A stretch of 64,000 nt of DNA from Nitzschia sp. pyKryTriq1 (lineage: Eukaryota > Bacillariophyta > Bacillariophyceae > Bacillariales > Bacillariaceae). The stretch is from assembly GCA_956465555.1 (NCBI GenBank), contig OY101116.1, positions 1,984,001 through 2,048,000 of the forward strand, in the 5' to 3' direction. The notes below the pieces were generated by a model. It searched no databases. It saw only the letters and a program-made list of their open reading frames with translations, and was not told where the DNA came from. Position numbers and translations under genes: made by a program. How positions within the stretch are numbered: position 1 is the first letter of the stretch; each line of letters begins with the position of its first letter. Below are positions 1-64,000 of the stretch, piece after piece.

Positions 1-1
1 A

Positions 2-681
2 GCCTTCACCGCTGGATCTCTTCCAGGAGTCCGTGCTAGCCAGGTTGTGAGCTATGGATACGTTCCTTCGGGTTTCACTCCCGAACAGTACAAAAAGTTC
101 AAGGAGGCCGAGGCTAAGAAAAAGACCAAACAAAATCTCGGTGGATTGGGTCCTCGAGGGTTCAAGTCGCGATCTTTCCAGTCCTTCCAAGAAGCCCTCG
201 AGAGAGGAGAAGCTGAGCACTTGATGCCTGTTTTCAACGCAAAGGAGAAAGTGAAAAGAGGTGAACTGAAGGTCGAGGATATTCCGGTACGTATTACCAG
301 AACTTTTGATGTCATGTCGTTGGATCAGCTCTCCCAATTAAAAAATGATTTTCTTCGTGGCTCATGGATGGCGCTAATTTTCAGTACATGCAACGAGGAG
401 GATCCTGGGATAACACCGATGTGAAGGGAGCGAAGAAGGCTAGATGGCTCAAGTCCGACAAGGATTATGCCGCGGGTGGATACAAGAAAGAACAAAGTGT
501 CAGTATCTTCGGCTACGGGGAGGGTCTCGATTGGACTGGATCGCGAGCTAGATCACGACCTGAGAGCGCGCCTGGTGCAGCTCCCAAGTTCGGAAAGAAC
601 TACAAGGCACCCAATGTCAAGGACATAAAGAAGGGCCTCACCCCCGCTACCGAGAAGAAGAAGTTTTTTGGGCTCTTCTAA
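2..681 (+). CDS. 3' part of an unrecognised protein (start lies outside the window)
   Basis: Two exons are visible, 2-286 and 385-681, joined in phase 0 by a 98-bp intron with a GTACGT donor and a TTTTCAG acceptor. The reading frame is already open at the first bases, so the start and any targeting sequence lie upstream. The visible 193 residues are hydrophilic and rich in Lys, Gly and aromatics, with motifs such as YVPSGFTPEQYKKF, GGSWDNTDVKGAKKARW and a tail ending KKKFFGLF. There is no membrane segment and I do not recognise a family. Sustained coding character across a clean intron supports a real gene. A plastid or other organellar protein is possible but cannot be shown without the N-terminus. 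Confidence 0.75.
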
Positions 682-1448
682 ATTTGATTGATTGTCCAGT
701 TTCTATGCCCGTTAGAAGTAAAGACTTGTCTACTGACTGTAGGTTACGGAGAGATCGAAACAAGTAGCGTACTCGCGATGACGATACAAGAGAATTCTAC
801 TACCGGTAGCAACGAAGACTTGGTCACTAGATATACGTATACTCTACTAGAGAGCGAGCAGGATCGTAGCACCGAAGGCTGTTTTCTAGTACAGTATGTT
901 TCTCCGTACTTGTACGGAATCACAAGGAGGATCCTGATGCAGGTTCTGTGTGCATCAGCAAGGTCTTGCTGTACGCAGGTATTTGGTTGCAGCTACACGA
1001 CTGAGGAGTCGCTCTTTAGTGCGATACTGTACGAAACTAAGAGCAAGAATATTAGTAGAGTAGAGATTTCACTGTCCACTCCTCCTACGAATAGTAGTAG
1101 GTCTACTTTGCTCTCTTTTCTTCGGTACTTGTAGTGTAGTAAAGACAGGATGAGTACAAGTTTTTTAATGTTACGATGAACGAAGACAGGCGTCTGGCCG
1201 ACGCTCCAAAAGATTTCATCACCGATGAGGCCGACGGCTGACGCACATCAGCCGGCCACCAAGAGATCTTTCAACATCATCGGCATCGGCTTTTTCGAAG
1301 TCCATATTCATGTGTTACTTCTTTACCAATACCGCACATCCCTCAGATCTGTTTATGCTACAAGGCAGAGATCACAACAAAATACAAGTCGAATTGTCTC
1401 TACTATCTGACGCGGTCTTCTGACTTGTTCCCTCAAGAATTTGGTGCG
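682..1448. other. intergenic, 767 bp, no gene seen
   Basis: This stretch lies between the first gene and the ketopantoate reductase gene. It holds scattered GTAC tetranucleotides (for example around 898-918) and TCTACT/AGTAGA words near 840-860 and 1055-1110. A 148-codon open frame at 688-1134 begins at a non-ATG codon and shows no protein-like composition, so I do not call it. The last part should contain the promoter and 5' leader of the next gene, but no specific element is identifiable. Confidence 0.6.
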
Positions 1449-2693
1449 ATGATGCTGACATGGCCGAAGTTTTCTCTCTTGTTGGCGTCGTTCCACGCGA
1501 TGATTTTGGGGGTGTCATGTTTTATGGAGGCACAGCAACGCCATATTGCTCGGGATTCGTTCACTTCTTATCATAGCTCCGAGCTAAAGGCGACCCCGAA
1601 ACCTTCCATTGGAATAGTCGGCTCAGGAGCCGTGGGAGGTTACTATGGAGCAAGGCTATGGGAATCCGGTTTGTACGACGTCAAGTTCTTCATGAGAGGC
1701 GATCACTACGAAGAAAGTAAAGCCAATGGTCTTAATGTAACTTCGGTCCATGGCGACATTTTTATTCCACCCGGCGAGCTTCAAGTTTTCAGCGACACGA
1801 ACGAAATGGGCATGGTCGATTGGGTTATCGTGGCAATCAAATCTACTGCTCTAGATTCAATACCAGGTTTGATTTCCCCCCTTCTGGAACCTGGGCAGAC
1901 ACGCGTTTTGGCGATCATGAACGGCTTGATAGAAGACGACCTGATAGATCAGCTGAAAAAATACCATGGTGAGAATGTCGAAGACGAGCACATTCGATGC
2001 TGTGGAGCGGTGTACGGTGGCATGGCGTTGGTGTGTTCGAATCGCCTCGGGCCAGGAAGAATTGATCACACCTACGCTGGATTGCTGAGCAGTGGGGTTG
2101 CTGCGCATGCACAAGCACTAACCACGGAAGAGAATCGAGCAGCTTTTGAAGAACTCTGGAGGGAAGTTCAAATCGAAACAGTCTACGAACCTTCCCTTCT
2201 AGGTGGACGGTGGAGAAAGGTATGTGAAAATGGGGTTTCAAATTCAACTTGCCCACAATAATCTTGCCACGAACTGACCTCTTTGCTCTTTCTCACCCAG
2301 AACTGCTGGAATCTACCTTTCAACGGTATCTCAGTTGCAATGGGAGGCATCACTGTTGACAAAATTGTAACCGATGAAGGGTTGAGACGACTTGCCCACC
2401 TAGTGATGGACGAAACGATTGCAGCCGCAAATGCCGATTTACGAAAACACGGTTTTGATGAATCCTTTTATCTAGGCGAAGCCGACAAGAAACAAATGTT
2501 TGAGTTGAGCGATGGTATGGGTCCGTACAGAACGTCTACTATGATTGACTTTGTCGAGAGCCGTCCAATGGAAGTGAAATATTTATTCCGGAAACCGGTG
2601 GAGAGGGCTTCAGCGCTCGGGGTCGCAGTTCCCCACCTTGAAACACTAGTTATGCAAATCGAAGCTCTGCAGAGATTTAACAATCTGTTCTAA
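1449..2693 (+). CDS. 2-dehydropantoate 2-reductase-like (ApbA/PanE family)
   Basis: Exons 1449-2219 and 2301-2693 are joined in phase 0 (81-bp intron) and give 387 residues. The Rossmann motif GIVGSGAVGGYYG starts near residue 54. Later landmarks fit the ApbA/KPR family: AIKSTALDS, the helical C-terminal start WRKNCWNLPFNG with the likely catalytic Lys and Asn, and S-D-R-E spacing in STMIDFVESRPMEVKYL. The family reduces 2-dehydropantoate to pantoate with NADPH in pantothenate/CoA synthesis, though paralogs act on other 2-oxo acids. ATG 1449 is the first ATG in frame; the open frame upstream has only TTG. The first ~25 residues are hydrophobic and end VSC|F, which could be a signal peptide of a plastid presequence, but the A|F motif is imperfect. 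The intron falls just after the presumed catalytic Lys. Confidence 0.85.
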
Positions 2694-2712
2694 ACTTGTT
2701 ACTGACAAGAGC

Positions 2713-5201
2713 TCACTTTTTTGGTCCAGCTTTGTTTTTTCCGCGTCCAAAAATGCGGAAGCCCTTTTTCTTATCTTGATCTTTTGAGGGCTGTCTATTC
2801 GGTTGCACAAAGGAGTCTGTTTCAATACCGGGAAGAGTAAGAATGTTGTCACTGGTCATATCCAAGTCGAAACTAGGCCCATCCAAAGCCATCCGTGAAT
2901 TCCGGCTTGGGCGAAACGGTCCAATGTATCTTAGAAAAACCAATTCGATGCAGTTCTTGGATGGAGAATTTGAAATCATGTCACAAATATCATCAACCTT
3001 CATTCGGAAACAACTTTCACCGTTTATGGCAGCTAGCTGATCACCGACCTCGACTCCGCCACTCCGAGCTGCACTTCCGTCGGGGGCTACTTTAGTCACG
3101 AAACACCCACCGTCGTTTTCCAAGAAAATCACTTCGCATAGGAAAACGATCATAAAAACGTGAGGAAGTTTCCTGACTGACGTCCACCGAATCCACCAAG
3201 TACTGTACTTACATCCCAGAGGAAGTTTTAATTCCACCACGCTGATCTGCACGTCGTCGTGCAAGGAAATACGACCGGAATCGTCGAATTCAACACCCTG
3301 CGCGCGGTGGAGCGATTTGGCTGCATGTAGTGCAAGCTGTGTCACCCGAGGATCCTCGTCGATGTGGTCTAGAGAAAACGGAAGATTGATCCGTTCTTCG
3401 ATGGTCTCTTTCGAAGAAGAATCATTCTGAATTTCGTTGCCCAGTGGCAACGATCCATTCGACCCCTTCGATGAGTCTTTTGACCCGGAGTTGGCATGCG
3501 CCTAGGAAAGCATGGTGAATTGAGACAATGTTTGCCAGCAAGAACAAACTCCACCGACACAAGATTAAAGCTTACCTCGATTAGTTCGCCGTACTGGCCA
3601 TATATCATATCTTGAGCATTATCAAATGCATCTGTTAGCGCAGGCTTCCGTTGCAGTTCATCAGGGGTGATCCTTCCAGTACATGTCTCGAAAGGGAAGG
3701 CAGAATCGGAACACATATTATCTGCTGAGTCTTGCCGTTGAGATTTGGAGGTTGTTCCTGCAGGAACCTTCTTTTCTTCCGATGTGAAGCCCAAAGCAGA
3801 TGATACGGCGGCCACACCGCTATCTAAAAATCCCCATAAAGCAGCCTCTGCATCACTTAGATCATTCAGAGTTTTCTTCGGCACAGCTGTTGCATTTGGT
3901 TTGTTGGGTTTCTTGGTGCCACTCGTGGTGCTTCGCGTACGCTGCTTTGGGGGAACTGTACGTGCTGGGGGCTCGATCGCCTTCTTGGTTTCTGGCGCGA
4001 CTACTGTCTTTGCCTCTCGCAATTTGGAAACAGCGGCGAGGTCGTCATCGCTTCCCTCGGATGTTTCTATCCTCATTCTGCTTCCTTCTGAATCAGGATC
4101 CAAAAGACGCTTTTTCACTTCATGCTTGTACATGTACTTTCTCCGTCCTGGCTGACTGTTCTTTCCATTCCCAATAAAGAAGATATCTTTGATCATATCT
4201 TCAACTTCACTCTCAAGAGTCTTGGTATATTCAGAGTTAAGACTTTTCTCGTCACCGCTGACACCCGTCTCGTTCTCATCCGTCACCTCGTCAACGTGAG
4301 GCTCGAAGTACTGCACAGTGTCAGCGGCACGGAACGATACGTTGTTGGCAGCCCGTGGAACTTCAGGGTCGCGCTTGGAACGTAGACTGGAATTCTTCTT
4401 TTGACGCGACTTCCACGCATGTTGAGTTCGTTCCTGCAAACTGTTCGGGGACCGTCTCTTGTCCTTAGTGCTCTCGATCGATGTATCATCTACTTCAAGA
4501 CTATTCACTGTACGGCGACGAACCCTGTGGGTAACCTTTACAGGCCTTCTTCCCTCGTCGGGGAATTGCACGGCAACCTCGTTAGCTTCTTCGAAGGAGA
4601 GTGCACCCCCCTTCTGGTCATGATCGTCTAGATCGTGCTCTGGATGTTCGTCTTCAACAACACTACTTTTCGACGGCTGTGCGTTGATCTCATGCAACGT
4701 CGGATCGTCTTGCTCGCCCCCTCGAGATACCATCATAATGGAAGGATCGCTAAAGCGAGGTCCACGGATTGTAAAGTGAGGTTGACTAGGAGATTGCTTT
4801 TTGAAAACCCCTGGCTTCACCCTTTCAGGACTACTTTCCCAAACTGATTCAAAAGAAGTTTCTTGTTCGGTACTACCAGTACTTGTATGCCGATCAATCG
4901 AAGATTTACTTTCCATGCTTACTCGCCATCCGGGCTCTGGCTCGCGCTTTGCTTCGTTCACCAAATCAAAAGGCATGTCATCGTCTTGGGTTACGGATGC
5001 AACCAAATTTCGTGCGTGGACGGATTGCCTCGGCCTGTTTTCAATATTGCTGGCCTGTCGAGATAAAACCGCAGGCGGGTCTGCTGTGACGAAATGTTGA
5101 CGGACACGCAAACTAGTTTTCGCTGAATCATCCCACGGTTGCCTTGCTGGCTTGTTCATACCATAGTGATTGTTTCGTTCCAGAGTGGAAACAGGAGTCA
5201 T
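2713..5201 (-). CDS. large disordered protein with a C-terminal PDZ domain
   Basis: Three exons on the minus strand (5201-3576, 3501-3213, 3131-2713) with introns of 74 and 81 bp give 777 residues. The first ~540 residues are charged, Ser/Lys/Asp-rich and probably disordered. A PDZ domain occupies roughly residues 628-710: the carboxylate-binding loop region LPLGLIF, then NDGGCFVTKVAPDGSAARSG and VEVGDQLAAING. The second intron splits the LPLG loop in phase 1, and joining across it restores a normal PDZ strand. The C-terminus is basic (KKGFRIFGRGKNK). PDZ domains usually bind C-terminal peptides and act as scaffolds; the partner is unknown. The ends of this gene and the upstream (+) reductase gene nearly meet (2693/2713). 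Confidence 0.82.
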
Positions 5202-6109
5202 TTTTTGTTGTTGCCGGAAAAGGTTGTCGCTTTTCAGTCAGTATTCCACAGGTCCACCACACGCAGCTTATGTCCGAAACAAACAGTCAGTCCTCGTTTC
5301 CAATCTCTCGGCAAAAAAATAATTGTCCTACGAAGTACTAGACACAAACTCTCCTTCAATGGAATGAGGTGACGATGTGTTGCAACCTGTCCGTCCCTCT
5401 TTTGAACCTCGAAATAGGATGGTGGGAGTTTTCATTGCCGCCAATATGCATGTGGAATGGAATTTCCGAGGTCGGCCACGTTGGTATTTAGAGAGTACAA
5501 GGACTAGATAATCAGCGATGATATACATACTTGTAGATACATAAATGAATACTAATCCCACTTATTATCCGATATTGATCGGTTGAACGGTTGATTGAAC
5601 CCAAACAACGTCGCATTTACATAGGCTTCGACATCGACATGCTCGTCAGATGCGAGGATGTCGAGCCCATTCGGGCGAGCGTTTGGCGGAACGAACGTTC
5701 CCGAACAGAACAGATAGACTACTGAATAATAACGCGACGACGATGATGGCTCTTGAATTTGTACTTGTACAGTACCAGGTACCGTAATTGTACACTACGA
5801 TGTACAAGTACTGTACCGGTACTATGTACTGGTATTGTAAAAGTACAAGTACTGTACTGTAGTCTCTCCCTCTCTCTACTCTAGTAGAGTAGAGTGGCCA
5901 AAGAACTACCCCCCGTACCAGCTAGTCAGGTCCCGTAACAGATAAGAGATACAGCAGTACTAATTCTTGTCGCTGTTTAAGAGAGGCTGCTTTTGTCGAG
6001 TTAGAATAAGGAGTGCTGAAACAAAAAGCCTCTGCTGCTAGAATAGTACTCGCACCGCAGAGTCTATCATAATAAGCATCTCATGTCCCTTCGTTGTTAA
6101 CCTCTTGGG
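5202..6109. other. gene-free repeat-rich region
   Basis: Upstream of the first PDZ gene. No credible coding frame is present on either strand. It contains a dense GTAC island (5761-5857, listed separately) and an AGTAGAG/CTCTACT run near 5868-5895. Short open frames here are non-coding by composition. Confidence 0.6.
5761..5857. repeat. GTAC-rich island
   Basis: By eye about 13 GTAC tetranucleotides lie within about 97 bp, against well under one expected by chance. They are separated by 1-8 bases and form overlapping palindromes such as AAGTACAAGTACTGTAC and GGTACC. Similar islands recur between most genes of the window. Function is unknown. Confidence 0.85.
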
Positions 6110-6397
6110 ACAAAAGATAACGAGGCTTCCTAGCCATCAGAAACTCCCCCGCGTGTGTCCTCACGGCGAGTGCACGTAGTATCATGGAGCCAACTCTTGC
6201 TCTCTCGATCCGTTGAGAGAGGGTCCACTCAGTCGCCAGTCCTTGGCACCGCTCTTTTGTCTGATCGACCGACTCATGCGGTTAACATCCCGGACCCTAC
6301 GAGATGATTCGAACCACAGACCTCAAGAAGGGACCACTCCGTCATGAAACGTGTTAGAAATCTGCGTCTCTTCATAGTTTTATAGATAATATTGCAT
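6110..6397 (-). mobile_element. candidate tRNA-derived SINE, copy 1
   Basis: About 290 bp that is repeated at 6506-6801 with clear but imperfect identity. Read on the minus strand it has a Pol III A-box-like word TGACGGAGTGG (6344-6334) and a B-box-like word GGTTCGAATC (6315-6306) with 29 nt between starts. The homology ends at a run of four T on the minus strand (6115-6112), a possible Pol III terminator. A hairpin CTCTCTCGA-TCCG-TTGAGAGAG lies at 6200-6221. It does not fold as an intact tRNA (the T stem does not pair). SINE is an inference; a duplicated structured RNA gene is the alternative. Confidence 0.45.
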
Positions 6398-6398
6398 C

Positions 6399-6476
6399 TG
6401 GTGGTTCTCGCCGTCCACCACCAGAATCTTATTATTGTGGTGGTTCTCGCCGTCTACCACCAGAATCTTATTATCT
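6399..6476. repeat. 39-bp tandem repeat, two units, each a hairpin
   Basis: Two adjacent units of period 39 start at 6399 and 6438. Each contains an inverted repeat, GGTGGT paired with ACCACC around an 11-nt loop (TCTCGCCGTCC in the first unit). They lie exactly between the two SINE-like copies. The loop differs by one base between units while the stems are kept. Confidence 0.8.
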
Positions 6477-6505
6477 ATCTTATCTTCTCCTTTGCTGCCG
6501 GTAGA

Positions 6506-6801
6506 ACAAAAGATGACGAGGCTTCGAGCCATCAGAAACTCCCCCGGGTGAAGCGTTGCTGTCACGAACGAGTGCACGTGCAATCATGGAGCCATCGGTT
6601 GCTCTCTCGATCCGTCGAGAGAGGGCCACTCAGTACTCGGTGCTTCGGTACTGCTCTTGGATCTGATCGACCGACTCGTGCGGTAACATCCCGGGCCCAG
6701 ACGGGATGGTTCGAACCACAGACCTCAAGAAAGGACCACTCAGTCATGAAGCGTGTTAGCAAACTATCTTGTTTTATAATTTACAATATCAATATTGCAT
6801 G
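6506..6801 (-). mobile_element. candidate tRNA-derived SINE, copy 2
   Basis: Second copy of the unit at 6110-6397, same orientation. Minus-strand A-box-like word TGACTGAGTGG (6746-6736) and B-box-like GGTTCGAACC (6717-6708), again 29 nt apart. The run of four T is at 6511-6508. Hairpins are kept: CTCTCTCGA-TCCG-TCGAGAGAG at 6602-6623 and CATCCCG/CGGGATG near 6687-6708. Both copies share the outer words AATATTGCAT and ACAAAAGAT. Divergence between copies suggests an old duplication or two insertions. Confidence 0.45.
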
Positions 6802-7450
6802 AAGAGGACGACGATGATGATTTGTCTACCCTACAGTACAACTAGAGTTGCTAGAATAGTCTACCTGTAAAACTAAAAAATAATGGTTGTCTTTTCTAGC
6901 TACTGCTACTAGAGAGTCTTCGTAGTCTCCACTCTCTACTCCAGAGAGTAGAGTAGAGAGAGAGAGAGAGCTAGTAGAATATCTTTTTCCACCGACGAAA
7001 TAAGCCTTTCGTATTCCTTCTTGAGGATGTACTAGATCAATTTGAATCAGCTGAGAGCTACAACACGAACAGTGGAGAGAGGCGGCTAAAATTTTACAAG
7101 CGCTTGGCGAAGACTGTTCAGCAACGCGATGATGCCACTGTGCTGGGACAGACAGCGGGCCGCTTGGCGGAGTCGTTGGTTCTTGAACAAGTACACAATT
7201 CGACGGAATCGATGGACAAGGAGTGGAATTCAGCTCAGAGGTTAAACAAAAAAGGCGTGGCATGGTATGATTAGGACCGGTGCCAAATGCGCACGAGTCC
7301 TACCAGTCCAATTTGTAACTCTAGCTGCTTTCTTACAATACAGTAGTAGGAGGAGTAGTAGCGAGAGTGCAACTGCCCCAAAGCCCAGGGATATGCTCGT
7401 AGCTATTGCAACTACGAGCACTCTCTACTAGCTTTAGCTCTACTCTCTAC

Positions 7451-7484
<34 letters not shown>

Positions 7485-7694
7485 TCATAGAGATTCAGTC
7501 AACACAAGTCATAGAGATTCAGTCAACAGAAGTTCGAAACGCGCAGCTGTACTCCTAGTAGAACGTGCATTGTGTTCATCATAATGATCAGCACTCCTCT
7601 GACTTCGCATGATACAACAAAACTAATAAAGTGAAACTCACAGATCGATAAAACATGAATTTATAACACTGGTCTTAAGGCTGACCAAGTAATC
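6802..7694. other. gene-free region with simple repeats
   Basis: Downstream of the minus-strand PDZ gene at 7695-10425. Contains AGAGTAGAG runs near 6940-6975, a long (AG)n tract at about 7452-7481, and a 24-bp tandem duplication (AGTCATAGAGATTCAGTCAA) starting at 7483 and 7507. A 145-codon minus-strand frame at 6826-7263 has no protein-like character and is not called. Confidence 0.6.
7452..7530. repeat. (AG)n microsatellite followed by a 24-bp direct repeat
   Basis: About 30 bp of AG dinucleotide at 7452-7481, then two copies of a 24-bp unit beginning AGTCATAGAG at 7483 and 7507. Likely slippage products. Confidence 0.85.
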
Positions 7695-10425
7695 CTAGAT
7701 AGACAAATCGCCGTTCTTTTGCTTTCGTGCCATTGGCGAACGAAGTCCTCGGGATCTGGAACTCGTTCGTTCCGTGGTGGACTTGTCGTCCTTGCCCTTT
7801 TTTCCTTTCTTCCCGCCAAATAGACCCCCGAATAGACCCTTCTTCTTCTTTTTTCCCTCGCCCATATCTGGTGTAGGTGGGGGTTTGGCTTTATGAGAAG
7901 AAGGTGTGGCGGGCATGTGATGACCATCAATCATCTTTCCGTCCATTGCGGCTGGTGTTGAAGATAGTGCAGATTCGTGTGTCTAAAGGAGAAGAATGCG
8001 AGAAATATGGTTAGAGTCTTGAGGACGAATGTCGAGTGCTACACTTTGCTCTTCCCATCTTGACACTTACAGATATTTGTTTCAGTACACCGGCAGACAC
8101 CAGTTGTGCTTCCCCGGCCGGAGTCGACACCCCACTCATCGATGAAATATCGTCAGTGATAGGTGGCTGGGCTGCCATTGGCGTGACGGGGGGCATGTCT
8201 CCTCCCATGTCCATGTCCCCAAGATTCCTCTGAGCATTTGCAGAGTTCCGCAAGAAGGACGGTAAGTTTCCTGCGTTTTCCTTTTCTCGGTTCGCTTTGA
8301 TAAGAGCCTTGGTCTCCAAAAGTTCGAGCAGGACGGCCTCACGTCCTTCGTAGGCCCGCATGATGGTAGAAACGCGATCAATTTGACCAGGTACGGAAGT
8401 CTTTCCATACACATAGTTGAGCAGCTCCGATACTTGGGCAATCACTGCCGGGGAAGTACCATCAATGGAATCGCCGGAGTAGTCGGATCCACTTTCTTCT
8501 TCTTGGTGATCATCTTCCGGATCGGCTTCCTTACTTTCCTTCTCGGGCCATTCGGTCGGATTAAAGTCATTTTGGATTCGCTCCCTTGCCGCTTCCACGT
8601 TATTTCTAGCATGAGCGCTATCTTTCTCTTTTCTGACAGCTTCTTCAAAATCACCTTCTTCCTCTTCCTTGTTGTAGCGGACAGAGAGCTTTTGCACAAG
8701 GTGGTCCTCGCGACCCTTGTACTTGGCAAGCAGTTTGTCAAGTAGTCGCACCTTCTCAGGTTCGTGTTCTTGCAACAAACCTTTCACGACAAAGGTATAA
8801 AACCGCAATGGATCATTTTGGATAGTTTGGTCTCTCGAGAAACCAAAATCAAGTGGATAATCTTTGCCAAAGTTGTCAATAATTTCATCAGGTACCGCAG
8901 GAGTGGGGGCCGATACCCTTTGCGCCGTAATTTGAGCTTGCCGTTGCTTCTCAATGAGAAGCGAAGGTCCGCCTAGACTCTCCATGACGGAGACATCAGC
9001 ACCTTGATCGAATTCGTCGTATTCCACCTCCCGGATGGGAGCCGGGTTCCCTTCGTCGTCCGTTTCTTCAGGGATGTTGGTGCCTACGGGATTGGGTTCT
9101 GGATTAGGGGCAAGACCAAGGGGAGGAATAACAGCCTCAGGCTCAGCAGCCATGTTCATGTGCTTTGCTCGTTCTGCAGTGTCCATCGTTTCCAAGGTGT
9201 TGTCGTCCTCGTACTTCTTGGTTTTGTCAGGGGTGGGCGTTCGCTTCGTTGTTTCCTTGGGCGGCGGCGAAAGGCGAGTGCTGTCCTTGTCTCGGACTTT
9301 GCGCTTGTCTTCGAGCGTGTCGTCCTCCGTCTCTTGGTAGGTCGAGGAGTCGTCATCGTCTCGATTTTGGCCTTTTGCTTTTTTGGCCTTGCCTTTCGCC
9401 TTCGACTTTCGATGATCCTCGGACTCGTAGGTCACATAGGTAGAGTCATCGCGAGAGGCAAATGTCTCATCGTCATCGGAATAGTAATCATCGTCACCCC
9501 GTCTTCTATCGCGACACACAGAGTCAGGGTTGGCGCAAATGGTATCAATCAGGATATCCAAAAAGGACTCTGTTTCGTAAGGGTCCTTTCTGCGTCCCTT
9601 CTTTTTCCCTTTACGGTAATCGACGTCTTCAGACTGAAGTGTCTCGTCGTCGTCCCGGTACTTGGGCCGGCCGCGAGGTGTCTTTTTGTCCTTGGGTTTA
9701 CCTTCCTTCTTTTTGCCGTCCTTTTTCTTACGCGTATCATCGTCTACCCACTTGACACCGGGTCCGGTGCTAGTGACGGCGGAAGGCGTCTTAATACCAG
9801 CGCGTTCCTTCAAGGTTTCCTTGTTCGGACGCCGAAACAGGAGATTCACTTCCTCCGGATCTGCTTCAATGATAAAGTCCATGATTTCATCAAAGGTTAG
9901 TCGACTCATCGTCTTATCATTGATCGATAAGAGCTCGTCCCCTACTTCGAGTTTACGGGAAAGAGCGGCAGCTCCGGTGCGGGGCAGGTCGCATATACGG
10001 ACTCCGCGCTGAACAGTGGGAGCATTGGGATCGTACATGGGTTCAAACACAATGCCCATGGGCTTTCGGAGAGTGAGACGAATCAAACCGGACTGCGTGA
10101 CAGCGCCGCCTGCAGGGTTCGGGGAACTTGACATTCCAGAGTCTGGTGGGTTCTGGAAGGAATCGTAACGATTAGGCGTCGATGATCTGTTTGCATAGTG
10201 AGCTGCCGCATTGCCGCCCGCCAACTTGGCAGCGGCCCCTGGAGAGGGTCCACGGCCCGGTGCTGGCGAGGCCGTTCGGACGCCACCTCTAGTGTTATTC
10301 ATGGCCGGAGTTACACTTCTATAGTTCGAGCTCTCCACACTGGTGTTCCTAGGGTCCTGCCACTGTGCTGCTCCTGGCTGTGGGTCTAATGCGGACTGTG
10401 GTGGACCTGTATAAGGAGTCGCCAT
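7695..10425 (-). CDS. PDZ-domain protein with long charged region and Lys-rich tail
   Basis: Two exons, 10425-8071 and 7982-7695, joined in phase 0 by an 88-bp intron, give 880 residues. I chose ATG 10425 (MATPYTGPP); the frame extends to a GTG at 10515 but no earlier ATG exists. A PDZ domain lies near residues 112-200: KPMGIVFEPMYD, GVRICDLPRTGAAALSRKLEVGDEL, then LTFDEIMDFI and VNLLFRRP. It is followed by several hundred Lys/Asp/Glu-rich, probably disordered residues. The C-terminus has GKKKKKGLFGGLFGGKKGKK. The architecture is the mirror of the PDZ gene at 2713-5201, where PDZ is C-terminal. Function and ligand are unknown; a scaffold role is the family-level inference. Confidence 0.82.
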
Positions 10426-11263
10426 CGTCGCATATCGAATGTAACAAGGATGGAATTTGCTCCTCTCACACAATTTGGCGGAGCGAGTGGACCCAAGGGG
10501 AACGTTGGCTGTCACTTTTGAATGATATCTTCAGATTTGAAGATAGCATTCGGTACCGCATTATAGAGCCCATTGAATGACAATATGTGTTTGAGTCCGG
10601 CCGGCGTGACTCTTTTAGCGAATTCGTGGTTACATTGGATTTTAGCGAATCAGTTGACCACTGCGACCAATCAAAGACATCTTCCCTTACAAGACCGGAC
10701 CGAGCGCCAGCCGATGAAATTTTGAAAGAACGCGAGGCGGGAAATGTGACGCGCACGCTCCGCCTGAATATATTCGTACGAAGCCGTTTTAGTACGGTTA
10801 GCATACCTATGCAACTCCATAGCATAGGCAGCGAGTTCATGTACACACACGCACGCGACGCAAGCGCACGAGCGACTCAGCGCGTGTGTTGCGAAGTCTC
10901 TAGTCTGATAAGTCGTACGAGTTACGAATGTTTCGTTTTCCAAATTATGATCCTATTTTATCTGTCTACTTTCTGCTTTTATGAATGTTCGAGGTGGCCC
11001 CATGGGCCTGTTCCACATGGTTTCCATGGGCCTTTAACTCGTGCTTCGTTGGGCCTTTAACTCTTGCTTCGTTGGGCCCAGAGCTTGTTACAAACTCTCG
11101 TGTCTCTTTAGCGTAATGTCCGCTTACTAAAATTATGAGCACTTCTACTCTACTATCTTCTTCTCATGTACTTTCGGTCAAACGTGTGTCGTTCTTCATA
11201 TCGTTTCTCCGATGTTCTCCGGGGGTCTTCGATTCTCTCCGAATCCTTCAGAATTATACAGAA
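10426..11263. other. intergenic, no gene seen
   Basis: Upstream of the second PDZ gene. It holds an imperfect short tandem repeat at about 11030-11078 (GGGCCTTTAACTCNTGCTTCGTT repeated) that may be non-coding sequence of the neighbouring copia fossil. The promoter of the PDZ gene must lie in its first part. Confidence 0.5.
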
Positions 11264-11749
11264 TCATTCGCCGCGTGTCTCAATGTTCGATTCCTTCGAA
11301 TCGTCATGAGCAACACTCTCCAACACCCTTCCTGTTGCGACTTGATCTTCATCCAAATCGCGAATTTCGGTTTTGCCGATATTTTCAATATCACGTCGGT
11401 CGGCAAGGAACTTGACCTTGTGTTTATCATGTAGGTCTCCACTCAAGTTCTTCGTAAAACCATCACTGTCATTTTCTTCACTTTTGACAAATTTAATCGT
11501 CACCAATCCTTCTTCGTCGATCAACGCATTGACGTATCTGTACCTGACATCCACATGCTTGGTTCGAGCGGATGTTGTCACATTATTGGCCATGAAAATA
11601 GCTCCAATGTTATCGACTCGAATCGTCACAGGCTTTTCGACTTCAATACCCATTGATTCGATAACTTGAACAATAAATTTCACTTCTTTGGCCGCCTCAC
11701 TCAAACTGACGTATTCTGCTTCGCTAGAGCTCAATGTCACATGTCTCAT
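11264..11749 (-). mobile_element. Ty1/copia retrotransposon fossil (RNase H end of pol)
   Basis: A minus-strand stretch encodes the C-terminal RNase H region of a Ty1/copia polyprotein: SSSEAEYVSLSEAAKE, then RVDNIGAIFMAN, TKHVDVRYRYV and DGFTKNLSG. These are standard marks of copia elements, which in diatoms include the CoDi groups. Only this end is recognisable; no capsid, integrase or reverse transcriptase part is seen nearby and no clear LTR pair, so it is a broken fragment. The short direct repeats at about 11030-11078 may belong to its 3' side. Age cannot be judged without relatives. Confidence 0.85.
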
Positions 11750-12429
11750 CGCTGGAATTTACCGCCTCCGCCGCCACCGCTCTGCTTATTATCCGGGCAG
11801 TTTTGACTTGACGTGCAGTCGAATGATTCGATTCTACTCGTCCTTGACGATTTCTCTATTCGAGTGTCCGTTGCGATGTAGAAAGTCCTTCTTAGCGACG
11901 TACGTATCTATGTGTTGTTCGTGCATTTCGCTCGTCACATTTTTCGTTAAAATATCACTTCTGTTTTCTTCTTGTTCGTTGGAAGTTCTTAAAGTTGAAA
12001 CAAAGAATATGAAGTAGTAGCAGCTTGCACGGTGGGCCCAAGTTCGGCCGGAGGCTCACAGTAGACGGAGGCCATTCACCTTGAGCTTTCGATACCGAGA
12101 GCGTCTGATTTGTGAGAAGTTGATAGATGGAGGCGTCCGGCCTCTCGCTGTCGCTGTTTGAATTCTTGTCCAAGGAATTCATCAGCGCCAGTGAGAGAGG
12201 CCTGGCCGTCGTTCAACGCACCCGCTGTCTTACTCCAACAACGGTACCGGGTACTGTACGAGTACAGTACAGTACAGTGGTACCAGGTACAGGGAGTACC
12301 GGTACCAGGTATCATGTATCATACAATAGCAACCATCCCCCCTACCAGCACAACCAGCACATCACAAATCAAATAAATCATAAAAGTTGCTTATCACTTA
12401 TTCCGAGATACTCACAAAGTAGAAAAGCC
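11750..12429. other. intergenic and 5' leader of the metaxin-like gene, with a GTAC island
   Basis: No separate gene. The frame of the metaxin-like gene stays open upstream to 12127, but that extension translates through a GTAC island (12243-12306), so it is probably leader rather than protein. Upstream of 12127 nothing coding is visible. Confidence 0.55.
12243..12306. repeat. GTAC-rich island in the leader of the metaxin-like gene
   Basis: About ten GTAC tetranucleotides in about 65 bp, including GAGTACAGTACAGTAC and GTACCGGTACC. It shares an identical 18-mer, AGGGAGTACCGGTACCAG (12291-12308), with coding sequence at 15838-15855. Confidence 0.85.
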
Positions 12430-13929
12430 ATGACGATATCCATGTTCTTATCGAGCTCTCTTGCCACAGGAATTTTCAATTTGGATTCCTCCCGATTCAC
12501 TGCGGCTCCTCGAGATACGCGAAGGGAGGGTTGGACGGAAGCATGGGGCGAGAAAGATCCACAAGGCGATAATGATAGCGATGATTCGTGCACGCGGTAC
12601 CAGTTAGACAACGAATCCATTTCCTTGCTCTTGGCGACTCCCCATCCACAATTACCGCTGGTACTCACACAATTCCGACCAGCATGGATCGAACAAATGG
12701 TGCTTCGAATGGCAAAGGTCCCACACATTGTAGTCAATTGCAATCATGTTACCAGTGAGGCGACGGGTCCACTTCCATATCTGAGAGATCACAAAAATGA
12801 TAATGATAATTCCGCCCAGCAGCCTCCTATTCTAGTGGGTCGAAATCATCCGTCCAATATTGCTACGCCGAACCCTGTCGCTCGAAATCATATATTGGAA
12901 TACCTGAAGGCGGTGAGAAAGGTAGATTTAGATGAACCGCTGGTCACTCCAGAACAAAAGGCCATGTCGAAATGCTTTCTCAACCTGGTGCAATCCGAGT
13001 TGGATCCAATATTGCTATATTTGAGATATGAAGACTACGATGCATGGGAGCAAGTCTATCGTCGACAGTATCTCTTGGCTTCTGTGAATAATAGTCCTCC
13101 ACAGCAACAACATGCTGCCGAAAAATCAAGCTGGGTAGCTCACTTGCATGGACGTTTTCAGGCGTGCCTGGAACGGGCGACCTACCGTCGGCACACTATA
13201 GAGTTAACCCGCACCATGACTATCCCCAGAGCCATTGCAAGAGCTAGAGAAGCATATACGGCGTTGGAGTTGCAATTGAAGCGACACGACGATGATACCA
13301 GTAGTGGTAGTCCTTTCCTGATGGGGGTTGCTGGGAACAAACCTACACTGGTGGATGCCGTCCTCTGGGCCCACCTGGCAGAAGCGCTCTGTGACGTGCA
13401 TTTGGTGGTGGTCCTAGCTGATTATCCCAGGTTGGTCAAATACTTTCAGAATATCCATAAACGGTACTTTGAAATCACCACCAGTGGCGGCGATACGTGG
13501 AATGAATGGAATCAATCGCAGAATAAGAGCAACGCCTTTCAACAGCTCCCATTGCTGAACGACAAAAAGAAACTATCTGCGTCTGCCTTTAAAGATGCCA
13601 TTGATCTTATGCAAAGCCTCTCGTTGCAACAACATGACTTGCAAGTTGTCTTGGAGACTACCAAAACCAAGCGCTCGGCCGAGCCCTGGCCGACGCCAAC
13701 TCCCACTACCGAGACGCTCTTGTACCGTTGGCGGATGGGAGAGGATTTGAACAAGAAAACCCAGGATGATTTGCAACAGCAGAAGGGCCAGCAAGAAAAT
13801 CCAATGCGAAAGAAATTGATCCGCGATCAGATGCGGAACGATCAAATGTGGATCAGTGGAGTTGTCGGGGTATCGGCAATGGCGATTCTCTTGTTGCAGG
13901 GGAATTCTAGTGGAAGTGAAAAACAATAG
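12430..13929 (+). CDS. metaxin/SAM37-like mitochondrial outer membrane protein
   Basis: Single exon, 499 residues from ATG 12430 (MTISMF). Residues ~66-125 resemble a metaxin N-terminal thioredoxin-like half (LPLVLTQFRPAWIEQMVLRM then GPLPYL). Residues ~150-345 resemble the helical GST-C half, with FLMGVAGNKPTLVDAVLWAHLAEAL as the typical metaxin element. A hydrophobic segment near residues 472-490 (MWISGVVGVSAMAILLL) close to the C-terminus fits a tail anchor. Metaxins belong to the SAM complex that inserts beta-barrel proteins into the mitochondrial outer membrane. A plain GST is less likely because of the tail anchor. The first ~65 residues and the Gln/Asn-rich linkers are unusual. It converges on the ubiquitin gene with a 63-bp gap. 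Confidence 0.72.
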   Translation: MTISMFLSSSLATGIFNLDSSRFTAAPRDTRREGWTEAWGEKDPQGDNDSDDSCTRYQLDNESISLLLATPHPQLPLVLTQFRPAWIEQMVLRMAKVPHIVVNCNHVTSEATGPLPYLRDHKNDNDNSAQQPPILVGRNHPSNIATPNPVARNHILEYLKAVRKVDLDEPLVTPEQKAMSKCFLNLVQSELDPILLYLRYEDYDAWEQVYRRQYLLASVNNSPPQQQHAAEKSSWVAHLHGRFQACLERATYRRHTIELTRTMTIPRAIARAREAYTALELQLKRHDDDTSSGSPFLMGVAGNKPTLVDAVLWAHLAEALCDVHLVVVLADYPRLVKYFQNIHKRYFEITTSGGDTWNEWNQSQNKSNAFQQLPLLNDKKKLSASAFKDAIDLMQSLSLQQHDLQVVLETTKTKRSAEPWPTPTPTTETLLYRWRMGEDLNKKTQDDLQQQKGQQENPMRKKLIRDQMRNDQMWISGVVGVSAMAILLLQGNSSGSEKQ

Positions 13930-13992
13930 GAGTAATAAAAGTAAAAATCAAAGATATGATATTGGTGTCTTAGTTGAAGTTATGTGATTAGA

Positions 13993-15018
13993 CTAGTCAT
14001 CCAGTTTCATGTGCTTCAATGCATCTAGCAACAAACCCTCGTTATCTCGTCTCTTGAAGAGTTTTGTCAATTTCGTGGGTTTCTTTCCGTCCGTGGCAAT
14101 CAACTTTCCCTTATAGTTGAACTCGCCAGGATTTGCTGGCTTGGCATTGATCACGCTGGCAACCGGACTGTCATCGCACAGACGCTCGTTCACATCGCCG
14201 ATTCGAAAGAGAGCTCGTCGCACACGAACCTCCTTGTTGTTGTTGGAAGCGTCACCACCTTCGCGTCGACTTGCGAGGCTTTGTGCGACGAACGAATCCA
14301 TCAACGACTTGTCCTCGTCCGTCAATCCCTGGAGGTGATTCTTTACAAAGCTATCATCTACCTCAAAGGAGCCGTCTCCAAGAGGATTCTTCACACCTCC
14401 TCCTCGAAGCCGAAGAACAAGATGAAGCGTCGCATCGTCACCGACATCATAGTCATCTAGAGTCTTTCCATCTTGAAGTTGCTGCCCTCCAAAGATCAAT
14501 CGCTGCTGTTCCGGTGGAATCCCTTCCTTTTCCGAAATTTTAGCTTTGACGTCCTCAATGGATTCACCTTCTTCCACTTCTACCGATACCGTCTTTCCAG
14601 TTAGTGTCTTGACGAACAGCTGCATTCCACCTCTCAATCTAAGCACCAAATGCAACGTCGCATCGTCACCGACATCATAGTCATCCAGTGTCTTTCCATC
14701 TTGAAGTTGCTGCCCTCCAAAGATCAATCGCTGCTGCTCCGGAGGGATTCCTTCCTTTTCCGAGATCTTCGCTTTGACGTCTTCAATACTTTCTCCTTCT
14801 TCCACTTCTACTGAAACAGTCTTGCCAGTCAGCGTTTTCACGAATAGTTGCATTCCACCCCGAGGGATTCCCAGCACATGAGCAGCACTGTTCCAGCCCA
14901 GCGTTGATTTCGGGCGGAACGCAACCGATGGGGTGCCGGCGAAAGGAAAACGGGCCGGCGTTGATTCTTCCAAGCTGGTGAGAAATGCAAGAGCGCTGAG
15001 CGCAATAGAGAACTTCAT
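13993..15018 (-). CDS. secretory/plastid-type ubiquitin precursor: two ubiquitins lacking K48 and K63, with C-terminal extension
   Basis: Single exon, 341 residues. ATG 15018 begins a 55-residue presequence with a hydrophobic core (residues 4-14) and an ASAFAP-like word SVAFRP at 31-36, ending IPRGG just before the first ubiquitin Met. Ubiquitin 1 is at 14853-14626 and ubiquitin 2 at 14625-14398; the two are identical in protein but differ at synonymous sites. Compared with canonical ubiquitin, K48 is Gln and K63 is Asp. K6, K11, K27, K29, K33, the L8/I44/V70 patch and the LRGG end are kept, and K54 replaces R54. A 134-residue tail (from GVKNPLGDG) follows the second LRGG and is no known ribosomal fusion. 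Diatoms have a symbiont-derived ubiquitin in the periplastid space linked to SELMA protein import; that role is inferred here. Confidence 0.85.
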
Positions 15019-15736
15019 TGTAATAGAGTGGTGAGACTTCCGGTAGCTATTAGTTTCAAAACGTAGACGAGTGGGTCGAGAGTCTGGATTAAATATGTTG
15101 TAAGCAAGCGAGAGGTGTCTTGTCTTGTCTTTAGTATGGGAATAAAAAGAAAAGAGAGGCAACCAGGTAAACAACACGATGATGATGGTGTGCCTGCGCT
15201 TTTACTCGTCTCGTTCTCATCGTTCATCATCATCGTGTCGCAAGCAAGTGTCGAGGAACTGATACGTGGAAGCATTTCCAGCCAGTTTGCTTCAACTTTC
15301 TTGAGTCGTCTGAGTCAGTTTTTGATCCTGAATCCTCGAATCATGCCCCAATCCCCAAACTCCTCCTCAGACCCGACTGGCTCGCTCGCTCCACGCTCCA
15401 TCTGCCACCATCAAGACCAAGCAAGACCGAAGATGAAGATGATCATGGCAAGTAACGGAGCAAGACAGCAAGGGAGAAAAGGAGAAGAAGTATCATCATC
15501 ATCCTTGCATGTCTCATTTTTGGTCGAAGCAAACAGAGACGGATCCCTCTTTTTAGCTTGGAGCCAGACATCGTCATAATCATCCATTCCTCCATTTTCT
15601 TCTACCAAAAAGTTGACAGAACATTGCAATCTTTCGAAATCTGGCTCCGGTCCGATGTCATCGGCTCTCCCGATAAACTTGCTACTATCCACAATTGAGT
15701 CGTCTGGGATATAAATCAAATAAAGTCGCCAACGCC
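15019..15736. other. bidirectional intergenic region
   Basis: Between the divergently transcribed ubiquitin precursor (-) and the serine-rich gene (+), so both promoters should lie here. A 154-codon plus-strand frame at 15115-15579 overlaps a weak minus-strand candidate (15411-15587) and is not called. Confidence 0.5.
15411..15587 (-). CDS. possible 58-residue tail-anchored peptide (weak)
   Basis: ATG 15587 opens 58 codons: an acidic N-terminal half (MDDYDDVWLQ, KDDDDTSS) followed by a hydrophobic C-terminus (CCLAPLLAMIIFIFGLAW) that would suit a tail anchor. The frame continues open upstream into the serine-rich gene, so it could also be a terminal exon or chance. No homology recognised. 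Confidence 0.2.
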   Translation of the reverse strand: MDDYDDVWLQAKKRDPSLFASTKNETCKDDDDTSSPFLPCCLAPLLAMIIFIFGLAWS

Positions 15737-18529
15737 ATGACGACGGAAAAGAAACCACCGATCGCTCTCCAAGAATCAAGACGAGTATCGCCAGAGCTGC
15801 AGAAACAGGTTCTGGACGTTTATAAACGCCGAAGTCTAGGGAGTACCGGTACCAGTACCCTGATGGTGCTCGAGGGAAAACGTCTGACGAGCCCCCAGTC
15901 GGAACGAAAGAAAAGCATACTCGGAAATCTCGACAAGTGGACTGAGGAGGGTGGTGACCTTCCCAATATTTTCCTGGAACAAACGAATGATTATGGCGAT
16001 ACCTCGGATGGGAGATCAAGCTTTCAACATCAAGGAAGCGGCCACCTCCAACGAAAAACGCCCATTAGCCCGCTTCCCTCATCGCCCCGAAAGAAGTCAA
16101 TAAACAAAATGACCGTGAGGATCAGCAAAAAGCGTGACATAAAGGAATCTGGTAGCTTTGATGAGGACTCCTCCTGCTCCTCGAAACCCAAAACCCCAAA
16201 ACCAAAGAGCCCGATCAAACTTTGTCGTCGAAGTGTGAGCAGCCAGAACATCAGCCCTAGAAAGTCGCGAAGCAGCATCAGCAGCAACCGCCACTCTACT
16301 ACTACTTTTAGTCAACAGCACGAAGTGACGACACTATCAACTTCGTCGGCCCACGCAGATCTCCCCGAACAGCCAAGACGAAAATCCCTCGAGGAGGAGT
16401 CCGAGTCCGCACCTCTTCCACCGCCCCCGCCACCATTTGAAATGGATTCTGGGGTGGATGCGAGTCAATGTGCGGCAAAAGTAGTAGTAAACCACACCAG
16501 TGATGATATTCCTGAATCACCCAGCATCCGACAACGAATCGCTCTCCTTCAAGAAAATTTGACCACGCCAAAAGCGGGGTCGCGAAAAGCGTTCAACAGG
16601 AGGAATACAGTGGCAGAAATTCAGTACGAGACCAATCGTAATCGTGACGATGCTCCCAAAGGCATGCCAGCGGCGCCCTTTGCGTTGGAAATCGATGATA
16701 CCTCATCCTCCGCTCCAAAACATGAATCATCTGCCCTATCGGGACCAAGTACTCATTCGGTCAAAAGTTTCGCAGATCAACAATCTCCATCTGGAAGTCC
16801 ACGGAAGATGAAAAAGGCATCTTTATCCAGATTCTGGCAGGAAAGCACGTCAAGACAAAACGATCCTCGTGATCTTTCCATTTCTGTGCACAGTGCGATA
16901 TCTTGTGGTGCCGAGGCAAAGGAAAGTGCCCTAGCGCGTGAAATGGAGACTATCAGCAGACTGCGAAAGACGGCTGTCGTCTCGGAGCTAATCGGAAAGT
17001 TTTCTTTGAACCCGAATTTCAAAGTAGGCTGGGAGTTCGAGGAAACTACTGCAGATATGTTGGGTTCCACTCCTAGCCGCTGGAACTCCGACCAACGACC
17101 GAGCTCCCATGGTAACGAGACCGAGGAACAAGTTGCGGTCGTTGGTCTTGAGCAACTCCGGGAAGAGTCCCTGCATTCTCATGATACGGCTGGGACAGGG
17201 ACGGCAACGTACGAAGAAGCCTCATCAGTCGAGGACCTTCAGCCCGTCAACGATTCTTTGCAGGGTGACTTGAGACAGAGGAGTACACCACATATGAGTA
17301 CACCACACATTAGTTCCAACTCGGTTGGTAATAGCTCCACACGTTCTGAGCATACGGGTGACGATACGCACGAGGAAGCTTCAATCCAACTCGATTCTTC
17401 ATCAGTCAAAGCCGCCTCGCATCAATCGTCTGGCGGTGGAGATCATGCGCTTAGTCACGGACAAACCGAGGCGGGGAATACTTCTGACAAAGGAGAAAGC
17501 AGCTTCGCTTCGTACACCATGGAGGCACCATTCGCTCCACAGACTCCCCATAACTCTACCCAAGCGCTTCATGAATCAAACAGGTCAATGTTCGCAATGC
17601 ATGACTCTTTTCAACTGAATACACCGGCTGCGCAGACGAATACGGTATTTTTAGATTTTAGAGAAATGGAGCGTGGCCCTTCGCTTGAGGTGAAGAACCA
17701 AAAGGCAAAAGTGATAACTGATCTTAAAAGCCTAATGGAACGGACCAAACAAGAGAAGCAATCCTCGAAGACTCGTCGAAGAAAGGAGAAAATGCTCCGT
17801 GACTTACTTGAGACTTTAACGAAAGTGAATGGCGACAATGAGGATGACAGTGGGCCTACAGTGAAGAATTTGACAGTGGAGGAAGTTTCTGATATTGTGA
17901 CTCACATCAATCTCTGCGAGCAGACGAATACTCCGATTCGTTGGGATCTGATCGGCGACATCATCTTTCCAGACGGCATCAAGGATGAAAGTGACGACGA
18001 AGTAGTTCTAGTCGGTGGATCCAATTTGCCCAGGGAGGGAAAGCAAGTTCGAGCAATTGACAAGACTGTTTCTTTTGCCTCAAAATGTGACACCGCCAGT
18101 GCCGCGCAATCATCTGTTCCCCACGACACATATTCTTTGTTTACTCATGATGTCGTCGCAGACGAAGACCCAACTGAAATGTTCCGAAAGCAATACAATC
18201 TGAGAGAAGAGGAAATGAACGATGTCATCGCTCACCTTGATTTGTGCGAAGAGACGGGGACTCCTATTCGATGGGACCTGATCCATCGCATCATCTACCC
18301 TGAAGATGATCTCGTTGATCTGCCAGGAGGTGATGCGGACGACTGCAAATCTGCCATCACAGATGGATTTGACGACGAATCTAGAGCAAGCTGGTTTTCA
18401 ATATATCCAGAGTTTGACGATTGTGCATCCTCGGTGACATTTTTGGTTGAAGGCGACGAGATCAAGATTGGAAAGAAATCAAAGATGCACACATCGATCA
18501 ATGCGCCGCCAGTGGTGGAAGAGGTCTAG
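15737..18529 (+). CDS. serine-rich protein with a duplicated C-terminal IRWDLI module
   Basis: Single exon, 930 residues from ATG 15737 (MTTEKKPP); the frame extends upstream only to a TTG. Most of the protein is Ser/Pro/basic-rich and probably disordered, with a short proline run (PLPPPPPPF) and basic SP motifs suited to phosphorylation. A Lys/Arg-rich helix near residues 650-700 precedes two related ~40-residue modules: LTVEEVSDIVTHINLCEQ with TPIRWDLIGDIIFP (about 710-750) and LREEEMNDVIAHLDLCEE with TPIRWDLIHRIIYP (about 820-860). I know no named domain for these. Near the N-terminus three GTAC words within 20 bp encode STGTST, matching the intergenic GTAC islands. Function unknown; a cytoskeletal or signalling scaffold is a guess. 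Confidence 0.75.
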   Translation: MTTEKKPPIALQESRRVSPELQKQVLDVYKRRSLGSTGTSTLMVLEGKRLTSPQSERKKSILGNLDKWTEEGGDLPNIFLEQTNDYGDTSDGRSSFQHQGSGHLQRKTPISPLPSSPRKKSINKMTVRISKKRDIKESGSFDEDSSCSSKPKTPKPKSPIKLCRRSVSSQNISPRKSRSSISSNRHSTTTFSQQHEVTTLSTSSAHADLPEQPRRKSLEEESESAPLPPPPPPFEMDSGVDASQCAAKVVVNHTSDDIPESPSIRQRIALLQENLTTPKAGSRKAFNRRNTVAEIQYETNRNRDDAPKGMPAAPFALEIDDTSSSAPKHESSALSGPSTHSVKSFADQQSPSGSPRKMKKASLSRFWQESTSRQNDPRDLSISVHSAISCGAEAKESALAREMETISRLRKTAVVSELIGKFSLNPNFKVGWEFEETTADMLGSTPSRWNSDQRPSSHGNETEEQVAVVGLEQLREESLHSHDTAGTGTATYEEASSVEDLQPVNDSLQGDLRQRSTPHMSTPHISSNSVGNSSTRSEHTGDDTHEEASIQLDSSSVKAASHQSSGGGDHALSHGQTEAGNTSDKGESSFASYTMEAPFAPQTPHNSTQALHESNRSMFAMHDSFQLNTPAAQTNTVFLDFREMERGPSLEVKNQKAKVITDLKSLMERTKQEKQSSKTRRRKEKMLRDLLETLTKVNGDNEDDSGPTVKNLTVEEVSDIVTHINLCEQTNTPIRWDLIGDIIFPDGIKDESDDEVVLVGGSNLPREGKQVRAIDKTVSFASKCDTASAAQSSVPHDTYSLFTHDVVADEDPTEMFRKQYNLREEEMNDVIAHLDLCEETGTPIRWDLIHRIIYPEDDLVDLPGGDADDCKSAITDGFDDESRASWFSIYPEFDDCASSVTFLVEGDEIKIGKKSKMHTSINAPPVVEEV

Positions 18530-19108
18530 AGTGCTCGTGAAGCTGATATGGATCAAGCAGCAGAGACCAAACGTGGCGGCTCCTCGCGGTTGACACATTG
18601 TTAGTGTTGTTGTATGACAACTACTACCACACAACGGATCGAAGTTTTGCGATACTTCATTTTCCGGTATACCAAGTAGTGTTGTCTAATACAATAATAT
18701 CTAGTAAATCGCAGTACAGTATTTCAACTTCACGATGGAGGTTTCTTTTATTATGGTACTTACTTCACGAATATTTTTGGAGGCAACCACGCGCCGGCAC
18801 CGCCACATAGAATAATTGACCCGACGGGCGCGCTTTTGAAGCTCAAGTTTCTGACAACTTTAGTTTGTGGTTGGGAAACCGAGAGCGAGGTTTCACGTTT
18901 CTTCGCGATCTTTCTTGAATTTTCTATGACGTGTGATGGGATCGGTGGCATCTGGCATCATGGATCATCAAAAGTCATCGACAGACTCTCTTCCTTGTAA
19001 CTTTTTTGTGAGTTGGTTGTCAGGTTGGGCCTTTGCGAGATCGAGAAGTTCCTCAGTACATCAATCCAGGAAAAGAAGTCTTTCTAGAGAGCTCACTAGA
19101 CTTCAATC
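18530..19108. other. intergenic, 579 bp, no gene seen
   Basis: Contains the 3' end of the serine-rich gene and the promoter of the CaaX-box gene. No RNA gene, repeat or coding frame of note. Confidence 0.55.
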
Positions 19109-20131
19109 ATGGAAGTAGTGTCATCGATGATTCCATCCCAAAATGGTGCCACCAATGGCGAGAACGGCGATCCGACCGGTCAGCCGAAACTGACAAAGCA
19201 GCAGCGCAAACGACGAAACAAAAAGAAAAATCAACAAGCGCAAGATGGAGGCGCAAGTACTAGTGTTACGAGCGGCACAGACGGCGAATTTCCTGGTATC
19301 CCCTCAAATGATACTCTGAGTACCAATGGAGACGAATCGTTGACAGACGCAAATGGAGACAAGCTTTCTCGCAGCCGGGCCCGCAAACTGCGCCGTCAAC
19401 GCGCAAAGCAACGCTCCATGAGTCTAGACGAAGACGACCAGGAAGGAGAAAAGGCTGCGTCCAATGGAAATGTGCCCGAAACCACAGAGAACGAAGCAGA
19501 GCCCGCCCAGACTGAACCAAAACCACCGGAAGCACCAAAGGTAGAAGAAACGGCTGCGTCGAGCACCATCGAGAAGGTATCAGTTGCACCTGCGGCAATC
19601 GAAGCCCCTTCGACTAAAGAAGTTGAAGTTGACGTGGAGCATACTATTGCTCCAGTCATCCAGACGACACCTGAACCAATGGAATCTGCTGCAACCAAAG
19701 AAGTCGCAGTGGTCGCAACAATCGAAACCCCTCCGACTAGAGAAGTTGAAGTGAAGCAGTCCGTTGCTCCAGTCATGCAGACGACACCTGAAACAATCGA
19801 ATCTACTGCAACCAAAGAAGTCGTTGTGGTCCAGACCACCTCCCACGCCATCGTTGAGAAAGCGCCTGAAAGTTCCAAGAGTTCTTCGACAAACGAAGTT
19901 TTGGTTGAGCGGTCTACCACCCCTGTCAAACAGACAGCAACCACCGACTTGCCTACAGAAACGAAAAGCAGCAAAGTAGAACAGTCGTCGAAGGCACCTG
20001 AAGTCGTGAAAGCTCCTGTCAAATCTGTTGAACCCAAGTCAATCACAAATCGAAGTGTTGGCGCCTATGCGGATGACGAGAAAAAAGGTCAAGTGGAAGA
20101 TTGTACTTGTGCCGCATGCAATATTATGTAG
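19109..20131 (+). CDS. low-complexity protein with basic N-terminus and C-terminal CaaX box
   Basis: Single exon, 340 residues from ATG 19109. Two basic stretches occur early (KLTKQQRKRRNKKKNQ and SRARKLRRQRAKQR), followed by a long Glu/Thr/Val/Pro region containing two to three imperfect repeats of TKEVEV...APV.QTTPE. The last residues are DCTCAACNIM: CNIM fits a CaaX prenylation box with X = Met (farnesyl type), preceded by two more cysteines that could be palmitoylated. This suggests a membrane-tethered disordered protein. No catalytic domain. A transient-membrane signalling adaptor is inference only. Confidence 0.72.
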   Translation: MEVVSSMIPSQNGATNGENGDPTGQPKLTKQQRKRRNKKKNQQAQDGGASTSVTSGTDGEFPGIPSNDTLSTNGDESLTDANGDKLSRSRARKLRRQRAKQRSMSLDEDDQEGEKAASNGNVPETTENEAEPAQTEPKPPEAPKVEETAASSTIEKVSVAPAAIEAPSTKEVEVDVEHTIAPVIQTTPEPMESAATKEVAVVATIETPPTREVEVKQSVAPVMQTTPETIESTATKEVVVVQTTSHAIVEKAPESSKSSSTNEVLVERSTTPVKQTATTDLPTETKSSKVEQSSKAPEVVKAPVKSVEPKSITNRSVGAYADDEKKGQVEDCTCAACNIM

Positions 20132-20421
20132 TCCAGCTGGTGGTACTATTTCGGCGTAAAAGCCTGCCATGAGTTCGAATAAAGCTGTGCGTATTAAACC
20201 AGTGACGTCGACGGTGATTCATCTCCCTCTTGGAAGTAGGCAGATGGACGCCTTCGGCCGTAGGTAAAGTTGGTTCCAATTGTCTACGATTTTCACTCCA
20301 CTCTAGAGCGGCCCTGTCAGGTTGTGCTGCTATCGCTAATTGTAGACCCACTCAGCATTGAAATCGACAAAGAATAGTTTGTAAAATGATCACATCTATA
20401 TTTCTTACGAGTGCTGGTAGT

Positions 20422-22815
20422 TTACTCCTCATCCCGAAGAGTGAACCCCTTCTTGAGCTCGTCTTCGATATTCGGAGGGACAAAGTCGTAGTTGGCAAGT
20501 CTCATCGAATAGTTGGCACGGCCCTTGGACATGGATCGGAGCGTCGACACATACTGGAACATGTTAGCAAGGGGGACTTGAGCGGAGATGGTCTTGACAT
20601 TACCACGTTCACCTAAGTCTCCAACAAGACCACGTCGCGAGTTGATATCACCGAGGATGTCACCCATGTATTCTTCGGGGGTAGTGACATCAACCTGCAT
20701 TAGCGGTTCCATAAGACGAGCCTTAGCCTTTCTCAAACCTTCACGGGTAGCAGCGCGTCCTGCAATCTCGAAAGCCATGACGGAAGAGTCGACATCGTGG
20801 TAAGCGCCATCAACCAAAGTAGCCTTCATGCCCAACACAGGGAATCCAGCAACAACACCTTGTCCGAGGACGGACTCGATACCCTTTTGCACACCAGGGA
20901 TGTACTCTTTGGGCACAGTTCCACCCTTAATGTCAGAAACGAACTCAAAGTCCATGGAACCTTCCTCTTCGCTGAAGTCCTTGGGTTCGAAAATGATTTT
21001 GACACGAGCGTATTGTCCAGAACCTCCAGATTGCTTTTTATGGACGTAGTCGATTTCGGCTGTCTGCGTGATGGCCTCACGATACGAGACTTGCGGTGCT
21101 CCGACATTGCATTCAACGTCGAACTCACGCTTCATACGGTCAACAATAATTTCTAGGTGAAGCTCTCCCATACCTTCAATGACAGTTTGTCCAGTTTCTT
21201 CGTCGCGCGAAAAGCGGAACGAAGGATCTTCGGCAGCAAGTTTCATCAAAGCCTCGGACATTTTTTGTTGATCACCCTTTGTCTTAGGCTCAACAGCAAC
21301 CTTGATGACAGGCTCAGGGAATTCCATTTTCTCTAGGATGACAGCAGCTTCTTTCTTACAGAGAGTTTCTCCAGTGGTGGTATCTTTCAGACCAACAAGG
21401 GCAACGATATCACCAGCGACGGCAGATTTGATTTCAGTGCGATCGTTGGCGTGCATTTGAAGCATACGTCCAATTCGCTCGTTCTTTTCCTTAACCGAGT
21501 TGTAAACGGAAGTTCCAGCTTCAAGAACTCCAGAGTAGACACGCGTGAAGGTAAGAGTGCCGACAAATGGATCATTGGCAACCTTGAAGGCAAGAGCGGA
21601 GAATGGCTCAGCATCAGACGACAAGCGTTTGGTTGGTTCACCAGTTTCGGTGACACCAGCGATGGCAAGAACTTCCAGTGGCGAAGGCATGTAGTCAATG
21701 ACGGCATCCAACAAAGGCTGAACTCCCTTGTTCTTAAAGGCAGTTCCGGTGACGACGGGGACAAGGTCCAGACTCAGGGTTCCCTTTCGGATCAACTTCT
21801 TCAAAGTTGGAACATCGGGTTCCTCACCCTCGAGGTATGCCATGAGGACATCCTCGTCTTGTTCAACAGCAGACTCGATAAGTTTATCGCGCCATTCTTG
21901 GGCCTTGGCCTTAAGCGCATCGTCAACAAGAGGGATGTCGTTGCACTCGGCAAGAGGAATGACATCAAAGGAGGCTCCAAGGTCCTCACCTCGCCACACA
22001 ATCGCCTCCATGGTCACCAAGTCGATGACACCCAAGAAATCTCCTTCCTCGCCGATGGGCAATTGGAGAACAGCAGGAGTGGCTCCAAGGAGGTCGATGA
22101 TAGTCTGGACACAGAAGTAGAAGTTGGCACCAGTTCGGTCCATCTTGTTCAGGAAGCACATGCGAGGAACCTTGTACTTGTCAGCCTGACGCCAAACTGT
22201 TTCGGTCTGTGGTTCAACACCAGCAACACCATCGAAGACGGCGACAGCTCCATCCAAAACACGGAGCGAACGCTCGACTTCCAAAGTGAAATCGACGTGC
22301 CCAGGGGTGTCGATAATGTTGATTCGGTGGTCCTTCCACGTGCATGTGGTAGCGGCTGAGGTAATAGTGATTCCTCGCTCTTGCTCTTGCGCCATCCAGT
22401 CCATTGTTGCGCCACCTTCGTGGACTTCACCGATCTTATAAGACTTTCCGGTGTAGTAAAGAATTCGTTCCGTTGTGGTCGTCTTTCCGGCATCGATGTG
22501 GGCCATGATGCCGATGTTGCGATAATATTCCAAGTCAACTTCACGCAGAGGGGAAGACGACGCCTTTTTCTTATCAACATCTTGAGCTTGGGTGCTATCA
22601 AGAGCCGTCTGACGAGAGATGCAAATACGTTAGAATGTCTTTAGCCAATCGAGTTTTTCTCTCAAGAGAAGATTCTTCATGTCGGAATCCTTTGAAAAAC
22701 CAGGAAACTAGAAACAACGTACCTTCTTGACACCAAAAGATTTGGGGACAAAGGCAGCAGCAGGGCCGACAACGGCAAGAAGGGCGAAAGCCCGGAAAAC
22801 ACCTCGAGCAACCAT
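20422..22815 (-). CDS. fusA: plastid translation elongation factor G (nuclear-encoded)
   Basis: Exon 1 (22815-22723) encodes 31 residues, a signal peptide ending GPAAAFVP, the A|F pattern of diatom plastid presequences. A 114-bp intron, then exon 2 (22608-20422); 759 residues in total. EF-G domains are complete: P-loop [13 protein letters not shown], switch I and [25 protein letters not shown], then domains II-V with [12 protein letters not shown] and [14 protein letters not shown] translocates tRNA and mRNA on bacterial-type ribosomes; the presequence and cyanobacterial-like sequence place this one in the plastid. The intron separates the signal peptide from the transit peptide and mature protein. 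A distinct mitochondrial EF-G is at 42731-45043. Confidence 0.95.
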
Positions 22816-23469
22816 GATGATATCTCAGAACGCTCGAAAGAGAATTTTGTGTTACAATACAGTAGGTGTTCTTGCAGATTTTCGACAAGGGTGTGGAGTC
22901 GTAGTCTTTCGGGAAGATGTGGTCGTCGTTCGCTTATTATTGATGGTTGGTTGGATGCGACTGACGCACCACGATGGCTCAGCAGTTGGGACGCTGCCGT
23001 GGCTCCACGAGGCAGTCGCAGTGGGAGATCGGAATAGTGAGACGACACAGATCAATACTGGCGAATGACAGACGCCAGCATCTTGCATGTTGACAATGCA
23101 CGTGGAAGTTTGCGATTCTTTTAGTATACATAATCGTAAGATCCGATCGATCGGATCGATCAGGTAGTCATTATAGTACTGTACGAACGGACTCTAGCTA
23201 GTCTAGACTACGTCCAAAGTTATCAATTGAAGAGGGAAGGTTCCTTTTGTAGAAAGAGCTTCTTGAATCTTTTGGTGTGTCGTCGTTATTATTGGTTCAG
23301 GAGACAGTGTAACCATGGAGGATATCATCGTACATCATCATCTCCACGCGGGCTGCTCACTCTATGGAAGATTTTCGACATGATACAAAAGAGAGACTAA
23401 ATAAACAGAGACCTTGCTAACAAAGTAATCTTGCTGTTACTAACCATTCGTAGAGGACTCGAGCTATCA
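22816..23469. other. intergenic, 654 bp, no gene seen
   Basis: Between plastid EF-G and CK2 beta, both on the minus strand. Short frames at 22727-23088 overlap the EF-G first exon and are shadows. A small palindrome GATCGATCGGATCGATC lies near 23135-23160. No RNA gene seen. Confidence 0.5.
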
Positions 23470-25098
23470 TTATTTGCGGTTCGGTCTGTGTCTCGAGCGC
23501 CGCGATTGTCTCTGGTCGTTCTGTATTTGGGCCTGCTGTTGGCCTTCCTCGCGATTCTGATAAAACAGGCTAGCATCGTTCACCTTAAAACCATATACTC
23601 GAGGCACATAGGTTTGCGTTGGTTTCGCAGGAATCATATCCTGGGAGGAAAAAATTGTTAGTTGGGGAAGATAGATAAACAAAGTGGGCATTATTTTTCT
23701 GCTTGGAGGTCCAACGTACCGGATGTGTCATGAGATATAAATGAGGAAAGGTGGTTCCAAAGTATGCCCCGTCGATGTTCGCTTGGCGTGTACTCTTAGG
23801 GAAGAATAGACCGTGGCATCTTGGGCAAAATACATTAACCGTATAATTCCTCGGTAAATCTGACAATCCCACGGGAAGAACTGGCTGCCCTTGACAAAAC
23901 ACATGGGGGCAGCGTCCAAATGCGGCGGTTCTATACTTTTCGTACATGGCATGCATTCCCCGATTGGTGACAATGTATCTGTGTTGAAAAGGGTGAGAAT
24001 ACAACATCTCACAAGAAGCGAAGCTGTAACAAATACTAATAAAGCAAAGAGAGCAAGCAACCTACTTACCGTGCGTGAATCAAACCGTACAGCATTTCCG
24101 CTGCCGATTCTACAATCTCTTGCTGCTCCTCAGTTAATGAGTCCTCCATTGGCATTTCTACATCCAATACCATATCCAAGGCATATTCGTAGTAGGGAAC
24201 GAGAAAGTTCAGTCCAGTCAAGTTAAAATCGTCCTGCGGGTCGGTGGAAAGAAGAGATGATGAGAAATATATCGATGATGTTGGATGTGATGTGATGTGA
24301 TGTGCGTGCGCATGCGCCTCACATCGCCACTGAAGAACTGCGGGTTACCAGTACGAGTACAGTACTCAGTACTTGTACCGGTTCGAAAACACTCACCTGA
24401 ATGTAATCTTCATCCACCTCACAGAAAAATTCATTGCCCCGCAAGCTGCAAAACCAAGTGATCCAGGAGCCGTCTTCGTCAGACGCTGACATTTCCGAGC
24501 TCTCCTCGTCCTCTTCCTCCACATACTCTTCCTCGTCCGCCGCACCGGGAGGTGCGTCATCGGTGGTCCGTGACGGTAACGAGGGTCCCTTATGTCTGCT
24601 GGAGGCGCGGTCCGTTTTGGAGTTTGGTGCTTTAGCTTGATGTGCACGCAATGCCTGGCTGGCCTCTGTGGCTGCCTTGTCACTTCGTTTTCTAGCGCCC
24701 GATCCGACGGGAACTCCGAGTGCCGCCAAGACGGGGTTTACATCGACGTCGTCTTCCGCCGCATCCGGCCGACCCTGCGGAAGCTGCACTTCCAAAGAAG
24801 CAGACGCGGGTACTTCGTCCCCATCTCGGTTTCCTCCGTCTATAGCGTCAACGCCAGGTCCAAAGCCGCCCACATTTCCACCATCATTGTTGAGGGACAT
24901 TCGGGCTAGCATGTCCCCCGGAGGGCCGTCGGTTCCGTTAGATTGGCTTGTACTCGTCATAGGTGTGTCGATTCCTGCCATCTCATCGTCTTTATCACGA
25001 CCGCTACTACTAGTATTTCTATTGCCAAGTGAGGAAATCATGTCCTTTGCCATTTCCTCTGCCGCATGCCCCTTCTTCGGAGCCACAGCCGCATGCAT
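23470..25098 (-). CDS. CSNK2B: casein kinase 2 regulatory subunit beta with long N-terminal extension
   Basis: Four exons: 25098-24397, 24233-24070, 23978-23720, 23640-23470; introns of 163, 91 and 79 bp; 431 residues. The conserved core starts with [20 protein letters not shown], then [19 protein letters not shown], and the zinc-binding [15 protein letters not shown]...VFCPRCHG, ending [15 protein letters not shown] and [12 protein letters not shown]2 beta dimerises through the zinc finger and docks catalytic alpha subunits. The usual subunit is about 215 residues; here about 215 extra residues precede the core, ending in an acidic run ([14 protein letters not shown]). A Lys/Arg/Gln tail follows the core. 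The first intron contains a GTAC island (24350-24381). Splicing is well supported because each junction restores the conserved core. Confidence 0.93.
24350..24381. repeat. GTAC island inside CK2 beta intron 1
   Basis: Five GTAC words in about 32 bp within the 163-bp intron, next to a TGATG-type short repeat (24288-24302). Shows that these islands also occupy introns. Confidence 0.75.
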
Positions 25099-25763
25099 GG
25101 GGGAATAATCGGGATCGCGTTACCAATGTCTACGCGTCTACTTCGCCTGAGATTTTTCGCGGACGCGGTGTACCTTTGACCTTTATGTCTAGCACGAAAT
25201 GAACATGTTGTGCCACCGACCGTCTATGTATCTATCTGGATGGATGGCGCAAAAGCGCAAGTAAAAGTCGCAGAAGTGTCGTCCCGAAGGGCTGTGCGTG
25301 CGCACTTTGCTACTCGTTTTTGGTGAAGGTCTAGGTCACATGCCTCGCTCTGTCTTTGCTTTTGATTTGCATAGCATTCCCGTCGAGCCAGCCGTCTCGC
25401 GCCATGGTGCGAGGGAAGGACAGACGGATCGTTCTGGTCGAGGTTGTGTTTGCAGGCATTTTTTTGCTCTCTCGTCTCCACTAAACTTTTCGTCTCCACC
25501 TCCCACCACCGCGCCGGGGTAGTAGTAGACTGCACGGTACAGTACTGGTACGTTCTGTAGCGCCGATCGAGTGACGGTAGACTACGGTACCACAGCAGTA
25601 GAGCTATGCATTGATACAGCAGAGAGGCTGCCGGTGGACGGTGGACAGCTGTACCGTCGCCCCTCTATTTTTAGGAGCCGATCCGCAAATCCATAGCTCA
25701 AGTCTGTCTCTTGGTTCTGTGGGCTTCTCCGCCGATACAATCAGTTTAAAAAAAGGACTTAGA
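25099..25763. other. intergenic region between divergent CK2 beta and prefoldin 5
   Basis: Must contain both promoters. A small GTAC cluster lies at about 25536-25590 (four copies). No gene or RNA seen; the plus-strand frame upstream of the prefoldin ATG is leader. Confidence 0.5.
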
Positions 25764-26240
25764 ATGAGCTCCATCAATCTAGACTCTATGAGTCTGGAGG
25801 AACTGAATCAACTAAAGCAACAGGAAGAATCCCGTCTACAAGCCCTCGTGGGAAGGTTTCAGCAATTTCGAAGTGCTGCGGTACGCCTGAGCGCATCCAT
25901 GTCCGCTGTTTCGGAAATTACACCCGCCTCGGAAGGAAAGGAAGTGATGGTGCCGCTCACCGAGAGTGTGTATGTCCCTGGCAAGATTCGAGAGCCCAAC
26001 CGATTGTTGGTGGACATTGGAACTGGATTTTATGTGGAGAAGTCTTCCAAGGAAACAACTGCATTCCTGGATCGAAAACTGAAACTTGTGGATGCGAATA
26101 GCGATAACCTTACGAAAGCAATCACTGCTACCCGTCAGAACATCGAAAGCCTTACAGTGACAATGCAAGGGAAGATGCTGGAGATTCGAGCAAAACAAGA
26201 AGGACAAAGAGTTCGGGCTACCTCAGAAGCAGCAAACTAG
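25764..26240 (+). CDS. PFDN5: prefoldin subunit 5 (alpha-class)
   Basis: Single exon, 158 residues from ATG 25764 (MSSINLDSMSLEEL), close to the usual ~150-155. It has the prefoldin alpha layout: N-terminal coiled coil (LEELNQLKQQEESRLQALVGRF), a beta hairpin core with VMVPLTESVYVPGKI and LVDIGTGFYVEKS, then a C-terminal coiled coil. VYVPGKI and DIGTGFYVEK are typical of subunit 5. Prefoldin is a cytosolic hexamer that passes unfolded actin and tubulin to CCT. The frame extends to 25611 without an earlier ATG, so 25764 is the likely start. Confidence 0.92.
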   Translation: MSSINLDSMSLEELNQLKQQEESRLQALVGRFQQFRSAAVRLSASMSAVSEITPASEGKEVMVPLTESVYVPGKIREPNRLLVDIGTGFYVEKSSKETTAFLDRKLKLVDANSDNLTKAITATRQNIESLTVTMQGKMLEIRAKQEGQRVRATSEAAN

Positions 26241-26647
26241 ACTAGCACACGTACTTCGAGAATTGGCTTGGAGAGATGGCCTACTTTCTTCTTGGGGAGC
26301 GATGGATCTGGGCAAACAAACCTTTTACTCAGCTAAAGTCGCGAAAGTACATCTTTGTCATCATCACATTTACACCTGTAGATTTTGTACTCGCGCAACA
26401 AATTACATGCTCCTCTACGTAGAAATATCTTTTGGAATCTGTGGGGTGGGCGCAAGTTTGTCTCTTGGGGGCGTCGGGTGCGCCCTGGCTGTCAACAAAG
26501 CATTCTTCGAATGAAGGGATTATCTCGTAGCTATATGCAATATTGGACCTCTTTCTCTATATTAGTACCGTATATTGCTATAGCCTCCCCAGCAGTAACC
26601 CTCCCATGTTAGACCTAGCCCACTGTCTTCACTCCATTCCATCATGC
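26241..26647. other. intergenic between convergent genes
   Basis: 407 bp holding the 3' ends of prefoldin 5 (+) and the unknown gene at 26648 (-). No gene seen. Confidence 0.55.
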
Positions 26648-27516
26648 TTATACCCGACGAATGAACTCTGCGCGACGCTGTTTGCCTCGATAGAGATATA
26701 GGGTCCCTGTGAGTAGCTTGACCTTTACAACGTCCCCGTCATCCAAACGTTGGCGCTTATGCTGCTGGAGCGAAGGAGGTAGACCAGCTCGTTTTTCCGC
26801 AACGTATAGTGCGTCGTTAACGCCAGGAATGATGTCATCGTCAATCTTTGCCTGACGACGACGACTTCGTTGTTCACGCGCTGAAGCTCGAGCCCTTGAC
26901 AGTTTGCTCTCAATCTCCGAGTCCTCTGCGTCCGAACCGGCGTTAGACTCATCAATCGTTTCTTCATTGAGTGTTTCGTTCTTAGTAGTTTCCTCGCCAG
27001 TCTCCCCTTCACTGGAAGTTCCGCCGTCCTTTCTTCCGCTTGCCCTCCCCTTCCGTTGAGCTGAAACCTGACCAGCCAACCCAGCCGACGTACTCGAGGC
27101 AGTAGCACCCGTTTCATCTTCATCGTGGGACCGCAACAATTTTCCAAAAGAACGCTCATACATTTCCTCATCCTTCTGGGGCTGACCATCGAATTTGAGC
27201 AACCATCGGGGGTTAGGCGACGTTCCCGCGGTCAAAAGCTGGGCAAGTCGTCCTCTCAGGGCATTTCCGTTCCTATGGATCTAGCGATAAAATTGTAATG
27301 ACAAAGACAGTCAGTTTAGAGTTTTGGGTGAAGACCACCAGAAACCTTGAATATAAGATCTTGGACCACGAATGCGAGTTGCATAGCGTCGACCAACAGC
27401 ACACACACACGAGTAAGTCGTCAACCGGGAAGGCAACTCACTTCGACAATATCGCCGACATTGTAATCCGAAATTCTCTTTGGAGCACGTCGAGACAGAC
27501 GCACGGAACGAGACAT
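26648..27516 (-). CDS. unknown protein, paralog of the gene at 28433-29308 (copy A)
   Basis: Exons 27516-27442 and 27280-26648, 161-bp intron, phase 0; 235 residues. Exon 1 encodes a basic start ending DYNVGDIVE; exon 2 starts IHRNGNALRGRLAQLL and PRWLLKFDGQPQKDEEMYERSFGKLL. A Lys/Glu/Ser-rich linker follows, then AREQRSRRRQAKIDDDIIPG and a conserved end, VKVKLLTGTLYLYRGKQRRAEFIRR. The GD-V/I-E...GRL...WL-x-FD...DEE pattern looks like a small beta-barrel of Tudor type, but I cannot name the family. The copy at 28433-29308 shares both ends and the exact intron position. Function unknown; the basic, acidic and Tudor-like features hint at a nuclear role. Confidence 0.78.
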
Positions 27517-28432
27517 GGTCGCCGAAGTCTTCCTTCCTTTCAATTATTATCAGGGAGCGGCAGTTCAATCCACACACAATACTATTCGTGATCGTTCGTT
27601 GAGAGTAGAACGTTTGCTGTTGGCGAATATGGTTCTTGTTTCTTGTTGGCCACGCAAAGAGCCAAAACGCCGACGACGACAGCGATGCAGTAGGAAAAGG
27701 TCGGTGTTGTGTGATGAGATGAGAACGTCCAAGAAGAAATTTCAAGCCACAGACAGTCAGCCAGTCAGCTACAAGAAGGACAGACAGACAGACAGAGGGG
27801 GTGTGCGTGCGTGTTGAGTTAAAGTCTTTTGTTGGCCCAGCTCGATAAACCACCGATCAAAATTGAGCATGCGAGTTCTTTGCTAGTATTCTTCGAGCCA
27901 GCCGACTTTCAACTTGAACAAAGGGCGCGCTTTTCGCTTTTCGCGCGGTATCTTTGGCTGGGCTCGCGCACATGGAACAACTCTGCCCTGATAGATGCTT
28001 CTGTACATAGCTACAGTACAGGTACAAGGTACGGTACCGTACGAGTAGACAGCCCGTACTTTACTGGTACAGTACCAGGTACAGTACCAGTACCAGGCAC
28101 TACACGGTACCACCGTACCGTACAGGGTACCAGTAAATACTGCTACGCAACGCACGTAAACTCTCCACGATATTTATCGCGCGGAAGGCGTCACCCTTTC
28201 CTCTCAATAACTAAAACTAAGAACTCGAAGATCGAAGACTAACTTTTCTCACTCCGTTATTCCGTCATGATCTTCGCATCGATACTCGACAGAAGTTTGC
28301 TGGACTACACAGTAGTGTCAGATACATTTTGCTCCGGAACTTGCATTTCAAGGAGAAAACCCTTCTTGACGCTACCATACACTACATTTCTCTCTTGAGT
28401 TCAACGCTTCTTATCGTGCTGCTACCGGTACC
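27517..28432. other. shared region between the divergent paralog pair
   Basis: 916 bp between the two start codons. It contains a short AC/AG-rich stretch near 27775-27810 and the densest GTAC island of the window (28014-28131). No coding frame of note. It probably holds both promoters. Confidence 0.5.
28014..28131. repeat. GTAC-rich island between divergent paralogs
   Basis: About 16 GTAC tetranucleotides in about 118 bp, with nested palindromes such as GGTACGGTACCGTAC and ACCGTACCGTAC. It ends about 300 bp upstream of the plus-strand ATG. Confidence 0.85.
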
Positions 28433-29308
28433 ATGTCAGATGCACTCAGACGTTCCACCAGGAGAAACAACGGCCATCGGAAGCGCGATGGCTATTCTGC
28501 CGGAGACGTGATCGAGGTAAGGACGACGGGTCAGATATTACATCAGACATGGATCTCGCCGTGACGATGTTTCATGGAACTCACACATGCATGTCGCGCG
28601 TTGTACCGGTGCCTGTCCTACTCGGATCAACAACAACAGCTCACTCGAGCCGGCGGTTTTGCTCATGGGCGCTTGGTGAACCAGCGTTCTGCTGATGACC
28701 CGGCCAGTCCCTGGCTCGTCACGTTCGACGACCAGGATTTCCCGGATGAAGAGATCCACGAGGACGATCTTGGGCCTGTTGTCGCAAGAGTGGACGATAG
28801 TGACAATGGAAGCTCCAAAAATGGTGATGCGACCAAATCTAACAAGGGGAGCAAGAAGAATTCGCTCCGTTCGAAGCCTGCCCTGTCGGCAAATCGAGAT
28901 GATGCCAAAGCGGGGTCGGGTTCTGACGACGCCGAGTCTCTTGATTCTTCGAACAAGAAAAAGAGGAGATCGTCTTCAATCGATCTTCAACCAGACGATC
29001 ACGCATCAAACGTCGACACAGATGCGTCTTCTCCAACCGATGCAGCGAAACTGGCAAAGTTGGTCTCCGACCGTGAGCAGCGCAGTCGCCGCCGACAACA
29101 AATCATCGAAGAAGACGTGGTTCCCGGATCCGATTTGCTTAAGATTGGTCACCCAAAGCCTACTACGAATAATGGGCTTGCCTTACCCCTTGCCAAGAAA
29201 GCAAAGACCCAAGGTGGTGAAGCGGTGGTGAAGATTCCAATGTTGACTGGGACGCTGTATTTGTACCGTGGTGCGAAACGCCGTGTGGCGTTTGTTCGGA
29301 AGATTTAA
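28433..29308 (+). CDS. unknown protein, paralog of the gene at 26648-27516 (copy B)
   Basis: Exons 28433-28516 and 28640-29308, 123-bp intron, phase 0; 250 residues. Exon 1 ends GYSAGDVIE, matching DYNVGDIVE of copy A. The acceptor CAACAG at 28639 was chosen because it gives LTRAGGFAHGRL, the same length as IHRNGNALRGRL in copy A. Then PWLVTFDDQDFPDEEIHEDDLG, a Ser/Lys/Asp-rich linker, DREQRSRRRQQIIEEDVVPG and VKIPMLTGTLYLYRGAKRRVAFVRK at the end. Both ends are conserved while the linkers have diverged, so these are an old duplicate pair under constraint. Function unknown. Confidence 0.78.
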
Positions 29309-30972
29309 CATGACCATCACGTCAAGGATCGGTAAGCCATATATGTTGCTATTCTTTGATATTGGATGAACGACAGAGTAGTCATTCACCGAGATCCATG
29401 AATCTGTGTCCATGATTTCACGCTGAAGCATGAGGGTCCATGTATTGTGTCTGAGCTTTGAACGGAAAAGGTATAGAGCAAGTGAAGCTAGAACGTAAAT
29501 CCTTATTTTAAATAGGAGTTAATGATATTATATTATGTACGTTTTCTCTAGAATGTCATGATATCATTTTTGATGTTTGTTGTTCGGGATCTATACAGGT
29601 TCCCCCGTTGTGGATTGTGGATTGTCTCCACGCCGAGATAGATCGCAAAATACTTTGTTGCTCCTTACTTGAAAAGGATATGCGATTTGGACTAACAATT
29701 TCCAGAGGATGTGACGCGAAGAAACATGTTTCGGTACAAGTCTTCCCATTGCGGTTCTCAGACAGCAAAGACCCATCCAACAGGATGGAAATCCAAGAGA
29801 TTATGAATCACTGTTTGTTACTACTACGTTTCTTAAGCATCCATTTCAACGTTTCGTCCTCAACAGCACGGTACTGACACAGCAATACTACATGCATCGG
29901 TCTCTACTAGAAATCCGACAATCCATCCCGCATGAGACAAGTACTGTCTGATGTACGTATGGTGTTACATTGTGTTGCAACTTCGACTGACTAGGAAAAA
30001 ACGGGTGTACGATACATCATCACCCAGAACTCATGGTTTTATTTTTCCCACAATGAAAATTCATCCGGCCGTCATACTTTTTGTTACTCCTATTTCCTGG
30101 GTCGTCCTTCTTGAAAACTTTTGCTGTGCTCCTCCACTTGCTATCCCGGTCCCATTCCGAAATGGTGTTGCGTCGCAGGTAGTCGTCTGTTTACGGTACG
30201 AACGTCTGACTGAATTGTTCACCGATCTCATCCATTACTATTCGTAAAGAATATGTTGGAGGCGCGGTACGAACCACTATGGATAGACTCCTCACTCTCT
30301 CACTCTCTATACTAGAGAGTAGAGAGAGTACTGTATTCATGGAGAGTGGCTCTCTACCGTACTAGAGTAGAGGGTGCGGTAACACCAACCTTGACAAGAC
30401 AATACGAGTAGGGAGTAGGGACCTACCGGGACAAATAAGTCAACTCCGCTAGGCCGCCCTGCTCGCTAGCCTTGGATCACCGCGTGCCGCCATTGGAAAA
30501 GCGTCACACAAAAATCTAGAAACTCCGCGCGCCCTACTCCTTGAAAAGTGAAAGCTCGCACCAAAACCTCGCTTTTCTTCTATGTTCCTTAGTTTCCTTA
30601 ATTATCATCCATGTCGCATCATCAATAAATTATATACCGTTCCGTATATCATATAAACGCCCTTTCCCTAATCTCAAGGTGACAGACGTTACTCCGCCAC
30701 TCATCGCTGAAACGACCATAATTCACATAATAATCTGGCCCCATCGCCCATTTTGGAGCTCTTTAAATCTTCCCATCGCCCATTTGCTTCTTTGAATGAT
30801 GGTCCTGGATTACTCCTCTAAGTCTTCATCATCGTCTTTGTCCGATTGCGACAAGAACCAACAGCACTAAACTGGCTGCTATTTCCCCAGCACATTGATT
30901 GACTTTCAACATACTCATACAACAATTGTCAGACTTTGGATTCCATTCATCGAGACATCGTCCTCAGCAACC
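29309..30972. other. intergenic, 1.66 kb, mostly empty
   Basis: No convincing gene. Short frames at 29556-29877 on both strands are not coding-like. AGAGAGTAGAGAGAGTA and CTCTCAC runs lie at about 30285-30370. One weak secreted-peptide candidate is listed separately (30052-30247). The last ~200 bp hold the leader of the FYVE-like/ankyrin/RING gene. Confidence 0.5.
30052..30247 (+). CDS. possible short secreted peptide or first exon (weak)
   Basis: ATG 30052 opens about 64 codons starting with a signal-peptide-like stretch (MKIHPAVILFVTPISWVVLL) followed by ENFCCAPPLAIPVP. No homology or splice partner was recognised. It may be chance; the hydrophobic start is the only support. Confidence 0.18.
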
Positions 30973-33222
30973 ATGGTTTTAGGTGGACAGAACAGCGGCG
31001 GTTCGGAGTGGGTTGCCTTTGCCGACCAGCCTACAGAAGGTGGGTTCGAAGCCATTGTTACCTCTAGAATTAAATCTTCTAGTAGCGGTCGTCCTAGGCC
31101 ACCTAGAAGAAGTGAGTCGGAAAGGATGAGGCGCCAACCGTCAGAAACAGCATCTGTTTCGAGCTGGATGAAGCAACCTATCAACACGGATAATACTTTG
31201 GCGCCATTGGCTCCACCAGTGGCTTCTCTAGCAAAATCAGAACACCCAGTTGCGAATAAACGACGTCCTCCGCGAAATAGACCTTCCTCCAATCATGAGG
31301 TTTCTTCTGCACACCAAAGGGCCAATCCAGTTTCTTCTTCGGATGAGTCGGCATCGTCCGATCGACCACTAGAGCGTTCTGTTTCCGCGGCGTCTGTTGT
31401 TCGATCTATGTCGAGGACAAGGGATTCTCCATCTGTGACCAGCGCTACGAGAGATTCTTCCCGTCGTGGTAGATCACGGTCCCGGGCTCGCCCCACCGAG
31501 GTTTTGCAAGAAGGAAGCTTGGTTGATATGGGCAGTGCTCACAGCAGGGAGAGATCAACCAGCCGTAGCAGAACTCACACAATTGGGGAACGCACTGGCA
31601 GTTCCCACCAGCGCACCACATCATTTGCGAGCTCAGGAAGGTCCAGCAGTCGCCCACCACCGACAGGCGGCACTCGACGGGAACGATCGAGTAGTAGAGT
31701 CCGGTCGAGCAGCCGAACGCCTTCAACCCGCGCTCGGTCGAGCAGCCGCACAAGGTCGACCAGACCCCCATCTACATCTCGTACACGACATGAATTGCGA
31801 GGTAATATTCCAAGCTCCAATAGTGTCGGTCCAGGTGTGCAAGCTGCACAGCGTGTTCCTTCCTCTGCCAGGTCTGTCGTCAGCGAAGATGGTCGCAAAG
31901 ATGACAATATTGGACGTGATATCAGCTTCGGGCGGACAGTAGCCAGTGCCGCTCCTGCTTCTAAAGAAGGAAGCGTTCGGTCCAGACCGCCTATCATGGA
32001 AAAGCTCTTTGGTGACTCTGTCACTGATGAAGCGAAGCATTCATACATGTCTCCGACTGCAGGAAGTGCATCGAACATTGTATGGCAGAGGCCCGATAAG
32101 TTCCACTCTCGTATCCTCCTCACCGCCACCGTGTACCATAACACTGCCACAAATCTCTGGATTGCAACAATTAACACCAATCAGAAGGGTGTCGCAAAGA
32201 ACCCAGCAATGGCTTCCAAATACCTCAAAGCGTTTTCGTTTTCTTCAGAAAAGGAAGCGCGTGAGTCTGCCATCGCTAATGCACCTCCAAAGATGCTACC
32301 TTTCTCAGAGAATCCAAGCTGTTTCATATGCACAGGCAAGTTTGCCATCTTTCGCAGAGCAGGTCACTGCAGAAACTGTGGTGTGTGCGTTTGCACGGCT
32401 TGTTCCACAATGTGGCCCGCTAAGATGATCCCAGAAACCTACAACTTGAAGAAAGAAGCGCACGTGCGAGTCTGCAAAAGCTGCACTCAGTTAAGTTCGG
32501 CTTTTAAGAAAGCGCTGACCGACGGAGACTACGAAGAGGCGATTGCAGTCTACGGGAGTGGAAACATCAACCTTCGAACGCCTTTTCCACAATTTTCAAA
32601 GAAGAAAGACGAGATGATGTATCCTATTCACTGTGCAGTCGCCGGTGGAAACCTTGACATTGTCCGATGGCTTGTTCAGGACCATTTTTGCCCTATGAAA
32701 GTCATCCGGACAGGCAGTGGTGGAAAGCCGAAGCGGGGTGGAAGCGCAGACCAGCTTATTCTCACCTCCAAGAATCGTTCTGTTTTGACGATCGCGATGA
32801 CTGGTCTCTACGTTGACATCATGCGATATCTTGTCGTAGATCATGGTATCTCAATCTACGATTCCAAAGACCTGAAGTCAAGTCTTCGTGCTCTTGAAGC
32901 TGTCTTGCTGGCGTTCCCAAGCTTGAAGGGAAGCCATCGTCGCCTTGAAACTTGTGACCCTCGGTGGGACGATGGAAGTTTTGATGATGATGATCAATCA
33001 TATGCTAGCTCGGTCGTGGGCGACCAGACGACGGGAGGGGAAACTCAGGCAAGCGCCATAAAGAAGACCTCTGATTCCTGCATAATTTGCTATGACTGCG
33101 CAATCGACTGCGTAATGACCCCTTGTGGTCATCAGGTTTGCTGCCTCGGCTGCAGCAAGAACCTAAAAGTGTGCCCGGTGTGCAATGTGAAAGGAGAGTT
33201 CATCAAGATTTTTCGGCCTTAA
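30973..33222 (+). CDS. FYVE-like / ankyrin / RING-finger protein, paralog 1 (intronless)
   Basis: Single exon, 749 residues from ATG 30973. Residues ~100-280 are rich in RS/SR dipeptides. A FYVE-like zinc finger (near 445-500) reads CFICTGKFAIFRRAGHCRNCGVCVCTACS...VRVCKSC; the usual R-R/K-HHCR-x-CG core is altered, so PI3P binding is uncertain. Then an ankyrin-like segment (MYPIHCAVAGGNLDIVRWLV and SVLTIAMTGLYVDIMRYLV). At the C-terminus there is a C3HC4 RING, CIICYDCAIDCVMTPCGHQVCCLGC...CPVC, ending IFRP. This layout suggests an E3 ubiquitin ligase on or near membranes. Two paralogs lie at 36262-40212 (+) and 40425-41794 (-). The lack of introns, where both paralogs have them at matching sites, suggests a retrocopy or intron loss. 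Confidence 0.88.
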   Translation: MVLGGQNSGGSEWVAFADQPTEGGFEAIVTSRIKSSSSGRPRPPRRSESERMRRQPSETASVSSWMKQPINTDNTLAPLAPPVASLAKSEHPVANKRRPPRNRPSSNHEVSSAHQRANPVSSSDESASSDRPLERSVSAASVVRSMSRTRDSPSVTSATRDSSRRGRSRSRARPTEVLQEGSLVDMGSAHSRERSTSRSRTHTIGERTGSSHQRTTSFASSGRSSSRPPPTGGTRRERSSSRVRSSSRTPSTRARSSSRTRSTRPPSTSRTRHELRGNIPSSNSVGPGVQAAQRVPSSARSVVSEDGRKDDNIGRDISFGRTVASAAPASKEGSVRSRPPIMEKLFGDSVTDEAKHSYMSPTAGSASNIVWQRPDKFHSRILLTATVYHNTATNLWIATINTNQKGVAKNPAMASKYLKAFSFSSEKEARESAIANAPPKMLPFSENPSCFICTGKFAIFRRAGHCRNCGVCVCTACSTMWPAKMIPETYNLKKEAHVRVCKSCTQLSSAFKKALTDGDYEEAIAVYGSGNINLRTPFPQFSKKKDEMMYPIHCAVAGGNLDIVRWLVQDHFCPMKVIRTGSGGKPKRGGSADQLILTSKNRSVLTIAMTGLYVDIMRYLVVDHGISIYDSKDLKSSLRALEAVLLAFPSLKGSHRRLETCDPRWDDGSFDDDDQSYASSVVGDQTTGGETQASAIKKTSDSCIICYDCAIDCVMTPCGHQVCCLGCSKNLKVCPVCNVKGEFIKIFRP

Positions 33223-33882
33223 AATTAAATGCGAATGAAGAATGCATCATCCTTGGGGCCTTGCAGCCCTAAACAGCAAACTCCGCCTTTCCTAGGGGTG
33301 CACATCATCATTCCCACCGAGAACACACACACACACACACACACACAATACAACAACAATACACTCATAGAGATTTCTATATTCATAATTTACTACAAAT
33401 TGTAATGCACACTTGCGTTCGTCTCAAATCGTCTACTCGTTTCTGAATAATGATATTCCCATCCTTTCTATCTGTAGCTAATACTTTATGTAGAGTTCGT
33501 AGAAAGTACTTGTACTCGTACGTACATGCATCATCATTCGCTGCTGGGAGCGATGATTCACGATTTCAGTCCTGAAGCTTGAAGTGACTTTTCATTTTTG
33601 GCGCGAACATTATGTGGTCCGTCCGTCACTACCGCGTCGGGAGGCAGAGACTGGACGCGCATGCGAGAGGGGTACCAGGTGCTTGTATTGTTCGTACACA
33701 GGTACCGGTGCCTGGTACAGAACCTGGTACCGTAGACAGTGCGGTACGTGTACCGTACCGGTACCCTGGTACTGGTACCGTAGGCGCATTGGTGAGCTTG
33801 TGCCTTGTATAGCTTGCATACCGGTAGCATTCATTCATCGCTCGTATTATTGTCTCAACACATCAACAAGAGCAACCTCAAC
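33223..33882. other. intergenic, 660 bp, with repeats
   Basis: Contains an (AC)n microsatellite at about 33323-33347, a GTAC cluster at 33507-33525 and a dense GTAC island at 33671-33779, ending about 105 bp before the kinase ATG. No gene seen. Confidence 0.6.
33671..33779. repeat. GTAC-rich island upstream of the kinase gene
   Basis: About 11 GTAC words in about 109 bp, several as GGTACC or GTACCGGTACC palindromes. It sits in the promoter or leader of the kinase gene. Confidence 0.85.
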
Positions 33883-35307
33883 ATGTCCTCCGGTAGCCTC
33901 CCACTCGGGACTTACCATCGTGCTCAATCCCTCGGTAGTGGTTCCTATGGTTCCGTAGTCGCCGTCTACGATGACGACGGAAATCAGTTTGCTCTGAAAC
34001 TATTTCAAGACGATGATGATGACGAAGAGGAAGAAGTGGGCTTGTCGCTGGGAGCACTTCGTGAAATTTCCATTTTGCGTTTACTGCGTCAGGAGAATTC
34101 GCATCCAAACATTATTGCTATTCATGATGTTCAGTCTGGTTTCAGTGATGATGCCGACGATGTTGGAGCTGGTACGGGTGGGTGTCTGTCGTTGGCCATG
34201 GCTCTGTTTCCCGAAGGCTCGCTGATGGACGCTTTGGAAGAACACAAAGTCAATAACAAGGCACAGAAAATCAACATTGCCCATGGCTTGTTAAGTGCTG
34301 TGGCATATTTGCATGAAAATTCCATTCTGCACCGCGATATCAAAAGTGACAATGTGCTGTTGCGGCGAAACGAGGACGACGGGGGGCTGGAACCCGTGCT
34401 GATTGACTTTAGTCTCGCCAAAATTGTGGATCCGAGTGTTGTCATTCCAGGAGGCGAGAAAATGATGCCTCCGCTTCTTGCAGAAGACGGGGAAACAACC
34501 ACTCACACTCCATCGATTGGAACTCCGACGTACCGCGCCCCCGAAGTTATTGCCGAAGAGGAGTACGGGTTTCCAAGTGACTTGTGGAGTGTGGGAGTTT
34601 GCTTGCTGGAGTTGCTCCGTGGGAAGGCACTGGAAGTCCTGAAGGATAAGGGAGCGATCTCCTTGATCAGGGACTGTCTCGAGGAGCTACCGAAAGAGCA
34701 ACCCTTTCCCACGCTCATTCGGGGACTGCTGGAACCTGATCCATCGAAGCGTCTCACGGCAAGACAGGCTTTGGAGTCGACTGTCTTTCAGAAACATGGA
34801 CTGGAGGTAAACCCCAAGACATTCACTCGTATGAATCTTCATTTGGCACTACCATTTGAGAATCAGGAGGAAGAGGAAGCGGATAATAGCGATAAACAAA
34901 AGGAAAATGCAACGCCGTCCACGGGCAACAGTACTAGCAAGCGACGCGGTACCAAAAGTGGAAAGAAAAAGGTTGATCCTATCCTTTCAAAGCGCTTCCA
35001 ACGAATCTCCAAGATCTGTCGAGCCATGGAATGGGACAATCCAATGACGATGCAGGCAGCCTTGACGTATAGTACTCAAATGGGTGAGCTTTGTGACGTG
35101 GATGACCTGGATGAACCTCAAGGTCTACTCGATTGTGTCGTGTTGGCACACAAGTTCTTTGAACGTCATTTGACGGATTTGTCAGAGTTGAATAATTCGC
35201 ATGCCATGTTTGAAAACTGGGATCTAGATGAATATGTGGATAACGAAGGTACCTTGTTGATGATGATGGATTTCTGTTTGTACCCGAGACAATATTTGGA
35301 GGTGTGA
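33883..35307 (+). CDS. Ser/Thr protein kinase with cyclin-box-like C-terminal region
   Basis: Single exon, 474 residues from ATG 33883. Kinase landmarks: glycine loop LGSGSYGSV (17-25), ATP Lys39 in ALKLF, catalytic loop HRDIKSDN (from residue 150), DFS in place of DFG at 175-177, then GTPTYRAPEV, and SDLWSVGVCLLELLRGKA. LGALREISILRLL resembles the CMGC/CDK C-helix. After a Lys/Glu-rich linker, the last ~110 residues (AALTYSTQM, LLDCVVLAHKFFE, EGTLLMMMDFCLYP) line up with the helix pattern of a cyclin box. A kinase carrying its own cyclin-like module is the inference; a plain C-terminal helical domain is the alternative. Active-site residues are complete apart from G to S in DFG, so activity is plausible. 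Confidence 0.85.
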   Translation: MSSGSLPLGTYHRAQSLGSGSYGSVVAVYDDDGNQFALKLFQDDDDDEEEEVGLSLGALREISILRLLRQENSHPNIIAIHDVQSGFSDDADDVGAGTGGCLSLAMALFPEGSLMDALEEHKVNNKAQKINIAHGLLSAVAYLHENSILHRDIKSDNVLLRRNEDDGGLEPVLIDFSLAKIVDPSVVIPGGEKMMPPLLAEDGETTTHTPSIGTPTYRAPEVIAEEEYGFPSDLWSVGVCLLELLRGKALEVLKDKGAISLIRDCLEELPKEQPFPTLIRGLLEPDPSKRLTARQALESTVFQKHGLEVNPKTFTRMNLHLALPFENQEEEEADNSDKQKENATPSTGNSTSKRRGTKSGKKKVDPILSKRFQRISKICRAMEWDNPMTMQAALTYSTQMGELCDVDDLDEPQGLLDCVVLAHKFFERHLTDLSELNNSHAMFENWDLDEYVDNEGTLLMMMDFCLYPRQYLEV

Positions 35308-36139
35308 CATTATGGCATGGCATGAACAAGCCCCATACCGGTACAAACAGTCAGTCAGCAGTGGCATATCGAATTTTCAATATTCATTTATAATAGTGCT
35401 CCCATTTCTGCCGTCACAATGTCTTCTACAGTGCGATCTACGATACGACCGAGTACTATCGTGTTGCTTGGAAATGAAAATCATGAGGTCGATCGGGGAG
35501 AGAAAGTGATGCTTGTGGCGGGATCGAGAGCTGAAGAAAAGTCTATCATATGTAGTCTCGAGAAACGCTCCAGTACCATACGTACAAAAGCTGCGTTGAT
35601 TTCTACGTCTCGAGAAACCGACGGTTTGCAGTCGGTTTCACCGGTACGGTCGTACGTGTACTGGTTACATCGCGCGCCCAAAAAGTTGCCTTGCGGACGG
35701 CGTGCAGAACGGCATGAACGGAGCACGACTAAAAATCTGCCAGTAAATTACGGGTAAAGCACGAAACGTATTATTGTTGCTGGTTTTGAGTACAGTATTT
35801 ACGTACGGTTTCGTCGTCGTTCTCGCGCATGCATGATGATGTTGAAAGTTGAAACACAATACGAGTATGATAAATGGTTGGCGAAAAGTGAAGTGAGAAG
35901 CATTGACATTGATCATACGCTGCAGAATACGCTGTCTTCTTGGTGGCAAAACTTCTCCAACGGTTATTGAATCATCATCAATCAAATCATCCACTGCTCG
36001 CTCATGTTTACTGCAATCCTGTAAAAGGCAAAGAAGACATAATAACAACCAATCTTCGTAAACAGTTTACAGTGCTGACTGAGCTTGAGGGATGATTTTT
36101 CTGGGTGGCAAGAATTGATAGTGAAGCGAGGTTGATTCG

Positions 36140-36171
<32 letters not shown>

Positions 36172-36261
36172 GAAGCATTATCCCTGTGAGAGACTCCCAG
36201 ATTTCAGCTTTCACTTTTCAAAATTTGACGCAAGGCAGGTTTTGTTAATATTACTAATAAA
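35308..36261. other. intergenic, 954 bp
   Basis: Between the kinase and the second FYVE-like/ankyrin/RING gene. Contains an (AC)n run at about 36140-36164 and sparse GTAC words near 35640-35665. One weak open frame is listed separately (35419-35757). Confidence 0.5.
35419..35757 (+). CDS. hypothetical 112-residue protein (weak)
   Basis: ATG 35419 opens 112 codons (MSSTVRSTIRPSTIVLLGNE, then VDRGEKVMLVAGSRAEEK). The first half looks protein-like; the second half is basic and may be random. No family recognised and no neighbour context. Confidence 0.25.
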   Translation: MSSTVRSTIRPSTIVLLGNENHEVDRGEKVMLVAGSRAEEKSIICSLEKRSSTIRTKAALISTSRETDGLQSVSPVRSYVYWLHRAPKKLPCGRRAERHERSTTKNLPVNYG

Positions 36262-39200
36262 ATGCCTCCAGAACAAGACGACAAAATGAACACGCCACCA
36301 GAAAAGAGTAACGCAAATGCGACAACATCCACCAATGATAATGAGTTGAAAGGAATTTTCCCTAAACCCAAGGCCGATGAAACCAAAACTAGTACTACTA
36401 TGCATCCGGTGAACGCTTCCTCTCCGACTGCAACTGCAGCAGCAGCAGCAGTCGCCTTGGATCCACAAGAAGTTTTCAATGCTTCTATCGAATTTCAATC
36501 CACTTTCGAGGCGCCTATACCTCGGCGATCACCGTTGGAATTTGTTCGATCCTCCAGTTCACGGGCAAGTCTGTACCCCTCCTTGGCCAGTTTGAGTCAA
36601 TCTGATGCATCAGTGGACTTGGAGCGTAACTGGGAGGCAGCCTCTAGATCCTCAATGAAAAAACGTGCCTCCACCGCCTCCACCACCACGCCCAAGATGA
36701 AATCCGTCGTTGCCAATGACTCGGAATTTAAAGTTCCATCATCATCATCACTTCGTCGGAAGAGTGACCGTGTCGAGACAAATAATGATTGGACTTCTTC
36801 TTCTTCCGTAGCATCCGTACGGACGTCTCAAGTTGCGGCTATGCCTTTCGCATCTGGTGCAGAGCCGGCAGTTGCTTGGGCGTCCATTCCTTCGGAAACC
36901 AAGGCGGACGATAATGATTTGATTGCTGCCAAGCTGGCCGCCTACTCGGGGGGCTCTTTGGAAATGAGCGCTAGTCTGAAGCGTGCTGCTTACAAGTATG
37001 GAAGTGGCAGGCAAGCTTGGAGAAATGCAGCTGGTGCATCGTCATCCATCGCTCGTTTGCCACCAGAACAGCACGCAGAAGCTACTTTCATCGACTATGA
37101 CGTACATCCCTCCGATATTTCCGTGAATGCCGTGCAGGCAGAATATGTTGCTCCTTTATCCGAAACTGGATCCACTAGTAGTAAGGCTACTGCCAGCAGC
37201 ATTCCACCCACCTCAGCAGTGGCGGGCCTAGACAGCGCTGATACTGAAGCTACCGTGCTTGAAAGTGGCCCGATGTCTTTAGCCAATGCAGAACCCTGGT
37301 GGGGTGCTGCTCCTGCTGCAGAGGCAACTGTACTTCGAGACGACGGGATGCATCAAGACATGGTTGATCTGGACTGTAAACCCCCTGCCAGAGATTCTCG
37401 GTATAATGGTGCTCAAGCCGGTCACCAAGCAGAAGCAACAATTATCGGATATGAAGTTCATCCAGCAGAACTTGCCTCGGATGCAATTCAAGCTGAATTT
37501 GTAGGTCAGGATTACCAGGCAGATACTGATCCTGTGGGAGCGAGCGATGAAGCAATTATGCCCGCAGAAGCATCCCAGGTCACCAGCTTGTCATCTTCTG
37601 CTACCTATCATGTGAACGGAGCCGAGATTGGTGATGACCAAGATGAACATGTGACAGAAGTTGCCGTCATTGAGAGTGGTCCAATGGACAAGGCTACCAT
37701 GGAGGCGTGGAGTGCGACAACTAGCGGAGAGGCACAAGTCCTCGAAGAAGCACCATACAGCCATATTTCTCCATTTGATTCAAAACCTTCTCCTGATGTA
37801 GACCAAGAAAGCTGGCGGACAGAGTCTCATGGCGACAGTGGTCAATTCGCCATGATGGAGGGCGAGGCGGAAGTTGTCATGATCACGGAAGAAGTTCACC
37901 CTTCAGAACTGCTCGAAACCTCTGCCGCTCAAGCAGAGCTTGTTGGCTCTGACTTCAATACAGCAATTGCTGTCCCTTCTGGTGGAGCAGAGCAGAACGA
38001 CATGCATAACAGCACAGGTACTACAGGAGAGATCATTGTACAGAGCTGTGAAGAGGATACCGAATATCACAATTCCAGTATCACACCTCCTTCTGAGAGT
38101 CAGCCACAAGAGGCTCAAGCGACACTTGTCAACGATGGCGAATGCTACCATCACGGTGAAGTACACACTACTCCCGCGGTAGCAGTTATTGATTCATTTG
38201 CAAGTTCCGGGAGAGCAATCAGCGAGCCATTACCTGCCACACCGGTCACAGTGCTGGAAGAATGTCCCGCGGTACCACCCAGAGTTTCTTTCAACGATCC
38301 CGTCAAGCAAGAGCCGTACTCGGGAAGGACGGTCAGTGCTCCCCCATCGGTTGAAGTTGTTCATGAATCATTAGATACTAGTCATCTGATAGCACAGGAT
38401 GAATGGACCCGGGTTCCTTCATTTGGTGGAGACAGCGAAAGTACACCTGCTCCCATTCCACCGCCCATGGCAACAGCAACCGAAATTTTTGGAACTGAGC
38501 CAGTGCCACCACCGATTCCGAGCCCACAAACAATGACCCAAGGATCTTCATCAAATAGGAGTCGCGTTAAAAGCAACGCTTCTTCGACATCCGATTCTTC
38601 GGTTCCTGGCCTACAAATGGTAAGTAAGGTACTATGTCGTTCCCGTTTTTGCTCCCCCGCATCCCGCCCCTCAATAGCCTTTGATGTCTGTTGAGAAGAT
38701 CTCCTCGAACATCGCAAGAGGAGCCAACAATGTAATGGAAACCCTTTTCGGAAACGGAATGCCTGGCTGTCGTCGGCCGCAAGCTCTTGATGGTGTCGAT
38801 TTGGACAAGATGAGTGGTTCGGTTTTACCTCGTACTTTACTCCCGTCTTCCGTCATCTACTCAGAACCGACAGATTCATGGGTAGCCACCGTGAATACAA
38901 ATCAGAAAGCATTGGAGGCCAATGACGTTGAAGAGAGCTCCAAGGCTCTTCGAGCTTTCTCTGTTCCTTCCAAGAAACAGGCTGCGGCGTTAGCCTTAGC
39001 ATGGGCACCTCCCCAGATGCATCCCTTCGGATCCAATCCCGTTTGTTTTATTTGTGAGGCGCCATTTGCAGTCTTTCGAAGAGCATGCCACTGTAGAAAT
39101 TGCGGCGTGTGTGTTTGTTCTGCGTGCTCCGTTCAATGGCCGGCGAAAATGCTCCCTGACACATACAACATAAAGAAGGAATCTTCCGTCAGTATCTGTA

Positions 39201-40212
39201 AGGCGTGCGACTGGCTTTGCTCGGAATTCAGACTGGCCCTTCTTCAGGGAAATCATGACAAGGCTGTAGCCTTGCATTCAACTGGCAACATAAACCTGAC
39301 AACCCCGTTTGCGAACGTCAAAGGAGAGCTCTTGTAAGTTCCTCGAAGCTGAGTATGCAACAGAATTTCTTGCGCCGGTTCCATCTGACAATTTTTTCCT
39401 CGCGCTCCCGCATTCCTTGCATAACTCACATCAGCTACCCAGTTCACGTGAGTCTTCGTCGTTGGTTGCCCCAGACCGTACTTTTCTTGTGGGCCTCGGA
39501 AACTCGAATCTAACATTGCCTTTCTTCAGTGTGCTGTGCTAGGTGGAAACCTTCGATTGTTGAAATGGCTCGTGGACGACCACTGCTGTCCTCTTCGTTC
39601 TATCCGCATCAGCAATGGAAAAGTGAAAGGTTCCTCTGGAAGTTACACGCCCATTCTCACATCAAAGGGCCGATCATTGCTGGGCATTGCTCTCGGCAAC
39701 CGCAATATCGGGATCGGTCGATATCTTGTTGTCGAGAAGAGGATGCTCTTGTCTGCGGAAAAGGGTCTTTCTGTCGAGACCTTGACGCAAAACCTAGATT
39801 TGGTGCTTCGTGTTCTTCCAGAAGAAATTCTTGATGAGCAAGTCCTCCGTAGGCACTCCGCCCGGCCAAGTATTGGGTTTTCAGATAAAACAGAGAGCAT
39901 GTCAGACAATGCTGAAATCTCAGCAATAGGCGGCGCTGGAGAATTGGACGAGGAAGCTCGTGGCCTGGCCGAAAGCGAGGTACGTAAACAGATTTCCATA
40001 CCACCGTTTTGTCGTCAAATGGCGTATTGTTGTCAACTCACGCTTGCTTTTTCCCCCTCTTGGAACAGTGCATCATCTGCTTCGACAACCACATCAACTG
40101 CGTGTTCACTCCTTGTGGGCATCAGATCTGCTGTCTCGACTGCGGCAATCACATTTCGCGATGCCCGGTCTGTGCAGTGGAATGTTCTCCGATGAGAGTC
40201 TTCAAACCATAG
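36262..40212 (+). CDS. FYVE-like / ankyrin / RING-finger protein, paralog 2 (five exons, one 13-nt microexon)
   Basis: Exons 36262-38619, 38678-39333, 39435-39447, 39530-39979 and 40069-40212; 1206 residues. Exon 1 (786 residues) is acidic and contains repeated units: x-VHP-(S/A)-(D/E)-(I/L)...A-QAE-(Y/F/L)-V three times and (A/V)-(T/V)-(V/I)-(L/I)-ESGPM...AW/PW twice. Exon 2 has the FYVE-like finger CFICEAPFAVFRRACHCRNCGVCVC. The 13-nt microexon encodes (F)YPVH and is needed to join NLTTPFANVKGEL to CAVLGGNLRLLKWLV, as in the paralogs. The last exon is exactly the RING (CIICFDNHINCVFTPCGHQICC...CPVC). Likely a membrane-associated E3 ligase. The exon 2 acceptor could also be 38696 or 38699, all in frame. 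Confidence 0.85.
39435..39447 (+). other. 13-nt microexon
   Basis: CTACCCAGTTCAC flanked by AG (39433-39434) and GT (39448-39449). It completes a phase-2 codon and adds YPVH, restoring the (Y/F)P(I/V)H-CAV motif seen uninterrupted in paralog 1 (YPIHCAV) and in the second exon of paralog 3 (FPIHCAV). Confidence 0.8.
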
Positions 40213-40424
40213 TCAGGAAGTAATCATTTTATTCGTGGGGAGACTGTAAATACAATATCTAGAGTCAAAGCGGATATTATTTTTGTCTAATGCCTCTGTT
40301 GATAGCTGCACAAGCCGTCGAAGCTGCATTCACGGTTTTTTTTCGATAGAACGACGGATGACAGGCATTTTCAACTCCAGACTACGAGTGTGATAGCGAT
40401 AGCAAGAGGGTGGGCGATTTCCTC
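40213..40424. other. short gap between convergent paralogs
   Basis: About 210 bp between the stop codons of paralog 2 (+) and paralog 3 (-). Contains a run of nine T at 40337-40345. No gene. Confidence 0.6.
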
Positions 40425-41794
40425 TCAGAGACGGAAAATCTTGAGGATGGAGCATCCTTTCTTACAATAGGGACAAGCAGTCATTTTCTCTCCACATTGA
40501 CTACAGCACATTTGATGCCCACATGGAGTGAGAACGCAATCCATTTGCTTCTCGCAGCAGATGATGCACTATCACGAAACAAAAGTCAAGAAGCAAGAAA
40601 GCCGTTAGATTCACTTGCGACCAGAACGGAACCCGCACACACAGACCAAAAACACACAATAGAAACCAAACAAGAAAACTCACGGCATCCTCAAGTGTTC
40701 CGATGGACATGGTGTCACAGCTTTCCACCAGCTGAAATGACTCAACCTCGCCCTCTCTCTTTTCAAATCGAAATCCAGCCCCGAGGAGAGTCTCCAAAGT
40801 CTTAGGTGCGAGCTTCGGATCCTTGGCGTCGACGATCGAGAGGCTATTCTGAATCAAAAAGCTAAGAATTTCGATTTTGGGCTTGCCCGTCATCGCGAGG
40901 TCAATGAGGGTGCGTCGAGCTGATGTCTGAACGGAACATAGCATTCCTGACTTTGGATCCCGGCGGACCGATAGTGGACAGTCCTCCTTTTCCACCAGCC
41001 ACTTGACGAGCTCCACATTGCCACCCATGACGGCGCAATGGATCGGAAACCTGAAAGAAACAACATGAGAACACGGTGAGAGTGAAGAATCGAAAAACGA
41101 TTATAGGAACACAAACAAGAGAAGCAGTACTAGTGACGTACATGGCCTCCCTGGAAATGTCAGCAAAGGTGCAACGAAGATTGACATTTCCAGTGGAATG
41201 GATGCGAATGGCATCGTGGTAGCTTCCTCGCAACAAAGCCATGCAAAAGGCGTTGCTCAACCAGTCACAGGACTTGCAGACACGGACGGTCATGGCCGAG
41301 TTTGGGATGCTGATATATGTCTTTGGAATCATGCGAATCCCCCAACGAGTGGAGCACTTGTCGCAGACCTGCGATCCACAATTGCGGCAGTTGTAAGCCC
41401 GGCACTTGGTCTCGTCATTGAAAGGCATGTTGCAGCAGACGCAGCGAGTGGCGTTTTCCATCATTTTGGGAGGTGAATACACCTTGGAGAATTTCCGAGC
41501 CTCGCGTTCGGTTGCAAATGGAAAGCTGACACAGCGGCGCTTCTCGTCGGAATGGTTGCAGTGGTCGACGCTAGGACGAGCAAGGGTGGCAATCCATTTG
41601 GAAGTTGCAACGCTGTAGTGGACGGAAAATGCATGCAATTCACGTTTTCGGATGGAATCCGCCGGCATGCGGGTTGCATCGAAGCACGAGACTCGTCGAT
41701 TACTGCGAGGCATGTTCTGTCCTGATGAAGACCCTGCTTGGCTTGGGAGAGATATTTGGACTGAAGTTTCCTCGGACATGCTTGCATCCATCAT
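40425..41794 (-). CDS. FYVE-like / ankyrin / RING-finger protein, paralog 3 (short form)
   Basis: Exons 41794-41142, 41050-40684 and 40568-40425; introns 91 and 115 bp; 387 residues. It lacks the long N-terminal region of paralogs 1 and 2. The FYVE-like finger reads CVCCNMPFNDETKCRAYNCRNCGSQVCDKC...VRVCKSC. The ankyrin-like part starts FPIHCAVMGGNVELVKWLV, and the RING exon begins CIICCEKQMDCVLTPCGHQMCC and ends IFRL. The first intron splits the codon before FPIH in phase 2, the same site and phase as intron 2 of paralog 2. The RING exon border also matches paralog 2. Probable E3 ligase. Confidence 0.87.
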
Positions 41795-42730
41795 GGGGTT
41801 GCGAGTTGTGGGTTAGTCTCAAGAAAAGAAGATTCTTCAACAGCGATGATGATTCTTCCTACTTTGGTCCTTTGGTTGTCAGCTTTGGACTTTCCAGAAC
41901 GGAATGGCAGTATTAGTACCAGGTACAATCGTACACAGTACAATTAGTATCCGTTACTGCTTGTTCGTTACCAACCAGAAATCAGAACGAGGAACGAGTT
42001 GCACTTGCGTCGATGTCTCGAATGTCTCATCTGCATCCACGAAGGCATCTCCGTCCAATAATCAATAATCTCAATCTTGCGATCTCCATCTCGCTCCGGC
42101 GCTGCGTCGCGACGAATGAAGAATCATCATCATCACCAATCGACGTCATCGCGTTCTCTAAACCAGCATGCACAGAAATTCATTCAAATCGGAATGAATG
42201 GATCTTTGTGATGACGTTTTCCCCGTGAATGAAAACCAATAGTTGGAAACATACCAGATTCTACGTACGCTGGACAAACGGGGCTTTTCAACTTCGTGGG
42301 ATCTTTGCTGCCGGAAGTCGAGCAGGAAAGGCCTCTCCGAATATTTTGAAAGTAGAGGGCCGTATTATTACATACCGGTACCAGGTATGTATGTCAAATG
42401 CCGAAGAATCTTCTCGGCCAACTACCCGCGGCGGTGTAGCTAAAGTGCAAGAAGTAGTACTGTCTGTGTCAGTTTCGACCAGCCTGAAGAATGTTGCTCC
42501 AGACAGAGCTCTAGCGCGAGTAGAGAAAGGACTACTACTACACCTGATTGTAGGATGTCTACTGTACAATGTAATAGGGACTCTCTCTACCCCTCTACTC
42601 TACTCTACTCTACTCTAGCAGGGAGTACGAGGCCTACAGCGTACCGTAGAAAGTAGAACTGTTGGATATGCATATACTTCGTACGTCAAAACCAGGTTTA
42701 AGTAGTATGGTATTGCGTTCCTGCTGGCCT
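41795..42730. other. intergenic, 936 bp, no gene seen
   Basis: Downstream of mitochondrial EF-G and upstream of FYVE-like paralog 3. Small GTAC clusters at 41919-41941 and 42373-42382 and a CTCTACTCTACTCTACTCTA run at about 42590-42618. A 129-codon plus-strand frame at 42229-42618 runs into that simple repeat and is not called. Confidence 0.55.
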
Positions 42731-45043
42731 CTATGCAGCATTGCTGGCTTCTTGCTCCTCCTTGTACTTCCTCATCAACTCCTCTTGAGAATTCTTCGGC
42801 ACTTGAATATGCTTGAAGTACTCCATTGAAAATTCTCCCTTCCCTTGCGTCAAACTTCGCAGTTCTGTCGAGTATCCGAACATGTTGGCAAGAGGAACCT
42901 CGGCCACAATCTTGATGCCGCTTCCGTCGTCGTTCATATCGCTGCTCTGGATCAAGCCCATGCGACGATTCACTGCCGCTACCACCGTTCCTTGAAATTC
43001 AGAGGGGATTTCGATTTCGACCTTCATGACTGGTTCCAAAATGCTAGGATTTGCTTTCTTCATTGTATCACGGATCGCATTCGCCATGCAGGTTCGAAAG
43101 GCCATGTCCGAAGAATCTACAGCGTGACTGGCCCCGTCCTGCAGAACCACTCGAAGACCCTCGACCTCGGCACCGACAAGGGCACCTTCTTGCACTGCAT
43201 CTTCCATACCTTTCTGACAACTAGAGAAGTATTCGGGTGGGATATTTGTTCCGATACATCGATTGTCAAAGTCATTCGATCTTCCAAGTTCCTGCTGCTC
43301 TTCCAAAGAAAGAGGTTCAATAAATCCCATGACTCGTGCATACTGCCCAGATCCTCCTGTTTGTTTCTTGTGAACGAAATCGAATTTTTCCTTTTTATTG
43401 ATCGTTTCTTTGTAGTTGACATTGGGTTGTCCTGTAATGCACTCCACACCATATTCTCGATTCATGCGTTCAATATACACCTCCAAGTGGAGCTCTCCCA
43501 TTCCACTTAAAATTGTTTCCTTGGTCTCAGAGTCCACCTTGACGCGAAGAGTAGGATCTTCCCTGGAGAATTTGTTGAGTGCTTTTCCAAATGCGTTTTG
43601 CATGGTGCTCTTTTTTGGCTTGACAGCAAGACTCATCACAGGTTCCTATTAAAAGAGAGTGAGAAATACAAAAGGTCAGAACAGGAAGATAGCACAACAT
43701 AATCGCCAGGGTGAGATTCTTTTGAAACTTACCGGAACAAACATACTGCTCATGACCAAATTGGTGTCACCATCTGAAAAGGTATCCATCGAGCTGCAAT
43801 CGACCCCAAACATAGCGACGACCTCGCCGGATCCCGCACCGTCGATTTCTTCCATGTCATCGGAATGCATTCGCACAATACGAGCAAGTTTGACCTTTTT
43901 CCCAGAATTCACATTGGTAATGGAGTTTCCTTTTTGTAGTTTGCCTTGGTAGATACGCATGTATGTTAACTGGCCGTATTGGGTCTCGTCGAGCTTGAAC
44001 GCTAAAGCCAAGAGCGGATCATCACTGTTGCCAGAAACCTTAACAGGCTCTTCGTCCTTCGAGCGATCAAGTGCAAAATTTTCTTTTTCTTTGGGTGCGG
44101 GAAGATAGTCAACAACGCCATCTAACAAAGGTTGTACACCCTTGTTTTTGAAGGCAGAGCCCATGAACACAGGGACAAATTTACAGTTGATAGTTTGCCT
44201 TCGAATTGCGGCCTTGAGTGTTTCAATGTCAGGTGTTTCTTCCATGAGAAAGATCTCCGCAATCTCGTCGTCTACATCTGCCAGACGTTCAATGAGCTCC
44301 AAACGCTTTTCTTCTACTTGCTCCATTAAGTCCTCGGGGATATCACCATACACGACGGTCTCTCCTCTTTCGCCGTGGAATCGGATACTTCTTTGTTCGA
44401 CCACGTCAATGACTCCCTCGTGAATGCCCTCCAATCCGATAGGAATCTGAACGGCCGCAGCATTGAGCTTGAGTGTATTCCTCAACTGTTTGATTACATT
44501 CCATGGGTTTGATCCCTGTCGATCAAGCTTGTTCACAAAAGCAAGACGGGGTACGTTGTACCGTTTCATTTGTCGGTCTACGGTCAGAGACTGCGACTGG
44601 ACACCCGAAACTCCACACAAAACCAAAACCCCTCCATCAAGCACACGAAGAGCTCGCTCAACTTCAATTGTAAAGTCGACGTGACCAGGGGTATCAATGA
44701 TGTTGATATGGGATTCTTTCCACTTGCAAAAAGTGGCAGCACTCTGAATGGTGATTCCTCGTTCCTGCTCCAACTCCATGGAGTCCATTTTCGCCCCGAC
44801 TCCATCTTTCCCCCGAACATCGTGAATGGCGTTGATTTTTCCAGTGTAGAAGAGGATGCGTTCCGTCAAAGTGGTCTTTCCGCTGTCGATGTGGGCACTG
44901 ATTCCGATGTTTCGTAGGAGAGAATCGTCAGTGAAAGAGCTCATCCATCGGGAAGCTACACTGTTGCTGAGCAGTGACGTCCGCTTTAGGTTGCCGAGTG
45001 CAGACAGTGGTCGGCTGGCATAGCGGAAGATGGTGGCCGTCAT
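42731..45043 (-). CDS. GFM1: mitochondrial translation elongation factor G (EF-G1 type)
   Basis: Exons 45043-43733 and 43645-42731, 87-bp intron, phase 0; 741 residues. The start ([16 protein letters not shown]...[16 protein letters not shown]) is basic and Ser-rich, a mitochondrial-type presequence. GTPase motifs: [33 protein letters not shown] and NKLDR; later [41 protein letters not shown] and [16 protein letters not shown]. The [10 protein letters not shown] and DRQGSNPW words are typical of mitochondrial EF-G1 rather than EF-G2. It drives translocation on mitochondrial ribosomes. It is divergent from the Sua5 gene; the two ATGs are 587 bp apart. Confidence 0.93.
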
Positions 45044-45630
45044 TGTGAGATCGGTAGGCCTAGACTATGTTATCAATAAAAGGATTGAATGAATGCACCT
45101 ACTATCTGTGGATCTTGGGGGGTTCGACGAAGCAAGCGTTGCGAGAAAATGACGACGACGTTTTTTTTGTCGGTTGTTGGCTGTCGGCACGATGTGTGGC
45201 TCGCGACGAAGAAGAAACAACGCAGAAAGATTTTGCGAGAAAGCGAAGGAAGAAGGTCATCAATACCGACCGTACACGTAGGGTGGTTCAAAACCGCGCG
45301 TTGTTTTGCGCATTCAGTATGCGCGACCGTGTGTCCGTCGTCCAGATTAGATGCATGACTGAAAATCCATCGATCACCGATGACCACGCAAAAGTCTTCT
45401 CGCAATTTCCACTTGCTTCCGACACCCCCGCCGGCCGCGACGACCGACGACGGGTTTCCAGTTTCCATTCCATTTCCATGAAACAAGCCAGAGGACGAAA
45501 GTTGCGCCATCTGCCACCCAACACAACACAGAAAGAGACAATCGCGGAATCAACCCCACACATATCAGCTGGAGTGAGGAGTCGTCAGTCTTGCGATAGG
45601 ATCGACCAGGGGAATACGACGTGCCTCTTG
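45044..45630. other. bidirectional intergenic region, open in frame with Sua5
   Basis: Lies between the divergent mitochondrial EF-G and Sua5 genes. The Sua5 frame remains open back to an ATG at 45067, only 23 bp from the EF-G ATG, but this translation lacks domain character and would leave no room for a promoter. Confidence 0.5.
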
Positions 45631-47049
45631 ATGATTCGTAAGGTGCAACAACATACCAGTTTCCTTGTGTCCGTTCGTTTTCTTTTTGTTTGGATGTTCT
45701 TCGGTATCAGTCGGTCTGGAAGTTTCTACACAAGATCTATCTGCCGGGCATTCGAAGTCAGCTCATCGCATAAACGAACCATCTCTAAGCCGTTTTCGAG
45801 GCTCAGCACTGGGACGCCTGTGCGAGGAATTTCTGCGCAGCTCCAACAAAACAAAATGGGGACCACAGACGACGACTCCACCTTATTTTTCCATGGCGAA
45901 AACGGGAACAGTAAACGATTCGAGGCCACGCTCGTATCAGTGAGCGAGATCGAGTCATGTGGTCTGCGCCTGAGGGAAGGAAATTTGGTAGCATTTCCAA
46001 CAGAAACGGTTTATGGTTTGGGTTGCAATGCGTTGGATCCGTCGGCAATCATCAAAGTGTTCGAAGCAAAAGAACGTCCGTTGACCGATCCACTCATTTC
46101 GCACGTGACTGACAATGGAGTCGCTTATGCTTTGTGGAATGCTGGTGAATCTTCTTTAGAGGGAAAGGCTCTTCGATGTCTTTGTGACAAATTCTGGCCA
46201 GGACCTCTCACGTTAGTGGCAAGAGCTGCACCCCATGTACCAGATCTGCTTATGGCCAACACTGGGTTCGTTGCTTGCCGATCACCGCAACATCCGATTT
46301 CCATCGCGCTTATCAATGCCGCACAGGTTCCGATTGCGGCTCCAAGTGCCAATAAATTTGGACATGTATCGCCGACCCGCGCCAGTCATGTGTGGGATGA
46401 TTTGAAGTACGAAGATGTTTGGATTGTCGATACTGACGAAAAGGAGACCGCAAGTATATGTTCTGTTGGTGTCGAGAGTTCAGTGGCGAAAATCGAAATG
46501 CTAGATAATATGACTGGTCGGATAACGCTTCTGAGACAGGGGGCTGTCTGTGTCACGGATATCCAAAATTGTCTGAACCAAGCAGGCCTTGCACCATCCT
46601 TTGTCGTCGAAGCAAAGACCAAAAAGGCTACCAACGAGACGGTGGCCCACGTAGCTCCAGGGCAAACCATTCGCCACTATTCGCCCGACATTCCAAGTTT
46701 CATTCTATCAGAGGCTTATTGTAAAGAGTCACCAGAACTGAGTCCAGATGATGTTGATTTCCTCTCCAAGACGGTCATTATCGATTTCCGAGGGAAGTTG
46801 CGAAAGTGGAAGGATCGCTGCATTGCCTATCGAGAACTGAGCGAATCAGGGGATTCTTCACTCGCCACCAAGGCTGTATTTGAAACATTACGTTGGGCCG
46901 AGCGAGTTGTCAATGCTGATCAAATAATTTTCCCAGAGATAGCAGAGGACGAACCAGGGAAGGATGATGCTTTGGTGCTGGCATTGAAAGATCGCCTCAC
47001 GCGTGCAGCAAGTGGTGTCGTCATCGATAATCTGAAGGTGAAACATTGA
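45631..47049 (+). CDS. SUA5: threonylcarbamoyl-AMP synthase (Sua5/YrdC family)
   Basis: Single exon. From ATG 45631 it gives 472 residues with an N-terminal hydrophobic and basic stretch (FLVSVRFLFVWMFFGISRSG); from ATG 45856 (MGTTDDDS) it gives 397 residues without it. The YrdC domain carries LVAFPTETVYGLGCNAL, KERPLTDPLISHV, FWPGPLTLVARA and PIAAPSANKFGHVSPT, followed by SVGVESSV and LLRQGAV. The C-terminal Sua5 domain starts near APGQTIRHYSP. The enzyme makes threonylcarbamoyl-AMP from Thr, bicarbonate and ATP for the t6A37 modification of ANN-decoding tRNAs. Two in-frame starts could give organellar and cytosolic forms, as known for relatives; that is inference. Confidence 0.92.
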   Translation: MIRKVQQHTSFLVSVRFLFVWMFFGISRSGSFYTRSICRAFEVSSSHKRTISKPFSRLSTGTPVRGISAQLQQNKMGTTDDDSTLFFHGENGNSKRFEATLVSVSEIESCGLRLREGNLVAFPTETVYGLGCNALDPSAIIKVFEAKERPLTDPLISHVTDNGVAYALWNAGESSLEGKALRCLCDKFWPGPLTLVARAAPHVPDLLMANTGFVACRSPQHPISIALINAAQVPIAAPSANKFGHVSPTRASHVWDDLKYEDVWIVDTDEKETASICSVGVESSVAKIEMLDNMTGRITLLRQGAVCVTDIQNCLNQAGLAPSFVVEAKTKKATNETVAHVAPGQTIRHYSPDIPSFILSEAYCKESPELSPDDVDFLSKTVIIDFRGKLRKWKDRCIAYRELSESGDSSLATKAVFETLRWAERVVNADQIIFPEIAEDEPGKDDALVLALKDRLTRAASGVVIDNLKVKH

Positions 47050-47458
47050 TGTATCCATGATCCATCGGCGCATTTTTATGATATTTCTCTTGTATTGTAA
47101 TCACTAGTAGGTAGACTAGGGATTTCGCAGAAATATTAGTAGATGTAATGCAACTCGTGCCTTCCTTTCGCACTTTAGCTAGAACTGTTACTGTGCAAGT
47201 TGTCGTTGCGAGACAATTTGAGTCCAATGCGTCGGAAAAGCAAAATTCTGTCTGTACGTATGCACGTCACCAGTTCACCGTTCATCAGAAAGCTTCCAGC
47301 TGGAAGCTGGTCAGCCGTCGTCGGCCGTCGAAGCCCTTTTTTGTACTAGTGATGGTACTGTAGTAGAGAGTAGAGCTTCATTCGTTTCTCTCGTTGCCAC
47401 AACACTTACGGCACTTCCGATAGGAACACTTTTCAGTTTTTATTGCCAAGCCCAAGCC
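47050..47458. other. intergenic, 409 bp, no gene seen
   Basis: Between Sua5 and the Abitram-like gene. Contains a short AGTAGAGAGTAGAG run near 47362-47374. No gene. Confidence 0.55.
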
Positions 47459-48136
47459 ATGGAAGACAACAGGAGTAAGGGAAATGATGAAGTAAACAAG
47501 ACGAGGCCCGGAAAGAGAAAGCGGCCCTACGGAGAAAGCATCCGCGTTGCCTACGAATCGATATCTTTCTCGCCGTTGGAGTCAACTGGCCACCCAAGAT
47601 CCCCCCATCGTTTCTTCAGAGAATCATACGTCACCGACTTGAGAGCTACTACAAGTACTTCCTTGCTGACGCTTGAAAACGACAAAACCACTCTCGTCGA
47701 CGACGACTCCTTTCTGTTGTCTCAAGTGGTGCATCATCATGTAAACGGACTATGCATCGTCACTGCTGGTCAAAGCCTTCCTGATAAAACCACCATATCA
47801 GGCATCGAAATGGTCGCGAAAGAGGCCGCCGCCTGCAGTGCAGCGGAAAAGCGGAAGCGTCAAGCGAAGATGCTGAAAGGGGGGAAAGTCGACGACGCCG
47901 TTACTCCCAGGACGATTATTGCGAAATTGAAGCTGGAATCTGGAGAGACGCTGCCACTTTACGCCTGTGTTTGGGGGACTATACTCGAAGTGAATACTGC
48001 CCTTACAGTAGATATTCTCTTTGACGACCCGTTGCTTGATGGCTATTTAGCTGTTATACTACCATCAGGAAATTTCCCTCCTAGGAACAGAGACTCTGAA
48101 TCAGAAAAGCACACCTCAAAATTAACAAAAGCTTAG
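47459..48136 (+). CDS. Abitram/FAM206 (Simiate)-like protein
   Basis: Single exon, 225 residues from ATG 47459. The first ~85 residues are basic and variable. The rest follows the FAM206 pattern: HHHVNGLCIVTAG, KMLKGGKVDD, LPLYACVWGTILEVNTAL and PLLDGYLAVILPSG, a fold related to the glycine-cleavage H/lipoyl type. The animal relative has been linked to actin binding and transcription modulation; the role in protists is unknown. It ends 10 bp from the stop of the convergent pseudouridine synthase gene. Confidence 0.78.
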   Translation: MEDNRSKGNDEVNKTRPGKRKRPYGESIRVAYESISFSPLESTGHPRSPHRFFRESYVTDLRATTSTSLLTLENDKTTLVDDDSFLLSQVVHHHVNGLCIVTAGQSLPDKTTISGIEMVAKEAAACSAAEKRKRQAKMLKGGKVDDAVTPRTIIAKLKLESGETLPLYACVWGTILEVNTALTVDILFDDPLLDGYLAVILPSGNFPPRNRDSESEKHTSKLTKA

Positions 48137-48145
48137 ATTTGGGTC

Positions 48146-49573
48146 TCAAGTTTGAAATGAGGTCATAACTTCACCCCACCACGTTGGCAGGGGAGCTTCT
48201 ACTCGAATTCCATACTCAGGAATACGCAAGCTTGAAGCATGGAGAAGGAATTTTTGCTGCGGACTACCTGCGATGTGAGGATTGTGTTTACCGTTGTACA
48301 ATGCGTCCAAATACACGGGAGACGACAGGGCTTCAGAAGCATGTACTCGAATTTGGTGTTTTCGCCCAGTATAGATATCAAACTCAAGCAGAGCTGCAGC
48401 GTCTCCGAGCCTTTGTTTGATGCGATATCTGGATTTCGCGGGTCTTCCATCTACCGGTTGGTCAATAATACCTTCTTGTGGTATCGACAAATCTGGAGCT
48501 GGCGAAACAACTGTCGTGTATGTTTTTTCTGTTCGACGCAGGAAGAACTCGGAAACCAGTAGTGCATGCATGTTGTCTGTCTTTGCGAGCACCATACATC
48601 CAGATGATCCTCGGTCAAGCCTGTGTACCAACCCAAGGGCCTCTGGGTTCAAAGTGGACAGAGGCACATTGCAATTGATCAATGCATCCTCGAGACTGAT
48701 ATCTTCTGCCATCGCAGCTTCCTCTCCTTTGCTCTTACGAATCTTTCCAGCAGTGGTCGTTTTTCGGTGAAAGCAAGGAATCCCACTTGGTTTGTTAACA
48801 AGTAATAACTCGTCAGTTTCATATAGCACAGAGAAATCCTCCCCGCATAGCTGCCTCAATTCCCCCTCGACCTCACCAACGTTGATAACTTTTTCCTTAC
48901 GTCGAGAAGCCGCCAGTGTTTTTCTTCGTTTTCCGCCAGCCATTTTTTTGCTTTTTCGGGTTGCTTGGTCCATAACATACTCTGCCATCCAGGCAGTTTC
49001 TGAACAACGGTGAAGAGCAGTATAGGCGAGACAGTATGTGACTATATCGGGTGAAATCTTTCTGCTCGCTTCCAAATCCTCAAAAGCTTCCACTAGACCC
49101 TGTGCAATCTGTGCAGCCATGATGTGGTCATTCATGAGACAACAGGATCCGATCCAAGCATTTAACATACTAGCTGCATCGCCGGATTTCCCCTCAGAGA
49201 CCTCCAAGGTAGCTGCAACGACATCCCCAACATCCAAGCTAGATATGTCCAAAGTTGATGCAAACTTGAGAATTCCATCTGTCTCGCCCTCCTGGTAGGC
49301 TTCTTGCATACTTTCTCGGAAAGACTGAATTTTGCTGGACCATAATCTTGTGCTACTCGAAAGTGGTGTTCGTCCCACCATATTCGATATTTGGGAACTT
49401 GATTTTGGCGGCATACTTGTATTCGCACGCCAGCCATGGAAATTAAGTGCATTTGAGTAGGATATCAGTAGTGCAACAATGAGTCTCCCTCTAGGGAAGA
49501 CAGAGGCATTTGGTGTGCCCCAACTTCTGGTTGAGCGAGTCGAGCGATATAGGACGACTCGTGATGGATTCAT
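48146..49573 (-). CDS. RluA-type pseudouridine synthase with PPR-like N-terminal helices
   Basis: Single exon, 475 residues from ATG 49573. The C-terminal half is an RluA-family catalytic domain: VLYETDELLLVNKPSGIPCF, the catalytic HRLDRGSSG, then TEKTYTTVV, GRPAKSRYRI, EFDIYTGRKHQIRVH and a final LLHASSLRIP. It isomerises uridine in rRNA or tRNA. The stretch before it (about residues 100-225) is helical, and KISPDIVTYCLAYTALHRC matches the PPR consensus, suggesting an RNA-binding module. The N-terminus has a hydrophobic stretch (RLIVALLISYSNALNF) after about 30 residues, possibly organelle targeting. A fusion of PPR-like helices and a pseudouridine synthase points to organellar RNA, by inference. 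Confidence 0.88.
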   Translation of the reverse strand: MNPSRVVLYRSTRSTRSWGTPNASVFPRGRLIVALLISYSNALNFHGWRANTSMPPKSSSQISNMVGRTPLSSSTRLWSSKIQSFRESMQEAYQEGETDGILKFASTLDISSLDVGDVVAATLEVSEGKSGDAASMLNAWIGSCCLMNDHIMAAQIAQGLVEAFEDLEASRKISPDIVTYCLAYTALHRCSETAWMAEYVMDQATRKSKKMAGGKRRKTLAASRRKEKVINVGEVEGELRQLCGEDFSVLYETDELLLVNKPSGIPCFHRKTTTAGKIRKSKGEEAAMAEDISLEDALINCNVPLSTLNPEALGLVHRLDRGSSGCMVLAKTDNMHALLVSEFFLRRTEKTYTTVVSPAPDLSIPQEGIIDQPVDGRPAKSRYRIKQRLGDAAALLEFDIYTGRKHQIRVHASEALSSPVYLDALYNGKHNPHIAGSPQQKFLLHASSLRIPEYGIRVEAPLPTWWGEVMTSFQT

Positions 49574-50002
49574 CTCGAGGTTGCAAAATCGTGTTTTGCT
49601 CGCTATTTACCTCCTTCTATCGACTACCCCCAAGACGATATCCTGCGTCCAATACGAATGGACAATCCTTTCAGCTCGAAAGCGAGTGCTCTATTAGTAG
49701 AGAAGACTACTACGGTACCGGTGTAGTTGTTATCGAACAACCGCCAAACATCATCAAAACACAACCCAAGCATAACACACCTAACATTTGGCCCAGTACC
49801 TTCCACGTGGAAGTGTCCCCGAGAAGGGAGAAGGTTGACGAGCGAGATGACGCACCACAGTACCCAGGTACCTGGTACCTTGGAGTAGATCGACCATACA
49901 GTACCAAGAGAGGAAGTAGGACAAGATCACGTTTGGATAGAGCTTTAGTGTAATTGTGCTAAGAGTTGACCGGAAAGTAGAGTACGAGCATCTCTTATAA
50001 TG
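49574..50002. other. intergenic, 429 bp, with GTAC words
   Basis: GTACCGGTG at 49713-49722 and a cluster GTACCCAGGTACCTGGTACC at 49860-49879. The promoter of the pseudouridine synthase gene and the 3' end of the DENN gene lie here. No gene seen. Confidence 0.55.
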
Positions 50003-53000
50003 TTAGTCCTGAGGAATAGGACTGATCAAACGATTCTGGAAGCTCCCTTGGAGCAGGAAAGAAAAAGGCAATTTGTAGTGCTTGAACAGGGCGACAAGGT
50101 TCCACCAGATTGTAGAGCCAACTTGTTGTCCACTTCTCCATTCAGGGTCCAAAATGAGATCAATCCCCTTGTCACCATCAATGACATGGCTAAGCTCTTT
50201 TCGGAGCACCCACGGTGAAAGAAACTCACAATACAAAGGAGTACCAACGCCTTGAGAGCCTTCAAATGTTGGAGCACTGCAAGAAATGGAAAAGCGCGGA
50301 ACGAATCGGTGTTGACACTGCGGGCAGCGTGTTGTAACATCTTGGAATGCCCGAGGCCGCCAGCCGGCGATAACATTGTTTCTCGTCATCGAATTTGAAC
50401 ACTGAGGACAGGAATCTCCGTCGGTATCGATTTTGAGGTCTGGATACAGGAAGTCAAGAAGACTTTCACCCAACACAATTTGTTTCGAAAGACGATCGGT
50501 GAGAGGTCCTTCTCTATCAGCCATCATCTTAGTACGTCGGCGACGTCGTTTTCTACGCCTTGCTTTCATATTGCTGTTCAACTCGCGGGGGTAAAACCAG
50601 TCTAGGATTGCTGACCCTACCGGAATCGATCCCATGGCACCTATGGGAGAAGGCGTTGTCTCCGAGCCACTATTTGATACATGGTCGCTGGGGCAACTGT
50701 CAGCATCTGAGTCAGAGACCGGCGTGGTAGGCTGGGCATCCTTTCCAGTATCTCTGGTCATCGATTGTAAGTTCTTCTTCAGAAATGAGGAGTAGGCATC
50801 AGAACTGCGTTGACGTCGCACCGAACCGAATCGTTCGCTAGAAGTGTCGTCTCCTAGGTCATCGTCATTGTGCGCGAAAGCCGCCATGAAACAAGACAAC
50901 ACTTCCTGATCTGCCGCAAGACCGTCTCTTTTCATCATTTCAATCAGCTCCAACGCCCGCTTGGTGTCACCGCAGCGACCACATGCTTCCATCAAAGATT
51001 TGAAAACGTCAGGGTCGCTTAGCAGACCTCTCATTTCCATGTTTTTCAAAGTGTCGAATGCCAGATGAAGCTGAGCCACAGCAACAGCGCGGGCTTCCTC
51101 GTATTCCGCAAAGCCGTTGTCTTTGTCAAGAAGACTCGAGGTGGGCCCTTGCAAAAAAGTGGACGGAGAATTGGCCAAGCCCGATATCGCTTCGAATGCA
51201 ATTTGAGCTTGCGCATTGAATTCATCGATTTGACGCGGACATGGCGATGTGGTAACATAAACTAGCGCGTCATTGACGGCAGCAGCTCCGCTTGGGCACG
51301 CGTCACAGAGACCAAGATACGTATCAGACAGCGTATCAGGGTCTACAATCTCGAGTTCGACGCTCTCTGTTTGAGTCACGGGATCTGATCCAACGCCCTC
51401 TTGGACATCAGAATGATCCTTTCCAGCATCAAGGTCTGCCATGGCTTGCAATTCACGTTGCTTATGCTGAAAAGCCTGCCACTCTCGACCAATGACCGCA
51501 GAGTAGGCGTAAAAGAAAACTGTGAAAGCCATCCCCTCTGGGGATGTGTCGTAGTCACTGCCATAGAAGTCAAAAAGATGGTTTGACTCTACCGCCCCGG
51601 GTTCTTGTGTTGAACGCAAACGCGAGATCAGTGCGGCTTGTCGGTCGAATTCAGCCGTAATGATGGTGGGAATCGGTCGAGGCATACCGAACAACTGTTG
51701 GTTGAACTTTTCAGGCCACTGCTTGTAAATAAAGGGTGTCTTCACGTCAAGGTCTACTGCGCACGGCTCGACTGCAATAAACTTCGTGAGAACTTTATGC
51801 GCTTTGGCACTTTGCAAGAATGGTGTGTCGACCTTTCTCAGCTTGAGGCGGCTGCGATTAAGTTTGGCTTCGATGCTTTGATCGAAAAATATAATATCTG
51901 GCATCTCTGGACTGTACAGTCGCTTTGTGATGAAATCATCGAACTGTTGCGTCAGTGTTACATGAGAGAGATACGCCACGTACTCCGTCTTCTGGGATCC
52001 GATAAAACCGTCACGATCAAACGATCGTCGTTGGTTCCACTGCATCCTGCCGTCCGAATCAGGGCCGAGGGATGGCGCTGCGCCACCATCAGGATTGTCA
52101 AGAAATCGACGGTAATCTTTGAATAAAGCCACAAAGAATCGAAGAAAAGATTCTTGCACCAAGTCCCATTGGTTTTGTTCGGTTTCCACACCCAAATCAG
52201 TCTGGATATTCTCAGAATCAGGAGTGAACTGCAAATCAAATGCCTGGTCAAAAGTCACCAACTTTTCATTCCATCGCACCTCTCCTTTTCGCCGCGCCGC
52301 TTCCTTGAAGCTCCGAGTGTCTAGTCTATGGCTTCGGAATGCCTGGTACTCGCGTTCGAGGCCACGCGTTCTCCAAAATAGATGTCCAGCAATGTCTTCG
52401 AGGCTACTTCGAAGTTTCTTCCATTTCTTCCCGGGCAAAGGAGGAAGCTGTGGTGTTTTTGCACCAAACATGACATTGTTCCGATCAAGGTCTACAACAA
52501 TGGTATCCTCACTAACAAACTGTTGTACATGTAGCCAGTTGTCTCGTGTGACACCACATAGATAAGGTACTTGAAATCGAATCCAACAACAATATAATAT
52601 TGTGAGCGATACACGCCACTGATGACACATTCACACCGTCAGTCGGGCCGTAGTACCAACAGTACAAAAACAACTTACCAGGCGCATCCAACATGGGACA
52701 TAAAAATCGTGGTAGCAAGGGGACGTAAAGGTGACTCCATTTCATCGGGTATAGCAAGGAACAGAGGATCTCCGAGCACACTGTCAAGTTAGAATACTGG
52801 CTAGAAACCAAAAGAACTTTCTGTTCCATTGTCAAGCAGTACCAAAGATGCAAGATATTATCCAAGTCGAGACAGTCAAACAGCACCTGATATGGAAGGG
52901 CCACATACGCAATCGGTAGTTTTGCCGGAGGCGACCAAAATCGAATGACCGAATCGAGAATGTTGATTTGCACTTCAAAGGCCCCCGGAGGAGGCGCTGG

Positions 53001-54170
53001 AATCTCCATGCAAATATTCATGATATACCGCTCCAGTGGCACAGTCATGCAGTTGGTGCTAGTTGCTAATCGATAAATTTGCGCCAAGTACTCCCGAAAG
53101 GCTGTTATATAAGGCCACATCGAAAGTAAGCACAAGCACCGAGGAAGATACAAAGTAGATTTTTCGTTGTCCACTGTGATTTCAATGTCTCTCTCACCAG
53201 AATCACTATGAACCAAATGTTGTGCTTGCAATGGAGCATCGGAGGGTGGATCGTACTCTTCGTATACCGTGAGACAAGTACCATAAATCTTTCTTCCCTT
53301 ATCGTTGGTAAGAACAAAGTAGTGCACGCGTGGCATCAGATATTCTCTCGTCGGAAAGACGACATCGCCGACCGGATGACAAAACTGCGTCACCATCGGA
53401 TTGAGTGGGTTATCTTGATGATCACTGAGAGGGTATCGAGACGTGATTTTTGGTTGAAAATTGAACTCATCATAATTGTCGTCTTGTGGCATACGAATAT
53501 TACCATCATTCACGTTGTCTTCGTCCCGTTTCCAGGTGCCTCTTGGCTTGGGCGGCGGGAGGGTTTCTTCTCGAGTCTCGTCCAGTTGCGAAGACGACCC
53601 ATCTTGTGAAAACGACGCAGTGACGAGTCCATGTTCCGTGCTCGATTTTGCTTTCCGAAACACACTGCTAACTTTGCCGCTAAAACTTCGTTGGCGGCTT
53701 TCGTCTGGTTCCACGCTCGATGGAATAGGAGCCGACACGCCTCGTGGCATCTCTGGCCTGCTGCTGGCGTTGACCTTTGGACTTTGGGGTGCGGGCGATG
53801 ATGGACTCGAAGGCCCTCGTTGTTGTTGTTGTTGCTCTACTGACATCCGAGGGTGACAGCTGATAGTCACAAAATATTCCACGAGTCTCTGGATGGATGC
53901 TACATTTTGAAGGGCATCTTCCACCGAGACTTTTCGCCTCAACTTGCTAGGACTTGGGCATACTGTTGCTGTAGTAGCGGCAGTGTTGGTTGCAGTGTTG
54001 TTCATATTTGTTCGCTCGCTGTTACTTGATCCTCCGTCCTTGCTTCCATCCTTGCTTTCGGCTATCGATCGCTGGCTCAATGGGGCGGTGGTGGGTTCAG
54101 AGGGAGTCGGCAGTGTTGTGGGAGAAATTGCGGGTGTCATGGCTTGCTTGCTTGGTAGCTTTGCCTTCAT
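50003..54170 (-). CDS. DENN-domain protein, DENND4-like, with PPR-like segment and Cys-pair C-terminus
   Basis: Exons 54170-52679 and 52569-50003, 109-bp intron in phase 1; 1352 residues. About 260 disordered residues precede uDENN (VVFPTREYLMPRVHYFVLTN), cDENN (LYLPRCLCLLSMWPYITAFREYL, LPYQVLFDCLDLDNILHLWYCLTMEQKVLLVSS, and LDAPVPYLCGV across the splice) and dDENN (ESFLRFFVALFKDYRRFL). A PPR-like stretch follows (DVFKSLMEACGRCGDTKRALELIEMMKRDG). The end has two CPQC knuckles and a domain with LSPWVLRKEL and WWNLVALF. The same order (DENN, PPR, Cys pairs) is known for the DENND4/MYCBP group, which act as Rab GEFs. A membrane-traffic GEF is therefore likely; the Rab partner is unknown. Confidence 0.88.
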
Positions 54171-55639
54171 AAATTTTGTGAATTGGCAGTTTCGCGTTAC
54201 GTTTCGTTGACGAAGATGATACTGTAAGTAAATCGTGATGCTAGTAGAGTATGGTAGTTGATGAGAATGGAAGGAAGGTGGTTACAAGTAGAGGTGCGCC
54301 TCTCTATTTTGGAGCTTCGTATCGAGACAACAACTAACTGACAACTTTACTTTCCATACCAGTAGAAAAACGGAGTGAACAAACAGACGGTACCGGTAGT
54401 GTACCGGTACACGTGTATGTGGTTGAACGAACATCATGTGCATTGCAATCGGGGGGGGAGGCCCGCGTGGGACTGGTTCCGAGCGCGTTCGTGTAGTTCC
54501 GTTTTTCTTCATTCTTCCCGCCACGCGCCACTGGGGTTTTCTCGGCATTCCACATAAAGACTAAATTATCACTTTTATACGTCACTGAATATTCTATATT
54601 AAAACTCAACGGATCTTAATAAGTCATTCATTCACGAGTTTATTTTTGTCCATGACACACTTCGATCTGGCCCGGCCGGCGTGCTATTGCGAAAAAGTTC
54701 GCTCGAAAAGTGGCGCGGTCTGGACTTCTCCCGCCAAGGACAAGGTCTGAATGGAGGCAGGCGCCACCATTTTTTCGCTGCTTGCTTGTGGCAACAACGC
54801 CGTACTCGTACCTGGTACGTCAAACGTGCTGCGGACACAGACGGTAACCGACAAGCTGGTATGTGCTTGAGTGCCATATTGTTTTGTTGTCAGTTGTTTT
54901 GTGTTGAGGTAGGTGGATAAAGTTTCAATTTGTTCGTTTCGACCATGGTGATGGGTATTTTTGTCCCCGTGACGAAATAAATGAGCCGGGGAGGTCGTCT
55001 GCTCTTGGAGGGAGAATATTTAGTTTTTGGCATCGCCCATGGACGCCTCGAGATTTTCATGTACGCTGTTCGTGTGTATGAGAGACTCGCGCGACGTAAA
55101 TATTATTGGGGAACCCCCGACGACATCACATTTTCCGACTGCCACTCGAGTTTTTCGACCCTTCTCAATCAAATCCTAGCCTCTGGGTACGTTTGGGATG
55201 CCAAGGATCATTATTCTTCAATGCTTTTCACCCTGCCGGACCATCAAACAATCAAAAAATCACACTGCGTAGACAATCTACAGCGTTCTACGTGATAACA
55301 CGATCGATCTGCGCTCAATTTTGTCGTACTACTGCTGATAATCGCCATGGTTGTGCCCCTTTGTCACCCTACCCTCCATCCCAACCTCTCTCTGCTCCCC
55401 TCTACTCCTTGATCGTGCTCCGGAACCCTCATGTTGCAGTGTGTGTTTTGGATTTCACATGCTCCGGAGGCAGCTGCCTCCGTAGTCTAGTCTCAGCGCG
55501 TACTCGCACACTTCCATCACAAAAAATGATTCGTTCATTCATTTATTCTCACACATTCATTCTTCATTCTTGCCACTTTTAGGACTGAAGCCAGCGAGCA
55601 ACTTACCAACTACCACTACCAGTGCGTACAGTATCAACC
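54171..55639. other. intergenic between divergent DENN and CHD genes, 1.47 kb
   Basis: No gene seen. GTAC words at 54389-54410 and 54806-54816. Several 80-160 codon frames (for example 55106-55582) lack coding character. The last part, C/T-rich at 55370-55620, is probably the leader of the CHD gene. Confidence 0.5.
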
Positions 55640-58600
55640 ATGTCTGACGAAGGAGAAGGGGAAGAACGTCGCCGTTCGAGGCGGAGCAAGAAGAACGTCG
55701 ACTACTCCAGGGAACAAGACTTTAGCGACGGAGACATTTTCGAGGACAGCGACAAGGAGGATCCTACGCCCAAGAGAGGCCGCCCTCGAAAATCATCCTC
55801 CGGTATTCGCAAGTCTACGGGGAGTAGTCGACGTCGACAATCACTACAGCAAGACGCAGACGAGGACAATGATCATCATCTCGTGGGCGGAGGAGACGAC
55901 AATGACGACGACTTTCGGCCGAACAAACCCATCTACACAGAAAAGGGATACGATCCAATGCTCGAACCGATTCGAGAGAGGTTTCCGTTTTTGCCAGAGT
56001 TCGAACTGGACGGATCTCCTCGCATTGAACTCATTGTAGGTCGTCGTCCGGTGGACGAGAAGGGGGATGAAACCACCAAGGGCAGTGAAGAGGATTACGA
56101 CGAGAACCAAGACCCAGAAGACGAGGATGAGTCGGATCACGACGATGATGGCGACGACGGCGAAGGAGGCCGCAAATCCCGTCGTCGTGGCGGTGGCGCT
56201 CAGAAGAAGAAGAAAACGCCCTCCTCGCCCAAGAAAGAAAAGTCGGGAGTCATCGAGTATGAGTACCTCGTCAAGTACAAGAATCGCTCGTACATGCACC
56301 TCGAATGGAAGACAGGAGCAGATCTAGAGTCCATGAACAAATCGGCAAAGACTATGTATCGCCGCTTCGTCAAGAAACTTGCCCTGGGACTGGACGAAGA
56401 TCTAGAGAATCCGGAATTCGATGCATCCTTTGTCGTGCCTCAGAAAATTTGCGCGGAAAGAGAGCAAGAGCTTACTTTGGAACTCAGCGATAAGGAACTT
56501 CTCAAGTGGGAGAAGGAACGAGAGAAAGAGCTCGCCGAGGAAAGCAGCGACGAGGACGAAGACGAAGACAAAAAAGGAGAGAATGCGGAAGAAAGCCCAA
56601 CGGAACAGCCTGAGAAGCCCAAGGATGAAGCAGAGGGGCAGGATGACGAAAAGAAAGGTAAGTACTGGTACGAGTACTGAGTACTCGTGTCGAAAAAAGT
56701 ATCACTCGCGCTGACGATTATTATCCATGTCTCGTCCTATTATCTTCATACACAGAAGAACCAGAAGAGAACGACTGGGCAGAAGACATCGACTTCAGCG
56801 CTCTCACAGTACAACAACTGAAGGATATTCTTGCAAAAGAAGAATCTTACTACCCGGTTATTCCCGGCTGTGACAATCCTTACAGAGACGGGTTCGTCAC
56901 TGAACCCCCAAAGAAACCTCGGGCATCCTATCTTTTCTTCCAGTGCACTTTGCGATCGTACTTTGCCAAGAGGAACCCAAATGCCTCTCAGGGTGAGCTC
57001 ATGACGATTTTGGGTGATCATTGGAAGACAATGTCTGAAGAGCAACAGCTGCCTTTTCTAGAACTTGCAAAGGAAGAGGCCAAGCAATACGAAAAAGAAC
57101 GCCAGCTGTTGGAGAAGGCCCAACGACCCAACGAGATGTGGCAACCCATTCGTCGCTGTCTGATGGTACTTGATAGAATATCGGCAGATGGCTTTGCCAA
57201 TATTTTTCTGGAACCTGTCGATACCAATGACTTTCCTGACTACGAGGAATACATTGACACGCCCATGGATCTTGGCACTGTGCGTACCAAGCTGCATAAT
57301 AAGAAGTATCAGTCCCCGGAACAATTCGCTCGGGATGTTAGGAAGGTAAGATCTTTCGAATGATTCTCGTGTCGTGACTTTGGCTCCAATTACCTAACGA
57401 TTTATTATTTTTTCCTTTTTCGACCAGGTCTGGAACAATTGTAAGATTTACAACCGACACGGTTCCGCCATTTGGCACGTTGCTGACTATATGTCCAAGC
57501 AGTTCGAGCGTCTGTACCATGCTTGGGTACTAGAATATCGTGAACGATACCTCCGATGGGCGAATCCGAGGGCAAGGCCTTGGGAGCATACTTGCCGTCA
57601 ATGCGATGGAAAGTGCGGTACTCCGGACAAGGATTTGGTTCTTTGCGACCACTGCGACGCAATGTACGGATATAAGTGCCTGACCCCTTCGCTCAGAAAG
57701 CTTCCGACTGGCGTCTGGCACTGTCCTGACTGCAAGCCCAAATTGAAGTCTGTACGGGGCGTTCGAATGATGTCAGCTGTAGCAGAGCAAGCCGCGCGCA
57801 AACGAGCGGAACTCGGTGACACTCCAAAGAGAAAGGTGAAGCAAACGATGTATCTTGTCAAGTGGGCGGGGCTTGGTTACGAACATCTTACCTGGGAAAC
57901 CAAAAAAGATATTGGAAATCCAGCACTCATCGAAGCATTTCACAAATTGAACAACACTTATCCTGATGAACCCGACATGCCAGAAGAAGTTGTTGAGCAG
58001 ATTCTTGAAAAGGAAAACCACATCAACCTCGAGAATGCTGGAGGGTTATTCTGCGTACCTGATCTACGAACTCAGCTTTACGCTCAGACTCAAGCGTTCC
58101 AGTTCGCCAAGTTTGGCCTTGACATTCCCGAAAAGGTTGGCTGCGTATGCGGGCCAAAATCAGCAGTTCTTGTTTCTCCAGAGTGCTCCGATTCCGAAGC
58201 AAAGCGGGAAGTAGTTGAATGCCTCTCTGACATGGTCCAACGTGTCGCGCGAAAGGATGCACTTCCTCAGTTGATTCAAGTGAACAAGAATCTTCCACCG
58301 TTGCTATCGGGGGAGTACGATGCTGTTGTTCCAATCACTTCAAAAGGTTTGATGATGAATGTTGGCGAGATTCATGGCTCAGTTGCTTTCCTTGGCTACC
58401 GTACCTTTCCAGACGGAAGCAAGGGTCCAGCAGAGATTAATAAGCTGATCCGGAACGTAGGCGACAAAATCATAGCTGTTGATGGGACCAGCACAATCAA
58501 TAAGTCATTCAAAGAGGTGATTGGTCTCTTGCGGGAAAGTGGGAAGAACCAATTCGCAATTATGCGATTCCTTGAATGCCGCTACTCTGCTGTCAACGGC

Positions 58601-61600
58601 GAGTTGACCAGCGTGGGCAGTATGGGCAGATACGCCTACGAAGAGCTTCAGAAGAAGTTCAATCTAGATCGCAAGCGCTTGTTGGTGCAGCGCGCTGACA
58701 TGGCTCTTGACGAGACTCCAGTTTTGGAAGAGAAGGCCGAGGAATCTGATGCGAGTGCAGGGCCGGGCGACTCTGACGATGAATCTGACGGAAGTGCAGA
58801 ATTTCAACCAGATAGCGACGAAGAAGAGGTCAGCCAGAAAGAGGTGAAAGATCTCGGTAGCCTCGAACAAGTTGAGTCCGACAAGTCTCCACAAAAGCCT
58901 ACGGCTACCTCTGAGGAGAAATCTGCGGTAGGGGCTGATTCTTCTCAGGAACCCCAAATGGAAAGTGATGATCCGCTAGAAGAAGAAGACGCACTGGTCG
59001 TTCGTTCTGAGGCGACGCATTCCATGGCGCGTCGTCTCCTGGATATCGATGTCGGATACAGCAGTGATGAAGGTGGCGACGAAGACTGCGCATACTTCGT
59101 CGATGGAGTTGATGATACCTTTACGGCAATGGCGGACATTCCCAAGGAAATCGTCGAAGCTACGGCACCTGTCGAAGAGTCAAACGAAAACTCCAGGAAG
59201 AGCGAAAATGATGCTGAGAAGAAGACACTTCCTGTCAAACGAAACGAATTCAGCACTCTTGGCGATCGCGCAAAATTGGTTGCCTCAGTTGTGTTGACTG
59301 CGCAGCCTCCAGAGATCGATAAGTTTGATAACTTCCCCGAGCCCTCGTCGAAAGCCATTGCCGAAAAGGAGGCAAAAGCTGCAATGGCCTCAGCTGAAGA
59401 TGGTTCATCCCCCGGAAAGCCGATAAAACGATCCACGGTCAAAGTGGAGCAGATCGACGTCGCAACAAACCAAATTATTCACGTGTGGGCAAGTGCACAG
59501 GCTGCTGCAGCCACTCTTCAGATCCCGTTGAACGAAATCCGGCAGGTTCTGCAAGGCGAATACGATGAAGAACTGGGTGACGAGGTGGGTGGATTTCGTT
59601 GGAGCTTCGCAGCTGCCGGGGCCACAGTTACGGCAGGCATGAGCGATTCGAAAAAAGGAAGCAAGAAAGGAAAGGAAGCATGGTTGGAGTTTCGTGATCG
59701 ACTTTATGATCCCAGTGAGCCACATCCATACAAAAACAACAACAGATTGCGGGACTATCAGGTTGAGGGCGTAAACTGGCTTGCAAGTACTTACTACAGG
59801 AAGCACGGTTGCATCCTGGCAGACGGTAAGTCCCACGGATCGGGAATTGTTTGTCCTTATTTTTCTTTGCCTAACATACATATTTTTTATATTGCACAGA
59901 AATGGGTTTGGGGAAAACAGTCCAGATTGTTTGCTATTTGGAGCATTTGTATAGAGTCGAGAAGATCCAACGCCCCTTTCTAGTTGTCGTGCCACTGTCG
60001 ACCGTCGAACACTGGCGGCGCGAATTTGAGGGCTGGACCGATATGGTTTGCTGTGTGTATCACGACAGGCAGAGAGTGTGGCGCGACGTCTTGCGAGAGT
60101 ATGAATGGTACTACGAGGACCGCCCCCACAATTCCGACTATTTGAAGTTCGACGTTCTCGTCACTACCTACGACACCCTCATCGGTGATTTTGATGTGAT
60201 CAGCAGCATCCCTTTCCGTGTCACCGTTGTCGACGAAGCACACCGTCTTCGCAATCAGAAGGGGAAGCTGCTCGAATGCATGAGAGAGATCAGTGCCAAG
60301 GGAACTCTTCAATACGGTTTCCAAAGTCGTGTCCTGATGTCTGGTACGCCTCTTCAGAACGATCTCATCGAGCTTTGGACGCTCTTGAATTTTATTGAGC
60401 CCTTCAAATTTCCTGATTTGGACCAATTCATGGTATTGTTTGGTAATATGGCTAATCGAGAACAAGTGGAATCGCTTCAGCAGCAAATCTCGCCGTTCAT
60501 GCTTCGCCGCGTGAAAGAAGATGTTGCAAAAGACATCCCGAACAAGGAAGAAACCGTTATCGATGTCGAATTGACAAGCATTCAAAAACAATACTACCGC
60601 GCAATTTTTGAGCACAACCACGGATTTTTGAACATGGGTTCGACAAGGGCGACTGCGCCGAAGCTCATGAACATTCAAATGGAACTTCGCAAGGTTTGCA
60701 ACCACCCATGTCTACTCGAAGGAGTTGAGCATCGAGAGCAGGACCGCCAATTCAAGGAATTCCTTGAAGCCGGTGCTTTCCATGGGAAGACCCCTGAAGA
60801 GCAGCAACACATGTTGAATGAGCATCTCTACATTCAAACGAGTGGGAAAATGGTTCTCATGGATAAATTGCTTCCTAAGTTGCGCCAAGAAGGGCACAAA
60901 GTCCTGGTCTTTAGTCAGATGGTACGAATGCTGGATCTAATTTCTGAGTACTGTGAATTCCGGAATTTCCCATACGAAAGATTGGACGGCCGCGTCCGTG
61001 GCACGGATCGCCAGAAATCGATTGATCGCTTTGAACGTGATCCAAACAGTTTTCTTTTCCTCCTTTCGACGAGGGCTGGAGGTGTTGGGATCAACTTGAC
61101 TGCTGCCGACATCTGTATCATCTTTGATAGTGATTGGAATCCACAGAATGACGTTCAGGCGCAGGCTCGCTGCCATCGAATTGGACAGACGAAGGATGTG
61201 CGCATTTATCGTCTCGTTACCAGTAGGTCATTCGAACAAGAGATGTTCGATCGAGCCAGCAAAAAGCTAGGATTGGAGCAAGCCGTTCTCGGCACATTTG
61301 GCCAGGACGATGACGATGACAAGCCTACAAATAAGGAAATGGAACAGCTCCTCAAGCGAGGTGCCTATGCACTGATTGAGGATGAAAATGATGAAATCAC
61401 CAAGGCCTTTTGCGCAGATGATATTGATAGCATTTTGGCTAAGCGCACTCGTACGCGAGTAGTTGAAGGGACCAAGACTGCCTCCTGGTTGAATAAACAA
61501 GGAATGGTTGTGAGCAAGTCAAAATTCACAAGTGACTCAAAGAGCGCTGGCTTGGACATGGACGATCCTCTCTTCTGGCAGAAAGTTATGCCTGATTTCG

Positions 61601-63846
61601 TCACACCTTCGATCATGCTTCAAAAACTGCAAGATCTCGAAGATGAAATCATGGGCACGACCACCAAGAAGAAGCGTGGACGAGGTCGAGGCCGATGGAA
61701 GAAAAAGGAAGATGAAGAAGAAAAGCCCGAAGAAGCTCTTACCGATGCTCCCGATGGAAGTGGTGTGACCCCGGAAGGCGAGGGGGAGGAAGCTGACGAG
61801 AAGAAGGAGGACGATGCTGCACCCGAATCCAATGCAAACGGAGATGATGAAAACGCCGACGACAAGGAGGACGAGGATAACGACGAGAACAATTCTGACG
61901 AGGACAAAGAAGAGGAAGCCTTTCAACTCACAAGAACATACGTTCGGAAGGTTGCTAAGTTTTTATCTGACCTCAAGGCAATGATGGAGGGTGTTTTCGA
62001 CGAGGACGAAGACGACGCTTTGCCGAATGAGGAAAAGCAGACTTGCCAAAAGCTCTTACTCACTATTTCCGTGAAGGAGAAGATGTTCAGTGACGAGCAA
62101 CGTCACATGGCGCGTTCGATGCTGAAGCGGCTAGAAGGCAACCGCCGCCGACGTTGTCGTACGTCCGATCAGAACAGTAACGTACCCTCGTTCAGTCCCG
62201 GGAGACGTGGGCGACCAGATTTCATTCGCGAGGAACTTCGTATCGTCGGCAAGAAGAAGAAACAGCGAAGAAAGCGAGGTGAAGTCGACGACGAGAAGAA
62301 GCGTCGACGACGCGGTTCAGACGATTCTGATATCGAGATAGGCGACGATGGCTACAAGGTGCATTCGGATGATGAGGCCGACTGGTCCGACATCGGCGAA
62401 GATCTCTACGAAGGGAAGAAACGTGCAACGATCACCAGCAAAGAGGCTCGTCGTCGTCGGCAATGGGCTGCCGACGACGACGCTGCCACCGCTGCAGGAC
62501 GACCCTGGCCGTCCTTCCCAAGAACTCATGTTTCTCTGGTTCTTGGAACTCTTCTCGACGCAGTCATTAAACACGACGAGTTGAAGGGGGGTGTTTTCTC
62601 AGAGCCAGTTTCCAAGGAAGAGTTCCCCGAGTACTATGAACAAATTTCTCAACCAATGGACTATGACACGATGAGGAAAAAACTGGAAAACGAAGAATAT
62701 CGATCTGCTCAAGCCATGCAGAAGGACTTCGTTTTGGTCATGCAGAACTGTCTCAAATTCAATGCTCCCGACTCTGAGATTGTACAAGAAGCCCGTCAAC
62801 AGGCGCTAATGAGACCTAATTTGCTTCGTGATGCAGCGATCAAGCACGGCTTGTTCCTGGCAGAGGATGGATCTGTTTTTGAGATTCTTGATGACGAGAA
62901 GAAGAAGTCAAAGAAGAACGAAGATGGAACGCCGAAGAAGCGCCGTAGGAGAAAATCGGATGGCGGCGATGACATGGAGACGACGACTAAGAAGAAACGC
63001 AAGAGGAAGAGTGTTGACTCCTCCGAAATCGAAGTCGAGGAGGAAGAAGACGATGTACCCCTTGCCTCGATGAAGATGAAGAAACCAAGGATCAAGATCA
63101 GTCTTGCGGATACTGGTGGAAAGAAGAAGAAGGGGCGGCGAAGTCGAGCTGACGAAGACGAGGAAGCAGCTGAAGAACTTTCGGACGTCGAGATCGATTC
63201 AACTCCTATTCCGAGAAAGAAACGGGGCCGACCTTTTGGAAGCAAGAACAAATCAACCGAAAAGAAGACCAGAAAGAGACGGGGCAAAGCTGAAAGCGAA
63301 GAGGAGGAAGATGACGAACCTGAGCCAGAAGAAGAAGAGGAGGAGGAAGAAGAAGAAGATCAAAGTTATCTCTATTTGGATGCCGGTCTTTGGAAAGGAG
63401 AACGCGAAGCCCTTGATGGTAGCTTCGAGGCTGCCAAGGCTCATTTCAGGCAGCGTGGGAAATGGGTTCTGCCCTCTGAGTTGAAGCCGAGCAAGTTCAA
63501 GGATGTTGCTCTTGGAACTCTTAACAAGATGAGCAAATTTGATCGTTACGCTGTTTTCGCTGAGCCCGTGAGCGAGAGCGAAGCTCCAGGATATTTCGAT
63601 GTCGTGAAGGAGCCAATTGACATGTCGACCATGCGTGAGAAGGTCGTCAAAGGCGTTTATGGGGAGGGCTCTGTAGCTGCCGCCAAGTTTTATCGCGATT
63701 TTGGCCTCATGTTCGAGAACTGCGCCCTGTACAACGATGATGAAGGTGAAGTGACCGAAGAGGCCTCGCGCTTGTTCGCGTTGGTGCCGGAAACATATGC
63801 TGCACAATGCGCTCTTGCCTTAAAGAAGCAGAAGAAATCAGGTTAG
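55640..63846 (+). CDS. CHD/SNF2 chromatin remodeler with chromo, HMG, bromo, PHD, PDZ and NUMOD-like modules
   Basis: Exons 55640-56657, 56756-57345, 57428-59825 and 59900-63846; introns 98, 82 and 74 bp; 2650 residues. In order (approximate residues): chromodomain 203-250 (YEYLVKYKNRSYMHLEW); HMG box 388-455 (PKKPRASYLFFQ...LGDHWKTMSEEQ); bromodomain 464-570; PHD 589-638 (HTCRQCDGKCG...HCPDCK); chromodomain 673-713; PDZ-like 834-919; NUMOD-like 1206-1267; SNF2 ATPase 1308-1605 with DEMGLGKT (split by intron 3) and DEAH; helicase C 1652-1772 with QARCHRIGQT; bromodomain 2208-2298; AT-hook-like KRGRPFGSKNK ~2442; bromodomain 2535-2622. It should slide or evict nucleosomes, reading methyl-Lys (chromo, PHD) and acetyl-Lys (bromo). 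Intron 1 carries GTAC words. Confidence 0.95.
56662..56689. repeat. GTAC cluster inside CHD intron 1
   Basis: Four GTAC words in under 30 bp directly after the GTAAGT donor. With the CK2 beta case it shows GTAC arrays inside introns. Confidence 0.75.
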
Positions 63847-64000
63847 ATTACTTAAAATGTAAAGTATATTTTACGAGTACAGTTAGTAGCTACCGGTAGA
63901 CTACAAGTACTGTACTGTATTTCCAAGATCATGATGATTGATTCATCTCTCTCTAGAGTAATAGTACTGTACCTGGTACTGTACCATTATGATAGTTGAG
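63847..64000. repeat. GTAC-containing 3' flank of the CHD gene
   Basis: The last 154 bp after the stop codon hold about five GTAC words (for example GTACTGTACTGTA near 63907 and GTACTGTACCTGGTACTGTACC near 63964). No gene starts before the window ends. Confidence 0.7.

Follow-up and report, generated by a model that had tools for sequence, protein, structure and literature searches.

Among the chromatin remodelers of stramenopiles, one entry in a 2014 survey bears directly on the gene described here. The survey takes in oomycetes along with four diatoms, one brown alga and one ciliate, 18 species in all, and its Table 2 has a row for an oomycete 'Chromodomain-containing protein (D)', with PITG_03401 as reference (PMC4030286). 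The order given in that row is [Chromo], Bromodomain, PHD, Chromo, [PDZ], SNF2, Helicase_C, and then a set of PHD and PHD-like domains, brackets marking those that are absent or non-significant in some species (PMC4030286).

We have analysed a window of 64,000 nt from the genome of the diatom Nitzschia sp. pyKryTriq1 (contig OY101116.1, positions 1,984,001 to 2,048,000). A gene near its end has the same core order, chromo-bromo-PHD-chromo-PDZ-SNF2-Helicase_C, with a PDZ module that is sub-threshold here and bracketed there. It differs in possessing an HMG box, a NUMOD-like module and C-terminal bromodomains, none of which appears in the row for protein (D); where the oomycete protein has its PHD/PHD-like set, after the ATPase, the diatom gene has two bromodomains instead. 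By module order, compared with that table row alone, the gene is probably the diatom version of the stramenopile remodeler listed for oomycetes. It is therefore better regarded as a more elaborate relative of something already described than as a new kind. The preliminary description of this DNA took the combination of domains to be unseen. Since the core is in print for oomycetes, in the row of Table 2 (PMC4030286), that order was already known in stramenopiles, and what lies outside the row is the HMG box, the NUMOD-like module and the two bromodomains of the C-terminus. The literature we searched, which lay mostly outside the subscription journals, yielded no publication recognisably on the diatom gene.

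Gene structure

The gene and its introns are positioned in the window as follows.

55640..63846, + strand: whole gene, start to stop codon; 2650 aa when spliced
56658..56755, + strand: intron 1; 98 nt, GT-AG, phase 1
57346..57427, + strand: intron 2; 82 nt, GT-AG, phase 0, within bromodomain 1
59826..59899, + strand: intron 3; 74 nt, GT-AG, phase 1, within the DEMGLGKT motif of the ATPase

Joined, the exons (55640-56657, 56756-57345, 57428-59825 and 59900-63846) form 7953 nt that encode 2650 aa and a single, terminal stop. All three introns have the form GTAAG...AG. Reading through intron 1 or intron 2 brings an in-frame stop in each; intron 3 is open in the joining frame, and its 74 nt shift the frame if kept. 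The codon-usage score of the annotated frame is the highest, and positive, in all six coding stretches tested, and scores are negative in every frame of the three introns and of one upstream stretch. Exon 3 runs uninterrupted from bromodomain 1 into the ATPase; exon 4 takes up the rest of the motor and continues without a break through the last two bromodomains. Because these exons are unbroken, and introns 2 and 3 lie inside domains, the parts from bromodomain 1 to bromodomain 3 do not belong to separate genes, unless the domains themselves are broken.

Exon 1 is tied to the remainder by intron 1 only, and its chromodomain is weak on its own in Pfam. Two adjacent genes might have been wrongly fused at this point, one encoding a chromodomain protein (exon 1) and the other an HMG-bromo-PHD-chromo-SNF2-bromo protein (exons 2-4). 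We consider this very unlikely. No ATG is available in exon 2 until halfway through the HMG box, so intron 1 is required, too, and its donor and acceptor are both canonical. Further, the chromodomain of exon 1 is of the CHD chromo1 type, and the oomycete protein (D), going by its row, likewise starts with a chromodomain in some species (PMC4030286). Judged by its sequence, then, the + strand from 55640 to 63846 is one spliced gene of four exons and three introns. The preliminary description had proposed a single spliced gene of CHD type with much this succession of modules, and frame, splice sites and profiles essentially bear it out.

Modules upstream of the motor

Seven modules precede the ATPase.

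56234..56338, + strand: chromodomain 1, CHD chromo1 type (aa 199-233); Pfam 17.5 bits, cut-off 25.1
56908..57105, + strand: HMG box (aa 391-456); Pfam HMG_box 50.6 bits, cut-off 25.4
57157..57487, + strand: bromodomain 1 (aa 474-556), split by intron 2; Pfam 86.7 bits spliced; Asn545
57593..57733, + strand: PHD finger (aa 592-638); Gly617 in place of the His zinc ligand
57830..57946, + strand: chromodomain 2 core (aa 671-709); Pfam 39.3 bits, cut-off 25.1
58424..58546, + strand: PDZ-like module (aa 869-909 matched); Pfam sub-threshold
59444..59602, + strand: NUMOD1-like module (aa 1209-1261); own-genome repeat profile

Two chromodomains lie N-terminal to the motor but, unlike those of other CHDs, they are not adjacent: an HMG-bromo-PHD cassette is placed between them. 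We compared them with those of three CHDs, two paralogues from the same genome and human CHD7, the last as a provisional sequence rather than a database copy ('provisional CHD7'). Chromodomain 1 matches the three chromo1 sequences at z 11.4-14.9 and the three chromo2 sequences at z 1.0-1.8, and by this comparison it is clearly of the CHD chromo1 type. Chromodomain 2, whose Pfam match begins at profile position 12, is closer to chromo2 in two of the three comparisons; the exception is the paralogue labelled C, to whose chromo1 it is closer than to its chromo2 (z 12.7 vs 6.3). A candidate for its strand beta1 ahead of the cassette (aa 259-273) was rejected, the five-sequence motif being matched as well by 21 of 300 local shuffles; the stretch is the second-best place for that motif in the whole protein and ranks seventh if L129, a CHD described below, is left out.

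The two tryptophans of the human CHD1 motif KWKGW, which have a cage role, are replaced in chromodomain 1 by Tyr and Arg (KYKNR), and methyl-lysine reading by this domain appears doubtful. The PHD finger scores 27.8 bits in Pfam (cut-off 24) on the spliced piece and 23.7 on a longer exon-3 piece, and retains seven of the eight Cys4-His-Cys3 zinc ligands, Gly617 replacing the His. The methyl-lysine reading originally ascribed to the protein was, in view of both departures, overstated.

The PDZ-like module reaches 19.0 bits with Pfam PDZ_6 (cut-off 27, E 0.0012), and the same residues match the NCBIfam Tsp profile at E 0.0014, far below its cut-off; otherwise NCBIfam gave only bacterial SNF2 helicases, all likewise far below their cut-offs. 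Nine PDZ chains are among the 60 matches listed by a PDB search (E 0.05-0.34), and a profile built from 18 PDZ stretches of the same genome gives 16.7 bits on the module, against 6.6 for the best of 1000 shuffles. For the NUMOD1-like module, Pfam returned no NUMOD match, and a profile of 13 own-genome repeats gives 18.3 bits (best shuffle, 5.6); 10 of these 13 come from one protein with a Pfam NUMOD1 match of 133 bits. The two parts are probable peptide- and DNA-contacting modules. AlphaFold2, run without relatives on aa 722-960 (window 57983-58699), gave no usable fold (mean pLDDT 33.6, pTM 0.20).

The motor, its tail and its kin

The motor and the features that follow it are listed here, together with short basic motifs, one of which lies near the N-terminus.

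55775..55786, + strand: AT-hook-like RGRP core 1; motif only
59756..60708, + strand: SNF2 ATPase lobe 1, split by intron 3; Pfam 200 bits, cut-off 24.9
60853..61188, + strand: helicase C lobe, ending with RCHRIGQ; Pfam Helicase_C 87 bits, cut-off 23.5
61561..61584, + strand: post-ATPase block DDPLFWQK; sequence comparison
61675..61689, + strand: RGRGR basic stretch; motif only
62206..62217, + strand: AT-hook-like RGRP core 2; motif only
62548..62796, + strand: bromodomain 2; Pfam, alignment; Asn2290 present
63223..63234, + strand: AT-hook-like RGRP core 3; motif only
63520..63765, + strand: bromodomain 3; Pfam 67.4 bits alone, alignment; Asn2614 present

Pfam, PDB matches and trees all give a CHD-type SNF2/helicase motor, and the DEMGLGKT, DEAH and SGTPLQN motifs of the SNF2 lobe are intact. 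By blastp, the ATPase is 48.7% identical to provisional CHD7, 44-45% to the two paralogues, and 40-42% to yeast Chd1, human CHD4 and human CHD1. It forms a clade with the paralogues and provisional CHD7 (support 100/99). When provisional CHD7 is omitted, it groups with the paralogues and L129, an independent pond-derived CHD with an HTH_CHD6-9 match just below cut-off (25.7 bits vs 27), in a clade that has 100/100 support and excludes CHD1 and CHD4. The type III placement draws on provisional CHD7 and L129, since in the PDB sequence search CHD1 is the best ATPase match and no CHD6-9 ATPase is among the matches listed. With that basis, the protein is a CHD remodeler whose ATPase is, by sequence comparison, of the type III (CHD6-9/Kismet-like) kind.

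Besides the ATPase and the chromo1 type, it has in common with type III CHDs (CHD6-9, Kismet, Dictyostelium ChdC) a DDPxFWxK block, here DDPLFWQK, in the paralogues DDPDFWKK and EDPDFWKK, in L129 DDPNFWEK and in provisional CHD7 DDPNFWQK. It departs from them in the cassette that separates its chromodomains, in the large PDZ/NUMOD block ahead of the ATPase and in its two added bromodomains. BRK domains are a feature of animal CHD6-9/Kismet members. A Pfam search of the C-terminal exon (E up to 1, then 10) found no SANT, SLIDE, HTH_CHD6-9 or BRK domain after the ATPase, so the usual type III DNA-binding half is missing or unrecognisable; nor did Pfam find a PHD finger C-terminal to the motor.

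The paralogues, at about C6:2452921-2460398 and C10:336874-343260, share the ATPase clade of the window gene, but their chromodomains are tandem, and the seven ORFs scanned contain no HMG, bromo or PHD match. The C6 copy has a weak CHD1-type HTH match (19.2 bits, cut-off 27). To call the window gene chimeric, as was done at the outset, overstates the case: with its chromo1 type, a second chromodomain of chromo2 type in two of three comparisons, and the cassette between them, it more resembles a type III-like CHD with insertions. The same genome has eight silicon-transporter matches over cut-off, which mark it as a diatom's.

HMG-like, PHD, chromo and SNF2 domains occur together in Mi-2/CHD3-5 proteins such as CHD4 as well, and over the HMG region the HMG-like CHDNT profile of Pfam scores a weak 15 bits (cut-off 27). 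The gene might accordingly be a reshuffled Mi-2, its HMG box corresponding to a CHDNT domain and its PHD finger to the Mi-2 pair. We think this very unlikely, because the ATPase is nearer to provisional CHD7 (48.7%) than to CHD4 (40.2%) and sits in the 100/100 clade that excludes CHD4. Module order differs as well: HMG box and PHD finger lie between the chromodomains, not ahead of them, so that neither the Mi-2 arrangement of PHD fingers before tandem chromodomains nor grouping with CHD4 is found. Mi-2/CHD3-5 proteins are not known to have a bromodomain. SWI/SNF ATPases of the Brahma type do, C-terminal to the SNF2 motor as here, and the diatom's own copy (L007) has a bromodomain downstream; the ATPase of this copy falls outside the CHD clade, and the Brahma type is not known to have chromodomains.

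The acetyl-lysine asparagine (YN/FN) is kept in all three bromodomains (Asn545, Asn2290 and Asn2614). Bromodomains 2 and 3 together reach 139 bits in Pfam (cut-off 21.7). On whether these two arose by a recent internal duplication, the comparisons point both ways: the best match of bromodomain 2 lies in a different gene, C7:846438 (40%, 59.3 bits; bromodomain 3, 36%, 47.8 bits), and bromodomain 3 is nearest, by a narrow margin, to bromodomain 2 (47.7 vs 45.1 bits). Of the domains initially named by eye, profiles confirm the HMG box, the three bromodomains, chromodomain 2, SNF2/helicase and, when spliced, the PHD finger. Chromodomain 1 and the PDZ module stay below cut-off and the NUMOD-like module has no Pfam match, yet each of the three outscores shuffled controls.

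With N-terminal, middle and C-terminal parts as tblastn queries (E up to 1e-3) against the collected loci, matches outside the diatom's own genome came only from L049 (an HMG match, 40% over 52 aa) and from L129 (in the post-ATPase block). Viral contigs scanned with exon 3 gave 33 pattern matches and no relatives. ATPase-alignment scans covered the best 80 of at least 207 relatives (viral) and the best 80 of at least 519 (genomes); none of these 160 loci, from viral and prokaryotic collections that are little informative here, has the whole cassette.

Proposed action and significance

It seems likely that this is a diatom CHD remodeler with a type III ATPase, kin to the oomycete protein, that moves nucleosomes at acetylated chromatin. 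We infer kinship, nucleosome sliding, acetyl-lysine docking and brake release, as follows. The three bromodomains, asparagines intact, would dock the protein by binding histone tails that carry acetyl groups; linker DNA would be gripped by the HMG box and the AT-hook-like basic stretches; and the SNF2 motor would translocate DNA, most likely sliding or evicting nucleosomes where chromatin is acetylated and probably active. Nucleosome sliding is an activity of CHD7 and CHD8 (PMC5512084), and in Chd1 the paired chromodomains occupy the cleft between the two lobes of the ATPase and hold ATP hydrolysis in check (PMC3781322). Because the cassette sits between the two chromodomains, this chromodomain brake may be lifted when the cassette binds acetylated tails or bent DNA.

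The cassette could instead be a tether, its HMG, bromo, PHD and PDZ modules recruiting the enzyme or holding partners and leaving the brake untouched, with a motor that acts like any CHD; only at the brake-release step do the two readings part. The modules are surrounded by long acidic linkers (as many as 35 D/E in 100 residues), and both paralogues have a longer stretch from chromo1 to the chromo2 core than provisional CHD7, which suggests a permissive loop. Against this, the core order is common to oomycetes, going by the row in PMC4030286, which suggests that the position of the cassette is constrained. We lean, slightly, away from the tether.

The gene might represent a stramenopile-wide class of CHD with HMG-bromo-PHD between braking chromodomains and histone acetylation directly switching the motor, a larger proposition that we hold to be rather unlikely. 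There are at least three copies of the type III-like CHD ATPase in this diatom, which suggests that this type of ATPase arose before it became linked with multicellular development. Acetyl-lysine reading elsewhere often comes from separate subunits. If the larger proposition is true, diatoms and oomycetes would combine such reading and a CHD motor on a single polypeptide, at the place where the motor is restrained, and in them one could test directly whether a remodeler is switched on by its reader domains or merely recruited.

A four-exon gene and its surroundings

The gene placed at 55640-63846 by the preliminary description is correctly delimited: four exons join into a single reading frame of 2650 residues that ends in the only stop.

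Exons of the CHD gene (joined reading frame)
55640-56657, plus strand, exon 1
56756-57345, plus strand, exon 2
57428-59825, plus strand, exon 3
59900-63846, plus strand, exon 4

The introns are short (98, 82 and 74 nt), and all three begin with GTAAG and end with AG. Introns 1 and 2 contain in-frame stops; intron 3 leaves the joining frame open, but, if retained, its 74 nt would put the rest of the ATPase out of frame. Stop-to-stop frames span 861 codons around exon 3 and 1323 codons around exon 4. Because intron 2 splits bromodomain 1 and intron 3 splits the DEMGLGKT motif, the domain structure itself demands these two joins. Upstream of the middle of the HMG box, exon 2 offers no ATG. When a codon-usage score was trained on the gene's ATPase, the annotated frame came out top and positive in all six other coding stretches tested, and every frame was negative in the three introns and in one upstream stretch.

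The window is C2:1984001-2048000 of a 40.65 Mb genome in 20 contigs. Eight silicon-transporter matches over cut-off, seven of them at 873 to 885 bits, mark it as the genome of a diatom; among 14 control genomes one matched, below cut-off. Next to the CHD gene lies an ORF of 589 aa (52512-54281, minus strand), a putative DENN-domain protein judged by eye from its motif.

Domains, certain and less certain

Pfam profiles bear out much of the domain list first drawn up by eye: the HMG box, three bromodomains, PHD, chromodomain 2, SNF2 and Helicase_C all score over cut-off, the PHD at 27.8 bits on the spliced piece and just under cut-off, at 23.7, on the exon-3 piece. Chromodomain 1 (17.5 bits against 25.1) and the PDZ-like part (PDZ_6, 19.0 against 27) fall below, and NUMOD models find no match in the protein. 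Two further CHDs of this diatom, both with tandem chromodomains and type III-like (CHD6-9/Kismet-like) ATPases, serve for comparison.

CHD paralogues (B and C in the comparisons below)
About C6:2452921-2460398, plus strand
About C10:336874-343260, minus strand

Chromodomain 1 aligns with the first chromodomains of both paralogues and of human CHD7 at z 14.9, 14.5 and 11.4, and with their second chromodomains at 1.8, 1.0 and 1.5. For the PDZ-like part, PDZ chains aligned to it make up nine of the 60 PDB rows listed (60 of 93; E 0.05-0.34), and an NCBIfam tail-specific protease model covers the same residues (E 0.0014). A profile built from 18 PDZ stretches of the diatom's own genome gives 16.7 bits here, versus 6.6 for the best of 1000 shuffles. 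Repeats resembling the NUMOD-like module were found by pattern in two long ORFs of the same genome, ten in L045 and three in L044. A profile of these 13 repeats scores 18.3 bits on the module, and none of 1000 shuffles exceeds 5.6.

ORFs with NUMOD-like repeats
L045:3-3278 (genome C1:166002-169277), plus strand, Pfam NUMOD1 133 bits, I-HmuI NUMOD-like 95 bits
L044:2161-6132 (genome C6:1968660-1972631), plus strand, Pfam I-HmuI NUMOD-like 31.5 bits

NUMOD1 is mostly found in homing endonucleases; the Pfam lists for these two ORFs, to E of 1, include no endonuclease family.

Judged against its paralogues, the protein looks like a tandem-chromodomain CHD that has been opened at two sites. HMG box, bromodomain 1 and PHD lie between chromodomains 1 and 2, where the linkers of the paralogues are much shorter; the second site, from chromodomain 2 to the motor, holds the PDZ-like and NUMOD-like parts. 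One comparison mars this tidy picture: in paralogue C, the first chromodomain is a better match for chromodomain 2 than the second one is (z 12.7 versus 6.3). Against paralogue B (12.8 versus 10.5) and CHD7 (17.4 versus 4.4) it favours chromodomain 2. The C-terminal end carries two bromodomains. Unlike the usual CHD, which has a SANT/SLIDE-type region behind the motor, this one yields no such region there by Pfam search. Between motor and bromodomain 2 runs a stretch that looks rich in helices (61915-62193, aa 2008-2100; TYVRKVAKFLSDLKAMM...), in which no Pfam match rises above cut-off; it could be a diverged DNA-binding region that replaces SANT/SLIDE.

Kinship of the ATPase

The ATPase is 48.7% identical to that of human CHD7, 44.8% and 44.4% to those of the paralogues, and 41.6%, 41.1% and 40.2% to those of yeast Chd1, human CHD1 and human CHD4. 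The CHD7 sequence was entered by hand, not taken from a database record; CHD4, obtained likewise, agreed with its PDB row, which speaks for the CHD7 sequence without proving it. In the ATPase tree the gene, its two paralogues and CHD7 form a clade (support 100/99). A second tree omits CHD7 and adds L129, an independent eukaryote-like CHD spliced by eye; here gene, paralogues and L129 again group together (100/100), apart from CHD1 and CHD4. Supports inside the type III-like clade are only 53-90, and its internal branching is not fixed. The post-ATPase block DDPxFWxK is common to the whole clade, one paralogue having Glu for the first Asp. None of the seven own SNF2 loci placed (the three CHDs, L006, L007, L012 and L017, from 45 SNF2 matches) groups with CHD1 or Mi-2.

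CHD-like and SNF2 loci outside this genome
L129:9422-14322, contig JAIYDP010000426.1, type III-like CHD, apparently intron-bearing, filed under a Verrucomicrobiaceae MAG
L049:257-3640, 3.6 kb contig in a viral collection, ATPase preceded by an HMG-like stretch (40% in 52 aa against the window's HMG box)

L129 has one chromodomain and FYRN over Pfam cut-offs, Myb-like (20.9 versus 24.4 bits) and HTH_CHD6-9 (25.7 versus 27) just under, and a first chromodomain visible by eye; its contig is probably eukaryotic contamination of a bacterial bin. The L049 ATPase groups with the diatom's own L006 (97/97), and this contig, too, is perhaps eukaryotic.

Taken as a whole, a diatom CHD remodeler with a type III-like ATPase that would move nucleosomes at acetylated chromatin is the best explanation, and a rather likely one. 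Our confidence is slightly lowered because the PDB search itself does not point to type III: CHD1 is the best match of the ATPase, and no CHD6-9 motor is among the rows listed.

Reading, moving and precedent

The motor motifs are whole (DEMGLGKT, DEAH, SGTPLQN, RCHRIGQ), and each of the three bromodomains keeps the acetyl-lysine asparagine. Of the eight zinc ligands of a PHD, seven are present, and Gly617 (57668-57670) stands at the expected His position; either the finger is degenerate or it uses a different ligand, His611 being nearby. Two tryptophans of human CHD1 have a cage role; chromodomain 1 has Tyr and Arg at these sites. Since the bromodomain asparagines are kept, and the PHD ligand and the tryptophans are not, the residues favour acetyl-lysine reading, a well-supported possibility, over methyl-lysine reading, for which support is poor.

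CHD7 and CHD8 slide nucleosomes, and CHD6 disrupts them without sliding, as PMC5512084 describes. Most likely, the diatom motor would move nucleosomes while docked through its three bromodomains on acetylated chromatin, as the conserved residues suggest, with the HMG box and basic stretches holding it on DNA. In Chd1, according to PMC3781322, the space between the ATPase lobes is taken by the chromodomains, which hold back ATP hydrolysis and contribute to its coupling to sliding. Because the cassette of HMG box, bromodomain 1 and PHD is linked to both chromodomains, its reading might, hypothetically, also release such a brake.

This architecture is not unprecedented, because its core order already stands in Table 2 of PMC4030286, a survey of 70 gene-expression regulators that drew on the genomes of 18 species, among them oomycetes, four diatoms and a brown alga. 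The preliminary claim that CHD proteins of animals, plants and fungi do not combine this set of modules may nevertheless hold. The row for 'Chromodomain-containing protein (D)' reads [Chromo], Bromodomain, PHD, Chromo, [PDZ], SNF2 N-terminal, Helicase C-terminal, PHD, [PHD], PHD-like, PHD, with brackets for domains that some species lack or show only below significance. The paper also lists a SLIDE protein of oomycetes that has an HMG box. As far as this row goes, the preliminary question of an order shared with oomycetes is answered for the core; the HMG box, NUMOD-like module and bromodomain tail of the diatom gene do not appear in it. The gene is well defined and unusually module-rich, and is probably a more elaborate version of a protein type on record for stramenopiles.
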